This document shows, piece after piece, positions 1-64,000 of a stretch of DNA of 64,000 nt. The stretch lies in NCBI GenBank assembly GCA_026398255.1, contig JAPLTG010000029.1, forward strand, positions 62,001-126,000, read 5' to 3'. The DNA is from Verrucomicrobiota bacterium. Lineage in GTDB: Bacteria > Verrucomicrobiota > Verrucomicrobiia > Chthoniobacterales > Terrimicrobiaceae. A model generated the notes under the pieces. The model was not told the origin of the DNA, did not search any database, and worked only from the letters and a program-made list of their open reading frames with translations. Position 1 is the first letter of the stretch; each line of letters starts with the position of its first letter. The translations under genes and the position numbers were made by a program.

Positions 1-219
1 AGCGGATGCAAGAATTTGACCGCGAGAATAATCAGTCAATCGCGGCATTTTTCGTTCAGAAAGTTTAAGCTCGGGTGAAGGTTTTTCTCGATGCGAAAAT
101 TCTCTTTGCCGGATAACAAACTGGAACTCCGATGCGGTGCCTCGTAGAGTGTTTGCAAGTCAATGGCCATGAGCGTCCTGCGGCATCGTAAAAAACCTTG
201 GTTGAATACTCCGAAAAAT

Positions 220-234
220 GTGGGATTATCCCAC
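220..234. promoter_or_regulatory. 15-bp perfect palindrome, candidate antitoxin operator
   Basis: The sequence GTGGGAT-T-ATCCCAC is a perfect inverted repeat with a single central base. It ends two bases before the likely GTG start of the AbrB-type antitoxin. AbrB/MazE-fold antitoxins usually repress their own operon by binding such palindromes, so an operator is a reasonable inference. Confidence 0.45.
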
Positions 235-236
235 GA

Positions 237-467
237 GTGAAGCTCATTGTTGATCAAAAGCGTCGTGTCGTATTGCCGAAATCCGTGAAGCCCGGAGATG
301 CCTTGGAAGTCATGTCCACTGGGGATGTGATTTTACTACATGTGTTAAAGCCTGTCCTGAGAGGTGTTCCGCCGGTTTCTCCAACGCCGGTTTCCTGGGA
401 CTTGTTGACTGGTGTGGATCTGGATGAACCGGCGTTTGATTCCCTCTCGAATGAAAGCGTTGCTTGA
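237..467 (+). CDS. AbrB/MazE-fold antitoxin
   Basis: This is a 76-residue protein whose first half reads as a SpoVT/AbrB DNA-binding fold: a 'VDQKRRVVLPKSVKPGD' core followed by an 'LEVMSTGDVILLHV' strand. The second half is proline- and acid-rich, as expected of a toxin-binding tail. I chose the GTG at 237 because the AbrB fold starts there; a TTG at 198 would add 13 residues of unlikely sequence. The gene overlaps the downstream PIN toxin by 17 bases, the usual arrangement of a type II toxin-antitoxin operon. The predicted role is to neutralise the toxin and repress the operon. No strong Shine-Dalgarno sequence is visible. Confidence 0.75.
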   Translation: MKLIVDQKRRVVLPKSVKPGDALEVMSTGDVILLHVLKPVLRGVPPVSPTPVSWDLLTGVDLDEPAFDSLSNESVA

Positions 468-849
468 TACCGGCGTTTGGTTTCGCCGATACCACGGGCT
501 CCCGATGAGCCAATCCTTGCGGGATTTTCTGAATGACGAAGTGGAGGAGTTCCACATCTGTCCTTTGAGTGTCTCGGAAATTTGTTTCAAGTGGCGGAAG
601 GGGCGATTGCCGGGAGTCCCTGACCCTCAAAAGTGGGTGGCACATTCCTTGCAAAACTTTGTGATGGAGATGCCTGATTCCGCCGTTGCAATGACTTCCG
701 GGCTGTGGGATTGGGCGCATGGCGATTTGGTGGATCGCACGCTGGCAGCGATTGCCAAAGAAAAAGGACTCACGCTCATTCATACGGACAAGGTTTTAAA
801 AAGCATGACCGGCTTTCCCCAAAAATGGTTTCGAAATGTTGCGGAATAG
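451..849 (+). CDS. PIN-domain toxin (VapC-like ribonuclease)
   Basis: The 132-residue product starts MKALLDTGVWFRR and has the acidic quartet of PIN nucleases: Asp6 in LDTGVW, Glu43 in VSEICFKWRKGRL, Asp92/Asp95 in GDLVDRTL and Asp113 in LIHTD. PIN toxins are Mg-dependent RNases, often acting on tRNA or rRNA; the target here cannot be read from sequence. The start is placed at the ATG inside the antitoxin 3' end because the PIN fold begins there. The C-terminus 'FRNVAE' is intact, so the toxin looks functional. Confidence 0.82.
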   Translation: MKALLDTGVWFRRYHGLPMSQSLRDFLNDEVEEFHICPLSVSEICFKWRKGRLPGVPDPQKWVAHSLQNFVMEMPDSAVAMTSGLWDWAHGDLVDRTLAAIAKEKGLTLIHTDKVLKSMTGFPQKWFRNVAE

Positions 850-907
850 GGATGCTCCCCTTGATCAAACACGCCGGGTGGTTATGCAAAAAGCCGGTTG
901 ATTTTGG

Positions 908-990
908 CTTCTGGAATGTAGCGCGGGCGTCTCGCCTGCGGGCGTTTGATTTCCGAAGTCAGGCGGGACGCCTGACCTACATAAGCGATT
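908..990. repeat. dispersed palindromic repeat, copy 1
   Basis: An imperfect palindrome with arms 'gcgggcgtctcgcctg' and 'caggcgggacgcctgacc' around a spacer, bounded by 'gtag' and 'ctac'. Closely related copies lie at 4782-4844 and 35482-35519, with a half copy at 50259-50281. It can form a long hairpin and behaves like a REP/BIME-type intergenic element. Confidence 0.7.
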
Positions 991-1002
991 TTAATCGAAT
1001 AT

Positions 1003-1082
1003 GGCAGGGCGGTCGCGCCGCCGACCGCTGCGGGCGAAACATTTTTTTCAAAAGAAGTCGGCAACGGCGTGCCGACTCTACC
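1003..1082. repeat. two short GC-rich palindromes
   Basis: Two further hairpins follow copy 1 directly. One is built on 'gcggtcgcgccgccgaccgc', the other on 'gtcggcaacggcgtgccgac' followed by 'tctacc'. Together with 908-990 they fill the 281-base gap between the toxin and the caspase gene. They resemble other families of verrucomicrobial palindromic intergenic repeats, although no second copy of either is seen in this window. Confidence 0.5.
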
Positions 1083-1130
1083 ATGAAAGCGTCTGAATTT
1101 TTCCCGAAAGAAATTATGGAGGTTTGGGGG

Positions 1131-2804
1131 ATGGTTGATAAAAATGCGCCTATGCTGGCAAATATGGCGTCACGAATGACTCTCCGCGCGGGATTGTTTC
1201 TTGCGGGGTTTTTGGCTTTGGCGATGTCTGGCTGGGCGGAGGTTTCGAAGAAGCCGCCGAAGGAGGCGTTGCTGATTGCGAATGGCAAATACTCGCACTT
1301 CGCTGGCTTGGCGCACCCCGGGGCGGATGCTTCGAAGCTGAGCGCCGCACTCGAGCAGCTCGGCTTTCGCGTGCGTGTGGTGCGGGACGGGAGCCGCGAG
1401 CAAATGCTCGATGCGATCAGCGAGTTTGAGCGCGGGTTGCGAAATACCGGGGCGATCGCGTTTTTCCATTACGGCGGGCATGGCGTTCAGGTGGATGGCA
1501 AAAACTATCTCCTCCCTGCCGATGCCGACATTCCCGATGAACGCCGGGTGGCGACGCGGGCGGTGGCGCTCGATGAGGTGATGACTGCGATGGATGCGGC
1601 GGCGGCGCGGGCGAGCATTATTGTGATTGATGCGTGTCGGGACAACCCGCTACCGGCGGGGTCGGGACGCAATCTCGCGCGGGGTCTCTCGGTGGTGGGT
1701 CTGAAGCCGAAAAACTCGATCGTCATTTACGCAGCGGAGGCTGGAAGCAAGGCGCTCGATGGGCTTTTCACGCCGATCTTGGCCAATTCGCTCCAGCAAA
1801 AAGGCCGCACCATCAATCAAATCATGATCAGCGTCCGCAGCGAGGTGTATGCGAAATCGAGCGGTCAGCAAACGCCGGGGGAATACAACCAGCTTTTCGA
1901 GGAGTTGATTTTGGGAGAGGCGGAGGGTGGCGATTTGTCAGCGGAGAAGATTTTTGCCGCAACGCCTGCGCCGACTCCCTATGTCGCACCAACGCCAAGT
2001 CAACTCTCTAAAGATGACATGGTCTTTGTTGAGGGCGGCACGCTACCGGATTCCTCGGACTTGGCGGGAAAATCGGTGAAGTCCTTTTATATCGGCAGAA
2101 CGGAGGTGACATGGCTGGAGTGGAAAAGGGTGAGAAGCTGGGCATCGGACCACGGCTACGATATTGGGAATGTGGGAGCGGGCAGCGGGAATGACCATCC
2201 GGTGAGGGATGTGAACTGGTATGATTGTGTGAAGTATTGCAATGCGCGAAGTGAGATGGAGGGGATTGAGCCTGTATTCCATGTAAAGGGGAAGGTGTAT
2301 CGGAATGGGGAGTTTGGTGAGAAAGGCTCACAAGCAGTTACTCAGAGTCCAGGCGCGAACGGATACCGCCTGCCAACTGAGGCTGAGTGGGAGTGGGCAG
2401 CTCGAGGCGGGGTGGAAAGCCGAGGCTACGAGTATAGCGGAAGCGATGACCTGGACGAGGTAGGTTGGTTTCGAGGAAACTCGAAGGGAGCGAAGGAGGA
2501 CTTGGGAAGTGTGGCGCTGAAAGAATATGCAGATGGGTTCAAGGATTGGACGGCTGAACAAAAAGTAGTGACGGTCGGTTGCGGCACATTCCCTTTGGCA
2601 ATGAAGGGAAGAAACGAACTCGATCTGCAAGACATGAGCGGAAATGTCTGGGAGTGGTGCTTGGATCTCTATGGCTACGGCCGCGGCCTCCGTGGCGGCG
2701 GTTGGCTTAGCGCCGCAGGCCTCTGCGCTGTCTCTTATCGCCACAACAGCACCCCGGATGCCCGCTTCCCCAGCGGTGGCCTCCGGCTCGCCCGCAGTCA
2801 GTAA
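1131..2804 (+). CDS. exported caspase-like (C14) / FGE-sulfatase fusion protein
   Basis: The 557-residue product has an N-terminal hydrophobic export segment (about residues 17-36). A caspase/metacaspase p20-like domain follows (about 45-265) with the catalytic pair His117 (HYGGHGV) and Cys169 (IDACRDNP). After a Pro/Thr linker comes an FGE-sulfatase (SUMF1-type) domain (about 294-557) with the hallmarks GYRLPTEAEWEWAARGG, SGNVWEWCLD and a terminal GGGW...GLRLARS. The start at 1131 is favoured by GGAGG eight bases upstream; in-frame ATGs at 1152, 1164 and 1176 are alternatives. Caspase-FGE fusions are known in bacteria with complex lifestyles, but their function is mostly unknown. The final 130 bases have a base composition unlike the rest of the FGE domain (see findings). 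Confidence 0.85.
   Translation: MVDKNAPMLANMASRMTLRAGLFLAGFLALAMSGWAEVSKKPPKEALLIANGKYSHFAGLAHPGADASKLSAALEQLGFRVRVVRDGSREQMLDAISEFERGLRNTGAIAFFHYGGHGVQVDGKNYLLPADADIPDERRVATRAVALDEVMTAMDAAAARASIIVIDACRDNPLPAGSGRNLARGLSVVGLKPKNSIVIYAAEAGSKALDGLFTPILANSLQQKGRTINQIMISVRSEVYAKSSGQQTPGEYNQLFEELILGEAEGGDLSAEKIFAATPAPTPYVAPTPSQLSKDDMVFVEGGTLPDSSDLAGKSVKSFYIGRTEVTWLEWKRVRSWASDHGYDIGNVGAGSGNDHPVRDVNWYDCVKYCNARSEMEGIEPVFHVKGKVYRNGEFGEKGSQAVTQSPGANGYRLPTEAEWEWAARGGVESRGYEYSGSDDLDEVGWFRGNSKGAKEDLGSVALKEYADGFKDWTAEQKVVTVGCGTFPLAMKGRNELDLQDMSGNVWEWCLDLYGYGRGLRGGGWLSAAGLCAVSYRHNSTPDARFPSGGLRLARSQ
2671..2804 (+). other. candidate DGR-type variable region at the 3' end of the FGE domain
   Basis: The terminal residues GGGWLSAAGLCAVSYRHN then STPDARFPSGGLRLARSQ fit the consensus of diversity-generating-retroelement target proteins, in which Asn-rich template positions are diversified around fixed W, C, R, TPD and GLR residues. 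The putatively variable positions mostly use codons ending in C or T, as expected from AAC/AAT template codons. The coding strand turns C-rich here, whereas the preceding 500 bases are G-rich. No reverse transcriptase or template repeat is present in the window. Confidence 0.4.
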
Positions 2805-2894
2805 ACTAAGCTCAAGAAAAAGTCTTAAGGATTCAAACACTCCACCCCGACTTGCGTATTGATCGCCTCCAAGGGGAGGGACTAGCGTTCGGGG

Positions 2895-3716
2895 GTGGAT
2901 TGGTTCACTGCGAGACATGTATTTTTGCTGGCTGTCGTTTGTTACGGCGGCGGGATGATTCACTCGCTGTTTCTTTGGCGGCGCGGCTTTTTGCGCGATG
3001 CGCGGGTTGGGTATTTTCTGCTGGTGGCCGCATTTATACTCCAGAGCTGGGCGATGTTTTTGCGGGGCATCTCGATCAAAGCCTGCCCGGTGAACAACCT
3101 TTTCGAGGCGATGCTTTTTGTCTGCTGGGGCCTGGTTGTGGCCTGCCTGGCGTTGGGGATTTCAAGTCGACTGCGGTTCATCGCGGCGTTCGCCTCGCCG
3201 TTGCTTTTTGCGATGGGGGTTTTTGCGCTCATGCCGGCTCTGGATACGGCGCCGACGGGTGCTCCTCAATTCTCCGGGTGGCTCGTGAGCATCCACGCGG
3301 CCATGATTCTTCTGGCTTACGGAGCGTTCGGTATGGCGGCGGTTTCGGCGATCATGTTTCTAACGCAGGATCATAATTTGAAGCTCAAGAAACTCTCGGC
3401 GGTTCTCTCGGTGATGCCGCCGATCCAGCGTCTCGAGAGAGTCTCCTCGGGACTCGTCGTGGCGGGGTTTGTGATGCTCACGCTGGGACTTCTCGCGGGC
3501 GCGGGACTGCCGAGGCCCGAGGGGCTTTCCTATTTTGCGGATGTGAAGGTGAAATGGTCAGCCCTCTTGTGGGTCGCCTACTTTGCCGTGATTCTTTGCC
3601 GCTGGCGGTTTGATCTGGCCGGCCGCCATTTCGCGTATGCCGTCGCCGGGGTTTTCACCTTTCTCCTGCTGACCTTCTGGGGCACAAACCTGCTCTCAAC
3701 CTTGCACAACCCATGA
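2895..3716 (+). CDS. HemX/CcsA-like cytochrome c assembly membrane protein
   Basis: This 273-residue polytopic membrane protein has about eight hydrophobic segments and family signatures such as ILQSWAMFLRGI, CPVNNLFEAMLF, SIHAAMILLAYGAFG and the C-terminal FWGTNLLSTLH. The tryptophan-rich WWD haem-handling motif of true CcsA/CcmF is missing, so a HemX-type protein that modulates or stabilises glutamyl-tRNA reductase is the better match. The gene overlaps hemA by four bases (ATGA), which supports coupled translation and a haem role. The start is a GTG preceded at some distance by AAGGGGAGGG. Confidence 0.78.
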   Translation: MDWFTARHVFLLAVVCYGGGMIHSLFLWRRGFLRDARVGYFLLVAAFILQSWAMFLRGISIKACPVNNLFEAMLFVCWGLVVACLALGISSRLRFIAAFASPLLFAMGVFALMPALDTAPTGAPQFSGWLVSIHAAMILLAYGAFGMAAVSAIMFLTQDHNLKLKKLSAVLSVMPPIQRLERVSSGLVVAGFVMLTLGLLAGAGLPRPEGLSYFADVKVKWSALLWVAYFAVILCRWRFDLAGRHFAYAVAGVFTFLLLTFWGTNLLSTLHNP

Positions 3717-4771
3717 TCGTCACGCTGGGATTGAGCCATCATTCCTCGCCGGTCGAGTTGCGCGAGCGTTTTGCCTTTGCTGAATCGCGGATTCCCGAGG
3801 CGCTTCAAATTCTCCGGCAAAGCGGAAACATCGAGGAGGCCGTGATTCTCTCGACCTGCAACCGGGTGGAAATCTACGCGGTCGCCGCAGACAGCCATGT
3901 GACGCGGGGATTCTCGACGGTGCGGGAATTTCTCGCCGAGTTCCATAACCACGAAGGTCCACTAGGCTCGGAATTCTACGCGCTCACCGAGCCAGACAGC
4001 CTGCGACACCTTTTCCGCGTGGCGGCGGGGCTCGACTCGATGGTGATGGGTGAGACGGAAATCCTCGGGCAGTTGAAGCAAGCCTACCAACTCGCTTTGG
4101 AAAATGGTCACACGGGCGGGCGACTCAACCGGGCGTTCCAGCGAGCCTTCCAAGCCGCGAAACAAATCCGCACCGAGACAAAAATCCAACGCGGCTGTGT
4201 GAGCGTCGCTTCGGCGGCGGTGGGGTTGGCCGAGCACATTTTCAATTCCCTCGCGGAACAAGAAGTTCTCGTCATCGGTGCTGGAGACACGAGCGAGAAA
4301 ACCGCCCGGGCCCTTCTCTCGCGGGGCGCGCGGGGCGTTGTTGTTGCCAACCGCACCGGTGAGCGATCCCAAGCTTTGGCCGAGACGCTGGGAGGCCGGT
4401 CGATTCCTTTTGAAAACTGGGAGCGCGAGTTGGAACGGCTCGATATCGTGATCAGCAGCACGGCCTCGCCCGGATATGTTCTCGACCGGGCGCGCCTCGA
4501 GCCAATCCTGAAGCGCCGCCACGGCCGGGCGCTCCTGTTGATCGACATCGCCGTTCCCCGAGATATCGACCCTTCGATCAACCTCCTTGATAGCGTGTAT
4601 CTCTACAATGTGGATGACCTCCAAGGCATCGCGGACGATTCACTCCGCCAGCGCCGCGAGGAGCTCGATCTGTGCAAAACGATCATCACGGACCGCCTTC
4701 AGGGACTCGTCACGCTGACTTCCGCGCCGAACGCGGGTTCATTTTTCCAAAACGCGCCGACGCGCGCTTAA
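3713..4771 (+). CDS. hemA: glutamyl-tRNA reductase
   Basis: HemA reduces glutamyl-tRNA(Glu) to glutamate-1-semialdehyde with NADPH, the first committed step of C5 haem synthesis. The N-terminal GLSHHSSPVELRERF and the catalytic Cys49 in STCNRVEIYA are present. So are the GLDSMVMGETEILGQ substrate-binding stretch and a Rossmann motif VIGAGDTSE (187-195). At 352 residues it is shorter than E. coli HemA (418), because the C-terminal dimerisation region after VYLYNVDDLQGI is cut to about 60 residues. The ATG overlaps the stop of the HemX-like gene. Confidence 0.95.
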   Translation: MIVTLGLSHHSSPVELRERFAFAESRIPEALQILRQSGNIEEAVILSTCNRVEIYAVAADSHVTRGFSTVREFLAEFHNHEGPLGSEFYALTEPDSLRHLFRVAAGLDSMVMGETEILGQLKQAYQLALENGHTGGRLNRAFQRAFQAAKQIRTETKIQRGCVSVASAAVGLAEHIFNSLAEQEVLVIGAGDTSEKTARALLSRGARGVVVANRTGERSQALAETLGGRSIPFENWERELERLDIVISSTASPGYVLDRARLEPILKRRHGRALLLIDIAVPRDIDPSINLLDSVYLYNVDDLQGIADDSLRQRREELDLCKTIITDRLQGLVTLTSAPNAGSFFQNAPTRA

Positions 4772-4781
4772 TGCCAAAAAA

Positions 4782-4844
4782 GTAGCGCGGGCGTCTCGCC
4801 TGCGGGAGTAGATCAATCTTGGCAGGCGGGACGCCTGCCCTACC
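4782..4844. repeat. dispersed palindromic repeat, copy 2
   Basis: A 63-base imperfect palindrome: arms 'gtagcgcgggcgtctcgcctgc' and 'gcaggcgggacgcctgccctac' pair at about 20 of 22 positions around a short AT-richer loop. It lies between the convergent hemA and hemH genes, where the hairpin could also act as a bidirectional transcription barrier. It has no T-run of its own. Confidence 0.75.
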
Positions 4845-4877
4845 GGACGCCTACCAAAGTCCGATTTTTGACGGGCC

Positions 4878-5897
4878 TCAGTTTTTCGCGAGGAATTCGC
4901 GGGACATCGTCTCGAGCGTGTCGATCCAGAGCGGGTGTTCGTTGAGGCAGGGGATCTGCTCCAAATCCTTGCCGCCGGCTTCGACGAAGGACTCTTTGCC
5001 GCGAATTCGAATTTCTTCGAGGGTTTCGAGGCAGTCGGAAACAAATGCCGGGCACATGACGAGGATGCGCTGAACTCCTTCCTTCGCGAGGCGCTCTAAT
5101 TCAAGATCGGTGTAGGGTTTGATCCAAGGATCGCGGCCGAGGCGGGACTGGAAGGAGACCGACCATTTGCCCTCGGGCAGGCCAGCGCCCTTGGCGACTT
5201 CCTCGGCGGTGCGGATGCATTGGTGCTTGTAGCAAACCTGATGCGCGGCTTCGCACGGCGTGTGGCAGCAATCGGCAACTTTCAGGCAGTGTGAGCGGGT
5301 GGGGTCGGATTTTTTGATGTGGCGCTCGGGGATGCCGTGGAAGCTGAAAAGCAAGTGGTCGAATCCGCCTGCGAGATGGTCTTTCATGCTCACCACGAGG
5401 GCCGCGATGTAATCGGGGCGCTGGTAGTAGGGAGGCTGAACCACGATTTTCATGGCCGGGTCGATTTGTGCGGCGAGTTCCTGCACGCGCACAACGGCAG
5501 TTTCGTAGCTCGACATCGCGTAGTGCGGAAAAAGTGGGATAAGCAAAACCTCGGTCGCGCCTTTGGCTTTCAGATTTTTGATTGCCGATTCGATCGAGGG
5601 ATTCTGGTAGCGCATGGCGAGTTCGACCGGCACATCGACGCGCTTTTGCAAAAGATCTTGGGAATGGCGGCTCGCGACGATGAGCGGCGAGCCTTCGGGC
5701 GTCCAAACGGTCGAGTAGGCGTGGCCGGATTCCTTCGGGCGGTTGATCAGGACGATGCCCACGATGAGCCGGCGGAGGATCCATGGCACATCAATCACGC
5801 GGCCATCCATCAGAAACTCGTTGAGGTAGCGGCGCACATCCGGGACGGACGGCGAATCGGGGGAGCCTAGATTAACCAAGAGGATTGCCTTGCTCAT
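4878..5897 (-). CDS. hemH: ferrochelatase
   Basis: HemH inserts Fe(II) into protoporphyrin IX, the last step of haem synthesis. The 339-residue protein shows LVNLGSPDSP at the start, the catalytic His187 in FSFHGIPERH, the SFQSRLGRDPW loop and the CPAFVSDCLETLEEI motif with the metal-path glutamates. Between residues 204 and 227 is a cysteine-rich insertion (Cys204, 210, 211, 215, 222, 227) that E. coli HemH lacks but Bacteroidetes enzymes have in similar form. It may bind a metal or Fe-S cluster. The gene lies 60 bases downstream of sufE on the same strand, linking haem and sulfur genes. Confidence 0.94.
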   Translation of the reverse strand: MSKAILLVNLGSPDSPSVPDVRRYLNEFLMDGRVIDVPWILRRLIVGIVLINRPKESGHAYSTVWTPEGSPLIVASRHSQDLLQKRVDVPVELAMRYQNPSIESAIKNLKAKGATEVLLIPLFPHYAMSSYETAVVRVQELAAQIDPAMKIVVQPPYYQRPDYIAALVVSMKDHLAGGFDHLLFSFHGIPERHIKKSDPTRSHCLKVADCCHTPCEAAHQVCYKHQCIRTAEEVAKGAGLPEGKWSVSFQSRLGRDPWIKPYTDLELERLAKEGVQRILVMCPAFVSDCLETLEEIRIRGKESFVEAGGKDLEQIPCLNEHPLWIDTLETMSREFLAKN

Positions 5898-5957
5898 AGG
5901 GCGGGGAGGTTGTCCGGAGCGGCGGGGATTTTCAAACCTTTCCGCGCGGGAAGCGGC

Positions 5958-6413
5958 TTATTGACGGGCCGCACGCTGACGGTTCAGCCAAACCTTTGTG
6001 ATCCCCTTCATCCGAGTGAGGATGTAGTAAACGGTCTGGCTGCGCTGGCGCACGAGGTCGGCCCCCACGATTTTCGGAACGAAGTCGGCCGGAATCTCCA
6101 AGACCTCCTCCGGGGTGCAACCGGCGAGGCCTCTGCAAAGAATCGAGGTCATCGCCTTCGTGAGCGTCTGGACCTGAGGACCAAGTGTGACGCGGAATTC
6201 GCAGGCGCGGGTGCTCGAGATTTTCAGGAAAACCCCAACGGTGTCCGTGCATTCCTCGTCCTTGCGCACATCTTCCAGATCGAAGGACTCGCCATCGCGA
6301 GGGGCATTTTTCCCAGCCGCGGTGGCGTAAGAAATCAGGGATTCGCGCTTTTCAGGAGCGGGCAGGGATTCGAAGAGTGAGATGATTTGGGCGAGCTTTT
6401 CGGGGTATTCCAT
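5958..6413 (-). CDS. sufE: SufE-like Fe-S assembly sulfur acceptor
   Basis: SufE takes persulfide sulfur from the cysteine desulfurase SufS for Fe-S cluster assembly. The 151-residue size fits. The sulfur-accepting loop is seen as KDEECTDTVGVFL with Cys55, and the later PADFVPKIVGADLVRQRS stretch matches the family's C-terminal helix region. It starts three bases after the rhodanese stop, so the two are probably co-transcribed and may share sulfur-transfer duties. No sufS is visible in the window. Confidence 0.8.
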   Translation of the reverse strand: MEYPEKLAQIISLFESLPAPEKRESLISYATAAGKNAPRDGESFDLEDVRKDEECTDTVGVFLKISSTRACEFRVTLGPQVQTLTKAMTSILCRGLAGCTPEEVLEIPADFVPKIVGADLVRQRSQTVYYILTRMKGITKVWLNRQRAARQ

Positions 6414-6416
6414 GGT

Positions 6417-7274
6417 TTAGCCTCGCTCAATCGGCGCTCCCACGCGGTTGCCCCATTCCGTCCAGGAACCGTCGTAGTTGCGGACATTTTTGTATCCAAG
6501 GAGGTAAGTGAGGACGAACCAAGTGTGGCTCGAGCGCTCGCCGATGCGGCAATACGCGATGACATCCTGACCACGCATGAGCCCCGCTTCCTCTTCGTAA
6601 ATCGCATGGAGTTCCGCTGCGGACTTGAAGGTGCCGTCCTCTTTGACCGCCATTTTCCAGGGAACGCTTGCCGCGCCGGGAACATGGCCGCCACGCAGAA
6701 CTCCCTCTTGGGGATACTCCGGCATGTGGGTGATTTCGCCTCGGAATTCGCCGGGGGAACGCACATCGATAAGGGCGTGGCCGGCCCGACTGTGGGCGAG
6801 GGCTTGGTCGTAGAAAGCACGAATCTCGGCGTCGCGGCGTTCGGCAGCAGGAGTGTATCGACCCTTTACAAAATGCGGCACGGCGCGGGTGAGGTGGCGA
6901 TTTTCCCCGACCCATTTGTCGCGGCCACCGTCCATGATTTTTACTTTTTCGTGACCGAAAAGCTGGAAGGTCCAGAGCGCGTAGCAAGCCCACCAGTTCG
7001 ATTTATCGCCATAGAAAACCACCGTTGTCTCATTCGAAATCCCGTGCCGTTCGCAAAGTTCGGCGAATTGTTTTGGGGAAACATAATCGCGGATCGTCTG
7101 GTCCTGCAGGTCTGCGCGCCAATCGATATGCACCGCCCCCTGGATGTGGCCGGTGTCGTAGAGAAGGTAGTCCTCGTTGCTCTCCACAAGGCGAACGCCG
7201 GAGTCGGACAAATGCTCCGAAACCCACTGCGTCGTGACCAAGGCATCAGGCTGGGCGTAATTTTTATCAATCAT
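6417..7274 (-). CDS. sseA: two-domain rhodanese sulfurtransferase (SseA type)
   Basis: A 285-residue tandem rhodanese. The N-terminal domain (about 10-130) lacks the active cysteine loop. The C-terminal domain (about 150-280) has [15 protein letters not shown] and the active loop YCRIGERSS with Cys242. CRxGxR-type loops are typical of thiosulfate sulfurtransferases rather than the CGSGVTA loop of mercaptopyruvate sulfurtransferases, so thiosulfate is the likelier donor. It is the upstream partner of sufE with a three-base gap. Confidence 0.88.
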
Positions 7275-7328
7275 GGCGTGCCATTAACATCCAAGCGCCT
7301 GCTGCGCGCAAGTGGCAATGGACCCCAG

Positions 7329-7805
7329 TCAGGCTTTAGCGCCTTCAAGCGCCGCGATGCGGGCTTCGAGATTCGTAATGGTTTCCGACGCGATGCGCAG
7401 TTCGTTTTCGAGTTCCGCCACCCGGCTGATCAAGCGGCTCGTATCGGCTTCCTGATAAAACGGAGACTCCGCGACGCTCATGGTCTCCCCGGTGCAGCAA
7501 TTCACGATCGGCGTGGAGGCATCGATTTCGCCGACGTTAAGAAACTCTAAAATCGCCCCGGCACTCGTGGGGCCGTATAGCGGATTCCCTTTCACCTCGA
7601 TCAACCAGTCCAGGTGAAGGTCTTCGATCATCGGCGCCTTGGTCCAAGTCTTGCCGTCGTTCGAGATCGAGTCCTGCGCATTGATCTGGGCGGCGTCGGC
7701 CCACTCGAGGAGCTTCTCAAAAGGAACAGGACCATGGACATTTCCAGAGCCATGTTTTTTCAACAGCCATACGGGGGACTGGTCGGAAGGCATATCGGAA
7801 AGCAA
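7329..7805 (-). CDS. GYF_2 (DUF4339) repeat protein with C-terminal coiled coil
   Basis: The 158-residue protein has two GYF_2-like units. One is near residues 12-58 (WLLKKHGSGNVHGPVPFEKLL) and the other near 67-111 (WLIEVKGNPLYGPTSAGAIL). A predicted coiled coil (about 122-156, SRLISRVAELENELRIASE) completes it. GYF_2 domains are thought to bind proline-rich or membrane partners; no specific function is known. No membrane segment or export signal is visible, so it is probably cytoplasmic. It sits between rnr and sseA on the same strand with short gaps. Confidence 0.7.
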   Translation of the reverse strand: MLSDMPSDQSPVWLLKKHGSGNVHGPVPFEKLLEWADAAQINAQDSISNDGKTWTKAPMIEDLHLDWLIEVKGNPLYGPTSAGAILEFLNVGEIDASTPIVNCCTGETMSVAESPFYQEADTSRLISRVAELENELRIASETITNLEARIAALEGAKA

Positions 7806-7876
7806 ATGGTTTCCTCAGGTTTGCGCGGAATGCAAGGTCGTTATTTTTAGGGGCTCCGAAAAAAAATTCAGGCGCG

Positions 7877-10168
7877 TTACGCCCTGTCCTTTGCGAGTTT
7901 AAAATCCACCTGCTGCTTCAGCATGTCCACGCGATCGACAGCCACCTCGATAATGTCGCCGACCTGATAAACCTTTTTCGTGCGACGCCCCACGATGCGA
8001 CACCGCGGTGCGTCGTGGACGAAAAAATCCCCCTCCAGCGTGGAAATATGAATAAGACCGGTGAGCAAAAACTCCGGGAGTTCCACAAAGAGCCCGAAAT
8101 TCCGGGCATCCATGATCACCGCGCGGAATGCCTGGCGTTTCTCCGAGGCGGCTTGAATTTGGAAAAACTCGAGCTTCTTGAGTCGCACGGATTCCTTTTC
8201 CGCATCGGCCGCCGTGCGCTCGGTGGTGGAAATGTGCTCCGCGAGCGCGCCGAGCGAGCTGGAATCGGGGCCGATTTTGGAGAGACCCAAGCGCCTCTCG
8301 AGGGCTCGGTGGACGATGAGATCACTGTAGCGGCGGATCGGGCTGGTGAAGTGGGTGTAGTCGCTTTTCGAGAGCCCATAGTGGCCGAGTGGCTCGGTGA
8401 AATAACGCGCGCGCTTGAGGCTCTTGAGCAGGGCGATTTTCACGGCGGGGCCGAAGGGCTTGCCCTTCACGGCAAGGAGGAGTTTTTGAATTTCCGAACG
8501 CTGGGTGAGGTCTCCGGCATGGATGCCCTGAGAGGCCGCAAATTCGCGGAACTCGAGCAGCTTTTCCGGATCCGGATTTTCGTGGATTCGATAAACAGTC
8601 GGCTGCTTTTGGTGTTTGAGTTCGCGGGCGACGAGTTCGTTGGCGAGCAACATGAACTCCTCGATAAGTTGGTGCGAAATGTCGTTCTCCACCTTCTCCA
8701 GCCGGATCGGCTTACCGAGTTCGTCGAGCCGCACCTTCACCTCGGGGAACTCGAGATCGAGCGAGCCGGCGTCAAAGCGCTTGCTGCGCAGAAGCGAGGC
8801 GAGATCCCAGGCCGTGTGGAGTTTTTGAGCCAGGGCACTGGTGCCCCGCGGCCCTTCCAAAATGGCGAAGGCTTCCTTGTAGGTGAGCCTCTCCGCGCTG
8901 CGAATGACGGTTTTCGCGAAACGCGCAGATTGGATTTTCCCGGCCTTGGTGATTTCGGCAAAAACCGAAAAAGCGAGGCGCTCGACTCGTGGCTTCAGGC
9001 TGCAAATGCCATTACTCAATGCCTCGGGCAGCATCGGAATCACTCGGTCGGCGAGATACACGCTGTTGCCACGAGATTGCGCCTCACGATCCAGCTCGGT
9101 CTTGGGCTTCACATAGTGCGAGACATCCGCGATGTGGACCCCAACTCGCCAACCGGTTGGCGTCGTCTCGACATTGATCGCATCGTCAAAATCCTTCGCG
9201 TCGTCGGGATCGATGGTGAAAATAAAATGCTCACGCAAATCCTCGCGGCGGGCGGCTTCGTAGGGGTCGACCTCCGGCGCCACACGCTCGGCTTCGCGGC
9301 GCACTTCGGCTGGAAATTCCACGGGCAGGTGGTGCTTTCGAATGATCGAGAGCATGTCCACCCCGGGCTTCCCGGATGGACCGAGGACCTCGATCAAATG
9401 GCCCTCGGGATTGACATGGCGGCTTTCCCAAGCATCGATTTTCGCCACGACCTTGTCGCCGACCTTCGCATCCAGCGGCGGCTTGGGAGGCAGGACATAA
9501 AGATTGCTCCCGAACCGGGGATCGTCCGCCACGACATAGAAAAAATTGGACGATTTCTGGAGCGTTCCAACCAAGGTGTCGTTCGCCCGCACGAGAATTC
9601 GAATGATCCGGCCCTCCTGGCGCGCGGGAGAATCGGTGCGCGACCAGCGGGACTCCTGCGCAGGAATGATCCGCGCCACCACCCGGTCACCGTGCATCGC
9701 GGTGAGCGTATTTTCAGGCCGGATATACAAATCGGCGGCGCCTGCGGTTTCATTCAGAACATGGGCTCCCCCGTTCAGGTGAAACTGGACCACTCCCGTG
9801 AAAAGATCCGCCTCTTTGGGAATGATGAATCGGTCTTTCCGAATGCGGGCGATTTCTCCCGAGAGCTCCAAATCTTTCAAAAGCGCATAAAGCCGTTCCT
9901 TCCACGCTGGCGGCAGATTTAATTCGGTGGCGAGGGCATTCGCATCCAAGGGCCGCCGCGCGATGGCGCGCATCACGGAGATTTTGAGTTTCTCGGACAG
10001 CTCGAATTTTCCGCCGGATTTTCCGCGACGGTCGTGGTTTTTTTTAGGCCGTGAATCCGACTTGTGATCTCGTTTAGCCGGTTGAGAGGCTTTTTTCGGA
10101 AGGGGCTTGGAACCGACCGCCTTCGGGTGCGGGGAGATGGAGGCTCGCCGCTTAGTGTGATTTCCCAT
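7877..10168 (-). CDS. rnr: ribonuclease R (RNB-family 3'-5' exoribonuclease)
   Basis: About 763 residues. A lysine-rich N-terminal tail is followed by a winged-helix segment (KLKISVMRAIARRPLDANALA), cold-shock domains with GVVQFHLNGGAHVL and the RNB catalytic core FTIDPDDAKDFDDAINVE, whose aspartates bind Mg. A C-terminal S1 domain ends the protein. YSDLIVHRALERRL is also typical of the family. RNase R degrades structured RNA and rRNA processively. I prefer the ATG at 10168, which is preceded by GGATGGGG; an in-frame ATG at 10192 would add eight residues. Confidence 0.94.
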   Translation of the reverse strand: MGNHTKRRASISPHPKAVGSKPLPKKASQPAKRDHKSDSRPKKNHDRRGKSGGKFELSEKLKISVMRAIARRPLDANALATELNLPPAWKERLYALLKDLELSGEIARIRKDRFIIPKEADLFTGVVQFHLNGGAHVLNETAGAADLYIRPENTLTAMHGDRVVARIIPAQESRWSRTDSPARQEGRIIRILVRANDTLVGTLQKSSNFFYVVADDPRFGSNLYVLPPKPPLDAKVGDKVVAKIDAWESRHVNPEGHLIEVLGPSGKPGVDMLSIIRKHHLPVEFPAEVRREAERVAPEVDPYEAARREDLREHFIFTIDPDDAKDFDDAINVETTPTGWRVGVHIADVSHYVKPKTELDREAQSRGNSVYLADRVIPMLPEALSNGICSLKPRVERLAFSVFAEITKAGKIQSARFAKTVIRSAERLTYKEAFAILEGPRGTSALAQKLHTAWDLASLLRSKRFDAGSLDLEFPEVKVRLDELGKPIRLEKVENDISHQLIEEFMLLANELVARELKHQKQPTVYRIHENPDPEKLLEFREFAASQGIHAGDLTQRSEIQKLLLAVKGKPFGPAVKIALLKSLKRARYFTEPLGHYGLSKSDYTHFTSPIRRYSDLIVHRALERRLGLSKIGPDSSSLGALAEHISTTERTAADAEKESVRLKKLEFFQIQAASEKRQAFRAVIMDARNFGLFVELPEFLLTGLIHISTLEGDFFVHDAPRCRIVGRRTKKVYQVGDIIEVAVDRVDMLKQQVDFKLAKDRA

Positions 10169-10256
10169 ACCCCATCCATCGGGCCATGCCATGACGCTGG
10201 CAAGCCCGGCCTTTTAACATCGACGCACTGCTCGGGCCGATACCACTATCTCCGGC

Positions 10257-12730
<2,474 letters not shown>

Positions 12731-13147
12731 TCAAATTCCATCGGCTTCCACTGCACGCCGAAGCCTCCCAAGAACAAGCACGCCGCAAGCCGCGCCGAAA
12801 ATATCCGCCGCCCAGTCGTAGGGGTCCATCCCCTGCCGGCCCGGAACGAATTGCTGGTTGTATTCATCGAGCGCCCCGGCCAACGAAAGAGCAAGAACGG
12901 TGAGCACCACCAACGAAAGCCCGTGCAGGCCGAACGACCTCGCTAACGCCCCCGCCAGCGCGCAGGCCCCGCCGGCATAGAAGACAAAGTGGATCACCTT
13001 GTCCTGATGCGGCAGGAGCGTCGGCATGTCCTTCGGCGATTCATTGCTGGAAAAGAAAAAAAGAATCCCGAGCCAAATAACGAAAAGAGCCCAAAGCAGC
13101 GGACCACACCGCAGGATGCGAGTGAGCACAGAGCGGAGAAATTCCAT
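12731..13147 (-). CDS. VanZ-like membrane protein
   Basis: A 138-residue protein with about four membrane segments and the VanZ-family signatures SSNESP, HQDKVIHFVFYAGGACAL, LDEYNQQFVPGR and DWAADIFGAACG. VanZ relatives are widespread and mostly uncharacterised; the founding member gives low-level teicoplanin resistance, which should not be assumed here. The gene is immediately upstream of ligA. Confidence 0.85.
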   Translation of the reverse strand: MEFLRSVLTRILRCGPLLWALFVIWLGILFFFSSNESPKDMPTLLPHQDKVIHFVFYAGGACALAGALARSFGLHGLSLVVLTVLALSLAGALDEYNQQFVPGRQGMDPYDWAADIFGAACGVLVLGRLRRAVEADGI

Positions 13148-13210
13148 GCGCCAAAGTTAGCAACTGCATCGGCATGGCCAAGCCCGCATGGATGCGCTTA
13201 GGTTTTTCCC

Positions 13211-14863
13211 ATGGCAAAAAACAAACCCGGAATCGAGGAACGGAAGGCCCATGCGGAATTCGAATCCGCCGCGAGCCATTGGTTGCAGGAGTCCTGCGAA
13301 CTGTTTCCCGAACATGCGAGCAAGCTGGGCTTCCGAAAATACGACCCACTCCTCGGCGCCAACACTCCCGCGGTCCACGCCCGCCACATCGCTTTGATCG
13401 AACAAACCCTCTCGCGCATCGAGGCAACTCCCGAGGCGCTTTTCACTGGCGATGCCTGGCTCGACCGGCGCGGGATGCTCGCCCATTTGCGGATGGAACT
13501 CCTCTTCGAGCGCGACCTGCGCCGCTGGCGCACCAACCCTCAAGCCCACACCGGCGCGGCGATCGATTCCATTTTCGAACTCCTCATCCGTGCTGGGGAA
13601 AGCCCCGCCCAAATCCTCCCTGCCGTGGAGTCCCGCCTTGCGCGATTGCCGGACTTCCTCCGCGCCGGGGCAAGCTGCGTGGAACGACCTGATCCGCTGT
13701 GGGTCAGCCTCACCGAGCAATCCTGCAAAGGCGCGGTGGAGTTCCTCGGAGGCCTTGAAACCGAACTGGCGAGCTTTTCGAAAAACCCGCGTCGACTTTC
13801 CTCCCTCCTGAAAACCGCTGCCAACGCCTTCACCCATTTCGCCACTTCCATCTCGCGCAAAAAAACCGCGCCGGCCGGCAGCTTCGCCATCGGCCGAGAG
13901 CGTTTTGAGTTTCTCATTCGCGAGCGTCTCGGGCTGGACCTCTCGCTCTCCGAGGCGCGGGCCGTGGGCGAATACCAGATCGCGCGTCACGAATTTCTCC
14001 TGCGTGAGGCGGCGAAACGCCACGGCCGCTCCTCAGCCCGCGAGCAGATCGACCAAGCCGCCGCCGCGTGGAATCCCGACAAGCCCCTGATTGAGGTTTA
14101 TCGCGAGGCAACAAGCCGCCTGCACGCCGATCTCCGGAAGGCCGGCCTCGTGACATTGCCCCAAGGCGATGCGTTGAAGGTCCTGCCCGTGCCTCCGTTT
14201 TTGAAACACCAATTCCCCACCGCCGCCTACAGCGCACCGGAGCCGTTTTCCAAGGATCGGACGGGGATTTTTTGGGTGAACGACCTCAGCCTCGACCAGA
14301 AAACCCCCGCCCGCCGCGCCGCTGAGATCCGCCAGCACCACGGCCTCGAGCTGACCTGCGTTCACGAGGGCTATCCCGGCCACCACCTGCAGTTCGTCGT
14401 TCAATACAACCACCCAAGCCGTTGGCGCCGCCTCTTCGCGCATGCGATTTTCTACGAGGGCTGGACGATGTGGTGCGAGAAAATGGCGGTCGAGCACCGC
14501 CTCGTCGAGAGTCCGTGCGCCGAACTCACCCAGCTCCACGACGCGCTCTGGCGCGCGCACCGCATCGTCATTGATTGCGGGCTCCAGGAGGGAACCCTCA
14601 CCCCGTCCGGTGCGGCTTCAATGCTCCGCCGAGGCGTGGGTTTCACCGCCGCCCGGGCCAAGGCCGATGTGAATTGGTATACCGCCAGCCCCGCCGTTCC
14701 GATGAGCTATCTCCTCGGCCGATTGGAGGTGGAAAAACTTCACGCCCGCCTCGTTGAAGGGCGCGGTTGGAGTTTGAAGAAATTCAACGACTGGATGCTC
14801 TCCCACGGCGCGCTGCCCTACAGCTGGATCGTGCGCGCGGGAGGCGGGGGCATTTGGGATTGA
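13211..14863 (+). CDS. DUF885 family putative metallopeptidase
   Basis: The 550-residue protein carries the DUF885 hallmark HEGYPGHHLQF (His385-Glu386...His391-His392) followed by FYEGWTMWCEKMAVEH, a zincin-like metal site. The family is predicted to hold peptidases related to M32 enzymes, with few characterised members. No signal peptide is evident; the N-terminus MAKNKPGIEERKAHAEFE is hydrophilic, so it is probably cytoplasmic. It stands alone on the plus strand between vanZ and yebC, with no partner suggested by context. Confidence 0.82.
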   Translation: MAKNKPGIEERKAHAEFESAASHWLQESCELFPEHASKLGFRKYDPLLGANTPAVHARHIALIEQTLSRIEATPEALFTGDAWLDRRGMLAHLRMELLFERDLRRWRTNPQAHTGAAIDSIFELLIRAGESPAQILPAVESRLARLPDFLRAGASCVERPDPLWVSLTEQSCKGAVEFLGGLETELASFSKNPRRLSSLLKTAANAFTHFATSISRKKTAPAGSFAIGRERFEFLIRERLGLDLSLSEARAVGEYQIARHEFLLREAAKRHGRSSAREQIDQAAAAWNPDKPLIEVYREATSRLHADLRKAGLVTLPQGDALKVLPVPPFLKHQFPTAAYSAPEPFSKDRTGIFWVNDLSLDQKTPARRAAEIRQHHGLELTCVHEGYPGHHLQFVVQYNHPSRWRRLFAHAIFYEGWTMWCEKMAVEHRLVESPCAELTQLHDALWRAHRIVIDCGLQEGTLTPSGAASMLRRGVGFTAARAKADVNWYTASPAVPMSYLLGRLEVEKLHARLVEGRGWSLKKFNDWMLSHGALPYSWIVRAGGGGIWD

Positions 14864-14915
14864 TCGCCAAAAGGGCATTGCAGGGCTTCGCGGGAAGCGC
14901 GTAGTTTGACGGCCT

Positions 14916-15647
14916 ATGGGAAGACAATGGCTCCATGCCAAGCGCGAGGTCGCGAACCTCAAAAAAGGCCAGGCCGTCGGCAAGCTGGTGAAAGAAATCA
15001 TGGTCGCTGCCAAGACCGGCGGCCCTGACCTCGAAGGGAATGCCCGCCTTTTTGCAGCGGTCGAAAAGGCCAGAAAAGCCTCGGTGACGAGGGATGTGAT
15101 CGAGCGCGCGATCAAAAAAGGGGCGGGCATCGGTGACGAAAAACTCACGCTCGAGCATTTGGTTTTCGAAGGCTACGCGCCTCACAAGATTCCCGTGATC
15201 GTCGAAGTTCTGACCGACAATATCAACCGCACCGCCCCTGAGATGCGCGTTCTTTTCAAGAAGGGCCAACTCGGCACGGCGGGCAGCAACAAATTTCTCT
15301 TCGACAATGTCGGCATCGTCGAAGCCCACCATCCCGACAAATCCACCGACGCGGAGACCGCCGCGATCGAAGCGGGCGCGAATGATTTTTCCATCCTCGC
15401 CGAGGGTGAGAACGACGACATCCCTGCTGGCACGCTCGGCGTGAAATTTCTGACCGAACGCACCGCCACGGCTGCTGTCTCGAAATGGCTTTCGCATAAT
15501 GGCTGGACCGTTGTGACCAGCGAACTCGGCTTTGTGCCGAAGCAGTTGCCCGATCTCACCGACGAACAACGCGCGGAGACCGGAGAGTTTTTGCAGGCCC
15601 TGGAGGACCACGACGATGCCCACCGCGTCTGGGCAGCCTTCAAGTAA
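14916..15647 (+). CDS. yebC: YebC/PmpR (TACO1-like) family protein
   Basis: The 243-residue protein has the family pattern: KLVKEIMVAAKTGGPD, NARLFAAVEKARKASV, DVIERAIKKGAG and FEGYAPHKIPVIVEVLTDN. Members are called transcriptional regulators, and recent work shows that some help ribosomes translate polyproline or other difficult stretches. The N-terminus MGRQWLHAKRE differs slightly from the usual MAGHSKWANIKHRK and lacks its central HSKWANIKH consensus. The ATG at 14916 is supported by spacing after the DUF885 stop. Confidence 0.9.
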   Translation: MGRQWLHAKREVANLKKGQAVGKLVKEIMVAAKTGGPDLEGNARLFAAVEKARKASVTRDVIERAIKKGAGIGDEKLTLEHLVFEGYAPHKIPVIVEVLTDNINRTAPEMRVLFKKGQLGTAGSNKFLFDNVGIVEAHHPDKSTDAETAAIEAGANDFSILAEGENDDIPAGTLGVKFLTERTATAAVSKWLSHNGWTVVTSELGFVPKQLPDLTDEQRAETGEFLQALEDHDDAHRVWAAFK

Positions 15648-15674
15648 CTCGGCGCCCAAAACCACGATCGTCCC

Positions 15675-15759
15675 GATCAGGAGGGACCTGCTTGTCAGGT
15701 CCGCAAATGACTTCCTCAACACACCAACCCGGCTCTGACAAGCATAGCCCTCCTTACCA
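15675..15759. repeat. inverted intergenic repeat upstream of cca
   Basis: The left arm 'aggagggacctgcttgtcag' and the right arm 'ctgacaagcatagccctcct' form an interrupted inverted repeat of about 85 bases in the yebC-cca gap. The layout (two complementary arms bounding a variable spacer) is like that of the palindromes at 908 and 4782, but the sequence family is different. Confidence 0.6.
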
Positions 15760-15769
15760 TTTCTCACTA

Positions 15770-17083
15770 ATGGAAGCCACCGCCACACGCCTCGTCGAAC
15801 GCCTGCGCGCGGCCGGGCACGAGGCGCTTTTCGCGGGCGGCTGCGTGCGTGACCGACTTCTCGGGAAGGAAGCGCACGACATCGACATCGCCACGAGCGC
15901 GCGTCCTGAGGAAATCCAGAAACTCTTTCCGCGCACGGTGGCGGTTGGGGCTCAGTTTGGCGTGATCGTCGTGCTGGAAGACGGGGGAGAATTTCAAGTC
16001 GCCACCTTCCGCTCCGACGGCGCTTATCGCGATGGACGCCACCCCGAGTCTGTGGCGTTCACGAACGCTGAGGGCGACGCGCGGCGGCGGGATTTCACGG
16101 TCAACGGCCTTTTCTTCGATCCCCTCACCCACCAAATCCTCGACTTCGTTGGCGGCGAGGCGGACCTCCGCACAGGCATCCTCCGCAGCATCGGCGATCC
16201 CCATGCGCGCTTCGTCGAGGACAAGTTGCGGCTCATCCGCTGCGTGAGGTTCGCGGCCTCGCTGGGATTCGAGATTGAAGCCGAAACCTGGCGGGCCTTG
16301 GTGGAGCGAGCGCCGGAGATCACTGCCGTGAGCGCCGAGCGCATTCGCGACGAACTCGTAAAAATTTTCTCCCACCCCTCGCGCGTGCGGGGATTCGATC
16401 TGCTCGATCAATCCGGTCTGCTCGCCATCCTGCTCCCCGAGGTTGAGACGCTGAAAGGCTGCGAGCAACCACCCGACTTCCACCCCGAGGGTGATGTCTT
16501 TGTCCACACGCGCCTCATGCTGTCGCTCTTGCCGGAGCGGGTTTCCACACCGCTTGTGTTTTCGGTTTTATTCCACGACATCGGCAAGCCACCGACTTTC
16601 CTTATCGATGAGACTGGCCGGATTCGGTTCAACGGACACGAATCAATCAGCGCCTCGATGACCGAAAAAATCTTCGCCCGCTTGAGGTTTTCGAACGCCG
16701 AAACGGAGGCGACGGTCGTCGGGGTTAAAAACCACATGGCCTTCAAGGATGTTCAAAACATGCGCGTCGCCACGCTCAAGCGATTCCTCGCCCGGCCAAC
16801 GATCGATGACGAACTCGAACTCCACCGCGTGGATTGCCAGGGCTCGCACGGCTTGCTCGACAACTACGATTTCCTGCTCCGCAAGCGGGAGGAGTTTTCC
16901 AACGAACCCCTCATCCCGCCACCACTGATCACCGGCCGAGACCTCATCGCTGCGGGCCTCCAGCCCGGCCCACTTTTTAAAAAGCTCCTCGACTCCGCAC
17001 AGGCCCTTCAACTCGAGGGCGGATTAAAAAACCGGGAGGACGCTCTTGCCTGGCTGAGGGAGGAATTGGCCCGCCCCGCCTAA
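15770..17083 (+). CDS. cca: CCA tRNA nucleotidyltransferase with HD domain
   Basis: The product adds or repairs the 3' CCA of tRNAs. The 437-residue enzyme has the class II pol-beta signature GGCVRDRLLG with metal-binding DIDIATSA (Asp37, Asp39), then RRRDFTVNGLFFDP, the EDKLRLIRCVRFA motif and ERIRDELVKIF. A C-terminal HD domain has LFHDIGKPPTF (His269-Asp270). The start at 15770 is chosen because the fold begins with MEATATRLVERLRAAGHEA; an upstream ATG would translate the intergenic repeat. Confidence 0.93.
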   Translation: MEATATRLVERLRAAGHEALFAGGCVRDRLLGKEAHDIDIATSARPEEIQKLFPRTVAVGAQFGVIVVLEDGGEFQVATFRSDGAYRDGRHPESVAFTNAEGDARRRDFTVNGLFFDPLTHQILDFVGGEADLRTGILRSIGDPHARFVEDKLRLIRCVRFAASLGFEIEAETWRALVERAPEITAVSAERIRDELVKIFSHPSRVRGFDLLDQSGLLAILLPEVETLKGCEQPPDFHPEGDVFVHTRLMLSLLPERVSTPLVFSVLFHDIGKPPTFLIDETGRIRFNGHESISASMTEKIFARLRFSNAETEATVVGVKNHMAFKDVQNMRVATLKRFLARPTIDDELELHRVDCQGSHGLLDNYDFLLRKREEFSNEPLIPPPLITGRDLIAAGLQPGPLFKKLLDSAQALQLEGGLKNREDALAWLREELARPA

Positions 17084-17328
17084 GACCCGCCGAGGATTTG
17101 GGCGAAGGCGCGGATCGACTCCGGCGAGCGGAGGATTTGGGTGCACAGTGCTTCGATCTCGGCGACTGGGATTTTTCCCTCGGCAAATTTCTCCATCTGT
17201 TGGCGCAACTCCGGCGGCACAGCACTTTCTCCAGATCCCTCGGGAAAGCTTTTTTCGAGAAAGCCGAAAATTTCTTTCAAGGCATCCTCCGCGCTCGGAT
17301 CGGGATCGCTTGAGGAATCAGGCGACAT
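17080..17328 (-). CDS. small acidic protein downstream of the sigma factor
   Basis: An 82-residue protein beginning MSPDSSSDPDPSAEDALKEI, with a helical middle (LRQQMEKFAEGKIPVAEIEA) and no membrane segment or zinc motif. Its ATG overlaps the last codons of the sigma-factor gene, so the two are translationally coupled. That position suggests a regulator of the sigma factor, but no anti-sigma domain is recognisable. It converges with cca, overlapping it by four bases. Confidence 0.6.
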   Translation of the reverse strand: MSPDSSSDPDPSAEDALKEIFGFLEKSFPEGSGESAVPPELRQQMEKFAEGKIPVAEIEALCTQILRSPESIRAFAQILGGS

Positions 17329-17989
17329 GGCGGGTTTCTGAAAAAAGAAGCGAGTTCGAGCACACGCCGGAGATGTCCTGCCACTGCAAATGCAAACCGG
17401 GATCTTCTGTTTGGATGGATCGCAGGGTTTGGTCCCGAACGATTCTGCGGGCGGAGGACAAAGCACGGGAGAGCTTGCTCGGAGTGCTACGCCAGCAGAT
17501 GCAAAGCCGATTCTGCGGAATTGCATAACCATGCCTCAACCACAACAACAGCCTTGCCTCCGCCGGCAACGACTCGATGGCTTCGCGAAGTGCCTTGGAA
17601 ACGATCGCCTGCAACGCTTCTTCCATCACCTCCATACTTTCGCAAGGCAGGGATTCGATCTCCCCGATCTCCGCAGGCTCCATCAATCGCTCGCGGCGTT
17701 GACGGGAAATGAGGCGGTTAATCGCCACGCGAAGAAGCCAGCCATCCAGCGGGCCTTCACCCTTGAAACGCGCCAGCAAATTGCGCGGAGCTTCGGCAAC
17801 GCACTCGGCGAGAATTTCGGAAACCACATCCTCGGCCACATCCCGGGAAGCCCCTCGGGATGCGAGGCTCGAGATCATCCTCGGCCGCAACTCCTCATTA
17901 AGTCGGGAAAGAAATTCGGTGGATAGATTTTGCCAACCGGAGGTGCTGGCAGGATCGGGGAACAACTGGAACACAGAATTGGCATGCAT
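17318..17989 (-). CDS. ECF-like RNA polymerase sigma factor
   Basis: The protein shows sigma region 2 (SLASRGASRDVAEDVVSEIL, then FKGEGPLDGWLLRVAINRL with RQRRERL) and a weaker region 4 (ALREAIESLPAEARLLLWLRHGY followed by PSKLSRALSSARRIVR). It is a small two-domain ECF-type factor for an unknown regulon. I chose the ATG at 17989 (MHANSVFQLFPD); a TTG at 18061 would extend it by 24 residues up to the adenosine deaminase stop. Neither has a clear ribosome binding site. The region-4 stretch contains the unusual cysteines CICW. Confidence 0.75.
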   Translation of the reverse strand: MHANSVFQLFPDPASTSGWQNLSTEFLSRLNEELRPRMISSLASRGASRDVAEDVVSEILAECVAEAPRNLLARFKGEGPLDGWLLRVAINRLISRQRRERLMEPAEIGEIESLPCESMEVMEEALQAIVSKALREAIESLPAEARLLLWLRHGYAIPQNRLCICWRSTPSKLSRALSSARRIVRDQTLRSIQTEDPGLHLQWQDISGVCSNSLLFSETRHVA

Positions 17990-18057
17990 CAAAGAGGCTG
18001 TGGAAAATAAAGCGTAGTTATGGCGTCTCCAGCCTGAATAACCGGTCTTCAGCTGGA

Positions 18058-19068
18058 TCAACTTGAGATCAGACTATGCTTTTCATCCTCTCCGAGAAAA
18101 GCCATTTCCCACGCATTTCGGAGCATTTGATCGACATCCTCAGGGGTCAACCCCGCTGCCGGGGCTGCGACATCCAGTTCATGGGGCAAATCGATACCGC
18201 TGATCCCGGGGTCATCCGTGTTGATGCAGGCGAGCAACCCCTCGGCGAGAAATTGGCGGAGTGGGTGGCTGGCGAGATTTGGCACGGTGCTGGTTTGGAC
18301 ATTGCTCGTGAGGTTGGCCTCGATGCCGATGCGGCGCTCGCGCAACATCGCCATCACGCTCGGATCATCCACCGCTCTCACCGCGTGACCGATGCGCGTG
18401 GCGCCGAGTTTTTCCACCGCCTCCACAATACTTGCCGCCCCGGCCGCCTCTCCAGCATGCACAGTGATTTGCCAACCTGCATCGCGGCCCTCTTTGAAAT
18501 GCTCCACAAAAAGCCCGGCCGGTTTGGAGGCCTCGTCGCCAGCCAAGTCCAGAGCCACGAGGTGCTCTTTGTGATCGAGGAGCGCGAGAAGTTCCTTCCT
18601 GGCCAACCCCGGGCCAAAGGTGCGCGTGAGGATGCCGATGAGATTCACGCGAACCCCGAAATCCGCCTCGCCCTGCCGGGCGCCCTCGATCACGGCTTCA
18701 ACAACCTGCGAAGGATCCAAGTGGTGATGCGAGGCCATGAAGCACGGGCTGAACCTCAACTCGATGTAGCGAATGCCCTCGCGCGCGGCGTCCTCCACAT
18801 TTTCATAGGCCACACGGCGACAGGCGTCGTAATCCGCAAGCACGGCGATCATCCATTGAAATTTCGCCAAAAACTCGACCAATCCGGCGTGAGGCTCGGT
18901 AACGACGACATGAGGCCTCAACTCAGCGGGGGTCCAAGCCGGAAGCGGGATATTGTGGCGACGCCCGAGATCAAGAATCGTCTCCAAGCGAATGGATCCA
19001 TCCAGATGTCGATGCAGATCGATCAACGGTAATCGCGTGTTCACGGCCCATGGCAATAAACCAAGCAT
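18058..19068 (-). CDS. add: adenosine deaminase
   Basis: Adenosine deaminase hydrolyses adenosine to inosine in purine salvage. The 336-residue protein has the zinc ligands His19 and His21 in LHRHLDGS, the catalytic ITVHAGEA motif, IGHAVRA and the terminal zinc site NTDDPGISG. Some related enzymes deaminate adenine or aminofutalosine, and sequence alone does not exclude that. The ATG at 19068 adds MLGLLPWA before a possible GTG at 19044 (VNTRLPLID). The sigma-factor gene follows closely on the same strand. Confidence 0.88.
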   Translation of the reverse strand: MLGLLPWAVNTRLPLIDLHRHLDGSIRLETILDLGRRHNIPLPAWTPAELRPHVVVTEPHAGLVEFLAKFQWMIAVLADYDACRRVAYENVEDAAREGIRYIELRFSPCFMASHHHLDPSQVVEAVIEGARQGEADFGVRVNLIGILTRTFGPGLARKELLALLDHKEHLVALDLAGDEASKPAGLFVEHFKEGRDAGWQITVHAGEAAGAASIVEAVEKLGATRIGHAVRAVDDPSVMAMLRERRIGIEANLTSNVQTSTVPNLASHPLRQFLAEGLLACINTDDPGISGIDLPHELDVAAPAAGLTPEDVDQMLRNAWEMAFLGEDEKHSLISS

Positions 19069-19111
19069 CCCATGAAGGCAAACCGCACAGCTCAGCGGAT
19101 CAGATAAAGGA

Positions 19112-19142
19112 AAAACGCGAATGGGATCACCATTCGCGTTTT
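19112..19142 (-). terminator. hairpin terminator between the small exported protein and add
   Basis: Perfect 13-bp arms AAAACGCGAATGG and CCATTCGCGTTTT enclose the loop GATCA. The arm ends give a T-run on either strand, so it can stop transcription in both directions. It lies 54 bases after the stop of the 19196-19372 gene and before add. Confidence 0.8.
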
Positions 19143-19195
19143 CGTAAGAAAAGGGCCTTAGCCTTTTGGAGTCCGGGTTAAACCCTGATCACCGA

Positions 19196-19372
19196 TTATT
19201 TTTTCTCGTCGGTCTTTTTGTCATCTTTGTCGCCGCAATCGTCTTTCGCGCCGTCTTTTTTCTCACAACTACCTTTTTTATCATCCTTGTGGTCGCAAGT
19301 GCCGCAATGGGCGTAGGACGATGCGGTGGAGGTCAAGACGATGGCTGCTGCAATGAGGAATGATTTAATCAT
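19196..19372 (-). CDS. small exported Cys/His/Asp/Lys-rich protein
   Basis: A 58-residue product with a signal peptide (MIKSFLIAAAIVLTSTASSYA, cleavage near residue 21). A short mature chain follows, starting HCGTCDHKDD and continuing with repeated Lys-Asp and four cysteines in all. The HCxTCxH-like start and the acidic residues suggest metal binding in the periplasm, but this is inference. An ATG at 19411 would place 13 unlikely residues before the signal peptide, so 19372 is chosen. It is followed by a strong terminator, consistent with a single-gene transcript. Confidence 0.65.
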   Translation of the reverse strand: MIKSFLIAAAIVLTSTASSYAHCGTCDHKDDKKGSCEKKDGAKDDCGDKDDKKTDEKK

Positions 19373-19531
19373 AGGATTCGTAGGTAGAATCCTGTCGCGG
19401 GGCGGTGTCAATCCGGCATTTCAAGTCCGCCTGAAATTCCGCCGAGCCAACACATAACGCCCCGCTGGCGAAAATCCCAAAGCCCACGGATCTGCTGTCC
19501 AAACTTGGTGACGGTCGAAGTCGTAGCGAAG

Positions 19532-19738
19532 CTATTTCTTTTCGTCAGCGAAACGCGCGAGGCGGTTCGAGAGGATCAGAAATGTCGGCGCCCAGAGGCC
19601 AACGAAAATACCGAAAAGCTCGCCGTGCGTGCGGGCTTCAAACGATACCGCTTTTCCGCCGGCATAATACCAGATGGCGATGGAGGCGAGGACCGAGGCG
19701 AGGCCGAGAACGAAGCAGAGGTTGCTTAGGAGTTTCAT
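19532..19738 (-). CDS. small two-helix membrane protein
   Basis: A 68-residue protein with two hydrophobic segments (about residues 5-26, LCFVLGLASVLASIAIWYYA, and 41-58, LFGIFVGLWAPTFLILS) separated by a loop KAVSFEARTHGE and ending in a charged tail. The family is not recognised. The protein starts with ATG and has no signal-peptidase site, so it is probably an inner-membrane protein. It stands alone. Confidence 0.5.
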   Translation of the reverse strand: MKLLSNLCFVLGLASVLASIAIWYYAGGKAVSFEARTHGELFGIFVGLWAPTFLILSNRLARFADEKK

Positions 19739-19815
19739 AGAGAAATAAATCTAAGCTCCGCGCGCCGTCCAACAAGAGAAATACCAAGGGCAAGGATAAG
19801 GTCTTTCCCCCATCC

Positions 19816-19850
19816 CGGCGCCTCGGCGTCTCTGCGGGAGATACTTTTAT
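19816..19850. repeat. fragment of a 'CTCTGCG' intergenic repeat
   Basis: The stretch 'gcgcctcggcgtctctgcgg' followed by 'gagatact' resembles one half of the longer repeat at 39351-39436, read on the opposite strand. The rest of the 143-base gap shows nothing recognisable. Confidence 0.4.
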
Positions 19851-19881
19851 TCGCGGTTCCCCTCCCCTGCACGTAGGCGGG

Positions 19882-20769
19882 TTATTTTTTACCCCGGCCC
19901 GGGAAGGTTAGCTCGGCGACGCCCGATTTGTCCAAGTCGCCAAAGCCTTCCGAAACCATGCGGTCGTATTGTTTCTTGGTGGCTTCGGCGAGCGGGAGAG
20001 TGAGGCCTTTTTCGTGGGCGAGGGTGAGCGCGATGCCGCTGTCCTTCGCGGCGTGGGCACCGGAGAAGAAACAGGAGTGGTCGCGGTTCTGCATGTCCTC
20101 GCCGTCGGTCTTGAGCACGCGGGAATCGGCGCCGGTTTGAGAAAACACTTCGCGGAGCATGGTGAGATCAAGCCCGAGCGCGGCTCCGAGACCAAGGCCC
20201 TCGGCGAGTCCGGCGGTGTTGATGTTCATAACCATGTTGACCAAAGCCTTCACCTGAGCGGCTTGTCCTGTGGCGCCGATGTGGCGGAGCGAAACGCTGA
20301 GGTCTTTGAGGATGGGTTCCGCGCGCTGGAAGGCGGCGGTTGAGCCACCGGTCATGAGATAGAGGGTTCCTTCTCGGGCTTGGGTGATGCTGGAGGCCAT
20401 ACAGGCTTCGAGCGATTCCGCGCCGGCTTGGTGCGCGAGGGCCTCGACATCGAGGTGAACCTGCGGAGAAACGGTGGCGCAGTTGACGAAAAGTTTGCCT
20501 TTCGCGCCGACCAAGAGGCTGTCGCCCTGCTCGGCAAAAATGGCGCGCATGGCCTTGTCATCGGTGACGACCGTGATGATCAAGCTGGCGAGTTCGGTCG
20601 CGCGGGCGAGGGTTTGGCAGGCTTCCGCGCCGATTTCCGCAGCGAGTTCGGTGGCGAGCGGGGCGTGCGAGTCGTAGACGGCGGTGACGGTGTATCCTTT
20701 GTCCTTGAGGCGGCGGGCCATGTTGGCGCCCATGCGACCGACTCCGATGAATGCGATGGTTTCTTTCAT
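19882..20769 (-). CDS. NAD(P)-dependent beta-hydroxyacid dehydrogenase (3-hydroxyisobutyrate dehydrogenase family)
   Basis: The 295-residue protein has an N-terminal Rossmann motif FIGVGRMGANMARRL and a TVVTDDKA nucleotide-proximal loop. The catalytic Lys174 is in QVKALVNMVMN, with Asn178. The substrate segment reads EACMASSITQAREGTLYLM rather than the usual DAPVSGG form, so the substrate is uncertain: 3-hydroxyisobutyrate, tartronate semialdehyde or a similar acid. It lies 15 bases downstream of the metallo-beta-lactamase gene and is probably in one operon with it. Confidence 0.82.
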   Translation of the reverse strand: MKETIAFIGVGRMGANMARRLKDKGYTVTAVYDSHAPLATELAAEIGAEACQTLARATELASLIITVVTDDKAMRAIFAEQGDSLLVGAKGKLFVNCATVSPQVHLDVEALAHQAGAESLEACMASSITQAREGTLYLMTGGSTAAFQRAEPILKDLSVSLRHIGATGQAAQVKALVNMVMNINTAGLAEGLGLGAALGLDLTMLREVFSQTGADSRVLKTDGEDMQNRDHSCFFSGAHAAKDSGIALTLAHEKGLTLPLAEATKKQYDRMVSEGFGDLDKSGVAELTFPGRGKK

Positions 20770-20784
20770 AGTGGTATTTGGTGG

Positions 20785-21606
20785 TTAAGCGGTGAAAAAG
20801 GGATTGGCGTGTTTTTGTTCTCCGACGGTCGTGAGCGGTCCGTGGCCCGAGCAGATAATGGTGGCGTCAGGAAGAGTCAGGATTTGCTCGCGGTTGTTGC
20901 GCAGGGCGTCCGCGTAGGAAACCATCCCTCCGCCCATGGATCCGGCGAACATCGAGTCGCCGACGATGGCGACGGGCTGCGAGAGGCCTGGGATGAAAAA
21001 GGTCACCCCGCCGGCGGCATGGCCGCTGGTGAGTCGGGTTTCGACACTGAGGCCGCCGATTTGGAAGGCCCGCCCCGGACTGAACGACTCGGCGTTCGGA
21101 AGCGGTTCCTTCTCGCACACCCAGGCATGCGCGCCGGTGGCTTTGACCAACCGGTCGAGATCGAGAATGTGGTCGGTGTGGGTGTGGGTGATGAAAATCT
21201 GCTTCACCCGGAGTCCGTGACTGGCGGCAAAGTCGAGCATCGGCTGACCATCCGCGCCGGTATCGAAAAAGGCGGCTTCCTTCGAGGCGGGATCCCAGAC
21301 GAGGTAGGAATTCACGGTCATGTCCTCAAAGACCGTGTTGAAATGCGCGAAGCCCTCAGGCTCGTGCACAGGGGCGGGCTGGTGGGAGGATTTCGCCAAA
21401 GCGAGGAGCGCGTTGAATCCGAGACCGAGAACGCCCGCGACCTGGCGCAGAAGGGGTTCATGAAGTTCGCCGGATTTCAGGATCAAGATTTCGGCGACTG
21501 TGGCGCCGGACTTGGCTGCGAGGGCCTCGTCGTTGATGGAAAGCCCGCGCTGGGCTTTTCCGATAATGTCCGTGTAGCTGTCTTCGATCGGGATGCTGAT
21601 GGGCAT
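20785..21606 (-). CDS. metallo-beta-lactamase-fold hydrolase with N-terminal HTH-like domain
   Basis: Residues 10-72 (DIIGKAQRGLSINDEALAAK...LLRQVAGVLGLGFNALLAL) read as an XRE-like helix-turn-helix. Residues about 90-270 form a glyoxalase-II-like MBL domain with the metal motif THTHTDHILDL (His141, His143, Asp145, His146), LTSGHAAGG, GDSMFAGS and ICSGHGP. Such enzymes hydrolyse thioesters or oxidise persulfides. The HTH piece could be a true DNA- or protein-binding domain. It is the first gene of a likely two-gene operon with the dehydrogenase. Confidence 0.82.
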   Translation of the reverse strand: MPISIPIEDSYTDIIGKAQRGLSINDEALAAKSGATVAEILILKSGELHEPLLRQVAGVLGLGFNALLALAKSSHQPAPVHEPEGFAHFNTVFEDMTVNSYLVWDPASKEAAFFDTGADGQPMLDFAASHGLRVKQIFITHTHTDHILDLDRLVKATGAHAWVCEKEPLPNAESFSPGRAFQIGGLSVETRLTSGHAAGGVTFFIPGLSQPVAIVGDSMFAGSMGGGMVSYADALRNNREQILTLPDATIICSGHGPLTTVGEQKHANPFFTA

Positions 21607-21757
21607 AGAGGTAGGATTTTTTCGGGGGATGCGGATTCAAATCTGCCGGAGGTGAAAAGGGAATTTCAAAAATCGATTTTTGTGATCCACCCAGCCCTCC
21701 ACGCGCAATTCGGAATTGTCCGCGCCCATGGAATTGCCCAGCATTCGCGCCCTGTCT

Positions 21758-22786
21758 ATGAGCACAAAAAACTTCGCCGCCTCAATTCTTTTGGCCACCG
21801 CCTTTTCCGTTCAAGCCCATCCGGACCACGACCAAAAGCCCGCCGCAGCTCCCTCACCAGCCGCCTCGACTCTCCAAGACGGTGGGCTCACCGGGCAGGG
21901 CGACTGGGTTTACAAAACCGTCCTCAACTGGGGCCACATCCCGGGCCAAGAGCACATCGGCTCCACCCACGGCGGCGTGGCGGTGGACAAGTCCGGCAAA
22001 ATCTATGTCTCCACCGACGGCCCGAACGGCATCATCGTCTATCAGCCCGATGGCACCTTTATCAAAAGTTGGGGTGAGCCCTCGCGCCGCTTCCACAGCC
22101 TCGCCATCCACGAGGAGAACGGGAAGGAATTCCTCTACGCCGCCGGCGGCAACCGCGTTTGCAAACTCGACCTCGACGGAAAAATCGTCTTCCAACTCGA
22201 CAACAAACCCGGTTCCGCCGACCGCCCTTGGACCAATGCCACCGCTGTCGATGTCACGCCCGACGGCACGATTTTTGTCGCCGACGGCTACGGCACGAAC
22301 TTGATCTACAAATACTCGCAGGACGGCCAATTCCTCGGAAAATTCGGCGCGCCCGGCGACCTGCCCGGCCAGTTCCGCACCTGCCACGGCCTCACTGTCG
22401 ATGCCCGCAATCCCGAAAAACCCCTCCTCATCGTGTGCGACCGCGAGAATCTGCGCCTCCAAGTCCTCGACACCAACGGCCATATCATCGCCATCCCGAT
22501 CACCGGACTCCGCCGCCCCTGCGCCACCGCCATCCGTGGCGACAAACTCCTCGTTGCCGAGCTCGCCGGCCGCGCCGTCCTGCTCGACAAGGATTTTAAA
22601 ATCCTGAGTGAACTCGGCGACAACCCGGTTGTCGAACAACGCGCGAATTTCGGTGTTCCCCCGAAAGACTGGAAGGAAGGCGTCTTCACTGCCCCCCACG
22701 GCTGCGCGATCGACTACGACGGAAACCTCTACATCCAAGATTGGAATAAATGGGGACGCATCACCAAGTTGGTGAAAACCCCTTGA
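21758..22786 (+). CDS. exported NHL-repeat six-bladed beta-propeller protein
   Basis: A 342-residue protein with a signal peptide (MSTKNFAASILLATAFSVQA) followed by a histidine-containing linker. NHL-type blades then repeat the pattern GGVAVDKSGKIYVSTDGPNG, AVDVTPDGTIFVADGYG and GCAIDYDGNLYIQDW. It resembles peptidylglycine alpha-hydroxyamidating-lyase-like propellers of bacteria, whose substrates are mostly unknown; some act in extracellular binding. The start at 21758 gives the proper signal peptide. It converges with the molybdo-oxidoreductase gene, 14 bases away. Confidence 0.8.
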   Translation: MSTKNFAASILLATAFSVQAHPDHDQKPAAAPSPAASTLQDGGLTGQGDWVYKTVLNWGHIPGQEHIGSTHGGVAVDKSGKIYVSTDGPNGIIVYQPDGTFIKSWGEPSRRFHSLAIHEENGKEFLYAAGGNRVCKLDLDGKIVFQLDNKPGSADRPWTNATAVDVTPDGTIFVADGYGTNLIYKYSQDGQFLGKFGAPGDLPGQFRTCHGLTVDARNPEKPLLIVCDRENLRLQVLDTNGHIIAIPITGLRRPCATAIRGDKLLVAELAGRAVLLDKDFKILSELGDNPVVEQRANFGVPPKDWKEGVFTAPHGCAIDYDGNLYIQDWNKWGRITKLVKTP

Positions 22787-22800
22787 ACTGAAAGCGCCAG

Positions 22801-25035
22801 CTACCGCTCCAGCTCCAGCGACACCTCGATGAATTTCGACATCGGCGTATGGCTTTTGACGGCGTGTTCGTCGATGCCAACGAGGACATTTGTCTCTGGG
22901 TAGTAGGCGGCGGCGCAGCCTTTCGGGATCGAATAGGCGATGGGACGGAACTCGGGCGCACGGCGCTCCCTGCCGTCGGCAGCGTGGCTCCGGATCGTGA
23001 CACTCGATTTTTCCGTGAGGCCGAGTTCGCGCATGTCGTCAGCATTGAGAAATAGAACGCGGCGCTCGCCAGTGATGCCGCGGTAGCGGTCGCCGCTGTC
23101 GTAGATCGTGGTGTTGTATTGGTTGTGCGAGCGCAGAGTCATCAAGCGCAGGTGACCGGGTTGCACGGAAAGGCGGGGCAGGGCGTTGGAAATAAAGTTC
23201 GCCCGTCCGGTGGAAGTGCGCCACTCGCGGTTGGCGGGAGGATTTGGCAAATGGAACCCGCCGGGTTGCTGGATTCGCTTGTTGTAATCCGCAAAGCCCG
23301 GGATGACCGATTCGATGCATTCGCGGATGTGGTCGTAATCTGAAACAAGGTAATTCCAGTCCACCGGCCCGTTCGGGAAAAGTTTGGCGCCGATCCCAGC
23401 GATGATGGCGGGTTCGGACTTGAGGTGTTCCGACGCCGGGCGGTTGATGCCCGTGGAGGCGTGGACCATGCTCATCGAGTCTTCGACCGTGACCGATTGC
23501 CTGCTGCCAGCCTGGATGTCGGCCTCCGAGCGGCCGAGGCAGGGGAGGATCAGCGCGGCCGCGCCATGGACGACATGGCTGCGGTTCAGGTGGGTCGAGA
23601 CATGGACCGTCATGCCGCATCGGCGCAGTGCCTGCCAAGTGAGGTCGGAGTCGGGAGTGGCGGAGGCAAAATTCCCACCCATGCCGAGAAAAAATCCCAC
23701 GCGTCCCTCGGCCATGGCCTTGATGGTGTGGACGGTCGAGAAGCCGTGATGGCGAGGCGCGGTGAAGCCGAATTCCTTTTCCAAGCTGGCGAGAAATTCC
23801 TCCTTGGGTTCCTCGGTGATGCCCATGGTGCGGTCACCTTGGACATTGCTGTGTCCGCGAACGGGGCAGGCTCCGGCACCCGGGCGGCCGATGTTTCCGC
23901 GCAACAGCAGGAGGTTCACCACCTCTTGAATGTTGGCGACTCCGTGGCGGTGTTGGGTAAGGCCCATCGCCCAGCAACAAATCACCGAGCCCGCGCCGAA
24001 ATAGACCTCCGCCGCTTCTTGAATCTGCTGGCGCTCGAGTCCGCTCTGCTCGAGAAGGACCTCCCAAGGAGTTTCCGCGACGAGGCGGCGATATTCTTCG
24101 AATCCGTGTGTGTGGCGCTCGAGAAAATCATGATCGAGGACCGAGCGGTCGGACTCGGCTTTTTCCAAAATGAATTTCGCCATCGCGCGGACGGCGGCCA
24201 TGTCGCCTCCGATCTGAACTTGGTAGTAATGCGAGCTGATCGGCGTGCTGCGGCCGAGGAGCATGTCGACGGCATTTTGGGGATGCGTGAAATTCAGGAG
24301 ACCCGCTTCCTTGAGGGGATTGAAACTCACGATTCTCGCGCCGCGCTTCGAGGCTTTCTCCAGCTCGGAGAGCATGCGCGGGTGGTTGGTGCCGGGATTT
24401 TGGCCGAAGACAAAGATTGCGTCGGCTTTTTCAAAATCCTCGAGCGTTACAGTGCCTTTCCCAGTAGCAATCGATTCGCCCATCCCGACGCCGCTCGACT
24501 CGTGGCACATGTTCGAGCAGTCGGGGAAATTGTTCGTCCCGAAAAGCCGGCCGAGGAGTTGGTAAAGGAACGCCGCCTCGTTGCTGGTGCGGCCGGAGGT
24601 ATAGAACGCCGCATCGTCGGGCGAGCCGAGCGAGCGCAGGTGCCGCGCGATGCGTTCGAACGCCTCGTCCCAAGAAACCGCCTCGTAGCGGTCGGTGTCG
24701 GGATTGTAGGTCATCGGGTGCGTGAGCCTGCCGGTGTTCTCGAGCGTGAAGTCATCCCATCCGCGCATCTCGGTGACGGTGTGTTTCGCAAAAAGCTCGG
24801 GCGTCGCGCGCTTGGTGGTCGTTTCGTAGGTCAGGGCCTTGACGCCATTCTCGCAGAATTCCGTGGGGGAAGGATTTTTCGGGTCCGGCCAGGCGCAGCC
24901 GGGACAATCGAAGCCACGCGGCTGGTTCATGCGAAAGAGGGTCGCGTTGCCTTTGAGGAAACTTTCACGGCGGAGGAAGTGCAGGGAGGAATTGAGAGCT
25001 CCCCATCCGCCGGCTTCGGTTTTTTGTTCAGCCAT
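22801..25035 (-). CDS. FdhF/YdeP-family molybdopterin oxidoreductase
   Basis: The 744-residue protein is a bis-MGD enzyme of the FdhF/YdeP type. The N-terminal cysteines in FDCPGCAWPDP (Cys44, Cys47) and FCENG (Cys61) suggest a reduced Fe-S site. The molybdenum ligand appears to be Cys177 in CSNMCHESSGVGMGES, where E. coli FdhF has selenocysteine. GQNPGTNHPRML, MGLTQHRHGVANIQEVVNLL and GRPGAGACPVRGHSNVQGD are family motifs. YdeP-like proteins are annotated as formate dehydrogenases, but formate activity is not proven for most. It has no electron-transfer subunit beside it. It is divergent from moaA. Confidence 0.88.
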   Translation of the reverse strand: MAEQKTEAGGWGALNSSLHFLRRESFLKGNATLFRMNQPRGFDCPGCAWPDPKNPSPTEFCENGVKALTYETTTKRATPELFAKHTVTEMRGWDDFTLENTGRLTHPMTYNPDTDRYEAVSWDEAFERIARHLRSLGSPDDAAFYTSGRTSNEAAFLYQLLGRLFGTNNFPDCSNMCHESSGVGMGESIATGKGTVTLEDFEKADAIFVFGQNPGTNHPRMLSELEKASKRGARIVSFNPLKEAGLLNFTHPQNAVDMLLGRSTPISSHYYQVQIGGDMAAVRAMAKFILEKAESDRSVLDHDFLERHTHGFEEYRRLVAETPWEVLLEQSGLERQQIQEAAEVYFGAGSVICCWAMGLTQHRHGVANIQEVVNLLLLRGNIGRPGAGACPVRGHSNVQGDRTMGITEEPKEEFLASLEKEFGFTAPRHHGFSTVHTIKAMAEGRVGFFLGMGGNFASATPDSDLTWQALRRCGMTVHVSTHLNRSHVVHGAAALILPCLGRSEADIQAGSRQSVTVEDSMSMVHASTGINRPASEHLKSEPAIIAGIGAKLFPNGPVDWNYLVSDYDHIRECIESVIPGFADYNKRIQQPGGFHLPNPPANREWRTSTGRANFISNALPRLSVQPGHLRLMTLRSHNQYNTTIYDSGDRYRGITGERRVLFLNADDMRELGLTEKSSVTIRSHAADGRERRAPEFRPIAYSIPKGCAAAYYPETNVLVGIDEHAVKSHTPMSKFIEVSLELER

Positions 25036-25153
25036 GGCTTGTGTCGGGTTTCTTTGCGGACTGGCCGCCGGGAGATATTGGGCTGATGAGGCGCGAGAAC
25101 AAGTCGTTTCCAAGCAAGCGGGCGGGCGGTATGTTTTCGGGTTTTCCAACCCG

Positions 25154-26179
25154 ATGTCATCCGATCCCGCCACCACCCCGCCACTCGACCAGCTCGGGCG
25201 CCCGGTGCGTGATCTGCGGGTGTCGCTCACCGACCGTTGCAATCTGCGGTGCACCTATTGCATGCCGGCCGAGGTTTTCGACAAAGACCATGTGTTCCTT
25301 CGCAAGGAGCAGTTGTTGCGGTTGACCGAACTCGACCGGATCATCGGGGCGTTTGTCCGCTGCGGGGTGCGGAAACTTCGCCTCACCGGCGGCGAGCCGC
25401 TTCTCCGGCGGGGCGCGGTGAAATTCCTCCGGGGGCTCGGGCGCTTTGCGGAATTGGAAGATGTGGCCATGACCACCAACGGACTGCTTTTGGCGGAGTT
25501 CGCGGAGGAACTCGCGGAGGCCGGCCTGCATCGTGTGACCGTGAGCCTCGACGCGCTGGATCCCGAAGTATTCGGCGCGATGAATGGGCGTGGCCACCAT
25601 CCCTCCCGCGTGCTCGAAGGCATCGCCGCGGCGCAAGCGGCGGGGCTCGGAGTGAAGGTCAACATGGTCGTCCAGCGCGGCGTGAACGATTCGCAGATCC
25701 TCCCGATGGCGCGGCATTTTAAGGACCTCGGCGTCACCCTCCGCTTCATCGAGTTCATGGATGTCGGAAACACGAACCACTGGGAGCCTCACATGGTCGT
25801 TCCGGGCAGGAAAATCCTCGCGATGCTCGCGCGAGAATTCGATTTCGAGCCGGTGGCGGCGGACTATCCCGGCGAGGTGGCGAGCCGATACCGCCACCGG
25901 GACAATGGCAGTGAGTTCGGGGTCATCACCTCGATCTCCGCTCCGTTTTGCCGCCAGTGCTCTCGGGCGCGGCTCTCAGCTGATGGACGGCTTTTCACCT
26001 GCCTGTTCGCCTCGGAGGGCTTTGATCTTGTCGGAGCGATGCGGGCAGGAAACCTCGATGACGAGTCGCTTCACTGCCTGGTGGCCGACCTCTGGAGTCA
26101 GCGGAACGACCGATATTCGGAAATCCGCTCCGGCAGTGGATCCGCGCAGAAGGTCGAGATGTCCTTCATCGGCGGGTGA
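25154..26179 (+). CDS. moaA: GTP 3',8-cyclase (molybdenum cofactor step 1)
   Basis: MoaA is a radical-SAM enzyme that converts GTP to 3',8-cH2GTP. The 341-residue protein has the SAM [4Fe-4S] motif DRCNLRCTYCMP (Cys29, 33, 36), RLTGGEPLLRRG and the C-terminal cluster motif FCRQCSRARLSADGRLFTC. The C-terminal Gly-Gly (FIGG) required for catalysis is intact. The ATG at 25154 is the best start; upstream in-frame codons run antisense to the oxidoreductase gene. The TauE-like gene follows after ten bases. Confidence 0.95.
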   Translation: MSSDPATTPPLDQLGRPVRDLRVSLTDRCNLRCTYCMPAEVFDKDHVFLRKEQLLRLTELDRIIGAFVRCGVRKLRLTGGEPLLRRGAVKFLRGLGRFAELEDVAMTTNGLLLAEFAEELAEAGLHRVTVSLDALDPEVFGAMNGRGHHPSRVLEGIAAAQAAGLGVKVNMVVQRGVNDSQILPMARHFKDLGVTLRFIEFMDVGNTNHWEPHMVVPGRKILAMLAREFDFEPVAADYPGEVASRYRHRDNGSEFGVITSISAPFCRQCSRARLSADGRLFTCLFASEGFDLVGAMRAGNLDDESLHCLVADLWSQRNDRYSEIRSGSGSAQKVEMSFIGG

Positions 26180-26189
26180 GTTTTTCGCC

Positions 26190-26936
26190 ATGCTTCTTGT
26201 CTTTCTCTTTTTTCTGGTGGCACTGGTGTATTCGAGCGTCGGGTTCGGAGGAGGATCGTCCTACCTCGCGCTTCTGCATTGGCACGGGGTCCCGCCCGCG
26301 CTGCTGCCGATTCCAGCGCTGGCCTGCAATCTAATCGTCTCCGCAACCGGCTTCGCGCAATTCGCCCGGGCCGGTCATTTTCCTTGGCGGCGGAGCCTGC
26401 CGTTCCTCGCCTGTTCAATTCCCGCTTCCTACCTCGGCGGTCTCTTTCCCGTGCGCGAAGCGGATTTTCTCTGGTTGCTGGCCGCGTCGCTAACGGCGGC
26501 CGGGGTTTTGTTGCTCGTCCCGATCAAGCAGGACGCCTCCCCCTCCGACAGCGCGTTTCGTCGATGGATAGGAAAAGCCGGGCCGCTCCTCGGAGCCGGG
26601 CTGGGTTTTCTCTCGGGGGTTGTCGGGATTGGTGGGGGAATCTTTTTGGCACCCATCCTCCACCTCGCCCGCTGGGCTCCGGCCAAGCAGGTCGCAGCCC
26701 TTGCCGCCGGTTTCATTTTTGTGAACAGCGCCTCCGGGCTGGCGGGTCAGTTGCAAAAATTCCAAGGCGACAACGCGGCATTGTGGGCGTTCTGGCTCCT
26801 CCCGCTTGCAGTTCTTGTCGGGGGATGGCTCGGGTCGCGCTGTGGGTGCGGGCTTCTGCCAGCCTTGCGCGTCCGTCAGATCACTGGCGGGATCATTCTC
26901 CTCGTGGCGGGGAATCTTTGGACGAAGATTCTGTAG
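26190..26936 (+). CDS. TauE/SafE-family (TSUP) membrane transporter
   Basis: A 248-residue polytopic protein with two repeated halves. The first half has VYSSVGFGGGSSYLALL and the second has LGFLSGVVGIGGGIFLAPIL, the twin glycine-rich motifs of the TSUP family. These proteins export or import sulfite, sulfoacetate or other organosulfur anions. Its place directly after moaA and within Moco genes suggests a role with sulfur- or molybdenum-linked anions, but this is only context. Its end overlaps the convergent MOSC-FdhD gene by 44 bases. Confidence 0.85.
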   Translation: MLLVFLFFLVALVYSSVGFGGGSSYLALLHWHGVPPALLPIPALACNLIVSATGFAQFARAGHFPWRRSLPFLACSIPASYLGGLFPVREADFLWLLAASLTAAGVLLLVPIKQDASPSDSAFRRWIGKAGPLLGAGLGFLSGVVGIGGGIFLAPILHLARWAPAKQVAALAAGFIFVNSASGLAGQLQKFQGDNAALWAFWLLPLAVLVGGWLGSRCGCGLLPALRVRQITGGIILLVAGNLWTKIL

Positions 26937-28194
26937 TCGATTCGACGCGATGGAGGCCGCTGTAAAAAGTGGCGCGATTGTCGCGGCAGAATCCGGCGAG
27001 CGTGATGCCCCAGCGCTCCGCCGTTTCCACGGCGAGAGACGAGGGTGCAGAAATTGCGGAGAGCACAGGGATGCCCGCGCGGGCGCATTTTTGAACGATC
27101 TCAAAGGAAACCCGGCCGCTGACTGTCAGCACGGCGGCCGAAGCGAGGATTTCGTTTTCGAGCAGGAACCCCACGACTTTATCCACGGCGTTGTGGCGGC
27201 CGATGTCTTCGAACACACAGAGAATCTCGCCGCTGTCCGTGGCAGCCGCCGCGCCGTGGCAACCGCCGGTGCCGGAGAAGGTGGACTGACGCGCACGCAC
27301 GGCGGCATGGATCGCGCGAAGGCGCGCGGCGGCGATCGGAATATTTTTGGAGACGGGTGGGATTTCGAGGAACGACGGATCGAGGGATTCCTTTCCGCAA
27401 AGCCCGCAAGACGAGGTCGACGCCAATCGCCGGGACGAACCCGAGGGCGATTGATCGTCGATACAAACCTCAATGAGGGTCGCATTTTTCCGCTCGGTTT
27501 GGAAAGCGACCCGGTAGCCCGAGGTGTCAATCCCCTCCGAGTGGAGAAGCCCCCGAACGAGGAGCCCTTCATCGCCAGGCGTTTGCATCGTGACGGAATA
27601 AAGAGACCCATTGAGCAGGATTTGCAGTGCCCGCTCGACGGTAAGGGCGTCGACGACTTCCCGCGTTTTTGTTTCCTCCTGCAGCAAGGCCGGGCAGGGC
27701 TTCGAGCGGGCTTCGGGTAGGTTTAATTCGGCATCGCCGCATCGCAGGGTGCCACCCGTGAGAATGCGGCAGCGCAGGCCACCGCGTCCGGCAAGAAAGG
27801 CATTCGCTCCGGGGCCCACCGCCTCGTCCATCCAGTAACACGGTTTGCACTCCTCCACGGCCTCGAACTCGACATCGCCGATGGTGAATTTTTTTCGAAT
27901 CAGGCCGTTCAAATCAATGCCGGAGACCAGAACATTCCGGCGAAGCACCGAATAATCGAGATGCGGAATCCCGAGGTGGCGACACATTTCCTCAACCACC
28001 TCGAGGGAGAGAAGGGTTACTTGGGTTTTCGAGTTCGGATCCTTGCCGTGGTAGCGGTCGCCAACGATCCCCATGCCCGCCTCGCAGCCGGCTTCGTCGA
28101 GTCGGATGGTGGCATGAGATTCGCGGCCGAGGCCATGGCGTCCCTTGAAGTCGTGGCCGGGCGAAATCCAGATGTCGTGGATGCGAAGGAGCAT
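26893..28194 (-). CDS. MOSC-FdhD fusion protein
   Basis: A 433-residue fusion. Residues 1-155 are a MOSC (Moco sulfurase C-terminal) domain with GIVGDRYHGKD, RNVLVSGIDLNGL, EECKPCYWMDEAVGPG and Cys116/Cys119. Residues about 165-430 are FdhD, with the sulfur-relay loop SSCGLCGKESLD (Cys263, Cys266), TGGCHGAAA and FEDIGRHNAVDKVVG. FdhD moves sulfur from IscS to bis-MGD to activate formate dehydrogenase. MOSC domains bind Moco and are linked to sulfur transfer. The fusion is the last gene of the moeA operon, three bases after moaE. Confidence 0.88.
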   Translation of the reverse strand: MLLRIHDIWISPGHDFKGRHGLGRESHATIRLDEAGCEAGMGIVGDRYHGKDPNSKTQVTLLSLEVVEEMCRHLGIPHLDYSVLRRNVLVSGIDLNGLIRKKFTIGDVEFEAVEECKPCYWMDEAVGPGANAFLAGRGGLRCRILTGGTLRCGDAELNLPEARSKPCPALLQEETKTREVVDALTVERALQILLNGSLYSVTMQTPGDEGLLVRGLLHSEGIDTSGYRVAFQTERKNATLIEVCIDDQSPSGSSRRLASTSSCGLCGKESLDPSFLEIPPVSKNIPIAAARLRAIHAAVRARQSTFSGTGGCHGAAAATDSGEILCVFEDIGRHNAVDKVVGFLLENEILASAAVLTVSGRVSFEIVQKCARAGIPVLSAISAPSSLAVETAERWGITLAGFCRDNRATFYSGLHRVESTTESSSKDSPPRGE

Positions 28195-28197
28195 AAA

Positions 28198-28632
28198 TCA
28201 ATGCGAATGCTGCGACCCGCACGCGCATCCCTCGACCCACTCGCCATGGCCGTCGGCATAGGTTTCGCGTTTCCAAATCGGCACGCGGGCCTTGATGGCA
28301 TCGATCAACTCTCGGCACGCGGCGAACGCCTCCTCGCGATGCGCTGCCGCCGCGCCGACCCAAACGGCGAGGTCGCCGGGTTGGAGATCACCTGTGGCGT
28401 GGATCGCCGCCGCCCGCACACCGTGTTTGGTGGAAATCTCCTCCAGCAACCGGCGTCCCTCCTTCTCCGCCAGTTCAAGATAGGCCTGGTAGTGGAGCCC
28501 GATCACCGAACGACCCTCGTGGTGGTTCCGCACGCGGCCCTCGAAAAAAACCAAGCCGCCGTGTTCGTTTCCGTCCAACTCCTGTCGGAGAGGCGCTGGA
28601 TCGATCGGATGGGGATGGATGCGAAAACTCAT
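28198..28632 (-). CDS. moaE: molybdopterin synthase large subunit
   Basis: MoaE, with MoaD, converts cyclic pyranopterin monophosphate to molybdopterin. The 144-residue protein has GGLVFFEGRVRNHHEGR, LHYQAYLELAEKE and the catalytic lysines Lys114 and Lys121 in AIKARVPIWKRE. The C-terminus CACGSQHSH is cysteine- and histidine-rich, unlike most MoaE proteins, and might bind a metal. The start at 28632 lies four bases after the MobA-MoaD fusion stop, indicating coupled expression. Confidence 0.94.
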   Translation of the reverse strand: MSFRIHPHPIDPAPLRQELDGNEHGGLVFFEGRVRNHHEGRSVIGLHYQAYLELAEKEGRRLLEEISTKHGVRAAAIHATGDLQPGDLAVWVGAAAAHREEAFAACRELIDAIKARVPIWKRETYADGHGEWVEGCACGSQHSH

Positions 28633-28636
28633 GGAG

Positions 28637-29461
28637 TCAGCCGCCGGAGAACGGCGGAAGGAGGGCGATCTTGTCGCCAGAACGAAGCGGTTGGTCGCCC
28701 GATGCGAACTCGTCATTCACCGCCAGGCGGGTGGTGGAGAGGTCGAGGCCATGGCGTTGGGAAAGCTCGTGGAGGAGGGCTTCGGCTGTCTCGGTTTTGG
28801 TGCGAATGGTTTCGTCGCTCAGTCCGCGCAGCTCCGAAAGATGCCCGAACCACGAGAGGTGGATGGGGAAACCGCCCGCTTCCTCCAGATCCTGTGGCGT
28901 GTTCAAGTTTGTCAGGGCTTCCGCCGCTCCCTCTGGCAACGCGATCAAATCGGCTTTTTCCTCGATCAGGATGTGGCGCGGGCAGAAGTGGCCACGCGCG
29001 GCGTGACGCTCCAACACCGCCCGCGCGGAGGGTTCGTAAATCGCGCAAAGCGGCTCCGGCAGGCCGTCGCTTGATGAGGCGAACGCGACAAAAGGCGGCG
29101 CGTCGTTTGATTTTCGATGGGCGATCAAGTGCGACAGCACCTGCTCCGAAATAAATGGAAGATCACAGGCGAGCACGAGCCAGGCTGCTTCAGGGTCTTT
29201 TTGGAAAGCCGCGAGGATTCCGGAAAGCGGACCCTGGGCCAACGGGGAGTCCACCAAAACGTCGAGTCCCTGCGCGCCTTCGGGCGCGGTCTGGCCATCG
29301 CGGAGGGAAACAAAGGTGCGTTCGCAGAATTTGCCGAGCAGATCCGCCGCGCGCCGGGCCTGGGTGAGGCCATCAGCCCCGACGACCAGTGAGGCTTTGT
29401 CGCGACCCATGCGGGAGCTTTTCCCGCCAGCAAGAAGGAGGCCGTTCAGACGCGGAGTCAT
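28637..29461 (-). CDS. MobA-MoaD fusion (Mo-cofactor guanylyltransferase + sulfur carrier)
   Basis: The 274-residue protein joins two Moco proteins. Residues 1-195 are MobA, with the nucleotide-binding loop LLAGGKSSRMGRDKA (9-23), QGPLSGILAAF and LACDLPF. Residues about 198-274 are a MoaD/ThiS ubiquitin-like domain ending ALLPPFSGG, so the Gly-Gly thiocarboxylate tail is free at the true C-terminus. MobA adds GMP to molybdopterin; MoaD carries sulfur to MoaE. No separate moaD is seen nearby. The ATG overlaps the moaC stop (ATGA). Confidence 0.9.
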   Translation of the reverse strand: MTPRLNGLLLAGGKSSRMGRDKASLVVGADGLTQARRAADLLGKFCERTFVSLRDGQTAPEGAQGLDVLVDSPLAQGPLSGILAAFQKDPEAAWLVLACDLPFISEQVLSHLIAHRKSNDAPPFVAFASSSDGLPEPLCAIYEPSARAVLERHAARGHFCPRHILIEEKADLIALPEGAAEALTNLNTPQDLEEAGGFPIHLSWFGHLSELRGLSDETIRTKTETAEALLHELSQRHGLDLSTTRLAVNDEFASGDQPLRSGDKIALLPPFSGG

Positions 29462-29961
29462 GAACCAGCGGTGTAGTCGGTCTTTCCGCCGCGCTTTTCG
29501 AGTAGGCGGACGCGGCGAATTTCCATGGCGGGTGAGAAGGCCTTGCACATGTCGTAAACGGCCAGCGCGGCGACACTCGCTGCCGTCAGCGCCTCCATCT
29601 CGACGCCGGTCTTGTGGCTGGTTTTTGCCAGCGCCTGGATTCTTAAAATTCCATTTTCCGGGGGATCAATCGTGATTCGCAAACCTTCCAGCGGAAGCGC
29701 GTGGCAGAAGGGGATGAGATTCGATGTCTGCTTGGCGGCCATCGTTCCCGCGATGATCGCGGTGTGAAAAACGGGCCCCTTCGGCGAGCGGATGTCGCCG
29801 TCCTGCATTTGCGCGACGATTTCCGGAGGCAGCCAAACCTCGGCCTCGGCGATGGCAGTGCGGGCTGAGGGTTGTTTTTCCGAGATGTCGACCATGGCTG
29901 GATTCTTGTTTGAATCCAGATGCGTCCAACTCGGTGCGGGTTCCTCTTTTGGCGGTTTCAT
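29458..29961 (-). CDS. moaC: cyclic pyranopterin monophosphate synthase
   Basis: MoaC rearranges 3',8-cH2GTP to cPMP, the step after MoaA. The 167-residue protein has MVDISEKQPSARTAIAEAEV, AAKQTSNLIPFCHALPL, TGVEMEALTAASVAALAVYDMCK and the C-terminal KRGGKTDY lysines. The ATG at 29961 is chosen because it overlaps the moeA stop by four bases. An upstream start at 29973 would add four residues. Confidence 0.95.
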   Translation of the reverse strand: MKPPKEEPAPSWTHLDSNKNPAMVDISEKQPSARTAIAEAEVWLPPEIVAQMQDGDIRSPKGPVFHTAIIAGTMAAKQTSNLIPFCHALPLEGLRITIDPPENGILRIQALAKTSHKTGVEMEALTAASVAALAVYDMCKAFSPAMEIRRVRLLEKRGGKTDYTAGS

Positions 29962-31142
29962 TTCGCGAACCAAGGAAAGTAAGGAGCGGCCGCACCCTCT
30001 GCAAAACTTTCATCCACTTCGACGAACCCATCGCTACCAGCGAGCCCGGAAAAATCTCCCGAGTTGGCGACTGGAGCGGGAGCCACCGTGCCGTCGGGCA
30101 TTTCCCGGATCGGTAGAAAAAGCGTCAACCCCGTTGGCTTGGTAAATTCCCCGCGCAGAATCCGGCGTGGCCGCATCGGCGACGATTCACTACTCCAGTG
30201 CGACAGCGCGGGAAGGACATATCGGTGTAGGCAGACAAGGGCCGACACCGGGTTACCAGGGAGCCCGAACACCACCTGACCGCCGGGCATTTGCCAAACT
30301 CCCATCGGTTTTCCCGGGCGTTGGGCGATGCCGTGAAGGATCGATACGGCGCCGAGACTGACGAGAATTTCCGGCACCAAATCCCAGCGCCCTTTGGACA
30401 CACCTCCGGTGAGAACCACCAGATCGTTCTCGGACAAAACCGCCGCGAGGCCTTGCCGCAAATCCTCTGGATCATCACGCAGGCAACCAGTCGCTGTTGG
30501 TCCATGCCCCGCCAACTGCAGGGCCGCCGCGAGCGCATGTGTATTGGATCGGCGAATCTGGCCGGCCTTCGGAACCTCCCCAACCGACACCAACTCGTCG
30601 CCCGTTCCGAGAACCGCGATGCGCAGCGGCGCGGCCACCTGAATTTCGGCACAACCACACGCTGCCGCGATGCCAATTTCAACCGGCCCGAGACGGATTC
30701 CAGAGCGGAGCAACGCGTCGCCCGCACGGTGATCCGAGCCTTGCCGATGTATAAACTCCCCCGCCTTCGCCGCTTTTCCGGGTTGAAGAACCGCCACGCC
30801 GTCGTGAAAGTCATACCACTCGCAGGGCAGAACCGCATCGGCTCCGTCCGGCAGCACCGCGCCGGTCATGACTTCGACCGCCGCGTCCTCAGCGGAAGGA
30901 AGGACGATCTGTGGCATTCCCGCAGCCGCCACACCCTGAACCAAAAACCGGCGAGACCCGCTCAATCGCACCGCCAGCCCATCCATCATCACCCGGTCAA
31001 ACGGAGGAAGGTCGTGGTCCGCCGTGATGTCCTGCCGCAAAATTTTGCCAGCTGCCGCCTCCAGCGCGCAGTTCACGGACGGCACCTTTCCTCGAAGCGA
31101 AAAAATCCGGTCCTCCGCTTCGTTGGGAGACAAAGGCTTCAT
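29958..31142 (-). CDS. moeA: molybdopterin molybdotransferase
   Basis: MoeA inserts molybdate into adenylylated molybdopterin. The 394-residue protein has DLPPFDRVMMDGLAV, VMTGAVLPDGADAV, the MoCF-binding motif VVLTGGVSKGRWDLVPEIL and the GLPGNPVSALVCLHRYV loop. MoaB/Mog, the adenylylating partner, is not in the window. moeA heads the overlapping operon moeA-moaC-mobA/moaD-moaE-MOSC/fdhD. Confidence 0.94.
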   Translation of the reverse strand: MKPLSPNEAEDRIFSLRGKVPSVNCALEAAAGKILRQDITADHDLPPFDRVMMDGLAVRLSGSRRFLVQGVAAAGMPQIVLPSAEDAAVEVMTGAVLPDGADAVLPCEWYDFHDGVAVLQPGKAAKAGEFIHRQGSDHRAGDALLRSGIRLGPVEIGIAAACGCAEIQVAAPLRIAVLGTGDELVSVGEVPKAGQIRRSNTHALAAALQLAGHGPTATGCLRDDPEDLRQGLAAVLSENDLVVLTGGVSKGRWDLVPEILVSLGAVSILHGIAQRPGKPMGVWQMPGGQVVFGLPGNPVSALVCLHRYVLPALSHWSSESSPMRPRRILRGEFTKPTGLTLFLPIREMPDGTVAPAPVANSGDFSGLAGSDGFVEVDESFAEGAAAPYFPWFAK

Positions 31143-31193
31143 CTCGGAATTGCTCCCAAAAGTCAGCGCGTTGATGAAAGTCTCGCGGACAAA

Positions 31194-32048
31194 TCAGGAC
31201 TGCTCGGCGAGCAGTTCGTTCCAGATTTTTTTGATGTCGTTTCCGAGGACGACCGTGTCCTGCCAGATGTTCGGGAAGCAACTCAGGTTGTAGCCGATGG
31301 TGGTGCCTTGCTCGGGCACAACCCAGAGTTCATTGGTCGGGCGCGGTCCGGTGAGCCAGTGTTTGAGGGCCTGGCGGATGAACGGGCGGCAGTCCTCGTA
31401 TTCGGGCGAGAAGTTGCCTTTGCCATCGGTGATCGGAATCATGCAGTGGTGGCCGTTGAAGGGGCGCATGTGCCAGAGGGTGGACTGCTGGAAGACGGGG
31501 ATGTTGGTCTCGTCAAAAAGGCGCGAGATGTAGTTCTCGGGCAGGAGGTGCTTCACGATGGCCGGGTGCGAAAAATCGTAGTTGATGAGGGGCAGTTGGC
31601 CCGTGGCCTTGAGGACGCCCTCCACGATAGCGGCGGCCTTTTCGGGGGTTTCGGTGCAGGTGTCGCGGTGGACTTCGAGATGGACTGGCGCGTTCTGTTT
31701 TTTTGCCTCGGCCATCAACGCGATCGTCAGTGCAACCGCCTCGTCGGTGGGCGTGTCATGGTCGGCGAGTTGGCAATTGATCGGACCGTTGTCGATGGCC
31801 ATGAGAGCGGAGATCTTGGGGGCGAATTGCTCGACCCGGCCGGCGTCGAACGCCCCGCCGAACCGCAAGCCGTATTCCTGGATCAATTCCTTGATCTTCG
31901 GGAAATCCGAGGTGCCACAATACCCTTGGAAGCCTGCCTCGCGGACCAATGACAAATGGGTGCGCAGGCCTTGCTCGGTGGTGGGATCGCCTTCATGGAG
32001 GAGCGACCAGTAGTTGATGTGGATTTTGAGTGTCGGTGCAGTAGGCAT
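31194..32048 (-). CDS. TIM-barrel sugar isomerase/epimerase-like protein
   Basis: A 284-residue protein of the xylose-isomerase-like AP-endonuclease-2 fold type. It opens with LKIHINYWSLLHEGD and then has LSLVREAGFQGYCGTSDF, APVHLEVHRDTCTE (a typical metal-ligand Glu/His region) and INYDFSHPAIVKHLL. Such proteins isomerise sugars or act on inositol and related compounds; the substrate is unknown. It starts 19 bases after the desaturase-Rieske-reductase fusion gene, so it is probably co-transcribed with it under AraC control. Confidence 0.7.
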   Translation of the reverse strand: MPTAPTLKIHINYWSLLHEGDPTTEQGLRTHLSLVREAGFQGYCGTSDFPKIKELIQEYGLRFGGAFDAGRVEQFAPKISALMAIDNGPINCQLADHDTPTDEAVALTIALMAEAKKQNAPVHLEVHRDTCTETPEKAAAIVEGVLKATGQLPLINYDFSHPAIVKHLLPENYISRLFDETNIPVFQQSTLWHMRPFNGHHCMIPITDGKGNFSPEYEDCRPFIRQALKHWLTGPRPTNELWVVPEQGTTIGYNLSCFPNIWQDTVVLGNDIKKIWNELLAEQS

Positions 32049-32067
32049 ATCGGGATTTTTTGGTTTT

Positions 32068-34347
32068 TTAAAACTCGTCGTAGGCAATATGGGAGGGAGG
32101 CACACCGAGATCGGCGAGCATTTTTGTGCAGGCTTTGATCATCATGGGCGGTCCGCAGAGGTAGAATTCGACGCCACCGATATTCGCGTGGTTTTCGAGG
32201 GCTTTTGCAAGAACGACTTCGTGAATGAATCCGGTGTGGCCGGCCCAGCGGTCCTCGTCGAGCGGAGCCGAGAGGGCGGTTTCGAACGAGAAGTTCGGAT
32301 GCTTCGCGGCGAGTTCCTCGAAGAGATCGGTGTAGAACAATTCCTGCCGCGAGCGGGCGCCATACCAGAAGGAAACCCGGCGGGCGGATTTCTCGACTTC
32401 GAGCAGGTGCGTGAGGTGGGCGCGCAACGGGGCCATGCCCGCGCCGCCGCCGATGTAGACCATTTCCTTGCGCGTCGGCTTGATGTGGAAATCGCCGAAC
32501 GGCCCGATGGCATCCACGGTGTCGCCGGGTTTGAGCGCCCACATGTGGCTGGAGCCCGTGCCGGTGGGGCATTCCTGGCCAGGAGGTGGCGTGGCGAGGC
32601 GCACATTGAGGCGGATCGTGCCTTCGCCTGCGTGGCTGGCGATCGAGTAGTTATTGCGCTTCGCGCCATCGGGGTTTTTCGCCACAAGGTCGAAGATGCC
32701 GTGCTGGCGCCAGACTGCGGCGTAGGGATCGGGAATATCGAAGCTGCTGTAGGCGATATCGCCGTAGGCGGGGATAGCGAATTGCAAGTAGTCGCCGGGC
32801 TCGTAGGAAAGCGGGCCGTCCACCGGCTCGAGCACGATCTCGCGGATGAAGGTCGAGACATTGGCCGAGCTCACGACACGCAAGGTGCGGCTTTTTTGTT
32901 CCCGGGCACCGGCGCCGCCGGGCTTGTTGATATTGAGGTAAATTCGATTGTTGCGGACTTCGATCGGATAAGTGGCGAGGCCGCGGCAGATCGGCGCGCG
33001 GGCGGGCGAGCCATCGGTAAGGTTGAAGCGGCCATTGTGCTTGGGACACTCGATGATGCCGCCTTTCACAAGACCCTCGGCGAGATGGTTGTTGCCGTGT
33101 GTGCAAATACCATCAGTCGCATAAAGACTGCCCGCTGCATCGCGGATGAGGGCGAAGGTTTTCCGGCCATGGTCGAAACGGAGGACATCCTCCTTGCCGA
33201 GATCGGCCTGGGCGCAAACCTCCACCCAGCCCTCGGCATCCGGCTTGGCATCGCCCGAGACTAGGCCCTCTACCGCGCGCTCTTTCGGCGGCGGGAGGAC
33301 GCGCTTCACATGATAGGTCGGGTCTTTTTTCTGACGAATGATGGTCGGCAAAATCTCGCGCCAGGCCGAAAGAATCGAAGGATATGGCGGGGGGCAGTCG
33401 TCCTTGACGAGCGCATGGAGCTTGTAAAGGGAATGGAACGGCACGAGCGGGAACATGTGGTGCTCCACATGGTAGTTCATGTTCCAGTAGATGAACCGGC
33501 TGATGGGGTTCATGTAAACGGTGCGGCAGTTCAAGCGGTGGTCGAGGACATTCTCGGCCAAGCCCGCGTGCTGGGAGGTGTTGTGCACGATCATCAACCA
33601 AGTGCCGAAAAAGTGCGGCAGGATGATCAGGAAAATAGGAACCCAGCTGTGCATGGCGACCGACAAGGCAATCGTCGCCGCATAGATCGCCACGATGATA
33701 CGGGCGTTGCGCGTGATTTTTGAAAATTCCGTCTCGGGAATGTAGGTCCGCTCCTCGGCGGAAATTTTGCCAGCAGCATGGCGGAGCAACCCGGGAAAAT
33801 AGCCCTTATAAACCCCGATGGCGAAAAGGCCGAAAAAAAGCTCCCGGAGCTTTGGCGGGCGGGGAATTTGAATTTCCGGATCGCGACCGACGATGATCGT
33901 GTCGCTGTGATGCCGGGTGTGGCTCCAACGCCAGACCACGGATTCTCGTAGAACCATGAATGAGGCGACTTCGTAGAGGAAATTATTCAGCCAGTCCGTG
34001 CGGAAGGCCGTTCCGTGTCCGGCCTCGTGCCAGCGAGAATCGGACGCCGTGGCATATAGCACCGCGTAGGCCGCATAAGGCAGGACCACCCACCAGGCCC
34101 CCCACAGCGCGAAAGTCCCCCACCCTGTCAGGCCCAGAAGGGCGAACCACAAAATCGTGTCGCGGATGGCCGGGCCGTCGCGGCGTTCGAGGAGCTTGCG
34201 CATCTCGGCGCGCGGCACGGGGCTTTGATACCAATCGGCCTCGGCGAGGCCGCGTTCGATCGCCTTCGTGGAATTTTCTCCGGTGAGGCTGTAGTCGAGG
34301 CTCTTGGGCGGACGCGTTAGCGTGGCGGTGGCATGGTTGTCGCTCAT
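32068..34347 (-). CDS. desaturase-Rieske-NqrF-like reductase three-domain fusion
   Basis: A 759-residue protein with three redox modules. Residues 1-350 are a membrane fatty-acid-desaturase domain with hydrophobic spans at about 64-100 and 215-255 and the His boxes HEAGH (107-111), HTRHH (143-147) and HVEHH (293-297). Residues about 372-474 are a Rieske [2Fe-2S] domain with CTH (415-417) and CPKH (434-437). Residues about 487-759 are an FAD/NADH reductase with RNNYSIASH (564-572), GPFGDFH, YIGGGAGMAPLRAH (631-644) and FYLCGPPMM (728-736), closest by eye to the NqrF reductase domain. All ligands are intact, so NADH-FAD-Rieske-diiron electron flow in one chain is plausible. The start at 34347 is chosen because the desaturase N-terminus follows. 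Confidence 0.88.
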   Translation of the reverse strand: MSDNHATATLTRPPKSLDYSLTGENSTKAIERGLAEADWYQSPVPRAEMRKLLERRDGPAIRDTILWFALLGLTGWGTFALWGAWWVVLPYAAYAVLYATASDSRWHEAGHGTAFRTDWLNNFLYEVASFMVLRESVVWRWSHTRHHSDTIIVGRDPEIQIPRPPKLRELFFGLFAIGVYKGYFPGLLRHAAGKISAEERTYIPETEFSKITRNARIIVAIYAATIALSVAMHSWVPIFLIILPHFFGTWLMIVHNTSQHAGLAENVLDHRLNCRTVYMNPISRFIYWNMNYHVEHHMFPLVPFHSLYKLHALVKDDCPPPYPSILSAWREILPTIIRQKKDPTYHVKRVLPPPKERAVEGLVSGDAKPDAEGWVEVCAQADLGKEDVLRFDHGRKTFALIRDAAGSLYATDGICTHGNNHLAEGLVKGGIIECPKHNGRFNLTDGSPARAPICRGLATYPIEVRNNRIYLNINKPGGAGAREQKSRTLRVVSSANVSTFIREIVLEPVDGPLSYEPGDYLQFAIPAYGDIAYSSFDIPDPYAAVWRQHGIFDLVAKNPDGAKRNNYSIASHAGEGTIRLNVRLATPPPGQECPTGTGSSHMWALKPGDTVDAIGPFGDFHIKPTRKEMVYIGGGAGMAPLRAHLTHLLEVEKSARRVSFWYGARSRQELFYTDLFEELAAKHPNFSFETALSAPLDEDRWAGHTGFIHEVVLAKALENHANIGGVEFYLCGPPMMIKACTKMLADLGVPPSHIAYDEF

Positions 34348-34551
34348 GGTGGTTTTTTGGGTGGAGTTTCTGGGTTTTGGAAATGGCCGGAAGGATTTGA
34401 GCAATGACTCAACCCTCCGCAGACAGGAACCACGATAAACATTCGTCGCCTTTTGCCAATGGACAGGAGTTGGGTAAATATGCACAAAATTCGCATTCCG
34501 CTCATCCTGGAACGCTATAACTAACGAAGCTCCAATCCTCCTCACTTTTCC
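34348..34551. promoter_or_regulatory. divergent promoter region between the fusion gene and its AraC regulator
   Basis: The 204-base gap between the divergent start codons must hold both promoters and probably the AraC operator. A TATAAC hexamer at 34516-34521 is a candidate -10 for the regulator, but no convincing -35 precedes it. No clear AraC half-site pair could be defined by eye. Confidence 0.4.
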
Positions 34552-35448
34552 ATGTCATCTCCAATTCGCGAATCCGATCGGCTGGCTCTCCAGTATATCT
34601 ACGGCTCGGTGGTTCATTACCGGCCCGGGGACAAACTGCCGCCGCGCGTCCTCGAGGATTTCGAGTTGGTTTTGATGATCGAGGGAACGGCCATCTACCA
34701 ATTGGGCAACAATGCGTGGCAGGCACCGCCCGGCAGTTTCATTCTCGCACGCCCCGGTTTTCAGGAAGCCTACACTTGGGATGCAAAATCTCCCACGCGG
34801 CATGCCTATGTGCATTTCGACATCGAGAGCATTCCCCCCGACTGGCCCGCGCTCGAGAACTGGCCGGTTCTTATCGAAAATCCCGACCCCGTGATTACTC
34901 CCATGTTGCGCCATTTGATCGGCCGCATCGCCTCGCATGGGGAAACGGCTTGGCCGATCCTGAGCGCCAAGCCCGAGGAGAGTCTTTTCATGGAGTGCCT
35001 CTTGGGAATTCTGCTGAAACCTCCCGGCGAGGAGGGGCTGAGCGTGGCCCACCGCCTGCCCGAGCAAGTCCACGCGTCGTTGAATTTCATGAGGTCGATT
35101 CTCGAAACGAATCCGCATCATGCCCTGCAACTCGGGGAGGTTTCCAAGCGCGCCGGCGTGACGGAAAAACACCTCTGCCGGCTTTTTAAATCCGCCCTGG
35201 GGCACGCGCCCATGGAGACATTTCGCCTCCTCAAGCTCCAACTCGCCATGGCCCTGCTTGGACGATCCAGCCTCGCGATCAAGGAAATCGCCGACCGATG
35301 CGGCTTCGAAAATCCTCTCTATTTCACCCGCTGCTTCACCCGCATTTACGGAAAATCTCCCACGGAAACGAGGCAATCCCTACTCAAACAAGAGCCACCG
35401 CCCCCCAATCCCCTCCCTTCGGACATCGCCCCTAGGATTTTTTGGTAA
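34552..35448 (+). CDS. AraC-family transcriptional regulator
   Basis: A 298-residue regulator. Residues about 15-110 form a cupin-like ligand-binding domain (YRPGDKLPP, IEGTAIYQLGNNAWQAPPGSF). Residues about 185-280 form the double HTH (LQLGEVSKRAGVTEKHLCRL, IKEIADRCGFENPLYFTRCF). It is divergent from the desaturase-Rieske-reductase gene across a 204-base region and probably controls it. The ligand may be a sugar or another small molecule; the TIM-barrel neighbour fits a sugar-type signal. Confidence 0.88.
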   Translation: MSSPIRESDRLALQYIYGSVVHYRPGDKLPPRVLEDFELVLMIEGTAIYQLGNNAWQAPPGSFILARPGFQEAYTWDAKSPTRHAYVHFDIESIPPDWPALENWPVLIENPDPVITPMLRHLIGRIASHGETAWPILSAKPEESLFMECLLGILLKPPGEEGLSVAHRLPEQVHASLNFMRSILETNPHHALQLGEVSKRAGVTEKHLCRLFKSALGHAPMETFRLLKLQLAMALLGRSSLAIKEIADRCGFENPLYFTRCFTRIYGKSPTETRQSLLKQEPPPPNPLPSDIAPRIFW

Positions 35449-35481
35449 CAACAAAATCCAACCTCTTTTGGACTTCTGAAA

Positions 35482-35519
35482 TGTAGCACGGGCGTTTCGC
35501 CTGCTCTACATAAGCGATG
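35482..35519. repeat. dispersed palindromic repeat, copy 3 (short form)
   Basis: 'tgtagcacgggcgtttcgcc' then 'tgctctacataagcgatg' matches both ends of copy 1 (908-990), including the flanking 'acataagcgat', but lacks the middle. It looks like an internally deleted copy. The rest of the 173-base gap shows nothing recognisable. Confidence 0.6.
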
Positions 35520-35621
35520 AAATCGTCCCGCGGTGATTCGGGCTAATCGCGGACGGGGTGTCTTCTTTTCCTCCACAACCACACAGCCCCGCCAGGGAGG
35601 ACCAAGAGGCCAAGGGCCGGC

Positions 35622-36686
35622 CTATGCCGAAAAGCGGAAGGCGTAGAGGGTCGTGTGGTCGTAGCGTTCGCCGGGTCGAAGGATGATGTTGCCGAGCGCG
35701 GGGTCGTGGACGGCGCCGGGGCAGCCCTGACATTCCAAACAGAGGCCGGCGTGCTTGGCGTAGGGCACGCCGGATTTGCCGAGGAGCGTGCCATCGAGGA
35801 ACGACGAGCTATAAAGCTGGACGCAATCCTGCGTAGTGAGCGTGGTCATCGTGAGCCCGCTGGCCGGATCTTGCAAAATGGCGGCAGGCACGAGTTCCCC
35901 ACTGGCTGCGCGGCGAATGAAATAATTGTCGCCATGGTGATTCAAAAGCTCGGGAATCGCATCGGCCAGTCGGCGGGGTTGGTTGAAATCATTTCCCGGA
36001 GCGACGACAGGCACACGGGTGCCGAGCAAGGTCATGGCTGCGTCGGTGGCGGCAATTTCGTCCGAGAAAATTTGGAGCACTTGGCCACCCACATTTCCGG
36101 ACGATTCTCCGGCGAGATTGAAATACGAATGGTTCGTAAGGCTCAGCGGCGTGGCCTGATCGGTCTCGGCCTCGTAGCGAATGACGAATTCGTTTTTTTC
36201 CGTGACGGAATAAACCACCGCGACGCGCACATTGCCAGGATAGCCCTCCTCCCCGTCCGGGCTCAGATAGGAGAGGCGCAGGGACGCCTCGCCATCATTT
36301 GTCGGGACCTCCGCCTGCCAGAGTTGCTTATCGAACCCGCTGGGGCCGCCGTGGAGATGGTTGGGCGCGTTGTTGGCGGCCAGGGGATACTCGCAACCAT
36401 CGAGCTGGAATTTCGCCCCGCTGATGCGGCCCCCGACCCGGCCGACCAGCGTTCCAAAGTAGGGGTGCGGCCCGAGGTAGCCCTCGAGGGTATTGAATCC
36501 GAGAGCCACATCGACCACAGACCCATCGGGACGCGTGACGCGGATCGCGGTGACGATGCCACCGTAATCGGTGATGTCGCAAGCGAGGCCGCATCCGTTC
36601 GAGAGACTGAATAAACGGGTTTCGCGGCCATCGGGCAGTTTGCCGAAGGGGCGACTCGAAATACTGGCTTTTATTGTTTGGACCAT
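35622..36686 (-). CDS. galM: aldose 1-epimerase
   Basis: Aldose epimerase (mutarotase) interconverts alpha and beta sugar anomers. The 354-residue protein has the pattern YFGTLVGRVGGRISGAKFQL, NNAPNHLHGGPSGFDKQLW with catalytic-type His, LTNHSYFNLAGE with the second His, and LCLECQGCPGAVHDP, where Glu is the expected catalytic base. The start at 36686 is preferred because upstream sequence is low-complexity and out of family. It converges with nothing and lies divergent from the FAH-family gene. Confidence 0.92.
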   Translation of the reverse strand: MVQTIKASISSRPFGKLPDGRETRLFSLSNGCGLACDITDYGGIVTAIRVTRPDGSVVDVALGFNTLEGYLGPHPYFGTLVGRVGGRISGAKFQLDGCEYPLAANNAPNHLHGGPSGFDKQLWQAEVPTNDGEASLRLSYLSPDGEEGYPGNVRVAVVYSVTEKNEFVIRYEAETDQATPLSLTNHSYFNLAGESSGNVGGQVLQIFSDEIAATDAAMTLLGTRVPVVAPGNDFNQPRRLADAIPELLNHHGDNYFIRRAASGELVPAAILQDPASGLTMTTLTTQDCVQLYSSSFLDGTLLGKSGVPYAKHAGLCLECQGCPGAVHDPALGNIILRPGERYDHTTLYAFRFSA

Positions 36687-36895
36687 TTTGTTCGACACGG
36701 TTGAGATGCGGGATGTTTGGCTTTCAGCATGGCAAAGCCAAGCGCGGAAATTCCGGCGAAGCCCGGGCCTTGGCGGAAATGAACGGGGGCGCCGTCCAGC
36801 GTGCGGGCAGAGAGGATTTTTTGGTGGCGCGGAGGGTTTTTTGTTTACTCCACGCTTGGCAACCCCCCACGAAACTGACCCCATTTCATCGCTTC

Positions 36896-37696
36896 ATGAA
36901 AATTCAACGCCACCTCGACTCCCAAGGCCGCACCGGCCTCGCTGAAATCCACCCCGACGGCCGCGCCACGCAACTCGAAGGCGACCTCCTCACCGGAGTC
37001 CACTCCACCGACCGCCCAGCCGACATCGCCAAAATCCTGGCCCCCATCGAGCCCGGCGTCGTCCTCTGTTCCGGAATGAACTACCGCAAGCATGCCGAGG
37101 AACTCGGCGCCAAACCACCCGAGCGCCCCATTCTTTTCATCAAAACCGCCTCCTGCGTTCAAAATCCCGGCGATCCGATTTTGATCCCCACCCACCTCGC
37201 CAGCCACGAGGTCGATTACGAATGCGAACTCGCCATCGTCATCGGTCGCACCGCCAAAAATGTCTCCCAGGAAAACGCCCTCGATTATGTGCTCGGCTAC
37301 ACCTGCGCCAACGATGTGAGCGCCCGCGATTGGCAGATCAAGCTCGGCTCCGGCCAATGGTGCCGTGGCAAAATTTTCGACACCTTCTGCCCGCTCGGGC
37401 CCTGGATCGTCACCAAAGACGAAATCCCGAACCCCGACGCCCTCCGCATCCGCACGATTCTGAATGGCGCGACCATGCAGGACTCGACCACCGCCGACAT
37501 GATTTTCAGCGTGTCCGAACTCATCGCGTTTTTCAGTGCCAGCACCACTCTCCTACCGGGCACCGTAATTCTCACAGGCACCCCGAGCGGCGTCGGCATG
37601 GCGCGAAAGCCGCCCGTGTGGCTCCAAGCCGGCGATTCGGTAACCATCGAAATCGAAAAAATCGGCAACCTCACCAACCCTGTCGCCCTCGAGTAG
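36896..37696 (+). CDS. fumarylacetoacetate hydrolase (FAH) family protein
   Basis: A 266-residue protein with the FAH C-terminal fold: VVLCSGMNYRKHAEELG, HEVDYECELAIVIGRTAKN with metal-binding glutamates, NDVSARDWQ, and LPGTVILTGTPSGVGMARKPP. Family members cleave or decarboxylate 2,4-diketo and acylpyruvate compounds. A second paralogue (61015-61860) lies in the deoxysugar cluster. This one sits beside galM, so a sugar-acid role is possible but unproven. The ATG at 36896 begins the conserved fold. Confidence 0.85.
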   Translation: MKIQRHLDSQGRTGLAEIHPDGRATQLEGDLLTGVHSTDRPADIAKILAPIEPGVVLCSGMNYRKHAEELGAKPPERPILFIKTASCVQNPGDPILIPTHLASHEVDYECELAIVIGRTAKNVSQENALDYVLGYTCANDVSARDWQIKLGSGQWCRGKIFDTFCPLGPWIVTKDEIPNPDALRIRTILNGATMQDSTTADMIFSVSELIAFFSASTTLLPGTVILTGTPSGVGMARKPPVWLQAGDSVTIEIEKIGNLTNPVALE

Positions 37697-37757
37697 CCAC
37701 GAGGCCTCCGCAACCATCGAACAAAAACTCCATCGAGATTCACCCCGAATCCGACTT

Positions 37758-38427
37758 GGAGGGATGACCTCCGTGTCATCCTGCAACCATCGCGCAGCCG
37801 TGCCCACCGCTGGACGGGACAGAGCCCGTCCCTCCAGGTCGGCGAAGTTGACTTACCCCGTTATTTTTCATTCCCGGCGGGCCATAGCAACGGCGAGCGG
37901 GGTGAACCCGAAGCCTCATCGCTCGCAAACGGCGACGCCTCCGTAGCGGAACCCGGAACGGGTTTCGACCGCAGAACGCGCAGCCACGCCTAACGCCGTC
38001 GAAACTCTTTCAGAGTTACGCTACACGGCGGCTGCCCTGGCGCGCTTAATTTTGGAGGGATGACCTCCGTGTCATCCGCGGCCATCCCGCAGCCGTGCCA
38101 CCGCTGGACGGGACAGAGCCCGTCCCTCCAGGCCGGCGATGTTGCCTTACCCCGTTATATTTCAGTCCCGGCGGTTCATAGCAGCGTCGAGCGGGGCGAA
38201 CCCGAAGCCTCGTCGCTCGCAAACGGCGACGCCTCCGTAGCGGAACCCGGAACGGGTTTCGACCGCAGAACGAGTAGCCACGCCTAACGCCGTCGAAACT
38301 CTTTCAGAGTTCCGCTACACGATGGCTGCCCTCGCGCGCTTAATTTTGGAGGGATGACCTCTGTGTCATCCGCAGCCATCGCGCAACCTTGCCGACCGCT
38401 GGACGGGTCAGAGTCCGTCCCTCCAGG
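37758..38427. repeat. tandem repeat of about 296 bp, two full units plus a partial one
   Basis: Unit starts, marked by GGAGGGATGACC, lie at 37758, 38054 and 38348 (spacing 296 and 294 bases). The third copy stops after about 80 bases at CCCTCCAGG. Each unit contains small hairpins, for example GGATGACcTCCGTGTCATCC, the pair 'ggacgggacagagcccgtcc', 'aacccggaacgggtt' and 'aactctttcagagtt'. No credible reading frame runs through it. With flanks it fills the 822-base gap between the FAH gene and the four-helix gene. Confidence 0.9.
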
Positions 38428-38473
38428 CGGTTAATGCTTTCAGGGCTCGGGGAGGTGGTGGGCATAGCTGATT

Positions 38474-38504
38474 GATCCGTCCGATCAGACCGATCCGTCC
38501 GATC
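38474..38504. repeat. 31-bp GATC-rich repeat, copy 1 (upstream of start codon)
   Basis: The sequence is built of 9-base units, gatccgtcc-gatcagacc-gatccgtcc-gatc, giving 31 bases. It ends 14 bases before the ATG of the four-helix gene, where no Shine-Dalgarno sequence is visible. Confidence 0.8.
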
Positions 38505-38875
38505 TCTTCTTCCCAAAAATGCACAAAAAGCTCCGACCCAGCGGAGGCTACCGCAAAACCGCGAGCTTCCAGACCGCCACGCTGATCTACGACGCCACCT
38601 ACTGGTTCTGCGAAAAGTTCCTCGACCCCCGCTCGCGAACTATCGACCAGATGGTGCAAGCGGCCCGCTCCGGCCGACAAAAAATCGCCGAAGGTAGCCG
38701 AGCATCGGCGACCTCGTCGCAAACCGAACTCCGCCTCGTGAATGTGGCCCGCGCGAGTCTCGAGGAACTCCTCCTCGACTACGAAGACTACCTCCGCCAC
38801 CGCCGCCTTCCCCAGTGGCGCCCCGACGGTCCCGAAGCCTCCGAAGTCCGAGCCATTCCCCGAACCTTCCGAAAA

Positions 38876-38906
38876 GATCCGTCCGATCTGACAGATCTGT
38901 CGGATC
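38876..38906. repeat. 31-bp GATC-rich repeat, copy 2 (inside coding sequence)
   Basis: The 9-base units gatccgtcc-gatctgaca-gatctgtcg-gatc make the same 31-base length as copy 1. They translate in frame as part of KDPSDLTDLSDQE, a low-complexity linker between the helical bundle and the suffix domain. Confidence 0.8.
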
Positions 38907-39096
38907 AAGAACGCTGGGCCCTCTACGCCCGCTGGCTCGACCACGCCGACCCCGCGATCCGCGCCAACGCGACCATCTGCCTGATCCACCAGGCAAACTT
39001 CTCCTCGACCACCAGATCGCCGCCCTCGAAGCCGCCTTCGTCGAAGACGGCGGCTACTCCGAACAACTCGCCACCGAGCGCCTCCGCCACAGAAAA

Positions 39097-39127
39097 GATC
39101 GGTCAGATCCGACCAATCCGACCGATC
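39097..39127. repeat. 31-bp GATC-rich repeat, copy 3 (inside coding sequence)
   Basis: The units gatcggtca-gatccgacc-aatccgacc-gatc again total 31 bases. They translate as RSDPTNPTDL between the suffix domain and the zinc ribbon. Confidence 0.8.
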
Positions 39128-39350
39128 TTCAGCCCCCAAACTGTCCCGCCTGCGGGACACTCATGGCTCTCCGCACCGCCAAGAGCGGCAAAACCCCCGG
39201 CAGCCAATTCTGGGGCTGCACCAAATACCCCGACTGCAAAGGCACCGCGAAAATCTAACCGCTAATCGCGGTCACGCGCGCCAGCAGACCGACGGCATCG
39301 GGGCAGTTCAGTTTGAGGATGTGGGTGGTCATATCAGGCTGGCAATGATT

Positions 39351-39436
39351 CTCACGCAGAGGCACTGAGGCGCAGAGAAAAAATCAGGCCATTCCAGCTT
39401 CATCCTCCATGCTCTCTGTGTTCTCTGTGGTGAAAT
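39351..39436. repeat. 'CACGCAGAGGC / CTCTGTGG' intergenic repeat
   Basis: The stretch begins 'ttctcacgcagaggcactga' and 'ggcgcagagaaa', and ends 'gctctctgtgttctctgtgg' plus 'tgaaat'. This two-part signature is common between convergent genes in many bacteria. Here it separates the four-helix gene and the DUF983 gene. The rest of the gap (39266-39350) shows nothing recognisable. Confidence 0.55.
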
Positions 39437-39437
39437 C

Positions 39438-39944
39438 TTAAACCAACGCCGCCGGTTCGGATGGAACGGGCGCTGTTTGCGGAGTGATCGGCGCGGGAGC
39501 CGGTGGCGGGTTTTCTTTTCCACTGCCGCCACCGCCGTTGGAGCCGTCATCGTTCAAGTGCGGGTCGAAATAGTGGTCAAGGGCGAGGAAGAGGGCCTTG
39601 GCGTGACGGACGAAAAAGAGGTTGAAGCCGATAACTGGAAGCACGACCGAGGCCAGAAGAACCCGCAGGTCGAGGTGGTAATTCCACTCGAGATAAAAAT
39701 AGAGCGAGATGCCAAGGAGACTGCCGACGCCGTAGTTGATGGCCCAAATCGCGAGCAGGAAATATCCGGTCTCGCGCTCGTAGGCATAGCCACAGCGCGG
39801 GCAACCATCCAGCGGCGCAAAGTAGTCGCTCAGCGATCGGATTTTCAGCAACGGCGTGAAAATCGGCTCGGTGCCGCACTCAACACACCGCAGACGGCAC
39901 GCTCGGAAAAAATAAGCAAAGGCTCGGCGGATTTGGGGACTCAT
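39438..39944 (-). CDS. DUF983 family membrane protein
   Basis: A 168-residue protein with the DUF983 pattern: RACRLRCVECGTEPIF and GCPRCGYAYERETGYFLLAI (two CxxC zinc-knuckle pairs), then two membrane helices (AINYGVGSLLGISLYFYL and VLLASVVLPVIGFNLFF). A proline-rich tail ends it. The family function is unknown. The start MSPQIRRA is chosen because a duplicated copy of exactly this 5' end overlaps the stop of the lipocalin gene upstream, showing the original operon junction. Confidence 0.82.
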   Translation of the reverse strand: MSPQIRRAFAYFFRACRLRCVECGTEPIFTPLLKIRSLSDYFAPLDGCPRCGYAYERETGYFLLAIWAINYGVGSLLGISLYFYLEWNYHLDLRVLLASVVLPVIGFNLFFVRHAKALFLALDHYFDPHLNDDGSNGGGGSGKENPPPAPAPITPQTAPVPSEPAALV

Positions 39945-39946
39945 GG
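39889..39946. repeat. 57/58-bp direct repeat, copy A (5' end of DUF983 gene)
   Basis: The 58 bases from 'cgcagacggcacgctcgg' to 'ggggactcatgg' recur almost unchanged at 40686-40742 (one base gap, two or three substitutions). The copies flank the vapBC pair as direct repeats. Confidence 0.85.
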
Positions 39947-40067
39947 CCATGGGCACTGATTACAAGAATCGCGAGGGGTGTGCATGGCAATTCTGATTTA
40001 TGGGTGCGCCCTGAAACTCCGATTTCCTAATTTTGACCAAACTCATTTTCTGTGTATTGCTCTGTGT

Positions 40068-40304
40068 ATGGCTACAAAAACCCTATCCGTTGACGAGGCT
40101 GCGTATCTGCGCCTCATGGCGGCCAAGCGTGACCGCCGCGAATCCTTCTCGGACGTCATTAAGCGGGCCCGCTGGGACACTGGCGCGAAACGCTGCGGCG
40201 CCCTTCTTACGCGGGCTTCCGGGCAAGTTCCTTCCGAGACCCTTGATGCACTGGACCGCGCGCAAGCCGCCGACACCCCTCCGCCCAACCGATGGAATCC
40301 CTGA
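40068..40304 (+). CDS. VapB-like antitoxin
   Basis: A 78-residue protein beginning MATKTLSVDEAAYLRLMAAK, with RRESFSDVIKRA, the ribbon-helix-helix-like pattern of antitoxins paired with PIN toxins. A proline-rich tail overlaps the toxin start by 13 bases. It should neutralise the PIN toxin and repress the operon. The start at 40068 is the first in-frame ATG giving the conserved fold. Confidence 0.78.
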   Translation: MATKTLSVDEAAYLRLMAAKRDRRESFSDVIKRARWDTGAKRCGALLTRASGQVPSETLDALDRAQAADTPPPNRWNP

Positions 40305-40684
40305 TTTTTGACACCACATTTTTGATCGATTTCCAGCGCGAGCGCAGAACCAGCCCCGGGGCGGCCCATTCATTTTTGGAAGTCCACTCTGAGGCGATCG
40401 CCTATCTGCCCATCACAGCCTACGGGGAGTTTGCGGAGGGCTTTGCGAGTCGAACGGATTCCATCTTTCTATCCATGGTCGAATCCTTCGAGTTGGTGCC
40501 AATCACTCGCGCCATCGCCGACACCTATGCCCAAATAACCCGGAGGCTAAGAGCCAAGGGCCGACTCATCGGGGCCAATGACCTCTGGATCGCTGCATCA
40601 GCCCTTCAAAAAAACATCCCGCTCGTCACACGCAACGCCGCGGAGTTTTCTCGAATTGAGGGTCTTGAAGTCCGCTTTTACTGA
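40292..40684 (+). CDS. vapC: VapC-like PIN-domain toxin
   Basis: A 130-residue PIN nuclease with Asp7 (FDTTFLIDF), Glu46 (YGEFAEGF), Asp97 (IGANDLWIAA) and the VTRNAAEF motif near Asn115. All expected catalytic positions are present, so the toxin is probably active. The overlap with vapB is typical. The module lies on the plus strand inside a minus-strand operon, flanked by a 57-bp direct repeat. Confidence 0.88.
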   Translation: MESLIFDTTFLIDFQRERRTSPGAAHSFLEVHSEAIAYLPITAYGEFAEGFASRTDSIFLSMVESFELVPITRAIADTYAQITRRLRAKGRLIGANDLWIAASALQKNIPLVTRNAAEFSRIEGLEVRFY

Positions 40685-40685
40685 A

Positions 40686-40742
40686 CGCAGACGGCACGCG
40701 CGAAAAAATAAGCGAAGGCTCGGCGGATTTGGGGACTCATGG
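40686..40742. repeat. 57/58-bp direct repeat, copy B (orphan 5' end of DUF983)
   Basis: Read on the minus strand this copy starts with an ATG overlapping the lipocalin TGA (ATGA) and encodes MSPQIRRAFAYFFRACRLR, the same N-terminus as DUF983, then breaks off at the vapC end. It marks the original lipocalin-DUF983 junction. Confidence 0.8.
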
Positions 40743-41270
40743 TTGGGAATTCTGAATCGTGCGCTCGATGCGGGCGCGGGAGTAGCCTTGGGATTCGGCG
40801 AGGGCGACGATGCTTTCGTAGGTGGCGTCCTGCAGGCTGGGTTCGCGGGCGAGGATCCAGAGGAATTGGCGCCAGGGGTCGCCGACGAGGGCCCAGGAGT
40901 AGTTTTTCTCGTCGAGTCCGATGATCCAGTAATCGCCGGCGATCGGGCTGCGGCCGAAGCGGACCTTGAGCTTGGCGTTGCCGGAACCGGGGACGACGGT
41001 GGCGACGGCGCGGGCTTCACGGAATTGGCCGTCGGCCTGCTTGCACCGGTTCACGACCTGGATCGCGCCGTCAGGCAGCGGGGAGTATTGTGCGACGGTT
41101 TCGGAGGCGCAGGCACGCTGGAACCAATTCGGGTATTTCGCGATTTCAAACCAACGGCCCTCGTAGCGTTTGAGGTCCACCGAAGACACGGTCGCGAGCG
41201 GAGGACGCGAGGCGCAGCCGGTGAGAAACAGGGCGATCAGCATTGCAGCGATTCGGATTCCGGCTTTCAT
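40737..41270 (-). CDS. outer-membrane lipocalin (Blc-like)
   Basis: A 177-residue lipoprotein. The signal peptide MKAGIRIAAMLIALFLTGC ends in a lipobox (LTGC). The lipocalin GxW motif is LKRYEGRWFEIAKYPNWFQR, followed by YWIIGLDEKNYSWALVG and LWILAREPSL. Bacterial lipocalins bind fatty acids or lysophospholipids and appear under membrane stress. The start at 41270 gives a clean signal peptide and overlaps the divergent peptide-binding-protein gene start. Confidence 0.92.
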   Translation of the reverse strand: MKAGIRIAAMLIALFLTGCASRPPLATVSSVDLKRYEGRWFEIAKYPNWFQRACASETVAQYSPLPDGAIQVVNRCKQADGQFREARAVATVVPGSGNAKLKVRFGRSPIAGDYWIIGLDEKNYSWALVGDPWRQFLWILAREPSLQDATYESIVALAESQGYSRARIERTIQNSQP

Positions 41271-42861
41271 GGTGGCGGTGAATTTACGCGGAACACGACT
41301 GGTTTGCATGGCAATTCTCGCCCTCGCGTTGGCCTCTTGCGGCGAGGATTCCTCGCGAGGGGATTTGGTTTTTGTGAACGGTGCGGAGCCGGAAACACTC
41401 GACCCGTCGATCATCACGGGCCAACCGGAGGGCCGCGTCGTGAATGCACTGTTCGAGGGCCTCTGCGCCTACGACGAGAATGGACAGGCGGTGCCGGGCG
41501 TGGCGGAGCGTTGGGAGGTTTCGCCGGATGGAAAAACCTACTCGTTCCACCTGCGGCCCGATGCGAAGTGGAGCGATGGCTCGCCGCTCACGGCCGAGGA
41601 TTTCGTCGCGAGCTGGAAAAGAACGCTCACGCCTTCGACCGGCTCGCAATACAACTACCAACTCTACCCGATCAAACACGCGCAGGCCTTTGCCGAGGGG
41701 AAGCTCACCGATTTCGGCCAGGTGGGAGTTCACGCCGCCGATCCGCACACGCTGGTGGTGGAACTGGAAAATCCGACGCCGTATTTCATCCAGCTCTGTG
41801 CGTTTCCGACCCTGCATCCCCTCCCCGTGAGCCTGATTGAAAAACTCGGCGACGATTGGGTGAAGCCAGGCAACCTCGTCGGCAACGGGGCATATGCGCT
41901 CGAGAGCTGGCGGATCAACGACAAGATCCGTCTCCGTAAAAACCCGCATTACTGGGACCGAGCGAATGTCGCGCTCGAGACGATCGATGTGCTGCCGATC
42001 TCAGATGCAAATGTGGCGTTCAATTTCTACGCAAGCGGACTCGCGGACCTGCTGATGGACAAGGGCCTCGCGCCACCCGCGCTGCTGGAGGACTTAAAGA
42101 AGCGCGAGGATTTCCATGCCGCGCCGTTCCTCGGAATCTACTTCCTGCGCTACAACTGCTCGAAGGGGCCGTTCACCGACGAACGCGTGCGCCGAGCCTT
42201 CTCGCTGGCGGTGGACAAGACTCGGATCGTCGAAAAAATTACGCGCGCGGGCGAGTTGGCCGCGCCGGGATTTGTGCCTCCGGGAATCCCCGGCTACGAG
42301 GGCACGCCAGGTCTGGCCTTTGATCCAGCTGAGGCGAAACGCCTGCTCGCCGAGGCGGGTTATCCCGATGGAAAGGGATTCCCCAACGCCTCCTACCTCT
42401 ACAGCAAAAGCGAACTGAACGAGGCGATCGCCGTGGAACTGCAAAGCATGTGGCGCGAGACGCTGGGCGTGAATGTGAACCTCGCCCGACAAGAGTGGAA
42501 AGTGTATCTGAACTCGCTCTCGCTCCTCGACTACGACATCGCCCGCTCCAGCTGGGTCGGCGACTACCCCGACCCGAACACCTTTCTCGACATGTTCCTC
42601 ACAGGCGGCGGCAACAACCGGACAGGCTGGAGCAGCGCGGACTACGACCGCCTGATCGCCGAGGCCGCATGCGAACTCAACCCCGCCCAGCGCTTCGCGA
42701 TTCTGCGGCAGGCCGAGGATTTGCTGGTTCAAAAAGCCGTTCCCGTCTGCCCGATCTACTACTATGTCGGCATCCAACTCTACGACCCGGCGAAACTCGG
42801 CGGCATCAAGGCCAATGTCCTCGACGAACATCCGCTCCGCCGCATTTATAGAAAAAACTAG
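41269..42861 (+). CDS. oligopeptide-binding lipoprotein (OppA-like)
   Basis: A 530-residue ABC-transporter substrate-binding protein. A lipoprotein signal peptide ends LALASC. The SBP_bac_5 domain shows NGAEPETLDPSIITGQPEGR, YSFHLRPDAKWSDGSPLTAEDF and FTDERVRRAFSLAVDK. OppA-type proteins capture peptides for import; no permease or ATPase genes lie next to it. The ATG at 41269 gives a signal peptide with an arginine; an internal ATG at 41308 leaves an unusually short one. The end overlaps trmB by four bases. Confidence 0.9.
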   Translation: MVAVNLRGTRLVCMAILALALASCGEDSSRGDLVFVNGAEPETLDPSIITGQPEGRVVNALFEGLCAYDENGQAVPGVAERWEVSPDGKTYSFHLRPDAKWSDGSPLTAEDFVASWKRTLTPSTGSQYNYQLYPIKHAQAFAEGKLTDFGQVGVHAADPHTLVVELENPTPYFIQLCAFPTLHPLPVSLIEKLGDDWVKPGNLVGNGAYALESWRINDKIRLRKNPHYWDRANVALETIDVLPISDANVAFNFYASGLADLLMDKGLAPPALLEDLKKREDFHAAPFLGIYFLRYNCSKGPFTDERVRRAFSLAVDKTRIVEKITRAGELAAPGFVPPGIPGYEGTPGLAFDPAEAKRLLAEAGYPDGKGFPNASYLYSKSELNEAIAVELQSMWRETLGVNVNLARQEWKVYLNSLSLLDYDIARSSWVGDYPDPNTFLDMFLTGGGNNRTGWSSADYDRLIAEAACELNPAQRFAILRQAEDLLVQKAVPVCPIYYYVGIQLYDPAKLGGIKANVLDEHPLRRIYRKN

Positions 42862-43415
42862 GCGCCTGGAACCAAGGCCGCTTGAAACGGTGTCTGGCCG
42901 AGCTTGCGAAAGGTTATCTCAAACGCCGTCTGGACCGTTTCGCGGCCGTCATCCCAGGGGATTTCCCTCCAGCCTACGCGAGTGAGATCGCGCATTTCTC
43001 GGAAGTAAGGCTCGTCGTCAGTCATCAGGCGAAGAACTCCATCTTGTCCAAGAACACGCCGGATTTCCGCGAGGAAAGATTTTTGAAAAACACGGCGGGA
43101 GGCATGACGACGCTTGGGCCATGGATCCGGAAAATAGAGGTGGAAAACCGAAACACATCCTGTGGGGAGTTCCTTCAGCGACTCGGCTCCGATACCCTGA
43201 ATGGCGCGGGCATTGGGAAGGCCAAGGCGTTCGGCGCGGGCGTTGCATTTTTCGACTCGGTCGATCTGCTTTTCGATCCCGAGAAAATTGGTGCCCGGAT
43301 GCAAGGCCGCCATGCCGATCAGGAACGCCCCACGATGACAGCCGAAGTCGATCTCCAGCGGCGCAGTCGCCGCAAAACCAAAACCTCGCAAAACTTCTTC
43401 CGATTCTTTTTCCAT
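42858..43415 (-). CDS. trmB: tRNA (guanine-N7-)-methyltransferase
   Basis: TrmB methylates G46 of tRNAs with SAM. The 185-residue protein has LEIDFGCHRGAFLIGMA (SAM site), FLGIEKQIDRV, the family motif LYFPDPWPKRRHASRR and a RLMTDDEPYFREM segment. It is a little shorter than E. coli TrmB (239). The start at 43415 gives MEKESEEVLRGFGF; a longer frame upstream lacks family support. Confidence 0.9.
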   Translation of the reverse strand: MEKESEEVLRGFGFAATAPLEIDFGCHRGAFLIGMAALHPGTNFLGIEKQIDRVEKCNARAERLGLPNARAIQGIGAESLKELPTGCVSVFHLYFPDPWPKRRHASRRVFQKSFLAEIRRVLGQDGVLRLMTDDEPYFREMRDLTRVGWREIPWDDGRETVQTAFEITFRKLGQTPFQAALVPGA

Positions 43416-43541
43416 CAAGATGTCCTTTTTACATCCTTGGCGTGGGCCATGAAGTAAAGACCTGCATTTTTTTAGACTCGCCCATGGGTGCAGCAGCCTC
43501 TCGACTCGCATGAAAAGTCAGGCATCCTTTTTCGCGAAACC

Positions 43542-44225
43542 ATGAGTTCTGTTCAAACAAACCTCTCTGAAATCCATGCGCGGATCGAAAGCGCGGCGAC
43601 CCGATGCGGCCGCAAAGCCTCCGAGATCCAGTTGGTGGCGGTTTCCAAAACCCATCCTCCCGAGCTGATCCGTGAGGCCTTTGAGGCGGGTCAGCGGGCT
43701 TTTGGCGAAAGCCGCGTGCAGGACGCACTTCCCAAACTGGACGCCCTCCCAGCCGGGATCGAGTGGCATTTTATCGGACATCTTCAAACCAACAAAATCC
43801 GCAAGGTCGCGGGCCGCTTTGCGCTGTTCCATGGTGTGGACAATGAAAACCTCGCCGTCCAAATCAACCGCATTGCGGGAGAACTCGGGGTAACGGCGAA
43901 TGTGCTGCTCGAGGTGAATGTCTCCGGCGAGGAGTCGAAATTCGGCTTTGCGCCGGAAAACCTCCCCGCTGCCCTCGAAAACCTCGCTCCCCTGCCCTTC
44001 CTGCGCATCCAGGGCCTGATGACCATGGCGCCCTACAGCGACAACCCCGAGGAGGCGCGGCCGTATTTTGCGAAGCTCCGCGAACTCCGGGACCGTCTAG
44101 CTACTCAGACCGGCCTGCCGCTTTCCGATCTTTCCATGGGAATGAGCGGGGATTTCGAGCAAGGCATCGCCGAGGGAGCAACCATCGTGCGCGTGGGGTC
44201 GGCAATTTTCGGTTCGCGAGGATGA
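43542..44225 (+). CDS. yggS: YggS/PROSC-type PLP homeostasis protein
   Basis: The 227-residue PLP-binding barrel shows LVAVSKTHPPELIREA with the PLP lysine Lys36, AFGESRVQDALPKL, WHFIGHLQTNKIRKV, LLEVNVSGEESKFG and SMGMSGDFEQGI. These proteins manage free pyridoxal phosphate and have no known enzyme activity. It ends on the base before the convergent RND pump gene. Confidence 0.94.
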   Translation: MSSVQTNLSEIHARIESAATRCGRKASEIQLVAVSKTHPPELIREAFEAGQRAFGESRVQDALPKLDALPAGIEWHFIGHLQTNKIRKVAGRFALFHGVDNENLAVQINRIAGELGVTANVLLEVNVSGEESKFGFAPENLPAALENLAPLPFLRIQGLMTMAPYSDNPEEARPYFAKLRELRDRLATQTGLPLSDLSMGMSGDFEQGIAEGATIVRVGSAIFGSRG

Positions 44226-47200
44226 TCAGGCCTTGCCGGACTTTTCCTTCGCCAGAAGCATGTAGAGCGCTGGGACGAGGAAGAGGGTGAAGACGGTTCC
44301 GATTGCCATTCCTCCGACGAGCACGAGGCCGATCGAGTTTCTGGCGGCGGCTCCGGCACCGGTGACGAGCACCAACGGGAAATGACCCACGACCGTCGCG
44401 ATGGTCGTCATCAAAACGGGACGCAACCTGACTCGCGCGGCGTCTCGGATCGCCTCGAGCTTCATGAAACCCTCGCGCTGGCGGCGGTTCGCGAATTCCA
44501 CAATCAGGATGCCATTTTTCGCAATGAGTCCGACCAGCGTGACGAGGCCGACCTGCGAGTAGATGTTGAGAGTCGTCGTCCAACCATTCGTCCAGAAAGG
44601 CACATTCGGCGCGGGCATTTTGAGGAAGGTGAAAATCAGCGCGCCGAACATCGCCAGCGGCACCGAGCCGAGCAGAATGATGAAGGGATCGCGGAAGCTG
44701 TTGAACTGCGCCGCGAGCACGAGGAAAATCAGGAGCAGGGCGAGAACTAGCGAGGGCAGGAACTTGCTCCCCTCCGCGCGCAGTTGGCGCGACTCGCCGG
44801 TGTAATCGACCACATAGCCCGGCGGCATGATTTTCGCGGCCTCGTCCTCGAGGAAGCGCAAGGTCTGATCGAGCGGGCGGATCGCCACGCCGCTTAACTT
44901 CACGGCATTGAGCTGCTGGAAGCGCTTGAGCGACCTCGGCTCGGCGGAGTTGCGGAGCGTCGCGACCGAGCCGAGCGGCATGAGGCGGCCTTCGGGACCG
45001 GTGACATAAATCTCCTGCAACTGGGCGGGATTGAGCCGGTCGGCGCGCTGGATTTGCGGGATGACCTTGTAGCTGCGGCCGTCGATATTGAAGCGGTTCA
45101 CGAAATTTCCGCCGAGCATGGCCGAGAGATCCTCTCCGATCTGTCGCATGTCGAGCCCGAGCGAGGCGATCTTGTCGCGGTCCAGAACGATCTCGGTCTG
45201 GGGCTGGTCGACTTTGGTGTCGATGATCGGCGGGAAGGCGAACATGCCGCTTTTGGCCGCCTTCTGCTGGAGCTCGCGGGCGATCTCGAGGATTTGGGCG
45301 GGTTCGGCGGTGGAGGCGATGACGAACTCCACAGGAAAATCTCCGCCACCCGGCAGCGCGGGCGGAGTGACGGGAAACATCCTGATACCTGCGAGCTTGG
45401 AGAGTTTTGGTGCGATCTCGGCCTGCAACTGTTTCGGCGTGCGATCGCGCTCTCCCCAGGGCTTCAGCACCATGCCGCCGAAGCCGAAGGTCGGCTGCGT
45501 GAGCTGGAAGGTGTAGGATGTCTCGGGCACATCCAAAAAAATCTTCGTGGCCTGGTCGGCATAGCGCACGGTTTCATCCAGAGTGGCATCCGCCGGCGCC
45601 TCCACGATGCCGAAAATCACGCCCTGATCCTCATCCGGCGACAGCTCGTTCGGCGAGAGGATGAACATGGGAATGCAGAGGAGAAAAATCACCGCCCACA
45701 CCGCGTAGGCATACGGGCGGTTGGCGAGGACCTTGTCGAGCACACGGCCGTAGGAATCCCGGAGCCGCCCAAAGCCCCGCGCCACGACGCCTGCGAATCC
45801 TCGCTCTTCCATGCCCGGCTTGAGAAGCCACGAACTCATCGCCGGAGAAATTGTCAGCGCCACGATGCCCGATATAAAAACAGCACCCGCCAGCGTGAAG
45901 GCAAACTCTCGGAACAACGAACCGGTCAACCCGCCTTGCAAGCCGATCGGCAAATACACAGCCGCCAGCGTGACGGTCATCGACACCACCGGTCCGACGA
46001 GTTCCCTCGCTCCGAGGATCGCGGCGTCGAACGGCTTCATGCCATCCGACAAATGGCGTTCCACATTTTCCACAATGACGATCGCATCGTCCACCACCAG
46101 ACCCACGCAAAGGACGATGGCCAGCAGGGTGAGAAGGTTCACAGTGAACCCCGCCGCCTGCATCAGGAACACCGCGCCGAGAATCGACAAGGGAATTGCC
46201 AATACCGGAACGAGCACTGCGCGAAACGATCCAAGGAAAAGAAAAATCACGACGACGACGATCAGGAGCGTTTCGATAAGCGTCTTGAGCACCTCGCTGA
46301 TGGCGTCGGTGATGTAAACTGTCGAGTCGTAGCCAACCCCTGCCGTGAGGCCCGCTGGTAGCTCGGCTTTGATTTTCTCCAACTCCGCCCGCACCGCGCG
46401 GATCACATCAAGCGCGTTGGCGTTTGGCAGCACCCACACGCCCATGAAGACCGCCTGCTCGCCGCTGAATCGCACGGCCGAGTCGTAATTTTCAGCACCG
46501 AGTTGCACATCGGCGATGTCTTTCAACCGCACCACCGCACCGCCGCTCTCGCGCAGCACGAGTTGCTCGAACTCCGCGACCGTGCGGAGGTCGGTGTTCG
46601 CCGTGAGGTTCACCGTCACGAGCGAGCCTTTGGTTTGGCCCACGGCGGAGAGATAGTTGTTTCCAGCCAGGGCGCGGCGAACCTGCGCAGGGCTGATGTT
46701 GAGGGCCGCCATTCGGTCGGGCTTCAGCCAAATCCTCATCGCAAAGGTCCGTCCACCCAAAATCTCGGCGCGCTGAACCCCCGGAACCGCCGTGAGCCTC
46801 GGCTGAACGACCCGCGCGAGGTAGTCGGTGATTTCGTTCGGCTTCAAAATATCCGAGACGAAGCGCAAGTAGGCCGCCGCTCGTTTCGAGTCCGCACTCT
46901 CAATATCAATGATCGGCACCTCGGCCTCGGGCGGCAGGTCGCCGCGCACTTGGTCCACCTTCGCACTGATCTCCGACAGGGCCTTGGTCGGGTCGTAATT
47001 CAGCTTCAGCCGCGCCGTGATGAGCGAGCGCCCCTGCGAGCTTTCCGACTCCACATAATCAATGCCGTCCGCCGCCGCGATCGCCCGCTCGATCGGCGTG
47101 GTAATGAATCCCCGCACGAGATCCGCGTTCGCCCCGATGTAAATCGTCGAGATGGTCACCGAGGCATTGTCGCTCCGGGGATACTGCCGAACCGTCAGCG

Positions 47201-47321
47201 TAAAAATCGCCTGCCCGCCTGCTATCAGCAGCAACAAAGCCACGACGACCGCCAAAACCGGCCGACGGATAAACAAATCCGTAAAACTCCCGCCACCCGT
47301 CGAATGAGGATCCGTGTGCAT
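44226..47321 (-). CDS. RND-family efflux permease (AcrB/MexB-like)
   Basis: A 1031-residue inner-membrane pump with the HAE1/AcrB pattern. It shows FIRRPVLAVVVALLLLIAG, QYPRSDNASVTISTIYIGA, GLVVDDAIVIVENVERHL (the proton-relay aspartates in TM4) and a second half with LLIFLVLAAQFNSFRDPFI. Two periplasmic porter regions are present. The membrane-fusion and outer-membrane partners are not adjacent, so they must lie elsewhere. The type III PKS operon ends upstream on the same strand after a 194-base gap; export of its product is possible but not shown. Confidence 0.93.
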   Translation of the reverse strand: MHTDPHSTGGGSFTDLFIRRPVLAVVVALLLLIAGGQAIFTLTVRQYPRSDNASVTISTIYIGANADLVRGFITTPIERAIAAADGIDYVESESSQGRSLITARLKLNYDPTKALSEISAKVDQVRGDLPPEAEVPIIDIESADSKRAAAYLRFVSDILKPNEITDYLARVVQPRLTAVPGVQRAEILGGRTFAMRIWLKPDRMAALNISPAQVRRALAGNNYLSAVGQTKGSLVTVNLTANTDLRTVAEFEQLVLRESGGAVVRLKDIADVQLGAENYDSAVRFSGEQAVFMGVWVLPNANALDVIRAVRAELEKIKAELPAGLTAGVGYDSTVYITDAISEVLKTLIETLLIVVVVIFLFLGSFRAVLVPVLAIPLSILGAVFLMQAAGFTVNLLTLLAIVLCVGLVVDDAIVIVENVERHLSDGMKPFDAAILGARELVGPVVSMTVTLAAVYLPIGLQGGLTGSLFREFAFTLAGAVFISGIVALTISPAMSSWLLKPGMEERGFAGVVARGFGRLRDSYGRVLDKVLANRPYAYAVWAVIFLLCIPMFILSPNELSPDEDQGVIFGIVEAPADATLDETVRYADQATKIFLDVPETSYTFQLTQPTFGFGGMVLKPWGERDRTPKQLQAEIAPKLSKLAGIRMFPVTPPALPGGGDFPVEFVIASTAEPAQILEIARELQQKAAKSGMFAFPPIIDTKVDQPQTEIVLDRDKIASLGLDMRQIGEDLSAMLGGNFVNRFNIDGRSYKVIPQIQRADRLNPAQLQEIYVTGPEGRLMPLGSVATLRNSAEPRSLKRFQQLNAVKLSGVAIRPLDQTLRFLEDEAAKIMPPGYVVDYTGESRQLRAEGSKFLPSLVLALLLIFLVLAAQFNSFRDPFIILLGSVPLAMFGALIFTFLKMPAPNVPFWTNGWTTTLNIYSQVGLVTLVGLIAKNGILIVEFANRRQREGFMKLEAIRDAARVRLRPVLMTTIATVVGHFPLVLVTGAGAAARNSIGLVLVGGMAIGTVFTLFLVPALYMLLAKEKSGKA

Positions 47322-47515
47322 TTTTATTCTATTTTAAGGGCTGCGATGACGACCGGAAGCGAGCGATGAACTTCGCGACCAGCATCGGCCGACTTTTTTT
47401 ATTTCGAGAATGTCCGTGATCCATGCAAGCACGCCACACCTTCACGGATCAGCCCCAGACCGTCGAGCCCGATCCTTCCTTGCAAAGCCTGTCGCGCCTT
47501 CGAAAAAAACAATTT

Positions 47516-48544
47516 CTAATGACTGAGCACCATCTCTCCGCTGTGGGCGGCGAAGCCCGCTCCGAAGGCGGTGAGCCAGAGGCTTTCGGCGTGCGCTGAG
47601 GTGGCGAGGGAATGCTCCAGCGCGGCGAGGACGCTTGGACTGCTGATGTTGCCGTATTGGCGTAGAATCTCCCGGGTCGAGCTCAGCTTTTGGCCAAGAA
47701 TGGCGCGCTCTATGGCCTCAATGACATCCCGCCCGCCGGTGTGCGCGATGATCTTCCGGGGGGCGTTGGAGCTCATTTGATAGAGCTGCGAGACGGCCTT
47801 GGCGGCGAGGGCAGGGACATCCCGGTGGAGCTGGTTTTTAAGGCGTCCACCGGCATTGACGAAGCGGATTTTTTCGCGGTGTTCGGGCTGGTGGATGGTT
47901 CGAAAATTCTGGAAACGCAACTGGCCGCCTTGGTTTTTCGCTTTCCAGATGGCGGCGGCGGCTCCATCGCCAAAAAGGCAGAGGCTGATGAGGACGCCGG
48001 GCTCGTCGTTGAGGTAAAAGGCGGCTGAGGAAATTTCCACGGCAATGGTGGCCACGGTCGCGTCGGGGTTGGCAGCCAGAAAGCCGCGCGCCGTTTCCAG
48101 AAGAGGCAGGGCCGCGCCACAGCCGAGGCCGAGCAAGTCTTGAAGAAAGGCGTTCGGGCGGAGGCCGAGCCTCTCCGAAATGTAGCTACTCAGTCCCGGA
48201 CAAAGATAGCCGGTGCAGGTGCAGACGAGCAGGGCGTCGATGCCAGAAGGCTTTATCGAGGCGAGATCGCAGGCTTTCACAAGCGCATCGGAAGCCAGCC
48301 TCGGCGCGTGATCTTCAAAATGCTGGTGCAGGGCGCCGGCGTCATAGCCAAAGGTCTTCTTCAAATCGGGATCGCAAAACCGACGGGTTTCGATGCCGGA
48401 ATCGCCGGTGAGAACTTTCTGCAAGAGGTCCCTCGAACGACCCCGCAAGCCCTCCATCGCCCCGGATTGGCTCAGGATTTCAAAGCACTCGCGCTGGGTG
48501 AAGGCGTGCGGCGGAAAGGCGGAGGCGAGGGATTGGAGATACAT
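47516..48544 (-). CDS. type III polyketide synthase (chalcone/stilbene synthase family)
   Basis: A 342-residue ketosynthase with the Cys-His-Asn triad: Cys142 in LLGLGCGAALPLLE, His268 in IIAHTGGRDVIEAIE and Asn299 in YGNISSPSVLAAL. The CTCTGYLCPGL segment is also family-typical. Such enzymes make alkylresorcinols, pyrones or other phenolics by iterative malonyl condensation. The ATG overlaps the stop of the upstream flavoprotein gene by one base, so the three genes form one operon. The product class is not readable from the sequence. Confidence 0.93.
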   Translation of the reverse strand: MYLQSLASAFPPHAFTQRECFEILSQSGAMEGLRGRSRDLLQKVLTGDSGIETRRFCDPDLKKTFGYDAGALHQHFEDHAPRLASDALVKACDLASIKPSGIDALLVCTCTGYLCPGLSSYISERLGLRPNAFLQDLLGLGCGAALPLLETARGFLAANPDATVATIAVEISSAAFYLNDEPGVLISLCLFGDGAAAAIWKAKNQGGQLRFQNFRTIHQPEHREKIRFVNAGGRLKNQLHRDVPALAAKAVSQLYQMSSNAPRKIIAHTGGRDVIEAIERAILGQKLSSTREILRQYGNISSPSVLAALEHSLATSAHAESLWLTAFGAGFAAHSGEMVLSH

Positions 48545-49542
48545 CAACGAACGAGGTGAAGGAGGGTTTGAAAGGGGAGACACTTCCGGCGGGCCAGGGC
48601 ACTGGTGACTCGCAGGCCGAGAGGATTCAGAAGGATTCGGTGAAGCGCCCCCGCCACGGCCAGGCGTCGGCGGAAGCGACTGGCTTGGCTGGCGGTGGAT
48701 GCCGAGGCGGCTTCCATCCAGGATTTCCGCCCGGTCGCGTAGTCCATCGCCGGCTGCAGGGCGCACTCCGCGGACTCGAAGGCCATGGTCATTCCATTTC
48801 CCGTGAAGGGTGGAATCATGCTCGCGGCGTCACCAATGCAGAATTCCGGGCCTGCTTGATGTCCGGTTTGAAATGCCGCGACCCCGCAAAAGCTCGATTC
48901 CTCGATGTCCGCCGCTTCCAAGCGATCGGCGAGAGCCCCCAGCGAGGACTCGCGAAGCATGGACACAAGAAGCGCGCTCCCTTTCGACCCGCTTGGGGGC
49001 TTCTTTTGAAACAACCCGCAGATATTCACCTGGTCGTCCTCGATTCTCGCGAGCCCGATGTATCCGCCAGGCGAAGTGAACATTTCCAGATCATGGGTGA
49101 GTGGCAGGTTGCGGGCATGGCATTTCAGCCCAAGCCAGGAGGAAGGTTGCCGTGGGCGCCCTGCGGCCCAGATGACGCCAGAAGCGGGAGCCACGCGGGA
49201 ATTGGTGACCAGACTGCCCCCGAGAGAGAGGAATTGCTGTTGAAGAAGGGCATCGAGTTTCCAGCGGGAAATTCCACGGCCGGGCGCCTGTATTTCGACG
49301 AGCCGCCCGGCAGGGTCATTCCAAGACGCGCTGAGAAGATGCGTCGCCTCATCCAGACAATCCCCAATGCCCAGCGTCTCGAGGGTTTCATCGCTCACAC
49401 CACTGATGAATTCCCCGCACACGCGATGCCTCGGGTAAGTGGAGGCCTCGTGCAGCGTCACCGACGCTCCGCGGGATTGCAGCGCGATGCCCAGCGAAAG
49501 CCCGGCCAGCCCTCCTCCCGCGATGGTGATGGGTTTTTTCAA
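48544..49542 (-). CDS. FAD-dependent oxidoreductase (geranylgeranyl-reductase-like)
   Basis: A 332-residue flavoprotein starting KKPITIAGGGLAGLSLG, the Rossmann dinucleotide motif, with RHRVCGEFISG and the second FAD motif FCIGDAASMIPPFTGNGMTMA. I prefer a TTG start at 49542: it overlaps the methyltransferase stop by four bases (TTGA) and places the FAD motif at the N-terminus. An ATG at 49602 would add 20 residues. In type III PKS operons such flavoproteins hydroxylate or reduce the polyketide product. Confidence 0.82.
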   Translation of the reverse strand: MKKPITIAGGGLAGLSLGIALQSRGASVTLHEASTYPRHRVCGEFISGVSDETLETLGIGDCLDEATHLLSASWNDPAGRLVEIQAPGRGISRWKLDALLQQQFLSLGGSLVTNSRVAPASGVIWAAGRPRQPSSWLGLKCHARNLPLTHDLEMFTSPGGYIGLARIEDDQVNICGLFQKKPPSGSKGSALLVSMLRESSLGALADRLEAADIEESSFCGVAAFQTGHQAGPEFCIGDAASMIPPFTGNGMTMAFESAECALQPAMDYATGRKSWMEAASASTASQASRFRRRLAVAGALHRILLNPLGLRVTSALARRKCLPFQTLLHLVR

Positions 49543-50186
49543 CGGCGCGAGGCTACTAGCCTCAACGATCCGCGCCAGTGGGATAATTCCCGTATGATCC
49601 ATTTTTTCGAATCCAACCCCATGAGGGCCGTCAGTTCACCTCGACGGAATCCGGCTCGGATGCTCGCGGGCATGTCGTGGCGGGTCACTTCGCCAAGGAA
49701 CGGATTCGAGAGTTTGGAGAGAAACAGCGGAAGGCGCGAACGGAGTGGTTCGCAGAAAATGATCAGACGAAAGGACTGCAAACGCTCGCCGAGTTCGCGC
49801 AACGCCGCATCCGAGAAATGGTGCAAGATGAGGCTGCCCATGCAGACCTCGGCCTCGGTGTCGCCGAGGGTGTGAAAAAAATTTCCGCATCTCCAATCAA
49901 TCGCCGGTAGCAGACCGGGAGGCCGCGGCACCAAGTCGAGACCGGTCACGCGGGAAGCAGGCAACGCGGCATGGACTTTCCGGCAAAGGCTCCCCTCGCC
50001 CGCTCCGATTTCCATGATTCGCGCTGAGCCAGAGATTCGCCCTTTCAGTTGCCGCACGATCCATCGCGAATTGCCGAGATAAAAATCAATCCACCGCAAG
50101 TCCCAGCGACTCCGGACAGCCCGAGGATCTGCCGGATCCAAGGAGTCCAGAATTTCAGGAATAATCACACGCTCCAGCTTGCTCAT
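49539..50186 (-). CDS. SAM-dependent methyltransferase of the PKS operon
   Basis: A 215-residue class I methyltransferase with ARIMEIGAGEGSLCRK (motif I), VTGLDLVPRP and MGSLILHHFSDAALRELGERL. It heads the operon methyltransferase-flavoprotein-PKS. It is a soluble enzyme, unlike the membrane ICMT-type methyltransferase SrsB of the Streptomyces phenolic-lipid operon. The target is probably an O- or C-site on the polyketide. Confidence 0.85.
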   Translation of the reverse strand: MSKLERVIIPEILDSLDPADPRAVRSRWDLRWIDFYLGNSRWIVRQLKGRISGSARIMEIGAGEGSLCRKVHAALPASRVTGLDLVPRPPGLLPAIDWRCGNFFHTLGDTEAEVCMGSLILHHFSDAALRELGERLQSFRLIIFCEPLRSRLPLFLSKLSNPFLGEVTRHDMPASIRAGFRRGELTALMGLDSKKWIIRELSHWRGSLRLVASRR

Positions 50187-50258
50187 GGCAAGAGGGTCCT
50201 ACCAAAAAGAGCCTGCTTTTTAGATTTTTGTTTGGTGCGCAGGGGCAAGGGATTGGAT

Positions 50259-50281
50259 GGCAGCCGGGACGCCTGCCCTCC
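50259..50281. repeat. half copy of the dispersed palindromic repeat
   Basis: 'ggcagccgggacgcctgccc' followed by 'tcc' matches the right arm of the repeats at 908 and 4782. It lies in the 128-base gap between the methyltransferase and the PSCyt1 protein genes. Confidence 0.5.
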
Positions 50282-50314
50282 ACGGAAGGCTCGAATTTTG
50301 ATTTCCCGATGGGG

Positions 50315-52879
50315 TTACGGGTTTTTCTTTGGCTTCGGAGCGGGCTCCGGAGCCGATGCGGGGGCTGGCGGCGGGACTTCCACGCCCCAGATGGCCGCGT
50401 TCGAGAGGTGCAGGTAGGTGGGTTTTTCCGCAGCGATGTAGAGGCGGAATTCCTTGCCTTCGCGCTCTTCGGGATCGAGGCCGGTGAGGTCGAGGTTCCA
50501 AGACTCCTCGGGTTTTTCGGATTTCCAAATGGTCTCCCATTCGCCCGAGTCGGTGAGGCGTTGGAGTTCGAGCCCTTCGGCGCGTTCCATGTATTCACGG
50601 CGGTTGACGATCGAGATCGCGGCGATGCGGACATTCGTCGGGAACGAGATCTTCGCCCAAGGGTGGGCTTCGATGTCCGTGTGCAACGCAAAGGGGATCG
50701 TGCTGATCTCAGGGTCGAGGAACTTCAGGAGGCCATCCTGCGGTGTGTGCGGGGTGTTGGTGCTGATCGTAGCAGTTGCTTTGGGGCCGATGAGCGTGCC
50801 GTATTTGGCGGGGTCGGCTGGGACGGCGGCCAAAAGCTCCTCGCGGGAGAGCGGGAAGCGGCCGAGGACAAGTTCGCTACCACCGATGTTGCCGGCGGTC
50901 GGCGGGCTGTTGATCGAGAAAACGACATAACGGCCTTTGAGTTCTTTAGCGAATCCATACCGCGTGAGGGCGCGGTCGTTCAGGGGGCTGGGTTTCAGCA
51001 CGACTTCGGCATCCGCCGGGCGCTTGAGGATCGTCATGTCCTTCGAGGCTGTTCCGGGGTCAGTGTTGGTGACACGGATTTCGATTTTGCCGGACTTGTC
51101 TTGGGCGAGGGCGCGCTGGGCGTAGAGGAGGCCGGAGAAAACAATGGGCGATCCCATGTCATACACCACGAAGAACGGCCCGGGTCCCTTGCCTGCGTAG
51201 TCGGCGCCTTGGTTGTTCGGCGAGCCGATGTCGGCGAGTTTCGCGCTGCCGTCGTAGAGATTTTTCACGAGATATTTGTCGTCATACTCCGACGAAGCGG
51301 TTGCCGCGAGCGGTGCCCAGTAAAGGGTGCCATCAACCATTGGCGGTGGCGGTTGGTCAGGAATATTGATGCCGAGGACTTCGACTTTCATTGCAGCGAG
51401 GCGGTTTTCGAGGGCTTGGATTTCCTCCTCCACGCGGCGCTTTTTGTTTTCGGGAAAACGCGTCTTGATGAAGGTGTCGGCAGCCACAGGGCTCACGGTG
51501 GTATCCCACGCGGCGAGTTGGACGATGTTCGGGAATTTGGAGAGGAATTCCACCGAGCGGTCGGTGACCTCAGTGCCGTTGAGGTTGATCTTCCGGAGCT
51601 TCCGGAGCGGGGAGAGTTTGGCGACATCCTGGTCGTCGGTGTCGGTTTCCTGGAGGCGGAGTTCCACGAGGTTCGCGAATCCGGCAATCGCAGGAAACGC
51701 GGCTTCCGAGATTTTGGTTTTGCCTGCATCCAGCATGACGATGTTCGCCTTGATTGGCTCGAGGCTGGTGATGAGTTCGTCGGGGTTTTTGGCGTCCGAG
51801 GCGATGAAGACATTCAACGCCGGGGAGTCCATCGCGGAGCGGCGAATGGCGAGGTTCGGGACTCTGGCAAGCGGCGCGCCGGCTTTGACGACTTCCTCCC
51901 ATGAGAGCATCGGCACCTCGGGGGCAGCGACTTGGAAACCGAGATTCTTTTCCATGAGCGCAAGCGCGGCTGGCGGCGGGAGGTCTTCCACGAGCGGCGC
52001 GCGCTCTTTCGCGCCTCGGTCGATCCACCACGAGAGGAGCTCGAGTTCGGGATCGGTGAGCTGGGGTTTGCCCACGGGCGGCATGTGCTCCTTGTTGTCG
52101 AGCGGGAGGTTCGCGCGCTCGATCATCAAGCTCGCGGCGGCGTCACCCGGCTTCAGCGACGGGCCGTGTTTTCCGCCGGCGAGGAGGAGTTGCAGGGTAT
52201 CCATGCGGAGGTTGCCGTTGCTCTTCGAGGGGTTGTGGCACTCCACGCACTTGGCTTCGATGATTGGCTGGATGGCCGCGACATAAATGGCGGCGTCCTC
52301 CTTGGTGCCTTTGTCCACAGGAACTGGCTCGGGTTTTCCACCGAGTGCGACCGGGAGGTAGGCGGTGAGGTAATCCTCGCCGTGGGTGAGCGAGCCGCCG
52401 TAGTGGCCGGTGGCGGCAACGAGGCCGAGCGAGGCGAACAAGAGAAGTGAGTAGGCAGTCCGGCCGAGCCAGCCCGAAAAATGGTGCATGACGAGCATCC
52501 ACACGCACACCGCCGAGGTGGCGATGCCGAACCACCGGTGGTCGTTGAGGATTTCGCCACTGTAGCCGCCGGGCCAGATGAGCAAGGTGCCGAGCGCGGT
52601 GGAAGCAATCGCTGACAGAGCGCAAAGCCAGAGCAGAACGCGGTTGGCCGTGCGGAACTCGAACCGGAAAACCCATTGCAAAGCCGGGAGCGCGGCGATC
52701 GCGGCGAGGAAGCCGATAGGCATGTGAACGACAAGCGGGTGAAACCGCCCGACGAACAGCAGGAGATTTTCAGGAACCGGAGGTGACGGTGCGAAGCCCG
52801 AGTAGACCAATGCGGCAGTGGCCAAGCCCGCCAGAAGAAAACCAAAAACGATCCGCACGAGGCGGGAGGGTGTTGTCAT
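50315..52879 (-). CDS. membrane PSCyt1 cytochrome protein with leucine-rich and discoidin-like regions
   Basis: An 854-residue protein. Residues 1-165 carry several membrane helices, with VGRFHPLVVHMPIGFLAAI typical of DUF2231-like proteins. A planctomycete cytochrome-c domain (PSCyt1) follows with CVECH and HMPPVGKPQLTDPELELLSWW. Residues about 400-480 look like short leucine-rich repeats (LVELRLQETDTDDQDVAKL, LRKINLNGTEVTD). The C-terminal part resembles beta-sandwich sugar-binding regions, ending in a proline-rich tail. It is the last gene of a three-gene operon with DUF1501 and DUF1553 proteins. Function is unknown. Confidence 0.82.
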   Translation of the reverse strand: MTTPSRLVRIVFGFLLAGLATAALVYSGFAPSPPVPENLLLFVGRFHPLVVHMPIGFLAAIAALPALQWVFRFEFRTANRVLLWLCALSAIASTALGTLLIWPGGYSGEILNDHRWFGIATSAVCVWMLVMHHFSGWLGRTAYSLLLFASLGLVAATGHYGGSLTHGEDYLTAYLPVALGGKPEPVPVDKGTKEDAAIYVAAIQPIIEAKCVECHNPSKSNGNLRMDTLQLLLAGGKHGPSLKPGDAAASLMIERANLPLDNKEHMPPVGKPQLTDPELELLSWWIDRGAKERAPLVEDLPPPAALALMEKNLGFQVAAPEVPMLSWEEVVKAGAPLARVPNLAIRRSAMDSPALNVFIASDAKNPDELITSLEPIKANIVMLDAGKTKISEAAFPAIAGFANLVELRLQETDTDDQDVAKLSPLRKLRKINLNGTEVTDRSVEFLSKFPNIVQLAAWDTTVSPVAADTFIKTRFPENKKRRVEEEIQALENRLAAMKVEVLGINIPDQPPPPMVDGTLYWAPLAATASSEYDDKYLVKNLYDGSAKLADIGSPNNQGADYAGKGPGPFFVVYDMGSPIVFSGLLYAQRALAQDKSGKIEIRVTNTDPGTASKDMTILKRPADAEVVLKPSPLNDRALTRYGFAKELKGRYVVFSINSPPTAGNIGGSELVLGRFPLSREELLAAVPADPAKYGTLIGPKATATISTNTPHTPQDGLLKFLDPEISTIPFALHTDIEAHPWAKISFPTNVRIAAISIVNRREYMERAEGLELQRLTDSGEWETIWKSEKPEESWNLDLTGLDPEEREGKEFRLYIAAEKPTYLHLSNAAIWGVEVPPPAPASAPEPAPKPKKNP

Positions 52880-52898
52880 TCAGAAACTCGTTGGGGTT

Positions 52899-54359
52899 TT
52901 AAGCCAGAATGTCGCGGACGATGTGGCCGTGGACATCGGTGAGACGGAAATCTCGGCCCTGGTAGCGGTAGGTGAGGCGCTCGTGTTCAATTCCCATGAG
53001 GTGGAGGAGAGTGGCGTGGAGGTCGTGCACATGCATCGGTTTCTCGATGATGTTGTAGCAGTATTCGTCAGTTTTTCCGTAGCTGATGCCGGGCTTCGTG
53101 CCGCCGCCGGCGAACCACATCGTGAAGCAACGCGGATGGTGGTCGCGGCCGTAGTTGGTTTGAGTGAGGACGCCTTGGCTGTAGGTGGTGCGGCCGAACT
53201 CACCGCCCCAGATGACGAGTGTGTCGTCGAGCATTCCGAGGCGCTTGAGGTCCTTGACGAGCGCGGCCTGCGGTTGGTCGGTGTCTTTGCACTGCATGCG
53301 GATTTCCGCCGGGAGACCTCCATGCTGGTCCCACCCACGGTGGTAGAGTTGCACGAAGCGGACGCCGCGCTCGGCGAGCCGGCGGGCCATGAGGCAGTTG
53401 TAGGCGTAGGAGCCTGGAACCTTCACATCCGGGCCATACATGTCGAGGGTCTCCTGAGATTCCTGCGAGAAGTCGGTGAGATCGGGAACGGCCGTTTGCA
53501 TGCGGTAGGCCATCTCGTATTGGGAAATGCGCGCCAGCACTTCGGGATCGAGGCTGCGGTCTGCTTCCAAATGGTTAGCTTTTGCCAGTTGATCGAGCAT
53601 CCGGCGGCGGTCGGACCGCTCGATCCCGTTTGGATCGTTCAGGAATAATACCGGTTGGTCGCCTCCACGAAGGTTCACACCTTGGTGCTCGCTGGGAAGG
53701 AATCCTGAGCTCCAGAGGCGCGAGGAGACGAACTGGGCATTGCCCTTGCCTTGGCTGATCATCACCACAAAGGCAGGGAGGTTTTCATTCATGCTGCCCA
53801 AGCCGTAACTGATCCAGGAACCGAACGACGGGCGGCCAGGAAGTTGGTGGCCGCTTTGAAGGAAAGAAACGCCCGGCTCGTGATTGATTTGTTCGGTGAA
53901 GACCGATTTCACGACACAGAGTTCCTTCGCGATACCCGCTGTGTAGGGGTAGAGCTCGGAAACCCAGAGCCCGTCCTGATTGTTCTCGTATTTTTTAAAT
54001 TGGAAAATCGAGGGTGCCACTGGCAGACGGGATTGGCCTGAGGTCATGCCGGTGATGCGCTGATCGCCGCGCACGGACTTGGGAAGCTCCTTGTCAAACT
54101 GCGCACTGAGTTCCGGCTTGTAGTCGAAGAGATCCAACTGCGAGGGGCCGCCGTGTTGAAAGAGGTAGATCACCCGCTTCGCCTTGGGAGCAAAGTGGGG
54201 GGATCCCAGGAACCCCCGTTCAAACGGGCTCCGGGAAGCGGCGTAAATGTTGTTGCTCATCAGCGAACCGAGAGCCATGGCACCGATGCCTTGCGCCATT
54301 TTCCCGAAAAATTGGCGCCTGCTGATATTGAGGAGGTGTTCTTCGACGGGGTTTTGCAT
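52899..54359 (-). CDS. DUF1501 family protein (Tat-exported)
   Basis: A 486-residue protein with a Tat-like signal (SRRQFFGKMAQGIGAMALGS). The DUF1501 motifs are FQHGGPSQLDLFDYKPEL, FAGGGTKPG, VIWGGEFGRT and DLHATLLHLMGIEH, which give it a sulfatase/alkaline-phosphatase-like fold. DUF1501 proteins are almost always paired with DUF1549/DUF1553 proteins; their substrate is unknown. It lies between its PSCyt partners on the same strand with short gaps. Confidence 0.93.
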   Translation of the reverse strand: MQNPVEEHLLNISRRQFFGKMAQGIGAMALGSLMSNNIYAASRSPFERGFLGSPHFAPKAKRVIYLFQHGGPSQLDLFDYKPELSAQFDKELPKSVRGDQRITGMTSGQSRLPVAPSIFQFKKYENNQDGLWVSELYPYTAGIAKELCVVKSVFTEQINHEPGVSFLQSGHQLPGRPSFGSWISYGLGSMNENLPAFVVMISQGKGNAQFVSSRLWSSGFLPSEHQGVNLRGGDQPVLFLNDPNGIERSDRRRMLDQLAKANHLEADRSLDPEVLARISQYEMAYRMQTAVPDLTDFSQESQETLDMYGPDVKVPGSYAYNCLMARRLAERGVRFVQLYHRGWDQHGGLPAEIRMQCKDTDQPQAALVKDLKRLGMLDDTLVIWGGEFGRTTYSQGVLTQTNYGRDHHPRCFTMWFAGGGTKPGISYGKTDEYCYNIIEKPMHVHDLHATLLHLMGIEHERLTYRYQGRDFRLTDVHGHIVRDILA

Positions 54360-54380
54360 AGTTGGATTTCCTTGGGTTAA

Positions 54381-57300
54381 TCAGTCGCGGGTGAGGGTTT
54401 CATCCATATTCAGGATGGTCGACATGCTGAAGGAGAGTGCGGCGAGTTGGGGGGCGGGAAGGTCTTTGTTTCGCGGAGTCTCGCCGTAGGACAGGAATTT
54501 CTCGGCGTTGCCGGTGTTTGCCGTGAACCGCTCGAGGTTTTCGTTGGTGAAGGAAATCCAGCTATCGAGTTCCGATTGCTCGGGATTGCGTCCAGTGGCG
54601 AGGCGGATTCCCCGGCGCAAGCGATCGGCGAGTGTTTGTTCCCATGCCCCGTTGATGTCGGTGAAGAGACGCTCGGCGAGCTTGCGCGAGAACTCGAGGT
54701 AGGTCTCGTCGTTCATCAAAACAAATGCTTGGAGAGGCGTATTGGTGATTTCCCGGCGGGTGATGCAAGCCTCGCGGGAGGGTGCGTCGAAGAGTTCCAT
54801 CTGGGCCGGCGGCACGGATTGTTTCCACAAGGTGTAGATCCCGCGCCGGAAGAGTTTGTCGCCGGTATTGCGGGTGTAGAAACCATAATTGGCGCGGGCG
54901 TTCATGGATTTTTCCTTCCAGATTTCTGGCTGGTAGGGTTTGACGCTCGGGCCGCCCACTTGTTCATTAAGGAGCCCGGAAGCGGCGAGGGCGTTGTCGC
55001 GAATCAACTCGGCCGGGAAACGGAATCGCGGCGCGCAGGCGAGGAGTTTATTCTCGGGATCGATCTCCTCGAGGTCCTCGCGATGCTTCGAGGATTGGCG
55101 GTAGGTGGCGCTCATGACCATGTTTTTCATGGCACGCTTCATGTCCCATTTGTTCTCGCGGAAGTCCACGGCCAGGTAGTCGAGAAGCTCGGGATGGGTC
55201 GGCAGGGAACTCTGCAGACCGAAGTCCTCGGAAGTTTTCACGATGCCATTGCGGAAGAGTTGTTGCCAGAGACGGTTCACCTGCACGCGCGCGGTGAGCG
55301 GGTTTTCGGGAGCCATCGACCACTGCGCGAGGCCGAGGCGGTTCTTCGGGGCGTCCTTCGGTAGAGGAGGGAAAGCTGTAGGGGTGGTGCGCTCGCGCGG
55401 GCGATCCTTGAGCGGTTTGTCGTAGGAACCGCGGTCGAGCACAAAGGTCTGAACCGGCGTCGCACGCTCTTCCATCACCATCACGCGGGTGGCGCAGTTG
55501 TCGTAGTGGTTTTTGAGATAATGAGCGCGGGCGAGGTCGAGGCCGGTGGCGGGTGACTTGCCAGCGGCGTTGGCCTTAGCGGCGAGCCAGGTATCGTTCA
55601 TCCAATACAGGCGGTCCTTGTTTTTGAACAAAGCCAACCAGTCGTCGAGGCCGTGCGGGTTGTTGGCGATGGCGACGCGGAAGCTGTTCGACAGAGCGCT
55701 CCCGTAAGTGGCCTCGGAGCCTTGGAATTTGAGTTTCAAAATGAGCTTAGCGCCCTTGGCCGGAGTCACGGGGGCGGCGAGTTGGAGGAATACAGAGCCA
55801 TCGATACCGGGGACGCCGAGCTTCCAGCCATTGGCGGGATCGGCGGCCTGCGCGGCGGTGAGTTCGGGGCTGAGGCCCTCGAAGCTCGAGCGGATGGCGG
55901 TGACGGGGAGTGGGGAGCGTTTGCCGCCTTGCTCCAATTCCACTTGGATATCGGGCAAGGCTTGACGAATGGTCGCCAAATCCATTCCGAGCACGGAACT
56001 CACGCTGTCGGACTGGTAGTTCCAAAGATAATTGAACGGATTCACCGAATCCACGCGCACCGTATTGATTGGCGTGTCCGGCAGAGCGGGGCTATTACGA
56101 CGCCCTTTTTTTCCCTGATCTCCCGACAAGCCGAACTCCAAAGTCATCTCCTCGCCGGAAGAAATCGGGAAGATCGGGTAGATGGTATTTCCTTCCGAAA
56201 AAAACCGGTCTTTGAGTTCTGGAATATCGAAATTACTGGTGCCCAATCCGTCGCCACCACCAAAGCCATTCCTGGTAGAAGCAAAGCCTAGATCTTTTTT
56301 CGAGGATGTCTTGGCTCCTACCGGTGCGAGAACGGCCCAGTCGATGCCCTTGCTTTCATCAGGCACCTTCACCGCCTCGGGGCTCTTGTCATCGCGCACG
56401 GGTTGGAGGTCAGCGAGCGTCTTTCCGACGGATTCCATGGCTTGCTTTTGGGGTTCGGTCGGAACCTGCACAAACGGCGGGTAGGCACGGGCGCGACTGC
56501 CGTTCTGAGATTCCAACCCAACTTCGTTAATGCTGTTGAAATAGGCCATCAAGCTGAAGAAATCGTTTTGGGAGATCGGGTCGAATTTGTGGTCGTGGCA
56601 ACGGGCACAACCCACCGACATGCCCATCACAGCCGTGCCGTAGGTGCTCACGCGGTCCACCGCGTATTCGATGAGCCACTCTTCCGGTATGGCTCCGCCC
56701 TCGTTGTTGATGCCGTGGTTGCGGTTAAAAGAGGTGGCGAGCTTCTGGTCGAGCGTGGCGTTCGGGAGGAGATCGCCAGCCAGTTGCTCGGTGAGGAACT
56801 GGTCGTAGGGCATGTTTTTATTGAAAGAATTGATCACCCAGTCGCGCCATGGCCAACTCGTGCGGAGCATTTCGTGATGGATGGCGTTGCTATCGCCGTA
56901 GCGGGCGAGGTCGAGCCAATCGATCGCCATGCGTTCGCCGTAGTGGGGCGAGACCAGCGCGCGGTCCACCATGTTTTCGTAGGCCTTGTCGGAGGTATCG
57001 GCCAAATAGGCGTCGATTTCCTCGGGAGTCGGAGGGAGGCCGAGGAGGTCCATGTGCACGCGGCGGACGAGGGTTTCCTTGTCGGCTTCGGGAGAGGGCG
57101 CGATGCCTTTGGACTCAAGCTTGGCGAGAATGAAATTGTCGATCGGCGTGCGCGGCCAGGCTTTGTCTTTCACTTCTGGCACAGCGGGCTTAACGGGCGC
57201 GACGAACGCCCAGTGGGGTTCGTATTCAGCCCCTTGGCGGATCCACTCGGCGACGGTGGCGATTTGCTCCTCGGTGAGCGTCGGCTTTTTCGCGTAAGGC

Positions 57301-57707
57301 GGCGGCATGATCTCGTGAGGGTCTTTGGTGGCAATACGCTGAAAGAGGAGGCTTTCCTCGGGCTTGCCGGGCACGACGCCGTAGCGGGGAGCTTCGCCCG
57401 CTTTGGCAAGGTTGGCGCGCGAGTGCTCCTCGGTGTCGAGGCGGAACGGGCTGGTCTGGTTGTGCGAATCGGGGCCGTGGCAGGCGAAGCAGTTGTTCGA
57501 GAGGATCGGGCGGACTTGGGAGCTAAAGGAGATTTTCTCGCCGCCGGCTTGGGGTGCGGCGGCGGCGGGGTTGGCTGGTGCTGCGGCCTGTGCGGTCTCT
57601 TTTTTCTCCAAGGAATTGGCGGCCGCTTGATCCGGCGCTTTTTTGCAAGAAGCCAAGGAAAGGACCAGCAAACAGGGAAGGATCGCCAAAGTAGATTTTT
57701 TGATCAT
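54381..57707 (-). CDS. PSCyt1-DUF1549-DUF1553 lipoprotein
   Basis: A 1108-residue lipoprotein (signal ends LSLASC, Cys21). A PSCyt1 cytochrome domain follows, with haem motif CFACHGPD (Cys73, Cys76, His77) and IMPPPYAKKPTLTEEQIATV. DUF1549 comes next (DNFILAKLESKGIAPSPEAD, LPPTPEEIDAYL, CARCHDHKFDPISQNDF). The protein ends in DUF1553 with RVQVNRLWQQLFRNGIVKT and RREITNTPLQAFVLMND. A second CxxCH (CARCH) could bind another haem. A lectin-like insertion lies between the two DUFs. It heads the operon with DUF1501. Confidence 0.93.
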   Translation of the reverse strand: MIKKSTLAILPCLLVLSLASCKKAPDQAAANSLEKKETAQAAAPANPAAAAPQAGGEKISFSSQVRPILSNNCFACHGPDSHNQTSPFRLDTEEHSRANLAKAGEAPRYGVVPGKPEESLLFQRIATKDPHEIMPPPYAKKPTLTEEQIATVAEWIRQGAEYEPHWAFVAPVKPAVPEVKDKAWPRTPIDNFILAKLESKGIAPSPEADKETLVRRVHMDLLGLPPTPEEIDAYLADTSDKAYENMVDRALVSPHYGERMAIDWLDLARYGDSNAIHHEMLRTSWPWRDWVINSFNKNMPYDQFLTEQLAGDLLPNATLDQKLATSFNRNHGINNEGGAIPEEWLIEYAVDRVSTYGTAVMGMSVGCARCHDHKFDPISQNDFFSLMAYFNSINEVGLESQNGSRARAYPPFVQVPTEPQKQAMESVGKTLADLQPVRDDKSPEAVKVPDESKGIDWAVLAPVGAKTSSKKDLGFASTRNGFGGGDGLGTSNFDIPELKDRFFSEGNTIYPIFPISSGEEMTLEFGLSGDQGKKGRRNSPALPDTPINTVRVDSVNPFNYLWNYQSDSVSSVLGMDLATIRQALPDIQVELEQGGKRSPLPVTAIRSSFEGLSPELTAAQAADPANGWKLGVPGIDGSVFLQLAAPVTPAKGAKLILKLKFQGSEATYGSALSNSFRVAIANNPHGLDDWLALFKNKDRLYWMNDTWLAAKANAAGKSPATGLDLARAHYLKNHYDNCATRVMVMEERATPVQTFVLDRGSYDKPLKDRPRERTTPTAFPPLPKDAPKNRLGLAQWSMAPENPLTARVQVNRLWQQLFRNGIVKTSEDFGLQSSLPTHPELLDYLAVDFRENKWDMKRAMKNMVMSATYRQSSKHREDLEEIDPENKLLACAPRFRFPAELIRDNALAASGLLNEQVGGPSVKPYQPEIWKEKSMNARANYGFYTRNTGDKLFRRGIYTLWKQSVPPAQMELFDAPSREACITRREITNTPLQAFVLMNDETYLEFSRKLAERLFTDINGAWEQTLADRLRRGIRLATGRNPEQSELDSWISFTNENLERFTANTGNAEKFLSYGETPRNKDLPAPQLAALSFSMSTILNMDETLTRD

Positions 57708-57784
57708 TGGGAATGAGGTTGCGGGAGATTAAACGATCACCAATAAAGTGCATCCCGCCCGCGCTGGCAAGTAACGCATTTGAA

Positions 57785-59062
57785 CTACTGCGCGCCCGCC
57801 TTCTCCTGCAGAGGCGCCATGGCGCAGCGTAGAAAATGCGGGCGGGGCGGCGAAGAAATGTAGGAGTTTGAGTTTGGCGAGTTGGGCGTTGAGGTTGGCG
57901 GGGACTTTGGTGATTTGTTGGGGGATTTGGAGGCGGGGGCTTGGCCGGATTTGGCGGCTTCGCGTTCCCCGACCAGCGAGCCGTAGGTGATCAAGCCGAA
58001 GGAAAACACTAGGAGCGAGAGGCCACCCAAGAGCACACTGATCGTGCCGCGTTTGCAGCCCTGCCACTCGCGGAAAACGAGGCCAACTCCGAAGCTGAAA
58101 AACACCAGCATCGCCATGTGGATTCCCCAGCTGATGAATTTGAAATTCCCCATGTCGGCGTGGCCGAGTTCGTAAAAGATGAATTGGATGAACCACAGCA
58201 TCCCGCCGATCACGGCCATGAGGTAGTAGAACGCCAGCCGCCCTGCGGAAAAAAGCGTGCGCACCTCGCCGTCGGCCCCGCGCTCCTCCAGCGCCTGTGG
58301 ATCGGCGCCGCCGGGCACCTCGATGAACTCCCGCAGCGTGCCGCGCCGGACGCAAACGATGCCCCACCACACGAGATTCGTCAGCAGCGTGCCGCCAGTG
58401 AGGAAAATGTATTTGGGATATCCAGCAAAACCCGCCACCGCGCCGTGCTGGCTCGCGATGTCATCGATCGGCGTCCCCGCTGCCGCGCCCACGCCGAAGA
58501 TGCCCGAGAGCACGCCGGCGAGCACGACGAGCCAGAGGCCCTTGCGCATGTCGAAGCTGGAATTGCCCTCGGCCTTCGCAGCGAGTTCGCGCTCTTTAAG
58601 AAATCCCGCCCGGCCGCAGACCGCCACGCCGACCATCGAAAGAATAAACGCCACCAGCACCACCATACCGCCGGGTTTTTGGAAATTAGCGATCAAGGTG
58701 CCGTCCAAAACCTGCGGCACCACCGTGCCGAACACCGCCGAGATACCGATCGCCATCCCATAGGTCATCGAAAATCCGATGCGCCGGATCGCGAGAGCGA
58801 AGGCCATGCCGCCGAATCCATACAGCGCGCCATAGAAAAAGACTTTCACCACCACACCGACCGGCGCCTCGCGGAGGACCGACACCAAATCCGGCACCGT
58901 CAGCGCGGAAACCCCGAGCGGCATCACAAACCACGCCACCAGGCAGAACACGATCCAGTAGGTCTGCCAGGACCATTTCGTCGTGCCTTTTTGGGAGATG
59001 TAACAAGTGGCGGCGGCGATGCCACCGAGCGCGTGCAAACCGATTCCGAGGAGAATTGTCAT
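57785..59062 (-). CDS. rhaT: RhaT-family sugar:proton symporter
   Basis: A 425-residue polytopic transporter of the RhaT family. It opens LGIGLHALGGIAAATCYISQK and has FFYGALYGFGGMAFALAIRR, GMAIGISAVFGTVVPQVLDG, GFLKERELAAKAEG and YELGHADMGNFKFISWGIHMA. E. coli RhaT (344 residues) carries L-rhamnose and L-lyxose with protons. This copy has an 80-residue longer C-terminus, rich in Ser/Pro, that is probably cytoplasmic. It sits next to the deoxysugar catabolic genes, which fits L-fucose or L-rhamnose as substrate. Confidence 0.9.
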   Translation of the reverse strand: MTILLGIGLHALGGIAAATCYISQKGTTKWSWQTYWIVFCLVAWFVMPLGVSALTVPDLVSVLREAPVGVVVKVFFYGALYGFGGMAFALAIRRIGFSMTYGMAIGISAVFGTVVPQVLDGTLIANFQKPGGMVVLVAFILSMVGVAVCGRAGFLKERELAAKAEGNSSFDMRKGLWLVVLAGVLSGIFGVGAAAGTPIDDIASQHGAVAGFAGYPKYIFLTGGTLLTNLVWWGIVCVRRGTLREFIEVPGGADPQALEERGADGEVRTLFSAGRLAFYYLMAVIGGMLWFIQFIFYELGHADMGNFKFISWGIHMAMLVFFSFGVGLVFREWQGCKRGTISVLLGGLSLLVFSFGLITYGSLVGEREAAKSGQAPASKSPNKSPKSPPTSTPNSPNSNSYISSPPRPHFLRCAMAPLQEKAGAQ

Positions 59063-59117
59063 AGAGTCATGGGTTGGATTTCCCGGCGGGCCGGACCTGC
59101 TGGAGGGGCAAATAATT

Positions 59118-59160
59118 AGATTGATCCGGCCGAGGCATCAATGCCTGATCAGATCAATCT
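59118..59160. promoter_or_regulatory. nested inverted repeat in the rhaT-lactonase divergent region
   Basis: The outer arms AGATTGATC (59118-59126) and GATCAATCT (59152-59160) enclose an inner pair AGGCAT/ATGCCT (59133-59138 and 59141-59146). It lies 56 bases upstream of rhaT and could be a regulator site for the two divergent operons. No convincing -10/-35 pair is visible. The remaining part of the 339-base gap is the AraC remnant. Confidence 0.45.
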
Positions 59161-59362
59161 TGTGTCTGATTTGATCAAAACCCACCAAAACCTCGGAGCC
59201 TACGAGTCGCCGTTTTCCGGATCGGGCGTGGAGTTCGAGCCGGTGTGGACGAATCTCCCGGCGCGCAGCATCGTCCTTCACGAATGCGGCCACATTGCAG
59301 CCAACCGGCGCTGGAACTACCCCAGCTTGTTCAGTCCGTTCTGGAGTCTGGGTGCATCTTGA
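59141..59362 (+). pseudogene. truncated AraC-family regulator (N-terminal remnant)
   Basis: The 73-codon frame reads LPARSIVLHECGHIAANRRW then NYPSLFSPFW, a stretch typical of the N-terminal ligand-binding domain of verrucomicrobial AraC-type regulators. It then stops after SLGAS, with no HTH domain. It is most likely the decayed start of a sugar regulator that once controlled the divergent genes. Confidence 0.5.
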
Positions 59363-59401
59363 CCGTGCCTGCACACAGGATACTTCCCATCTGAAATCGT
59401 C

Positions 59402-60247
59402 ATGATCGACACGCATGTCCACCTCCTCGAGCCAGACCGCTTCACCTACGACTGGACGAAAGATTTCCCCGCCCTCTCAGGCCGATTCGATCTCTCGGAC
59501 TATAAAAGAGCCTCGCACGACTCCGGCATTCAGGCCGGAGTTTTTATGGAGGTCGATTGTGAGGAATCCGACGACGAGGCCCGCTATTTTTGCGCCATTG
59601 CGGAACAGCCCGGCTCGTTCATCCAAGCCGTCGTGGCAGCGGCCCGGCCCGAGTCGCCGGATTTCGAGCAGAGCCTCGAGGCGATCGCCCATCCCCGCCT
59701 CACCGGCATCCGTCGCGTCCTGCACACCCAGCACGACGAACTCTCCCAAACCTCCCGCTTCCGCAAAAATGTGAACCGCCTCGGCGGGCTCGGACTCACT
59801 TTCGATCTCTGCGTTCTCCAGCGGCAACTCCCGATCGCCCTGGAACTCGTGCGCGCCTGCCCGCAGACAACTTTCATCCTCGATCACTGTGGGGTTCCCG
59901 ACATCGCGCCAAACGAAGCCCCTGCCGGCGAGGGATTCCTTGCGTGGAAAAAAGCCATCCGCGCCCTCGCCGCCGAGCCGAATGTGAACGGCAAAATCTC
60001 CGGCATCAGCGCCTACGCACCCGCTCCACTGCGGAATGCCCCAGGCCTGAAGCCCTACACGGACACGATGCTCGACGCCTTCGGCTCCACCCGTCTCGTC
60101 TGGGGTGGCGACTGGCCAGTCGTCAATCTGGGCGATGGACTCCTCGCATGGTCAACCATCACCCGCGAATTGTTGAGTGGACTGACAGAGGCTGAGCGCT
60201 TCCAAATCCTCATCGCCAACGCTAAAAAAATCTACCGCATCCCATGA
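59402..60247 (+). CDS. amidohydrolase, L-fuconolactonase-like
   Basis: A 281-residue amidohydrolase-2 (COG3618) with the metal motif MIDTHVHLLEPDRFTYDW (His5, His7), LTGIRRVLHT, TFILDHCGVPDI and LVWGGDWPVV. Such enzymes hydrolyse L-fucono- or L-rhamnono-lactone to the aldonic acid. It is the first gene of a plus-strand trio with SDR and FAH genes; the SDR start overlaps its stop by four bases. Confidence 0.88.
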   Translation: MIDTHVHLLEPDRFTYDWTKDFPALSGRFDLSDYKRASHDSGIQAGVFMEVDCEESDDEARYFCAIAEQPGSFIQAVVAAARPESPDFEQSLEAIAHPRLTGIRRVLHTQHDELSQTSRFRKNVNRLGGLGLTFDLCVLQRQLPIALELVRACPQTTFILDHCGVPDIAPNEAPAGEGFLAWKKAIRALAAEPNVNGKISGISAYAPAPLRNAPGLKPYTDTMLDAFGSTRLVWGGDWPVVNLGDGLLAWSTITRELLSGLTEAERFQILIANAKKIYRIP

Positions 60248-61008
60248 CATCCCATACCGAGAAACCAATCGCCGTCGTCACTGGAGCCGGATCCGGTATC
60301 GGCCGCGCCACCGCCCTCCAACTCGCCTCCGATGGATACGATGTTCGCATTTTTGAACTCTCCGCCGAAGCGGCCGGGGAGTCGCTGGACCTCCTTCAAA
60401 AGGCTGGAGGCACCGGCGCGATCCAATCGGTGGATGTCTCGAACACCGAGTCCGTCCGTGCCGCCTTTGCAGACCTCGCCAGACTCGATGTGCTGGTGAA
60501 CAACGCAGGCATCGCCCATATCGGCAATGTGCTGAACACCTCGCCCGAGGACCTCGACCGTCTCTATCAAATCAATGTGCGAGGAGCCTACCACTGCCTC
60601 CACTTTGCCATTCCCATTATGCTGAAAAACGGCGGCGGGAGTATTGTGAACCTGGCGTCCATCGCCTCGAAAGTCGGTATCCCCGACCGCTTCGCCTATA
60701 GCATGTCGAAAGGCGCCGTGTTTTCCATGACCCTCTCGGTGGCTCGGGATTTCGTGGACAAGGGCATTCGTTGCAATTGCGTTTGCCCGGCCCGTGTTCA
60801 CACTCCGTTCGTGGACGGATTCCTCGCAAAAAACTATCCCGGCCAGGAGGCCGAGATGTTCGCCAAGCTCTCGGCGGGTCAACCCATCGGCCGCATGGGC
60901 GAGCCAGAGGAAATCGCCACCCTCATCGCGTTTCTCTGCTCGAACAAAGCTGCATTCATCACCGGTTCCGCCTACGACATCGACGGCGGCTTCACTCTTC
61001 TTCGCTAA
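60244..61008 (+). CDS. SDR-family dehydrogenase, probable L-fucose/L-rhamnose dehydrogenase
   Basis: A 254-residue short-chain dehydrogenase with VVTGAGSGIGRATALQ, LVNNAGIAHIGNV, the catalytic Ser...YSMSK and PARVHTPFVD. Two SDR genes lie in this cluster. This one, coupled to the lactonase, is the better candidate for oxidising the sugar to its lactone, while the other (63101-63868) would act on 2-keto-3-deoxyfuconate. The assignment of which SDR does which step is inferred from context. Confidence 0.85.
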   Translation: MTSHTEKPIAVVTGAGSGIGRATALQLASDGYDVRIFELSAEAAGESLDLLQKAGGTGAIQSVDVSNTESVRAAFADLARLDVLVNNAGIAHIGNVLNTSPEDLDRLYQINVRGAYHCLHFAIPIMLKNGGGSIVNLASIASKVGIPDRFAYSMSKGAVFSMTLSVARDFVDKGIRCNCVCPARVHTPFVDGFLAKNYPGQEAEMFAKLSAGQPIGRMGEPEEIATLIAFLCSNKAAFITGSAYDIDGGFTLLR

Positions 61009-61014
61009 CACACC

Positions 61015-61860
61015 ATGAAACTCATCAAATTCGGCACCCAAGGCTCGGAGAAACCGGGTGTCCTACTCTCCAACGGAACCTCCATCGATGTTTCCGCCTG
61101 CACCCCTGATTTCAACGAGGCCTTCTTTGAATCCGACGGATTGAACCGCCTCTCCTCGTGGATCGAAAACCACGCCGCCACCGCACCTGTGGTTCCACCG
61201 GGAACCCGCCTCGGAAGCCCGATCGCACGGCCAAGCAAGATCATCTGCATCGGCCTCAATTACAGCGACCATGCGAAGGAAAGCGGCATGGCAGTCCCGG
61301 CCGAACCCATCATTTTCTTCAAATCCACCACCGCCCTCACCGGCCCGAACGATGGACTCGTCATTCCCGCCGGATCGGAAAAAACCGACTGGGAAGTCGA
61401 GCTGGCCGTGGTGATCGGAAAAACCGCCCGCTCCGTCTCCGAGTCCGATGCCATGGCTCATGTCGCCGGCTATGTCCTGCACAACGACTACAGCGAACGT
61501 GCCTGGCAACTTGAGCGCGGCGGCCAATGGGTCAAAGGCAAAAGCGCCGACACCTTCGCCCCGCTGGGTCCTTGGCTCGCCACAACAGACGAAATTCCCG
61601 ACCCACACATCTTGCGCCTCTGGCTCAAGGTCAACGGCGAGACCAAACAGGACGGCACCACTGCCAATCTCATTTTCAAAATACCCTTCCTCGTGAGCTA
61701 CGTCAGCCAATTCATGACGCTCCTGCCCGGCGATGTGATTTCCACCGGCACTCCAGCTGGGGTCGGTTTGGGATTCAAGCCGCCGCAATACCTCAAAGCC
61801 GGTGACACCATCGAACTCGGCATCGACGGACTGGGAGTCCAAAAACAAACCGCCACCTGA
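61015..61860 (+). CDS. FAH-family hydrolase, probable 2,4-diketo-3-deoxy-L-fuconate hydrolase
   Basis: A 281-residue FAH-fold enzyme with IICIGLNYSDHAKESGM, DWEVELAVVIGKTARSVSE with metal-binding Glu, HNDYSERAWQLERGGQWVKG and LLPGDVISTGTPAGVGLGF. In the non-phosphorylating fucose pathway this family cleaves 2,4-diketo-3-deoxy-L-fuconate to pyruvate and lactate, the expected last step here. It starts six bases after the SDR stop. It is similar to the paralogue at 36896-37696. Confidence 0.88.
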   Translation: MKLIKFGTQGSEKPGVLLSNGTSIDVSACTPDFNEAFFESDGLNRLSSWIENHAATAPVVPPGTRLGSPIARPSKIICIGLNYSDHAKESGMAVPAEPIIFFKSTTALTGPNDGLVIPAGSEKTDWEVELAVVIGKTARSVSESDAMAHVAGYVLHNDYSERAWQLERGGQWVKGKSADTFAPLGPWLATTDEIPDPHILRLWLKVNGETKQDGTTANLIFKIPFLVSYVSQFMTLLPGDVISTGTPAGVGLGFKPPQYLKAGDTIELGIDGLGVQKQTAT

Positions 61861-61870
61861 TAAGGGCGGC

Positions 61871-63094
61871 CTACTCTTTCAGCTCGCAGGAGGTTCCCGG
61901 CAGGCGTGGGGTGGTGTAGCGCGCGCCGACGATTTTCACCGGCTCGGTGAAGCGGTCCTGCAAGTGCGGGATGTGCTCGAGGAAGATGGCTTCGTGGTCG
62001 AGGGCGATGTGGTTGAACAGCACCAGGTGCTGATGGATTTGGCCCATGTCGCCAACATGAGGGATCACCGGAACACCGAATTTTTTTGCGAGAAGGCTGA
62101 TGACCAAAAACTCGCTCACGCCCGCCACGCGGACGGCATCGACCTGGCAAATGGCCCTGGCTCCGGCCTGGAGATAATTTTTGAAAAGAATGCGGTTCGG
62201 CACATGCTCGCCGGCGGCAACTTTCACGGGGGCGATGGCCTCGGCGATCGTGCAATGGCCGAGCACATCATCGGGATGCGTGGGCTCCTCGAGCCAGAAG
62301 AGGTTTAAATCGCGCGTGGCTTCGGAGAAGGCGATGGATTGGTCGATCGTCCATTGTTGGTTGGCATCGACCATGAGACGCACGGAGTCGCCCGCAGCCT
62401 GACGCACGAGGCGTGCGCGGCCCACATCGCGCGCGATGTCAGGCGAGCCGACCTTCAGTTTCATGGCGGTGAAACCCTCCGCAGCGGACTTAGCGACATT
62501 GCTGGCCACTTGCTCATCGCTGTAATTGAACCAACCAATCGAGGTGTCGTAACCGGGGTAGCCGGCTTCCAAAATGCCTTCGCGGAGATGGCGGGTGGCG
62601 CGGGGCGTTTCGATCAGGGCGCGGGCCTCGTCGAGGGAGAGGGCGTCGGTGACATACGAAAAATCCAGCGTGGCGAGGAGTTCGTTAGCGGAGAGGTCGA
62701 GAAGGAGCTTCCAAAGCGGCACACCACGCTTGCGGGCCCAGAGGTCCCAGCAGGCGTTGGTCACCGAAGCGAGCGCCAGGTGCACAAGGCCCTTGTGCGG
62801 CCCAAGCCAGCGGAATTGCTGCTCGTCGGAGAGCTTGCGCTGGAATTCGCCGAAACCGGCCATGACCTCCTCGATGTCGCGGCCGACAAGTTGGCGCGCA
62901 TAGAATTCGGCGGCCTTGCAGACGAGGTCGTTCCCCTCGCCGAGAGTGAAAGCGAGGCCCGTGCCGGTGAGACCCGAGTCGTCGTGGAGGAGTGTGGCGG
63001 CATAGGAGTAAACGGGATCGCGGTGGATGGCGTCGCTGCCGTGGCCGGAGCCAATCGGGAAGCGGGCGTCGCGGGTGGTGATGTTTTTGATCAT
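61871..63094 (-). CDS. L-fuconate dehydratase (enolase superfamily)
   Basis: A 407-residue mandelate-racemase/enolase-type enzyme. The N-terminus RDARFPIGSGHGSDAIHRDPVY resembles L-fuconate dehydratases. The barrel has the KxK motif MKLKVGSPD, metal ligands in VDANQQW, WLEEPTHPDD and AGEHVPNR, and the catalytic His in IPHVGDMGQIHQH. It removes water from L-fuconate to give 2-keto-3-deoxy-L-fuconate. It converges with the FAH gene and is co-directional with the SDR gene, six bases downstream of it. Confidence 0.9.
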   Translation of the reverse strand: MIKNITTRDARFPIGSGHGSDAIHRDPVYSYAATLLHDDSGLTGTGLAFTLGEGNDLVCKAAEFYARQLVGRDIEEVMAGFGEFQRKLSDEQQFRWLGPHKGLVHLALASVTNACWDLWARKRGVPLWKLLLDLSANELLATLDFSYVTDALSLDEARALIETPRATRHLREGILEAGYPGYDTSIGWFNYSDEQVASNVAKSAAEGFTAMKLKVGSPDIARDVGRARLVRQAAGDSVRLMVDANQQWTIDQSIAFSEATRDLNLFWLEEPTHPDDVLGHCTIAEAIAPVKVAAGEHVPNRILFKNYLQAGARAICQVDAVRVAGVSEFLVISLLAKKFGVPVIPHVGDMGQIHQHLVLFNHIALDHEAIFLEHIPHLQDRFTEPVKIVGARYTTPRLPGTSCELKE

Positions 63095-63100
63095 AGATTT

Positions 63101-63868
63101 TTAGCGGCGATAGCCGAGTTCTGCTCCTCCGGTGACATGCATGAGGTGGCCGGTGACGAAGCGGGCTTTTTCGGAGAGGAGATAGACGCTGGCCTCGGCG
63201 ATGACATCGCCCTCGGGGCAAAATCCGAGGGGGTGAATGTCATCGAGGTAGCGGGAGATGCCGGCAGGGTCGGGCTGTTCGGAAGCCCACTGGCGAAGCA
63301 TCGGAGTCCAGACCCCGGCGGGGCAAACGGCGTTCACCCGGATGCCGTGGGCGGCGTAGTCGAGGGCCATGGATTTCGTGAGGGCGTTCATCGCGCCTTT
63401 GGTGGCCGAGTAGCCGGCGTGGATTTCCTGGCCAATCTCTCCGACTAGGCTGCTGGTGTTCAGGATACAGCCGCGTGAGGCTTTGAGGGCCTCGAAGCCG
63501 TGCTTCGCCGTCCAGTAAACGCCCTTCACATTGATGGCAAAAAGGCGGTCCCACTCCGCCTCGGTGGTTTCGTGCAGGGAGGCGGAGGGCGAGGCGATCC
63601 CTGCGTTGTTGTGGATCGCGTCGAGGCGGCCGAACTGGGCGAGGATTTCATCGATCGCGGCGCGAACCTGTGTGCCATTGGAAACATCGCAAGCTAAGCC
63701 GATGTGGCGATCGCCCAGCGAGCGGGCGGCCTCTTGGGCTTCGTTCAAATCCGGACAACAAAGGGCCACTCGCGCCCCCTCGCGGGCGTAGGCCTTGGCG
63801 CACTCGAGGCCGATTCCAGCCGAGCCGCCAGTGAGGAAGATGGTTTTGTCGTTTAAAAGTCCGGGCAT
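63101..63868 (-). CDS. SDR-family dehydrogenase, probable 2-keto-3-deoxy-L-fuconate dehydrogenase
   Basis: A 255-residue SDR with FLTGGSAGIGLECAKAYAREG, HNNAGIASPS, SSLVGEIGQEIHAGYSATKGA and GIRVNAVCPAGVWTPML. It is adjacent to L-fuconate dehydratase, as in known fucose loci, so the oxidation of 2-keto-3-deoxy-L-fuconate is the likely step. Its start is preceded by the partial mutarotase gene, separated by 24 bases. Confidence 0.87.
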   Translation of the reverse strand: MPGLLNDKTIFLTGGSAGIGLECAKAYAREGARVALCCPDLNEAQEAARSLGDRHIGLACDVSNGTQVRAAIDEILAQFGRLDAIHNNAGIASPSASLHETTEAEWDRLFAINVKGVYWTAKHGFEALKASRGCILNTSSLVGEIGQEIHAGYSATKGAMNALTKSMALDYAAHGIRVNAVCPAGVWTPMLRQWASEQPDPAGISRYLDDIHPLGFCPEGDVIAEASVYLLSEKARFVTGHLMHVTGGAELGYRR

Positions 63869-63892
63869 GATTCGAGGAAGAATTTGGCGCGA

Positions 63893-64000
63893 TCAGTCGA
63901 GATGCATGACCTGCTCCATGCCGAGCCATTGGCTTCCCTTGGGGGTTCCGGGGAGGCGAATCTGGCAGGCATCGGTGAGCGGCCACCATTTGTTTTTGGT
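63893..64000 (-). CDS. partial gene, L-rhamnose/L-fucose mutarotase-like C-terminus
   Basis: The last 35 codons of a minus-strand gene cut by the window end read WWPLTDACQIRLPG and SQWLGMEQVMHLD, then TGA. The pattern of two tryptophans, a 'TDxCQ' and a terminal 'MExVxHLD' is typical of the RhaM/YiiL-type mutarotase family. A mutarotase would complete the uptake side of the pathway. The 5' part lies beyond the window. Confidence 0.6.
   Translation of the reverse strand, partial: TKNKWWPLTDACQIRLPGTPKGSQWLGMEQVMHLD

Follow-up and report, generated by a model that had tools for sequence, protein, structure and literature searches.

MobA and MoaD act at non-consecutive steps of Moco synthesis, with metal insertion by MoeA between them. 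One gene in the analyzed stretch of Verrucomicrobiota DNA (64,000 nucleotides in total, hereafter the window) codes for both in a single chain. This raises the question of whether the attached MoaD is a working sulfur carrier, a precursor that has to be cut off, or a remnant. Judging from sequences and genome comparisons, we consider it highly probable that the gene product is a bifunctional Moco-synthesis protein that combines MobA with a working MoaD carrier, the latter pairing with the adjacent MoaE without being cleaved off.

Gene and domain architecture

The plus strand of the region is interrupted by stops; on the minus strand there is one open frame of 274 residues (Table 1). The encoded protein starts with MTPRLNGLLLAGGKSSRMGRDK and ends in ALLPPFSGG, followed directly by the stop (28639–28637). 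The MoaD tail thus lies at the real C-terminus, as stated in a preliminary description of the locus; the strand, which that description did not give, is minus. The ATG of the fusion shares an ATGA with the stop of moaC, and the stop of the fusion is followed after 4 nt by the start of moaE. The sole in-frame possible start near the joint of the two domains is a TTG within the NLNTP motif (ATG at this position in two congeners; no such codon in the other family). Separate initiation of MoaD therefore seems unlikely in this genus.

Table 1. Positions of the fusion gene, its domains and the surrounding Moco genes within the window
Feature	Positions	Strand	Details
mobA-moaD fusion gene	28637..29461	-	274 aa, stop included; single open frame; ATGA overlap with moaC stop; kept in relatives
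MobA domain, residues 1-195	28877..29461	-	PF12804 7-155; molyb_mobA 6-193; predicted fold vs E. coli MobA Z 21
MoaD domain, residues 198-274	28640..28870	-	PF02597 205-274; moaD 200-274; 1fm0_D match to last residue
C-terminal Gly273-Gly274, free end	28640..28645	-	stop directly after; invariant in 16/16 aligned intact fusions
moaE, 144 aa	28198..28632	-	PF02391 E 2.7e-30; the genome's only MoaE
moaC	29458..29973	-	PF01967 and TIGR00581 above cut-off
moeA	29958..31142	-	MoeA_N and MoCF_biosynth
MOSC-FdhD fusion protein, 433 aa	26893..28194	-	PF03473 49-155; PF02634 186-417
moaA	25154..26179	+	TIGR02666 E 1.6e-107

The claim that MobA and MoaD share one chain is borne out by Pfam, in which both domains of the single minus-strand frame score above the curated cut-offs. 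NTP_transf_3 (MobA-like) matches residues 7–155 (E 2.4e-30), and ThiS matches residues 205–274 (E 7.6e-13), reaching the last position of the model. The NCBIfam model molyb_mobA gives a significant match to residues 6–193 with 86.9 bits, below the equivalog cut-off of 151.85; despite this score, MobA is the best-matching family for the N-terminal half. The NCBIfam moaD model is covered whole by residues 200–274 with 50.7 bits, likewise below its equivalog cut-off (66.15). The MobA-like NTP transferase domain carries both characteristic motifs, LAGGKSSRMGRDK (LAGGxSxRMGxDK type) and ACDLPF (CDLP type), and the ThiS/MoaD beta-grasp domain ends in a free Gly-Gly. The genomic context is that of a MoaD, with moaE directly downstream and a single ThiF-rhodanese E1 in the genome. 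It is not that of a MoaX-type protein, in which MoaD and MoaE form one chain with an internal, cleaved Gly-Gly: here moaE is separate and the Gly-Gly is terminal.

A profile built from the fusions matches the solved E. coli MobA (1e5k, 1fr9) as well as E. coli MoaD (1fm0_D, E 3e-11, through the last residue). The structure predicted for the fusion (mean pLDDT 89, pTM 0.73) superimposes on E. coli MobA with Z 21 and rmsd 2.6 over 180 aligned residues. The fold search listed MobA-type folds only, as the MobA domain filled the list; the MoaD fold assignment rests on sequence matches and predicted strands. Both domains have low dN/dS values (0.15–0.34; for MoaD, the value of the closest pair is based on six changes only), and the Gly-Gly is invariant among aligned intact fusions with identity down to 33%.

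The minus-strand gene order is moeA, moaC, mobA-moaD, moaE and the MOSC-FdhD fusion; beyond these lie moaA and a gene for an FdhF/YdeP-family oxidoreductase. The open frame of moaA extends from 24839, and its start was inferred from the MoaA match, which begins at residue 117. Aligned to solved MoaE, the window MoaE keeps HRxEAF and the VPIWKRE segment. The MOSC-FdhD single chain is common to four congeners (G015, G008, G001 and G003), and in relatives from another family the Moco cluster contains MOSC as a gene of its own. Further along the minus strand, an 825-aa protein (32068–34545) combines fatty-acid desaturase, Rieske [2Fe-2S] and FAD/NAD-binding reductase domains in one chain, which suggests a self-sufficient desaturase or hydroxylase that brings along its own electron transfer chain.

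Distribution and origin of the fusion

The single-frame fusion is present in four assemblies of the genus, namely the window genome and G015 (96% identical), G008 and G001 (56 to 57% identical). Roseibacillus carries the same single-frame fusion at about 43% identity. Among 387 sampled genomes of the phylum, eleven besides the window genus have an intact full-length fusion; they belong to f15, which is the Roseibacillus family and falls into the same class as the window genome, and to family f38. Within f15, a full-length stop-free match occurs in 84 of 195 genomes (14 genera), and five further genomes have a fusion with a decayed end. The preliminary description had implied that the fusion is rare; this was wrong, as the architecture is common in parts of Verrucomicrobiota. 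Full-length-looking matches in other phyla (L034–L036, L050, L052, L059 and others) proved to be separate adjacent genes and were discarded.

Many Verrucomicrobiota, and members of other phyla, have mobA and moaD as two adjacent genes in the same order. Nine of 27 such pairs show an ATGA overlap with an ATG start, and in nearly all the others the distance between the mobA stop and the moaD start is at most a few dozen bases. Since unfused pairs overlap or nearly abut, the fusion was most likely born by an indel at the junction. The few-base overlap in unfused relatives also means that a single erroneous indel, introduced by sequencing or assembly, could have joined two genes that are separate in the cell. 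The chance of this is negligible, because the same frame recurs in all four assemblies of the genus and in dozens more, including the single-contig G375, G504 and G545; these independent assemblies rule out a frameshift artefact. In the tree of MobA domains, a single clade of all the fused sequences together with the unfused L007 is not rejected (p 0.155), whereas a clade of the fused sequences without L007 is (p 0.0001).

The joint itself bears on whether the protein stays in one piece. An AGG sequence lies close to the joint of the window protein, and the MoaD-MoaE fusion MoaX is functional only after cleavage (PMC4326299). By analogy, the chain might be cut post-translationally into free MobA and free MoaD, that is, into two ordinary proteins. 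We regard such processing as quite unlikely: the tail is already free, so cutting is unnecessary, and neither the AGG nor the linker is conserved among the fusions, the linker between fixed landmarks ranging from 20 to 46 residues.

Carriers and partners in the host genome and its relatives

Two proteins of the host genome (2.6 Mb in 44 contigs, estimated to be ~100% complete) match the ThiS family, namely the fusion and a ThiS adjoining a ThiH-like gene with BATS and radical-SAM domains. A genome-wide search of this near-complete genome found no second moaD. The observation that no separate moaD is seen therefore holds genome-wide, the other ThiS-family protein being ThiS. The genome also codes for one ThiF-family enzyme, which has a rhodanese domain (MoeB-rhodanese E1), and one MoaE, directly downstream of the fusion. 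With one other ThiS-family protein (ThiS), one E1 and one MoaE, the genome offers no MoaD candidate besides the fusion. The single E1 probably charges both carriers, the MoaD of the fusion and ThiS. G015 likewise has one ThiS-family protein besides the fusion, a ThiS. The two MoCF_biosynth domains of the host genome belong to MoeA and to a CinA-like protein (C27:35102–35611, L239; CinA named by eye). No dedicated MogA or MoaB was seen among the MoCF_biosynth matches, which leaves the MPT adenylation step without an obvious enzyme in this genome.

It might be argued that ThiS serves MoaE, with the fused MoaD reduced to a remnant that is non-catalytic or regulatory. The genome does have one ThiS, E1 enzymes can be shared, and such remnants exist in relatives. 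However, the tail and the domain are intact here, and remnants occur where another moaD-moaE pair exists, making this explanation very improbable.

The comparison of relatives reveals intact, decayed and lost forms of the fused MoaD. At each of the 16 intact loci examined, the next gene after the fusion is moaE. In five f15 genomes (G237, G310, G494, G536 and G543), the fused MoaD lacks the Gly-Gly and much of its conservation is gone; no moaE was found near any of these five decayed fusions. In four of the five, the only full MoaE belongs to a separate moaD-moaE pair near moeA; the completeness of the fifth genome is 72%. Such a pair also exists in G540, where the tail of the fusion has started to change (IPHPAGG). 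The congener G003 branches among the fused sequences in the tree; its MobA has lost the MoaD part, and its genome carries a separate moaD-moaE-moeA cluster. The frames of 901 and 607 aa in G003 resemble multi-domain fusions but were rejected, as they arise spuriously from GC-rich sequence upstream of the real mobA and moaD genes. Within genus g57, tail state and partner pattern are associated (Fisher's p 0.01, relatedness ignored); the decayed cases include sister species, and independent events number perhaps two or three.

Since an active tail is kept only where the partner moaE adjoins, the fused MoaD is probably a real working carrier. The simplest reading is that it would act as the working partner of the adjacent MoaE and erode once another moaD-moaE pair takes over. 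The pattern of intact, decayed and lost domains thus argues for a sulfur carrier function of the fused MoaD.

The decayed MoaD domains (L188, L189 and L230–L232) are nearly full length and still attached to MobA, with the Gly-Gly gone. The other intact-fusion genomes that we checked have the fusion and a short, ThiS-sized carrier; an additional longer carrier is found in genus g225, G001 and a few others. The longer carrier of Roseibacillus (L131:3224–3499) ends in LLPPMAGG and is located directly upstream of a ThiF/HesA-like gene (3513–4280), away from moaE. Most congeners, with the exception of the window genome and G015, also have a 91-aa carrier ending in AGG (L114–L120). These strong ThiS-family matches were rejected as moaD: they are presumably CysO-like proteins, encoded beside what we take to be a threonine synthase-like gene.

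A benefit of the fusion might be channelling or, as the preliminary description also suggested, a tuned stoichiometry. In the case of channelling, MobA tethered to the MPT synthase heterotetramer could take the cofactor over directly, so that it would be metallated and GMP-capped without release into the cell. The long retention of the fused or adjacent arrangement in the phylum speaks for channelling, which we nevertheless consider unlikely. The two steps are separated by the metal insertion by MoeA, the variable linker length argues against a precise geometry, decayed MoaD remains attached to MobA in relatives, and many relatives use separate genes.

Proposed function and comparison with known fusions

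We favor the uncleaved, bifunctional protein. Its N-terminal MobA would link GMP to Mo-MPT, yielding the guanine dinucleotide cofactor. The single MoeB-rhodanese protein would charge the free Gly-Gly of its C-terminal MoaD, first by adenylation and then by thiocarboxylation; the thiocarboxylated tail would enter the MoaE of the neighboring gene, giving MPT synthase. In the beta-grasp fold the N-terminus points away from the tail, and an attached MobA need not block the reaction. With MobA at the N-terminus of MoaD and the tail free, no cleavage would be needed and the chain probably stays whole. The fusion may persist because it is the only MoaD, rather than via a proven channelling benefit.

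Fusions in the Moco pathway are common in general, and proteins with the present architecture are already in public genomes; the decay of the tail is the most interesting feature. The series of intact, decaying and lost MoaD, tied to the moaE that the genome uses, makes the dependence of the carrier on its partner directly testable. There is also a consequence for annotation, as a search for a stand-alone moaD would score Moco synthesis as incomplete in genomes with the fusion. A partial literature search, mostly without subscription journals, found no paper describing a MobA-MoaD fusion.

Several known proteins are similar in part. MobA forms half of other bifunctional Moco proteins, MobA-MobB and MoaC-MobA (NCBIfam PRK14490 and PRK14500), which the MobA half of the fusion matches best in NCBIfam; their second domain is MobB or MoaC, not MoaD. 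Other lineage-specific fusions of MoaD within Moco synthesis are MoaD-MoeB and MoaD-MoeB-rhodanese, found in Thaumarchaeota and others (PMC11237513, which also covers MoaD-MoaE). In MoaD-MoeB fusions the partner adenylates MoaD, which is a direct interaction, whereas MobA acts two steps later. A C-terminal carrier on a larger protein, whose end can be free, is also found in the fusions of aldehyde ferredoxin oxidoreductase with MoaD (Azoarcus) and of sulfite reductase with ThiS (actinobacteria) (PMC1779556). Unlike MobA, these partner enzymes act outside cofactor synthesis or downstream of it. In MoaX and other MoaD-MoaE fusions (Mycobacterium tuberculosis, Deinococcus, Thermoproteales), MoaD is likewise fused to a Moco-synthesis protein, yet it sits at the N-terminus with an internal Gly-Gly and depends on cleavage (PMC4326299). 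In the window fusion, MoaD is C-terminal and its partner is MobA. In the MoaD-MoaE fusions known so far, the active tail is buried and a protease is needed, whereas in MobA-MoaD the tail is free. Nature thus provides a clean example of a sulfur carrier that probably functions while still joined to a second enzyme.
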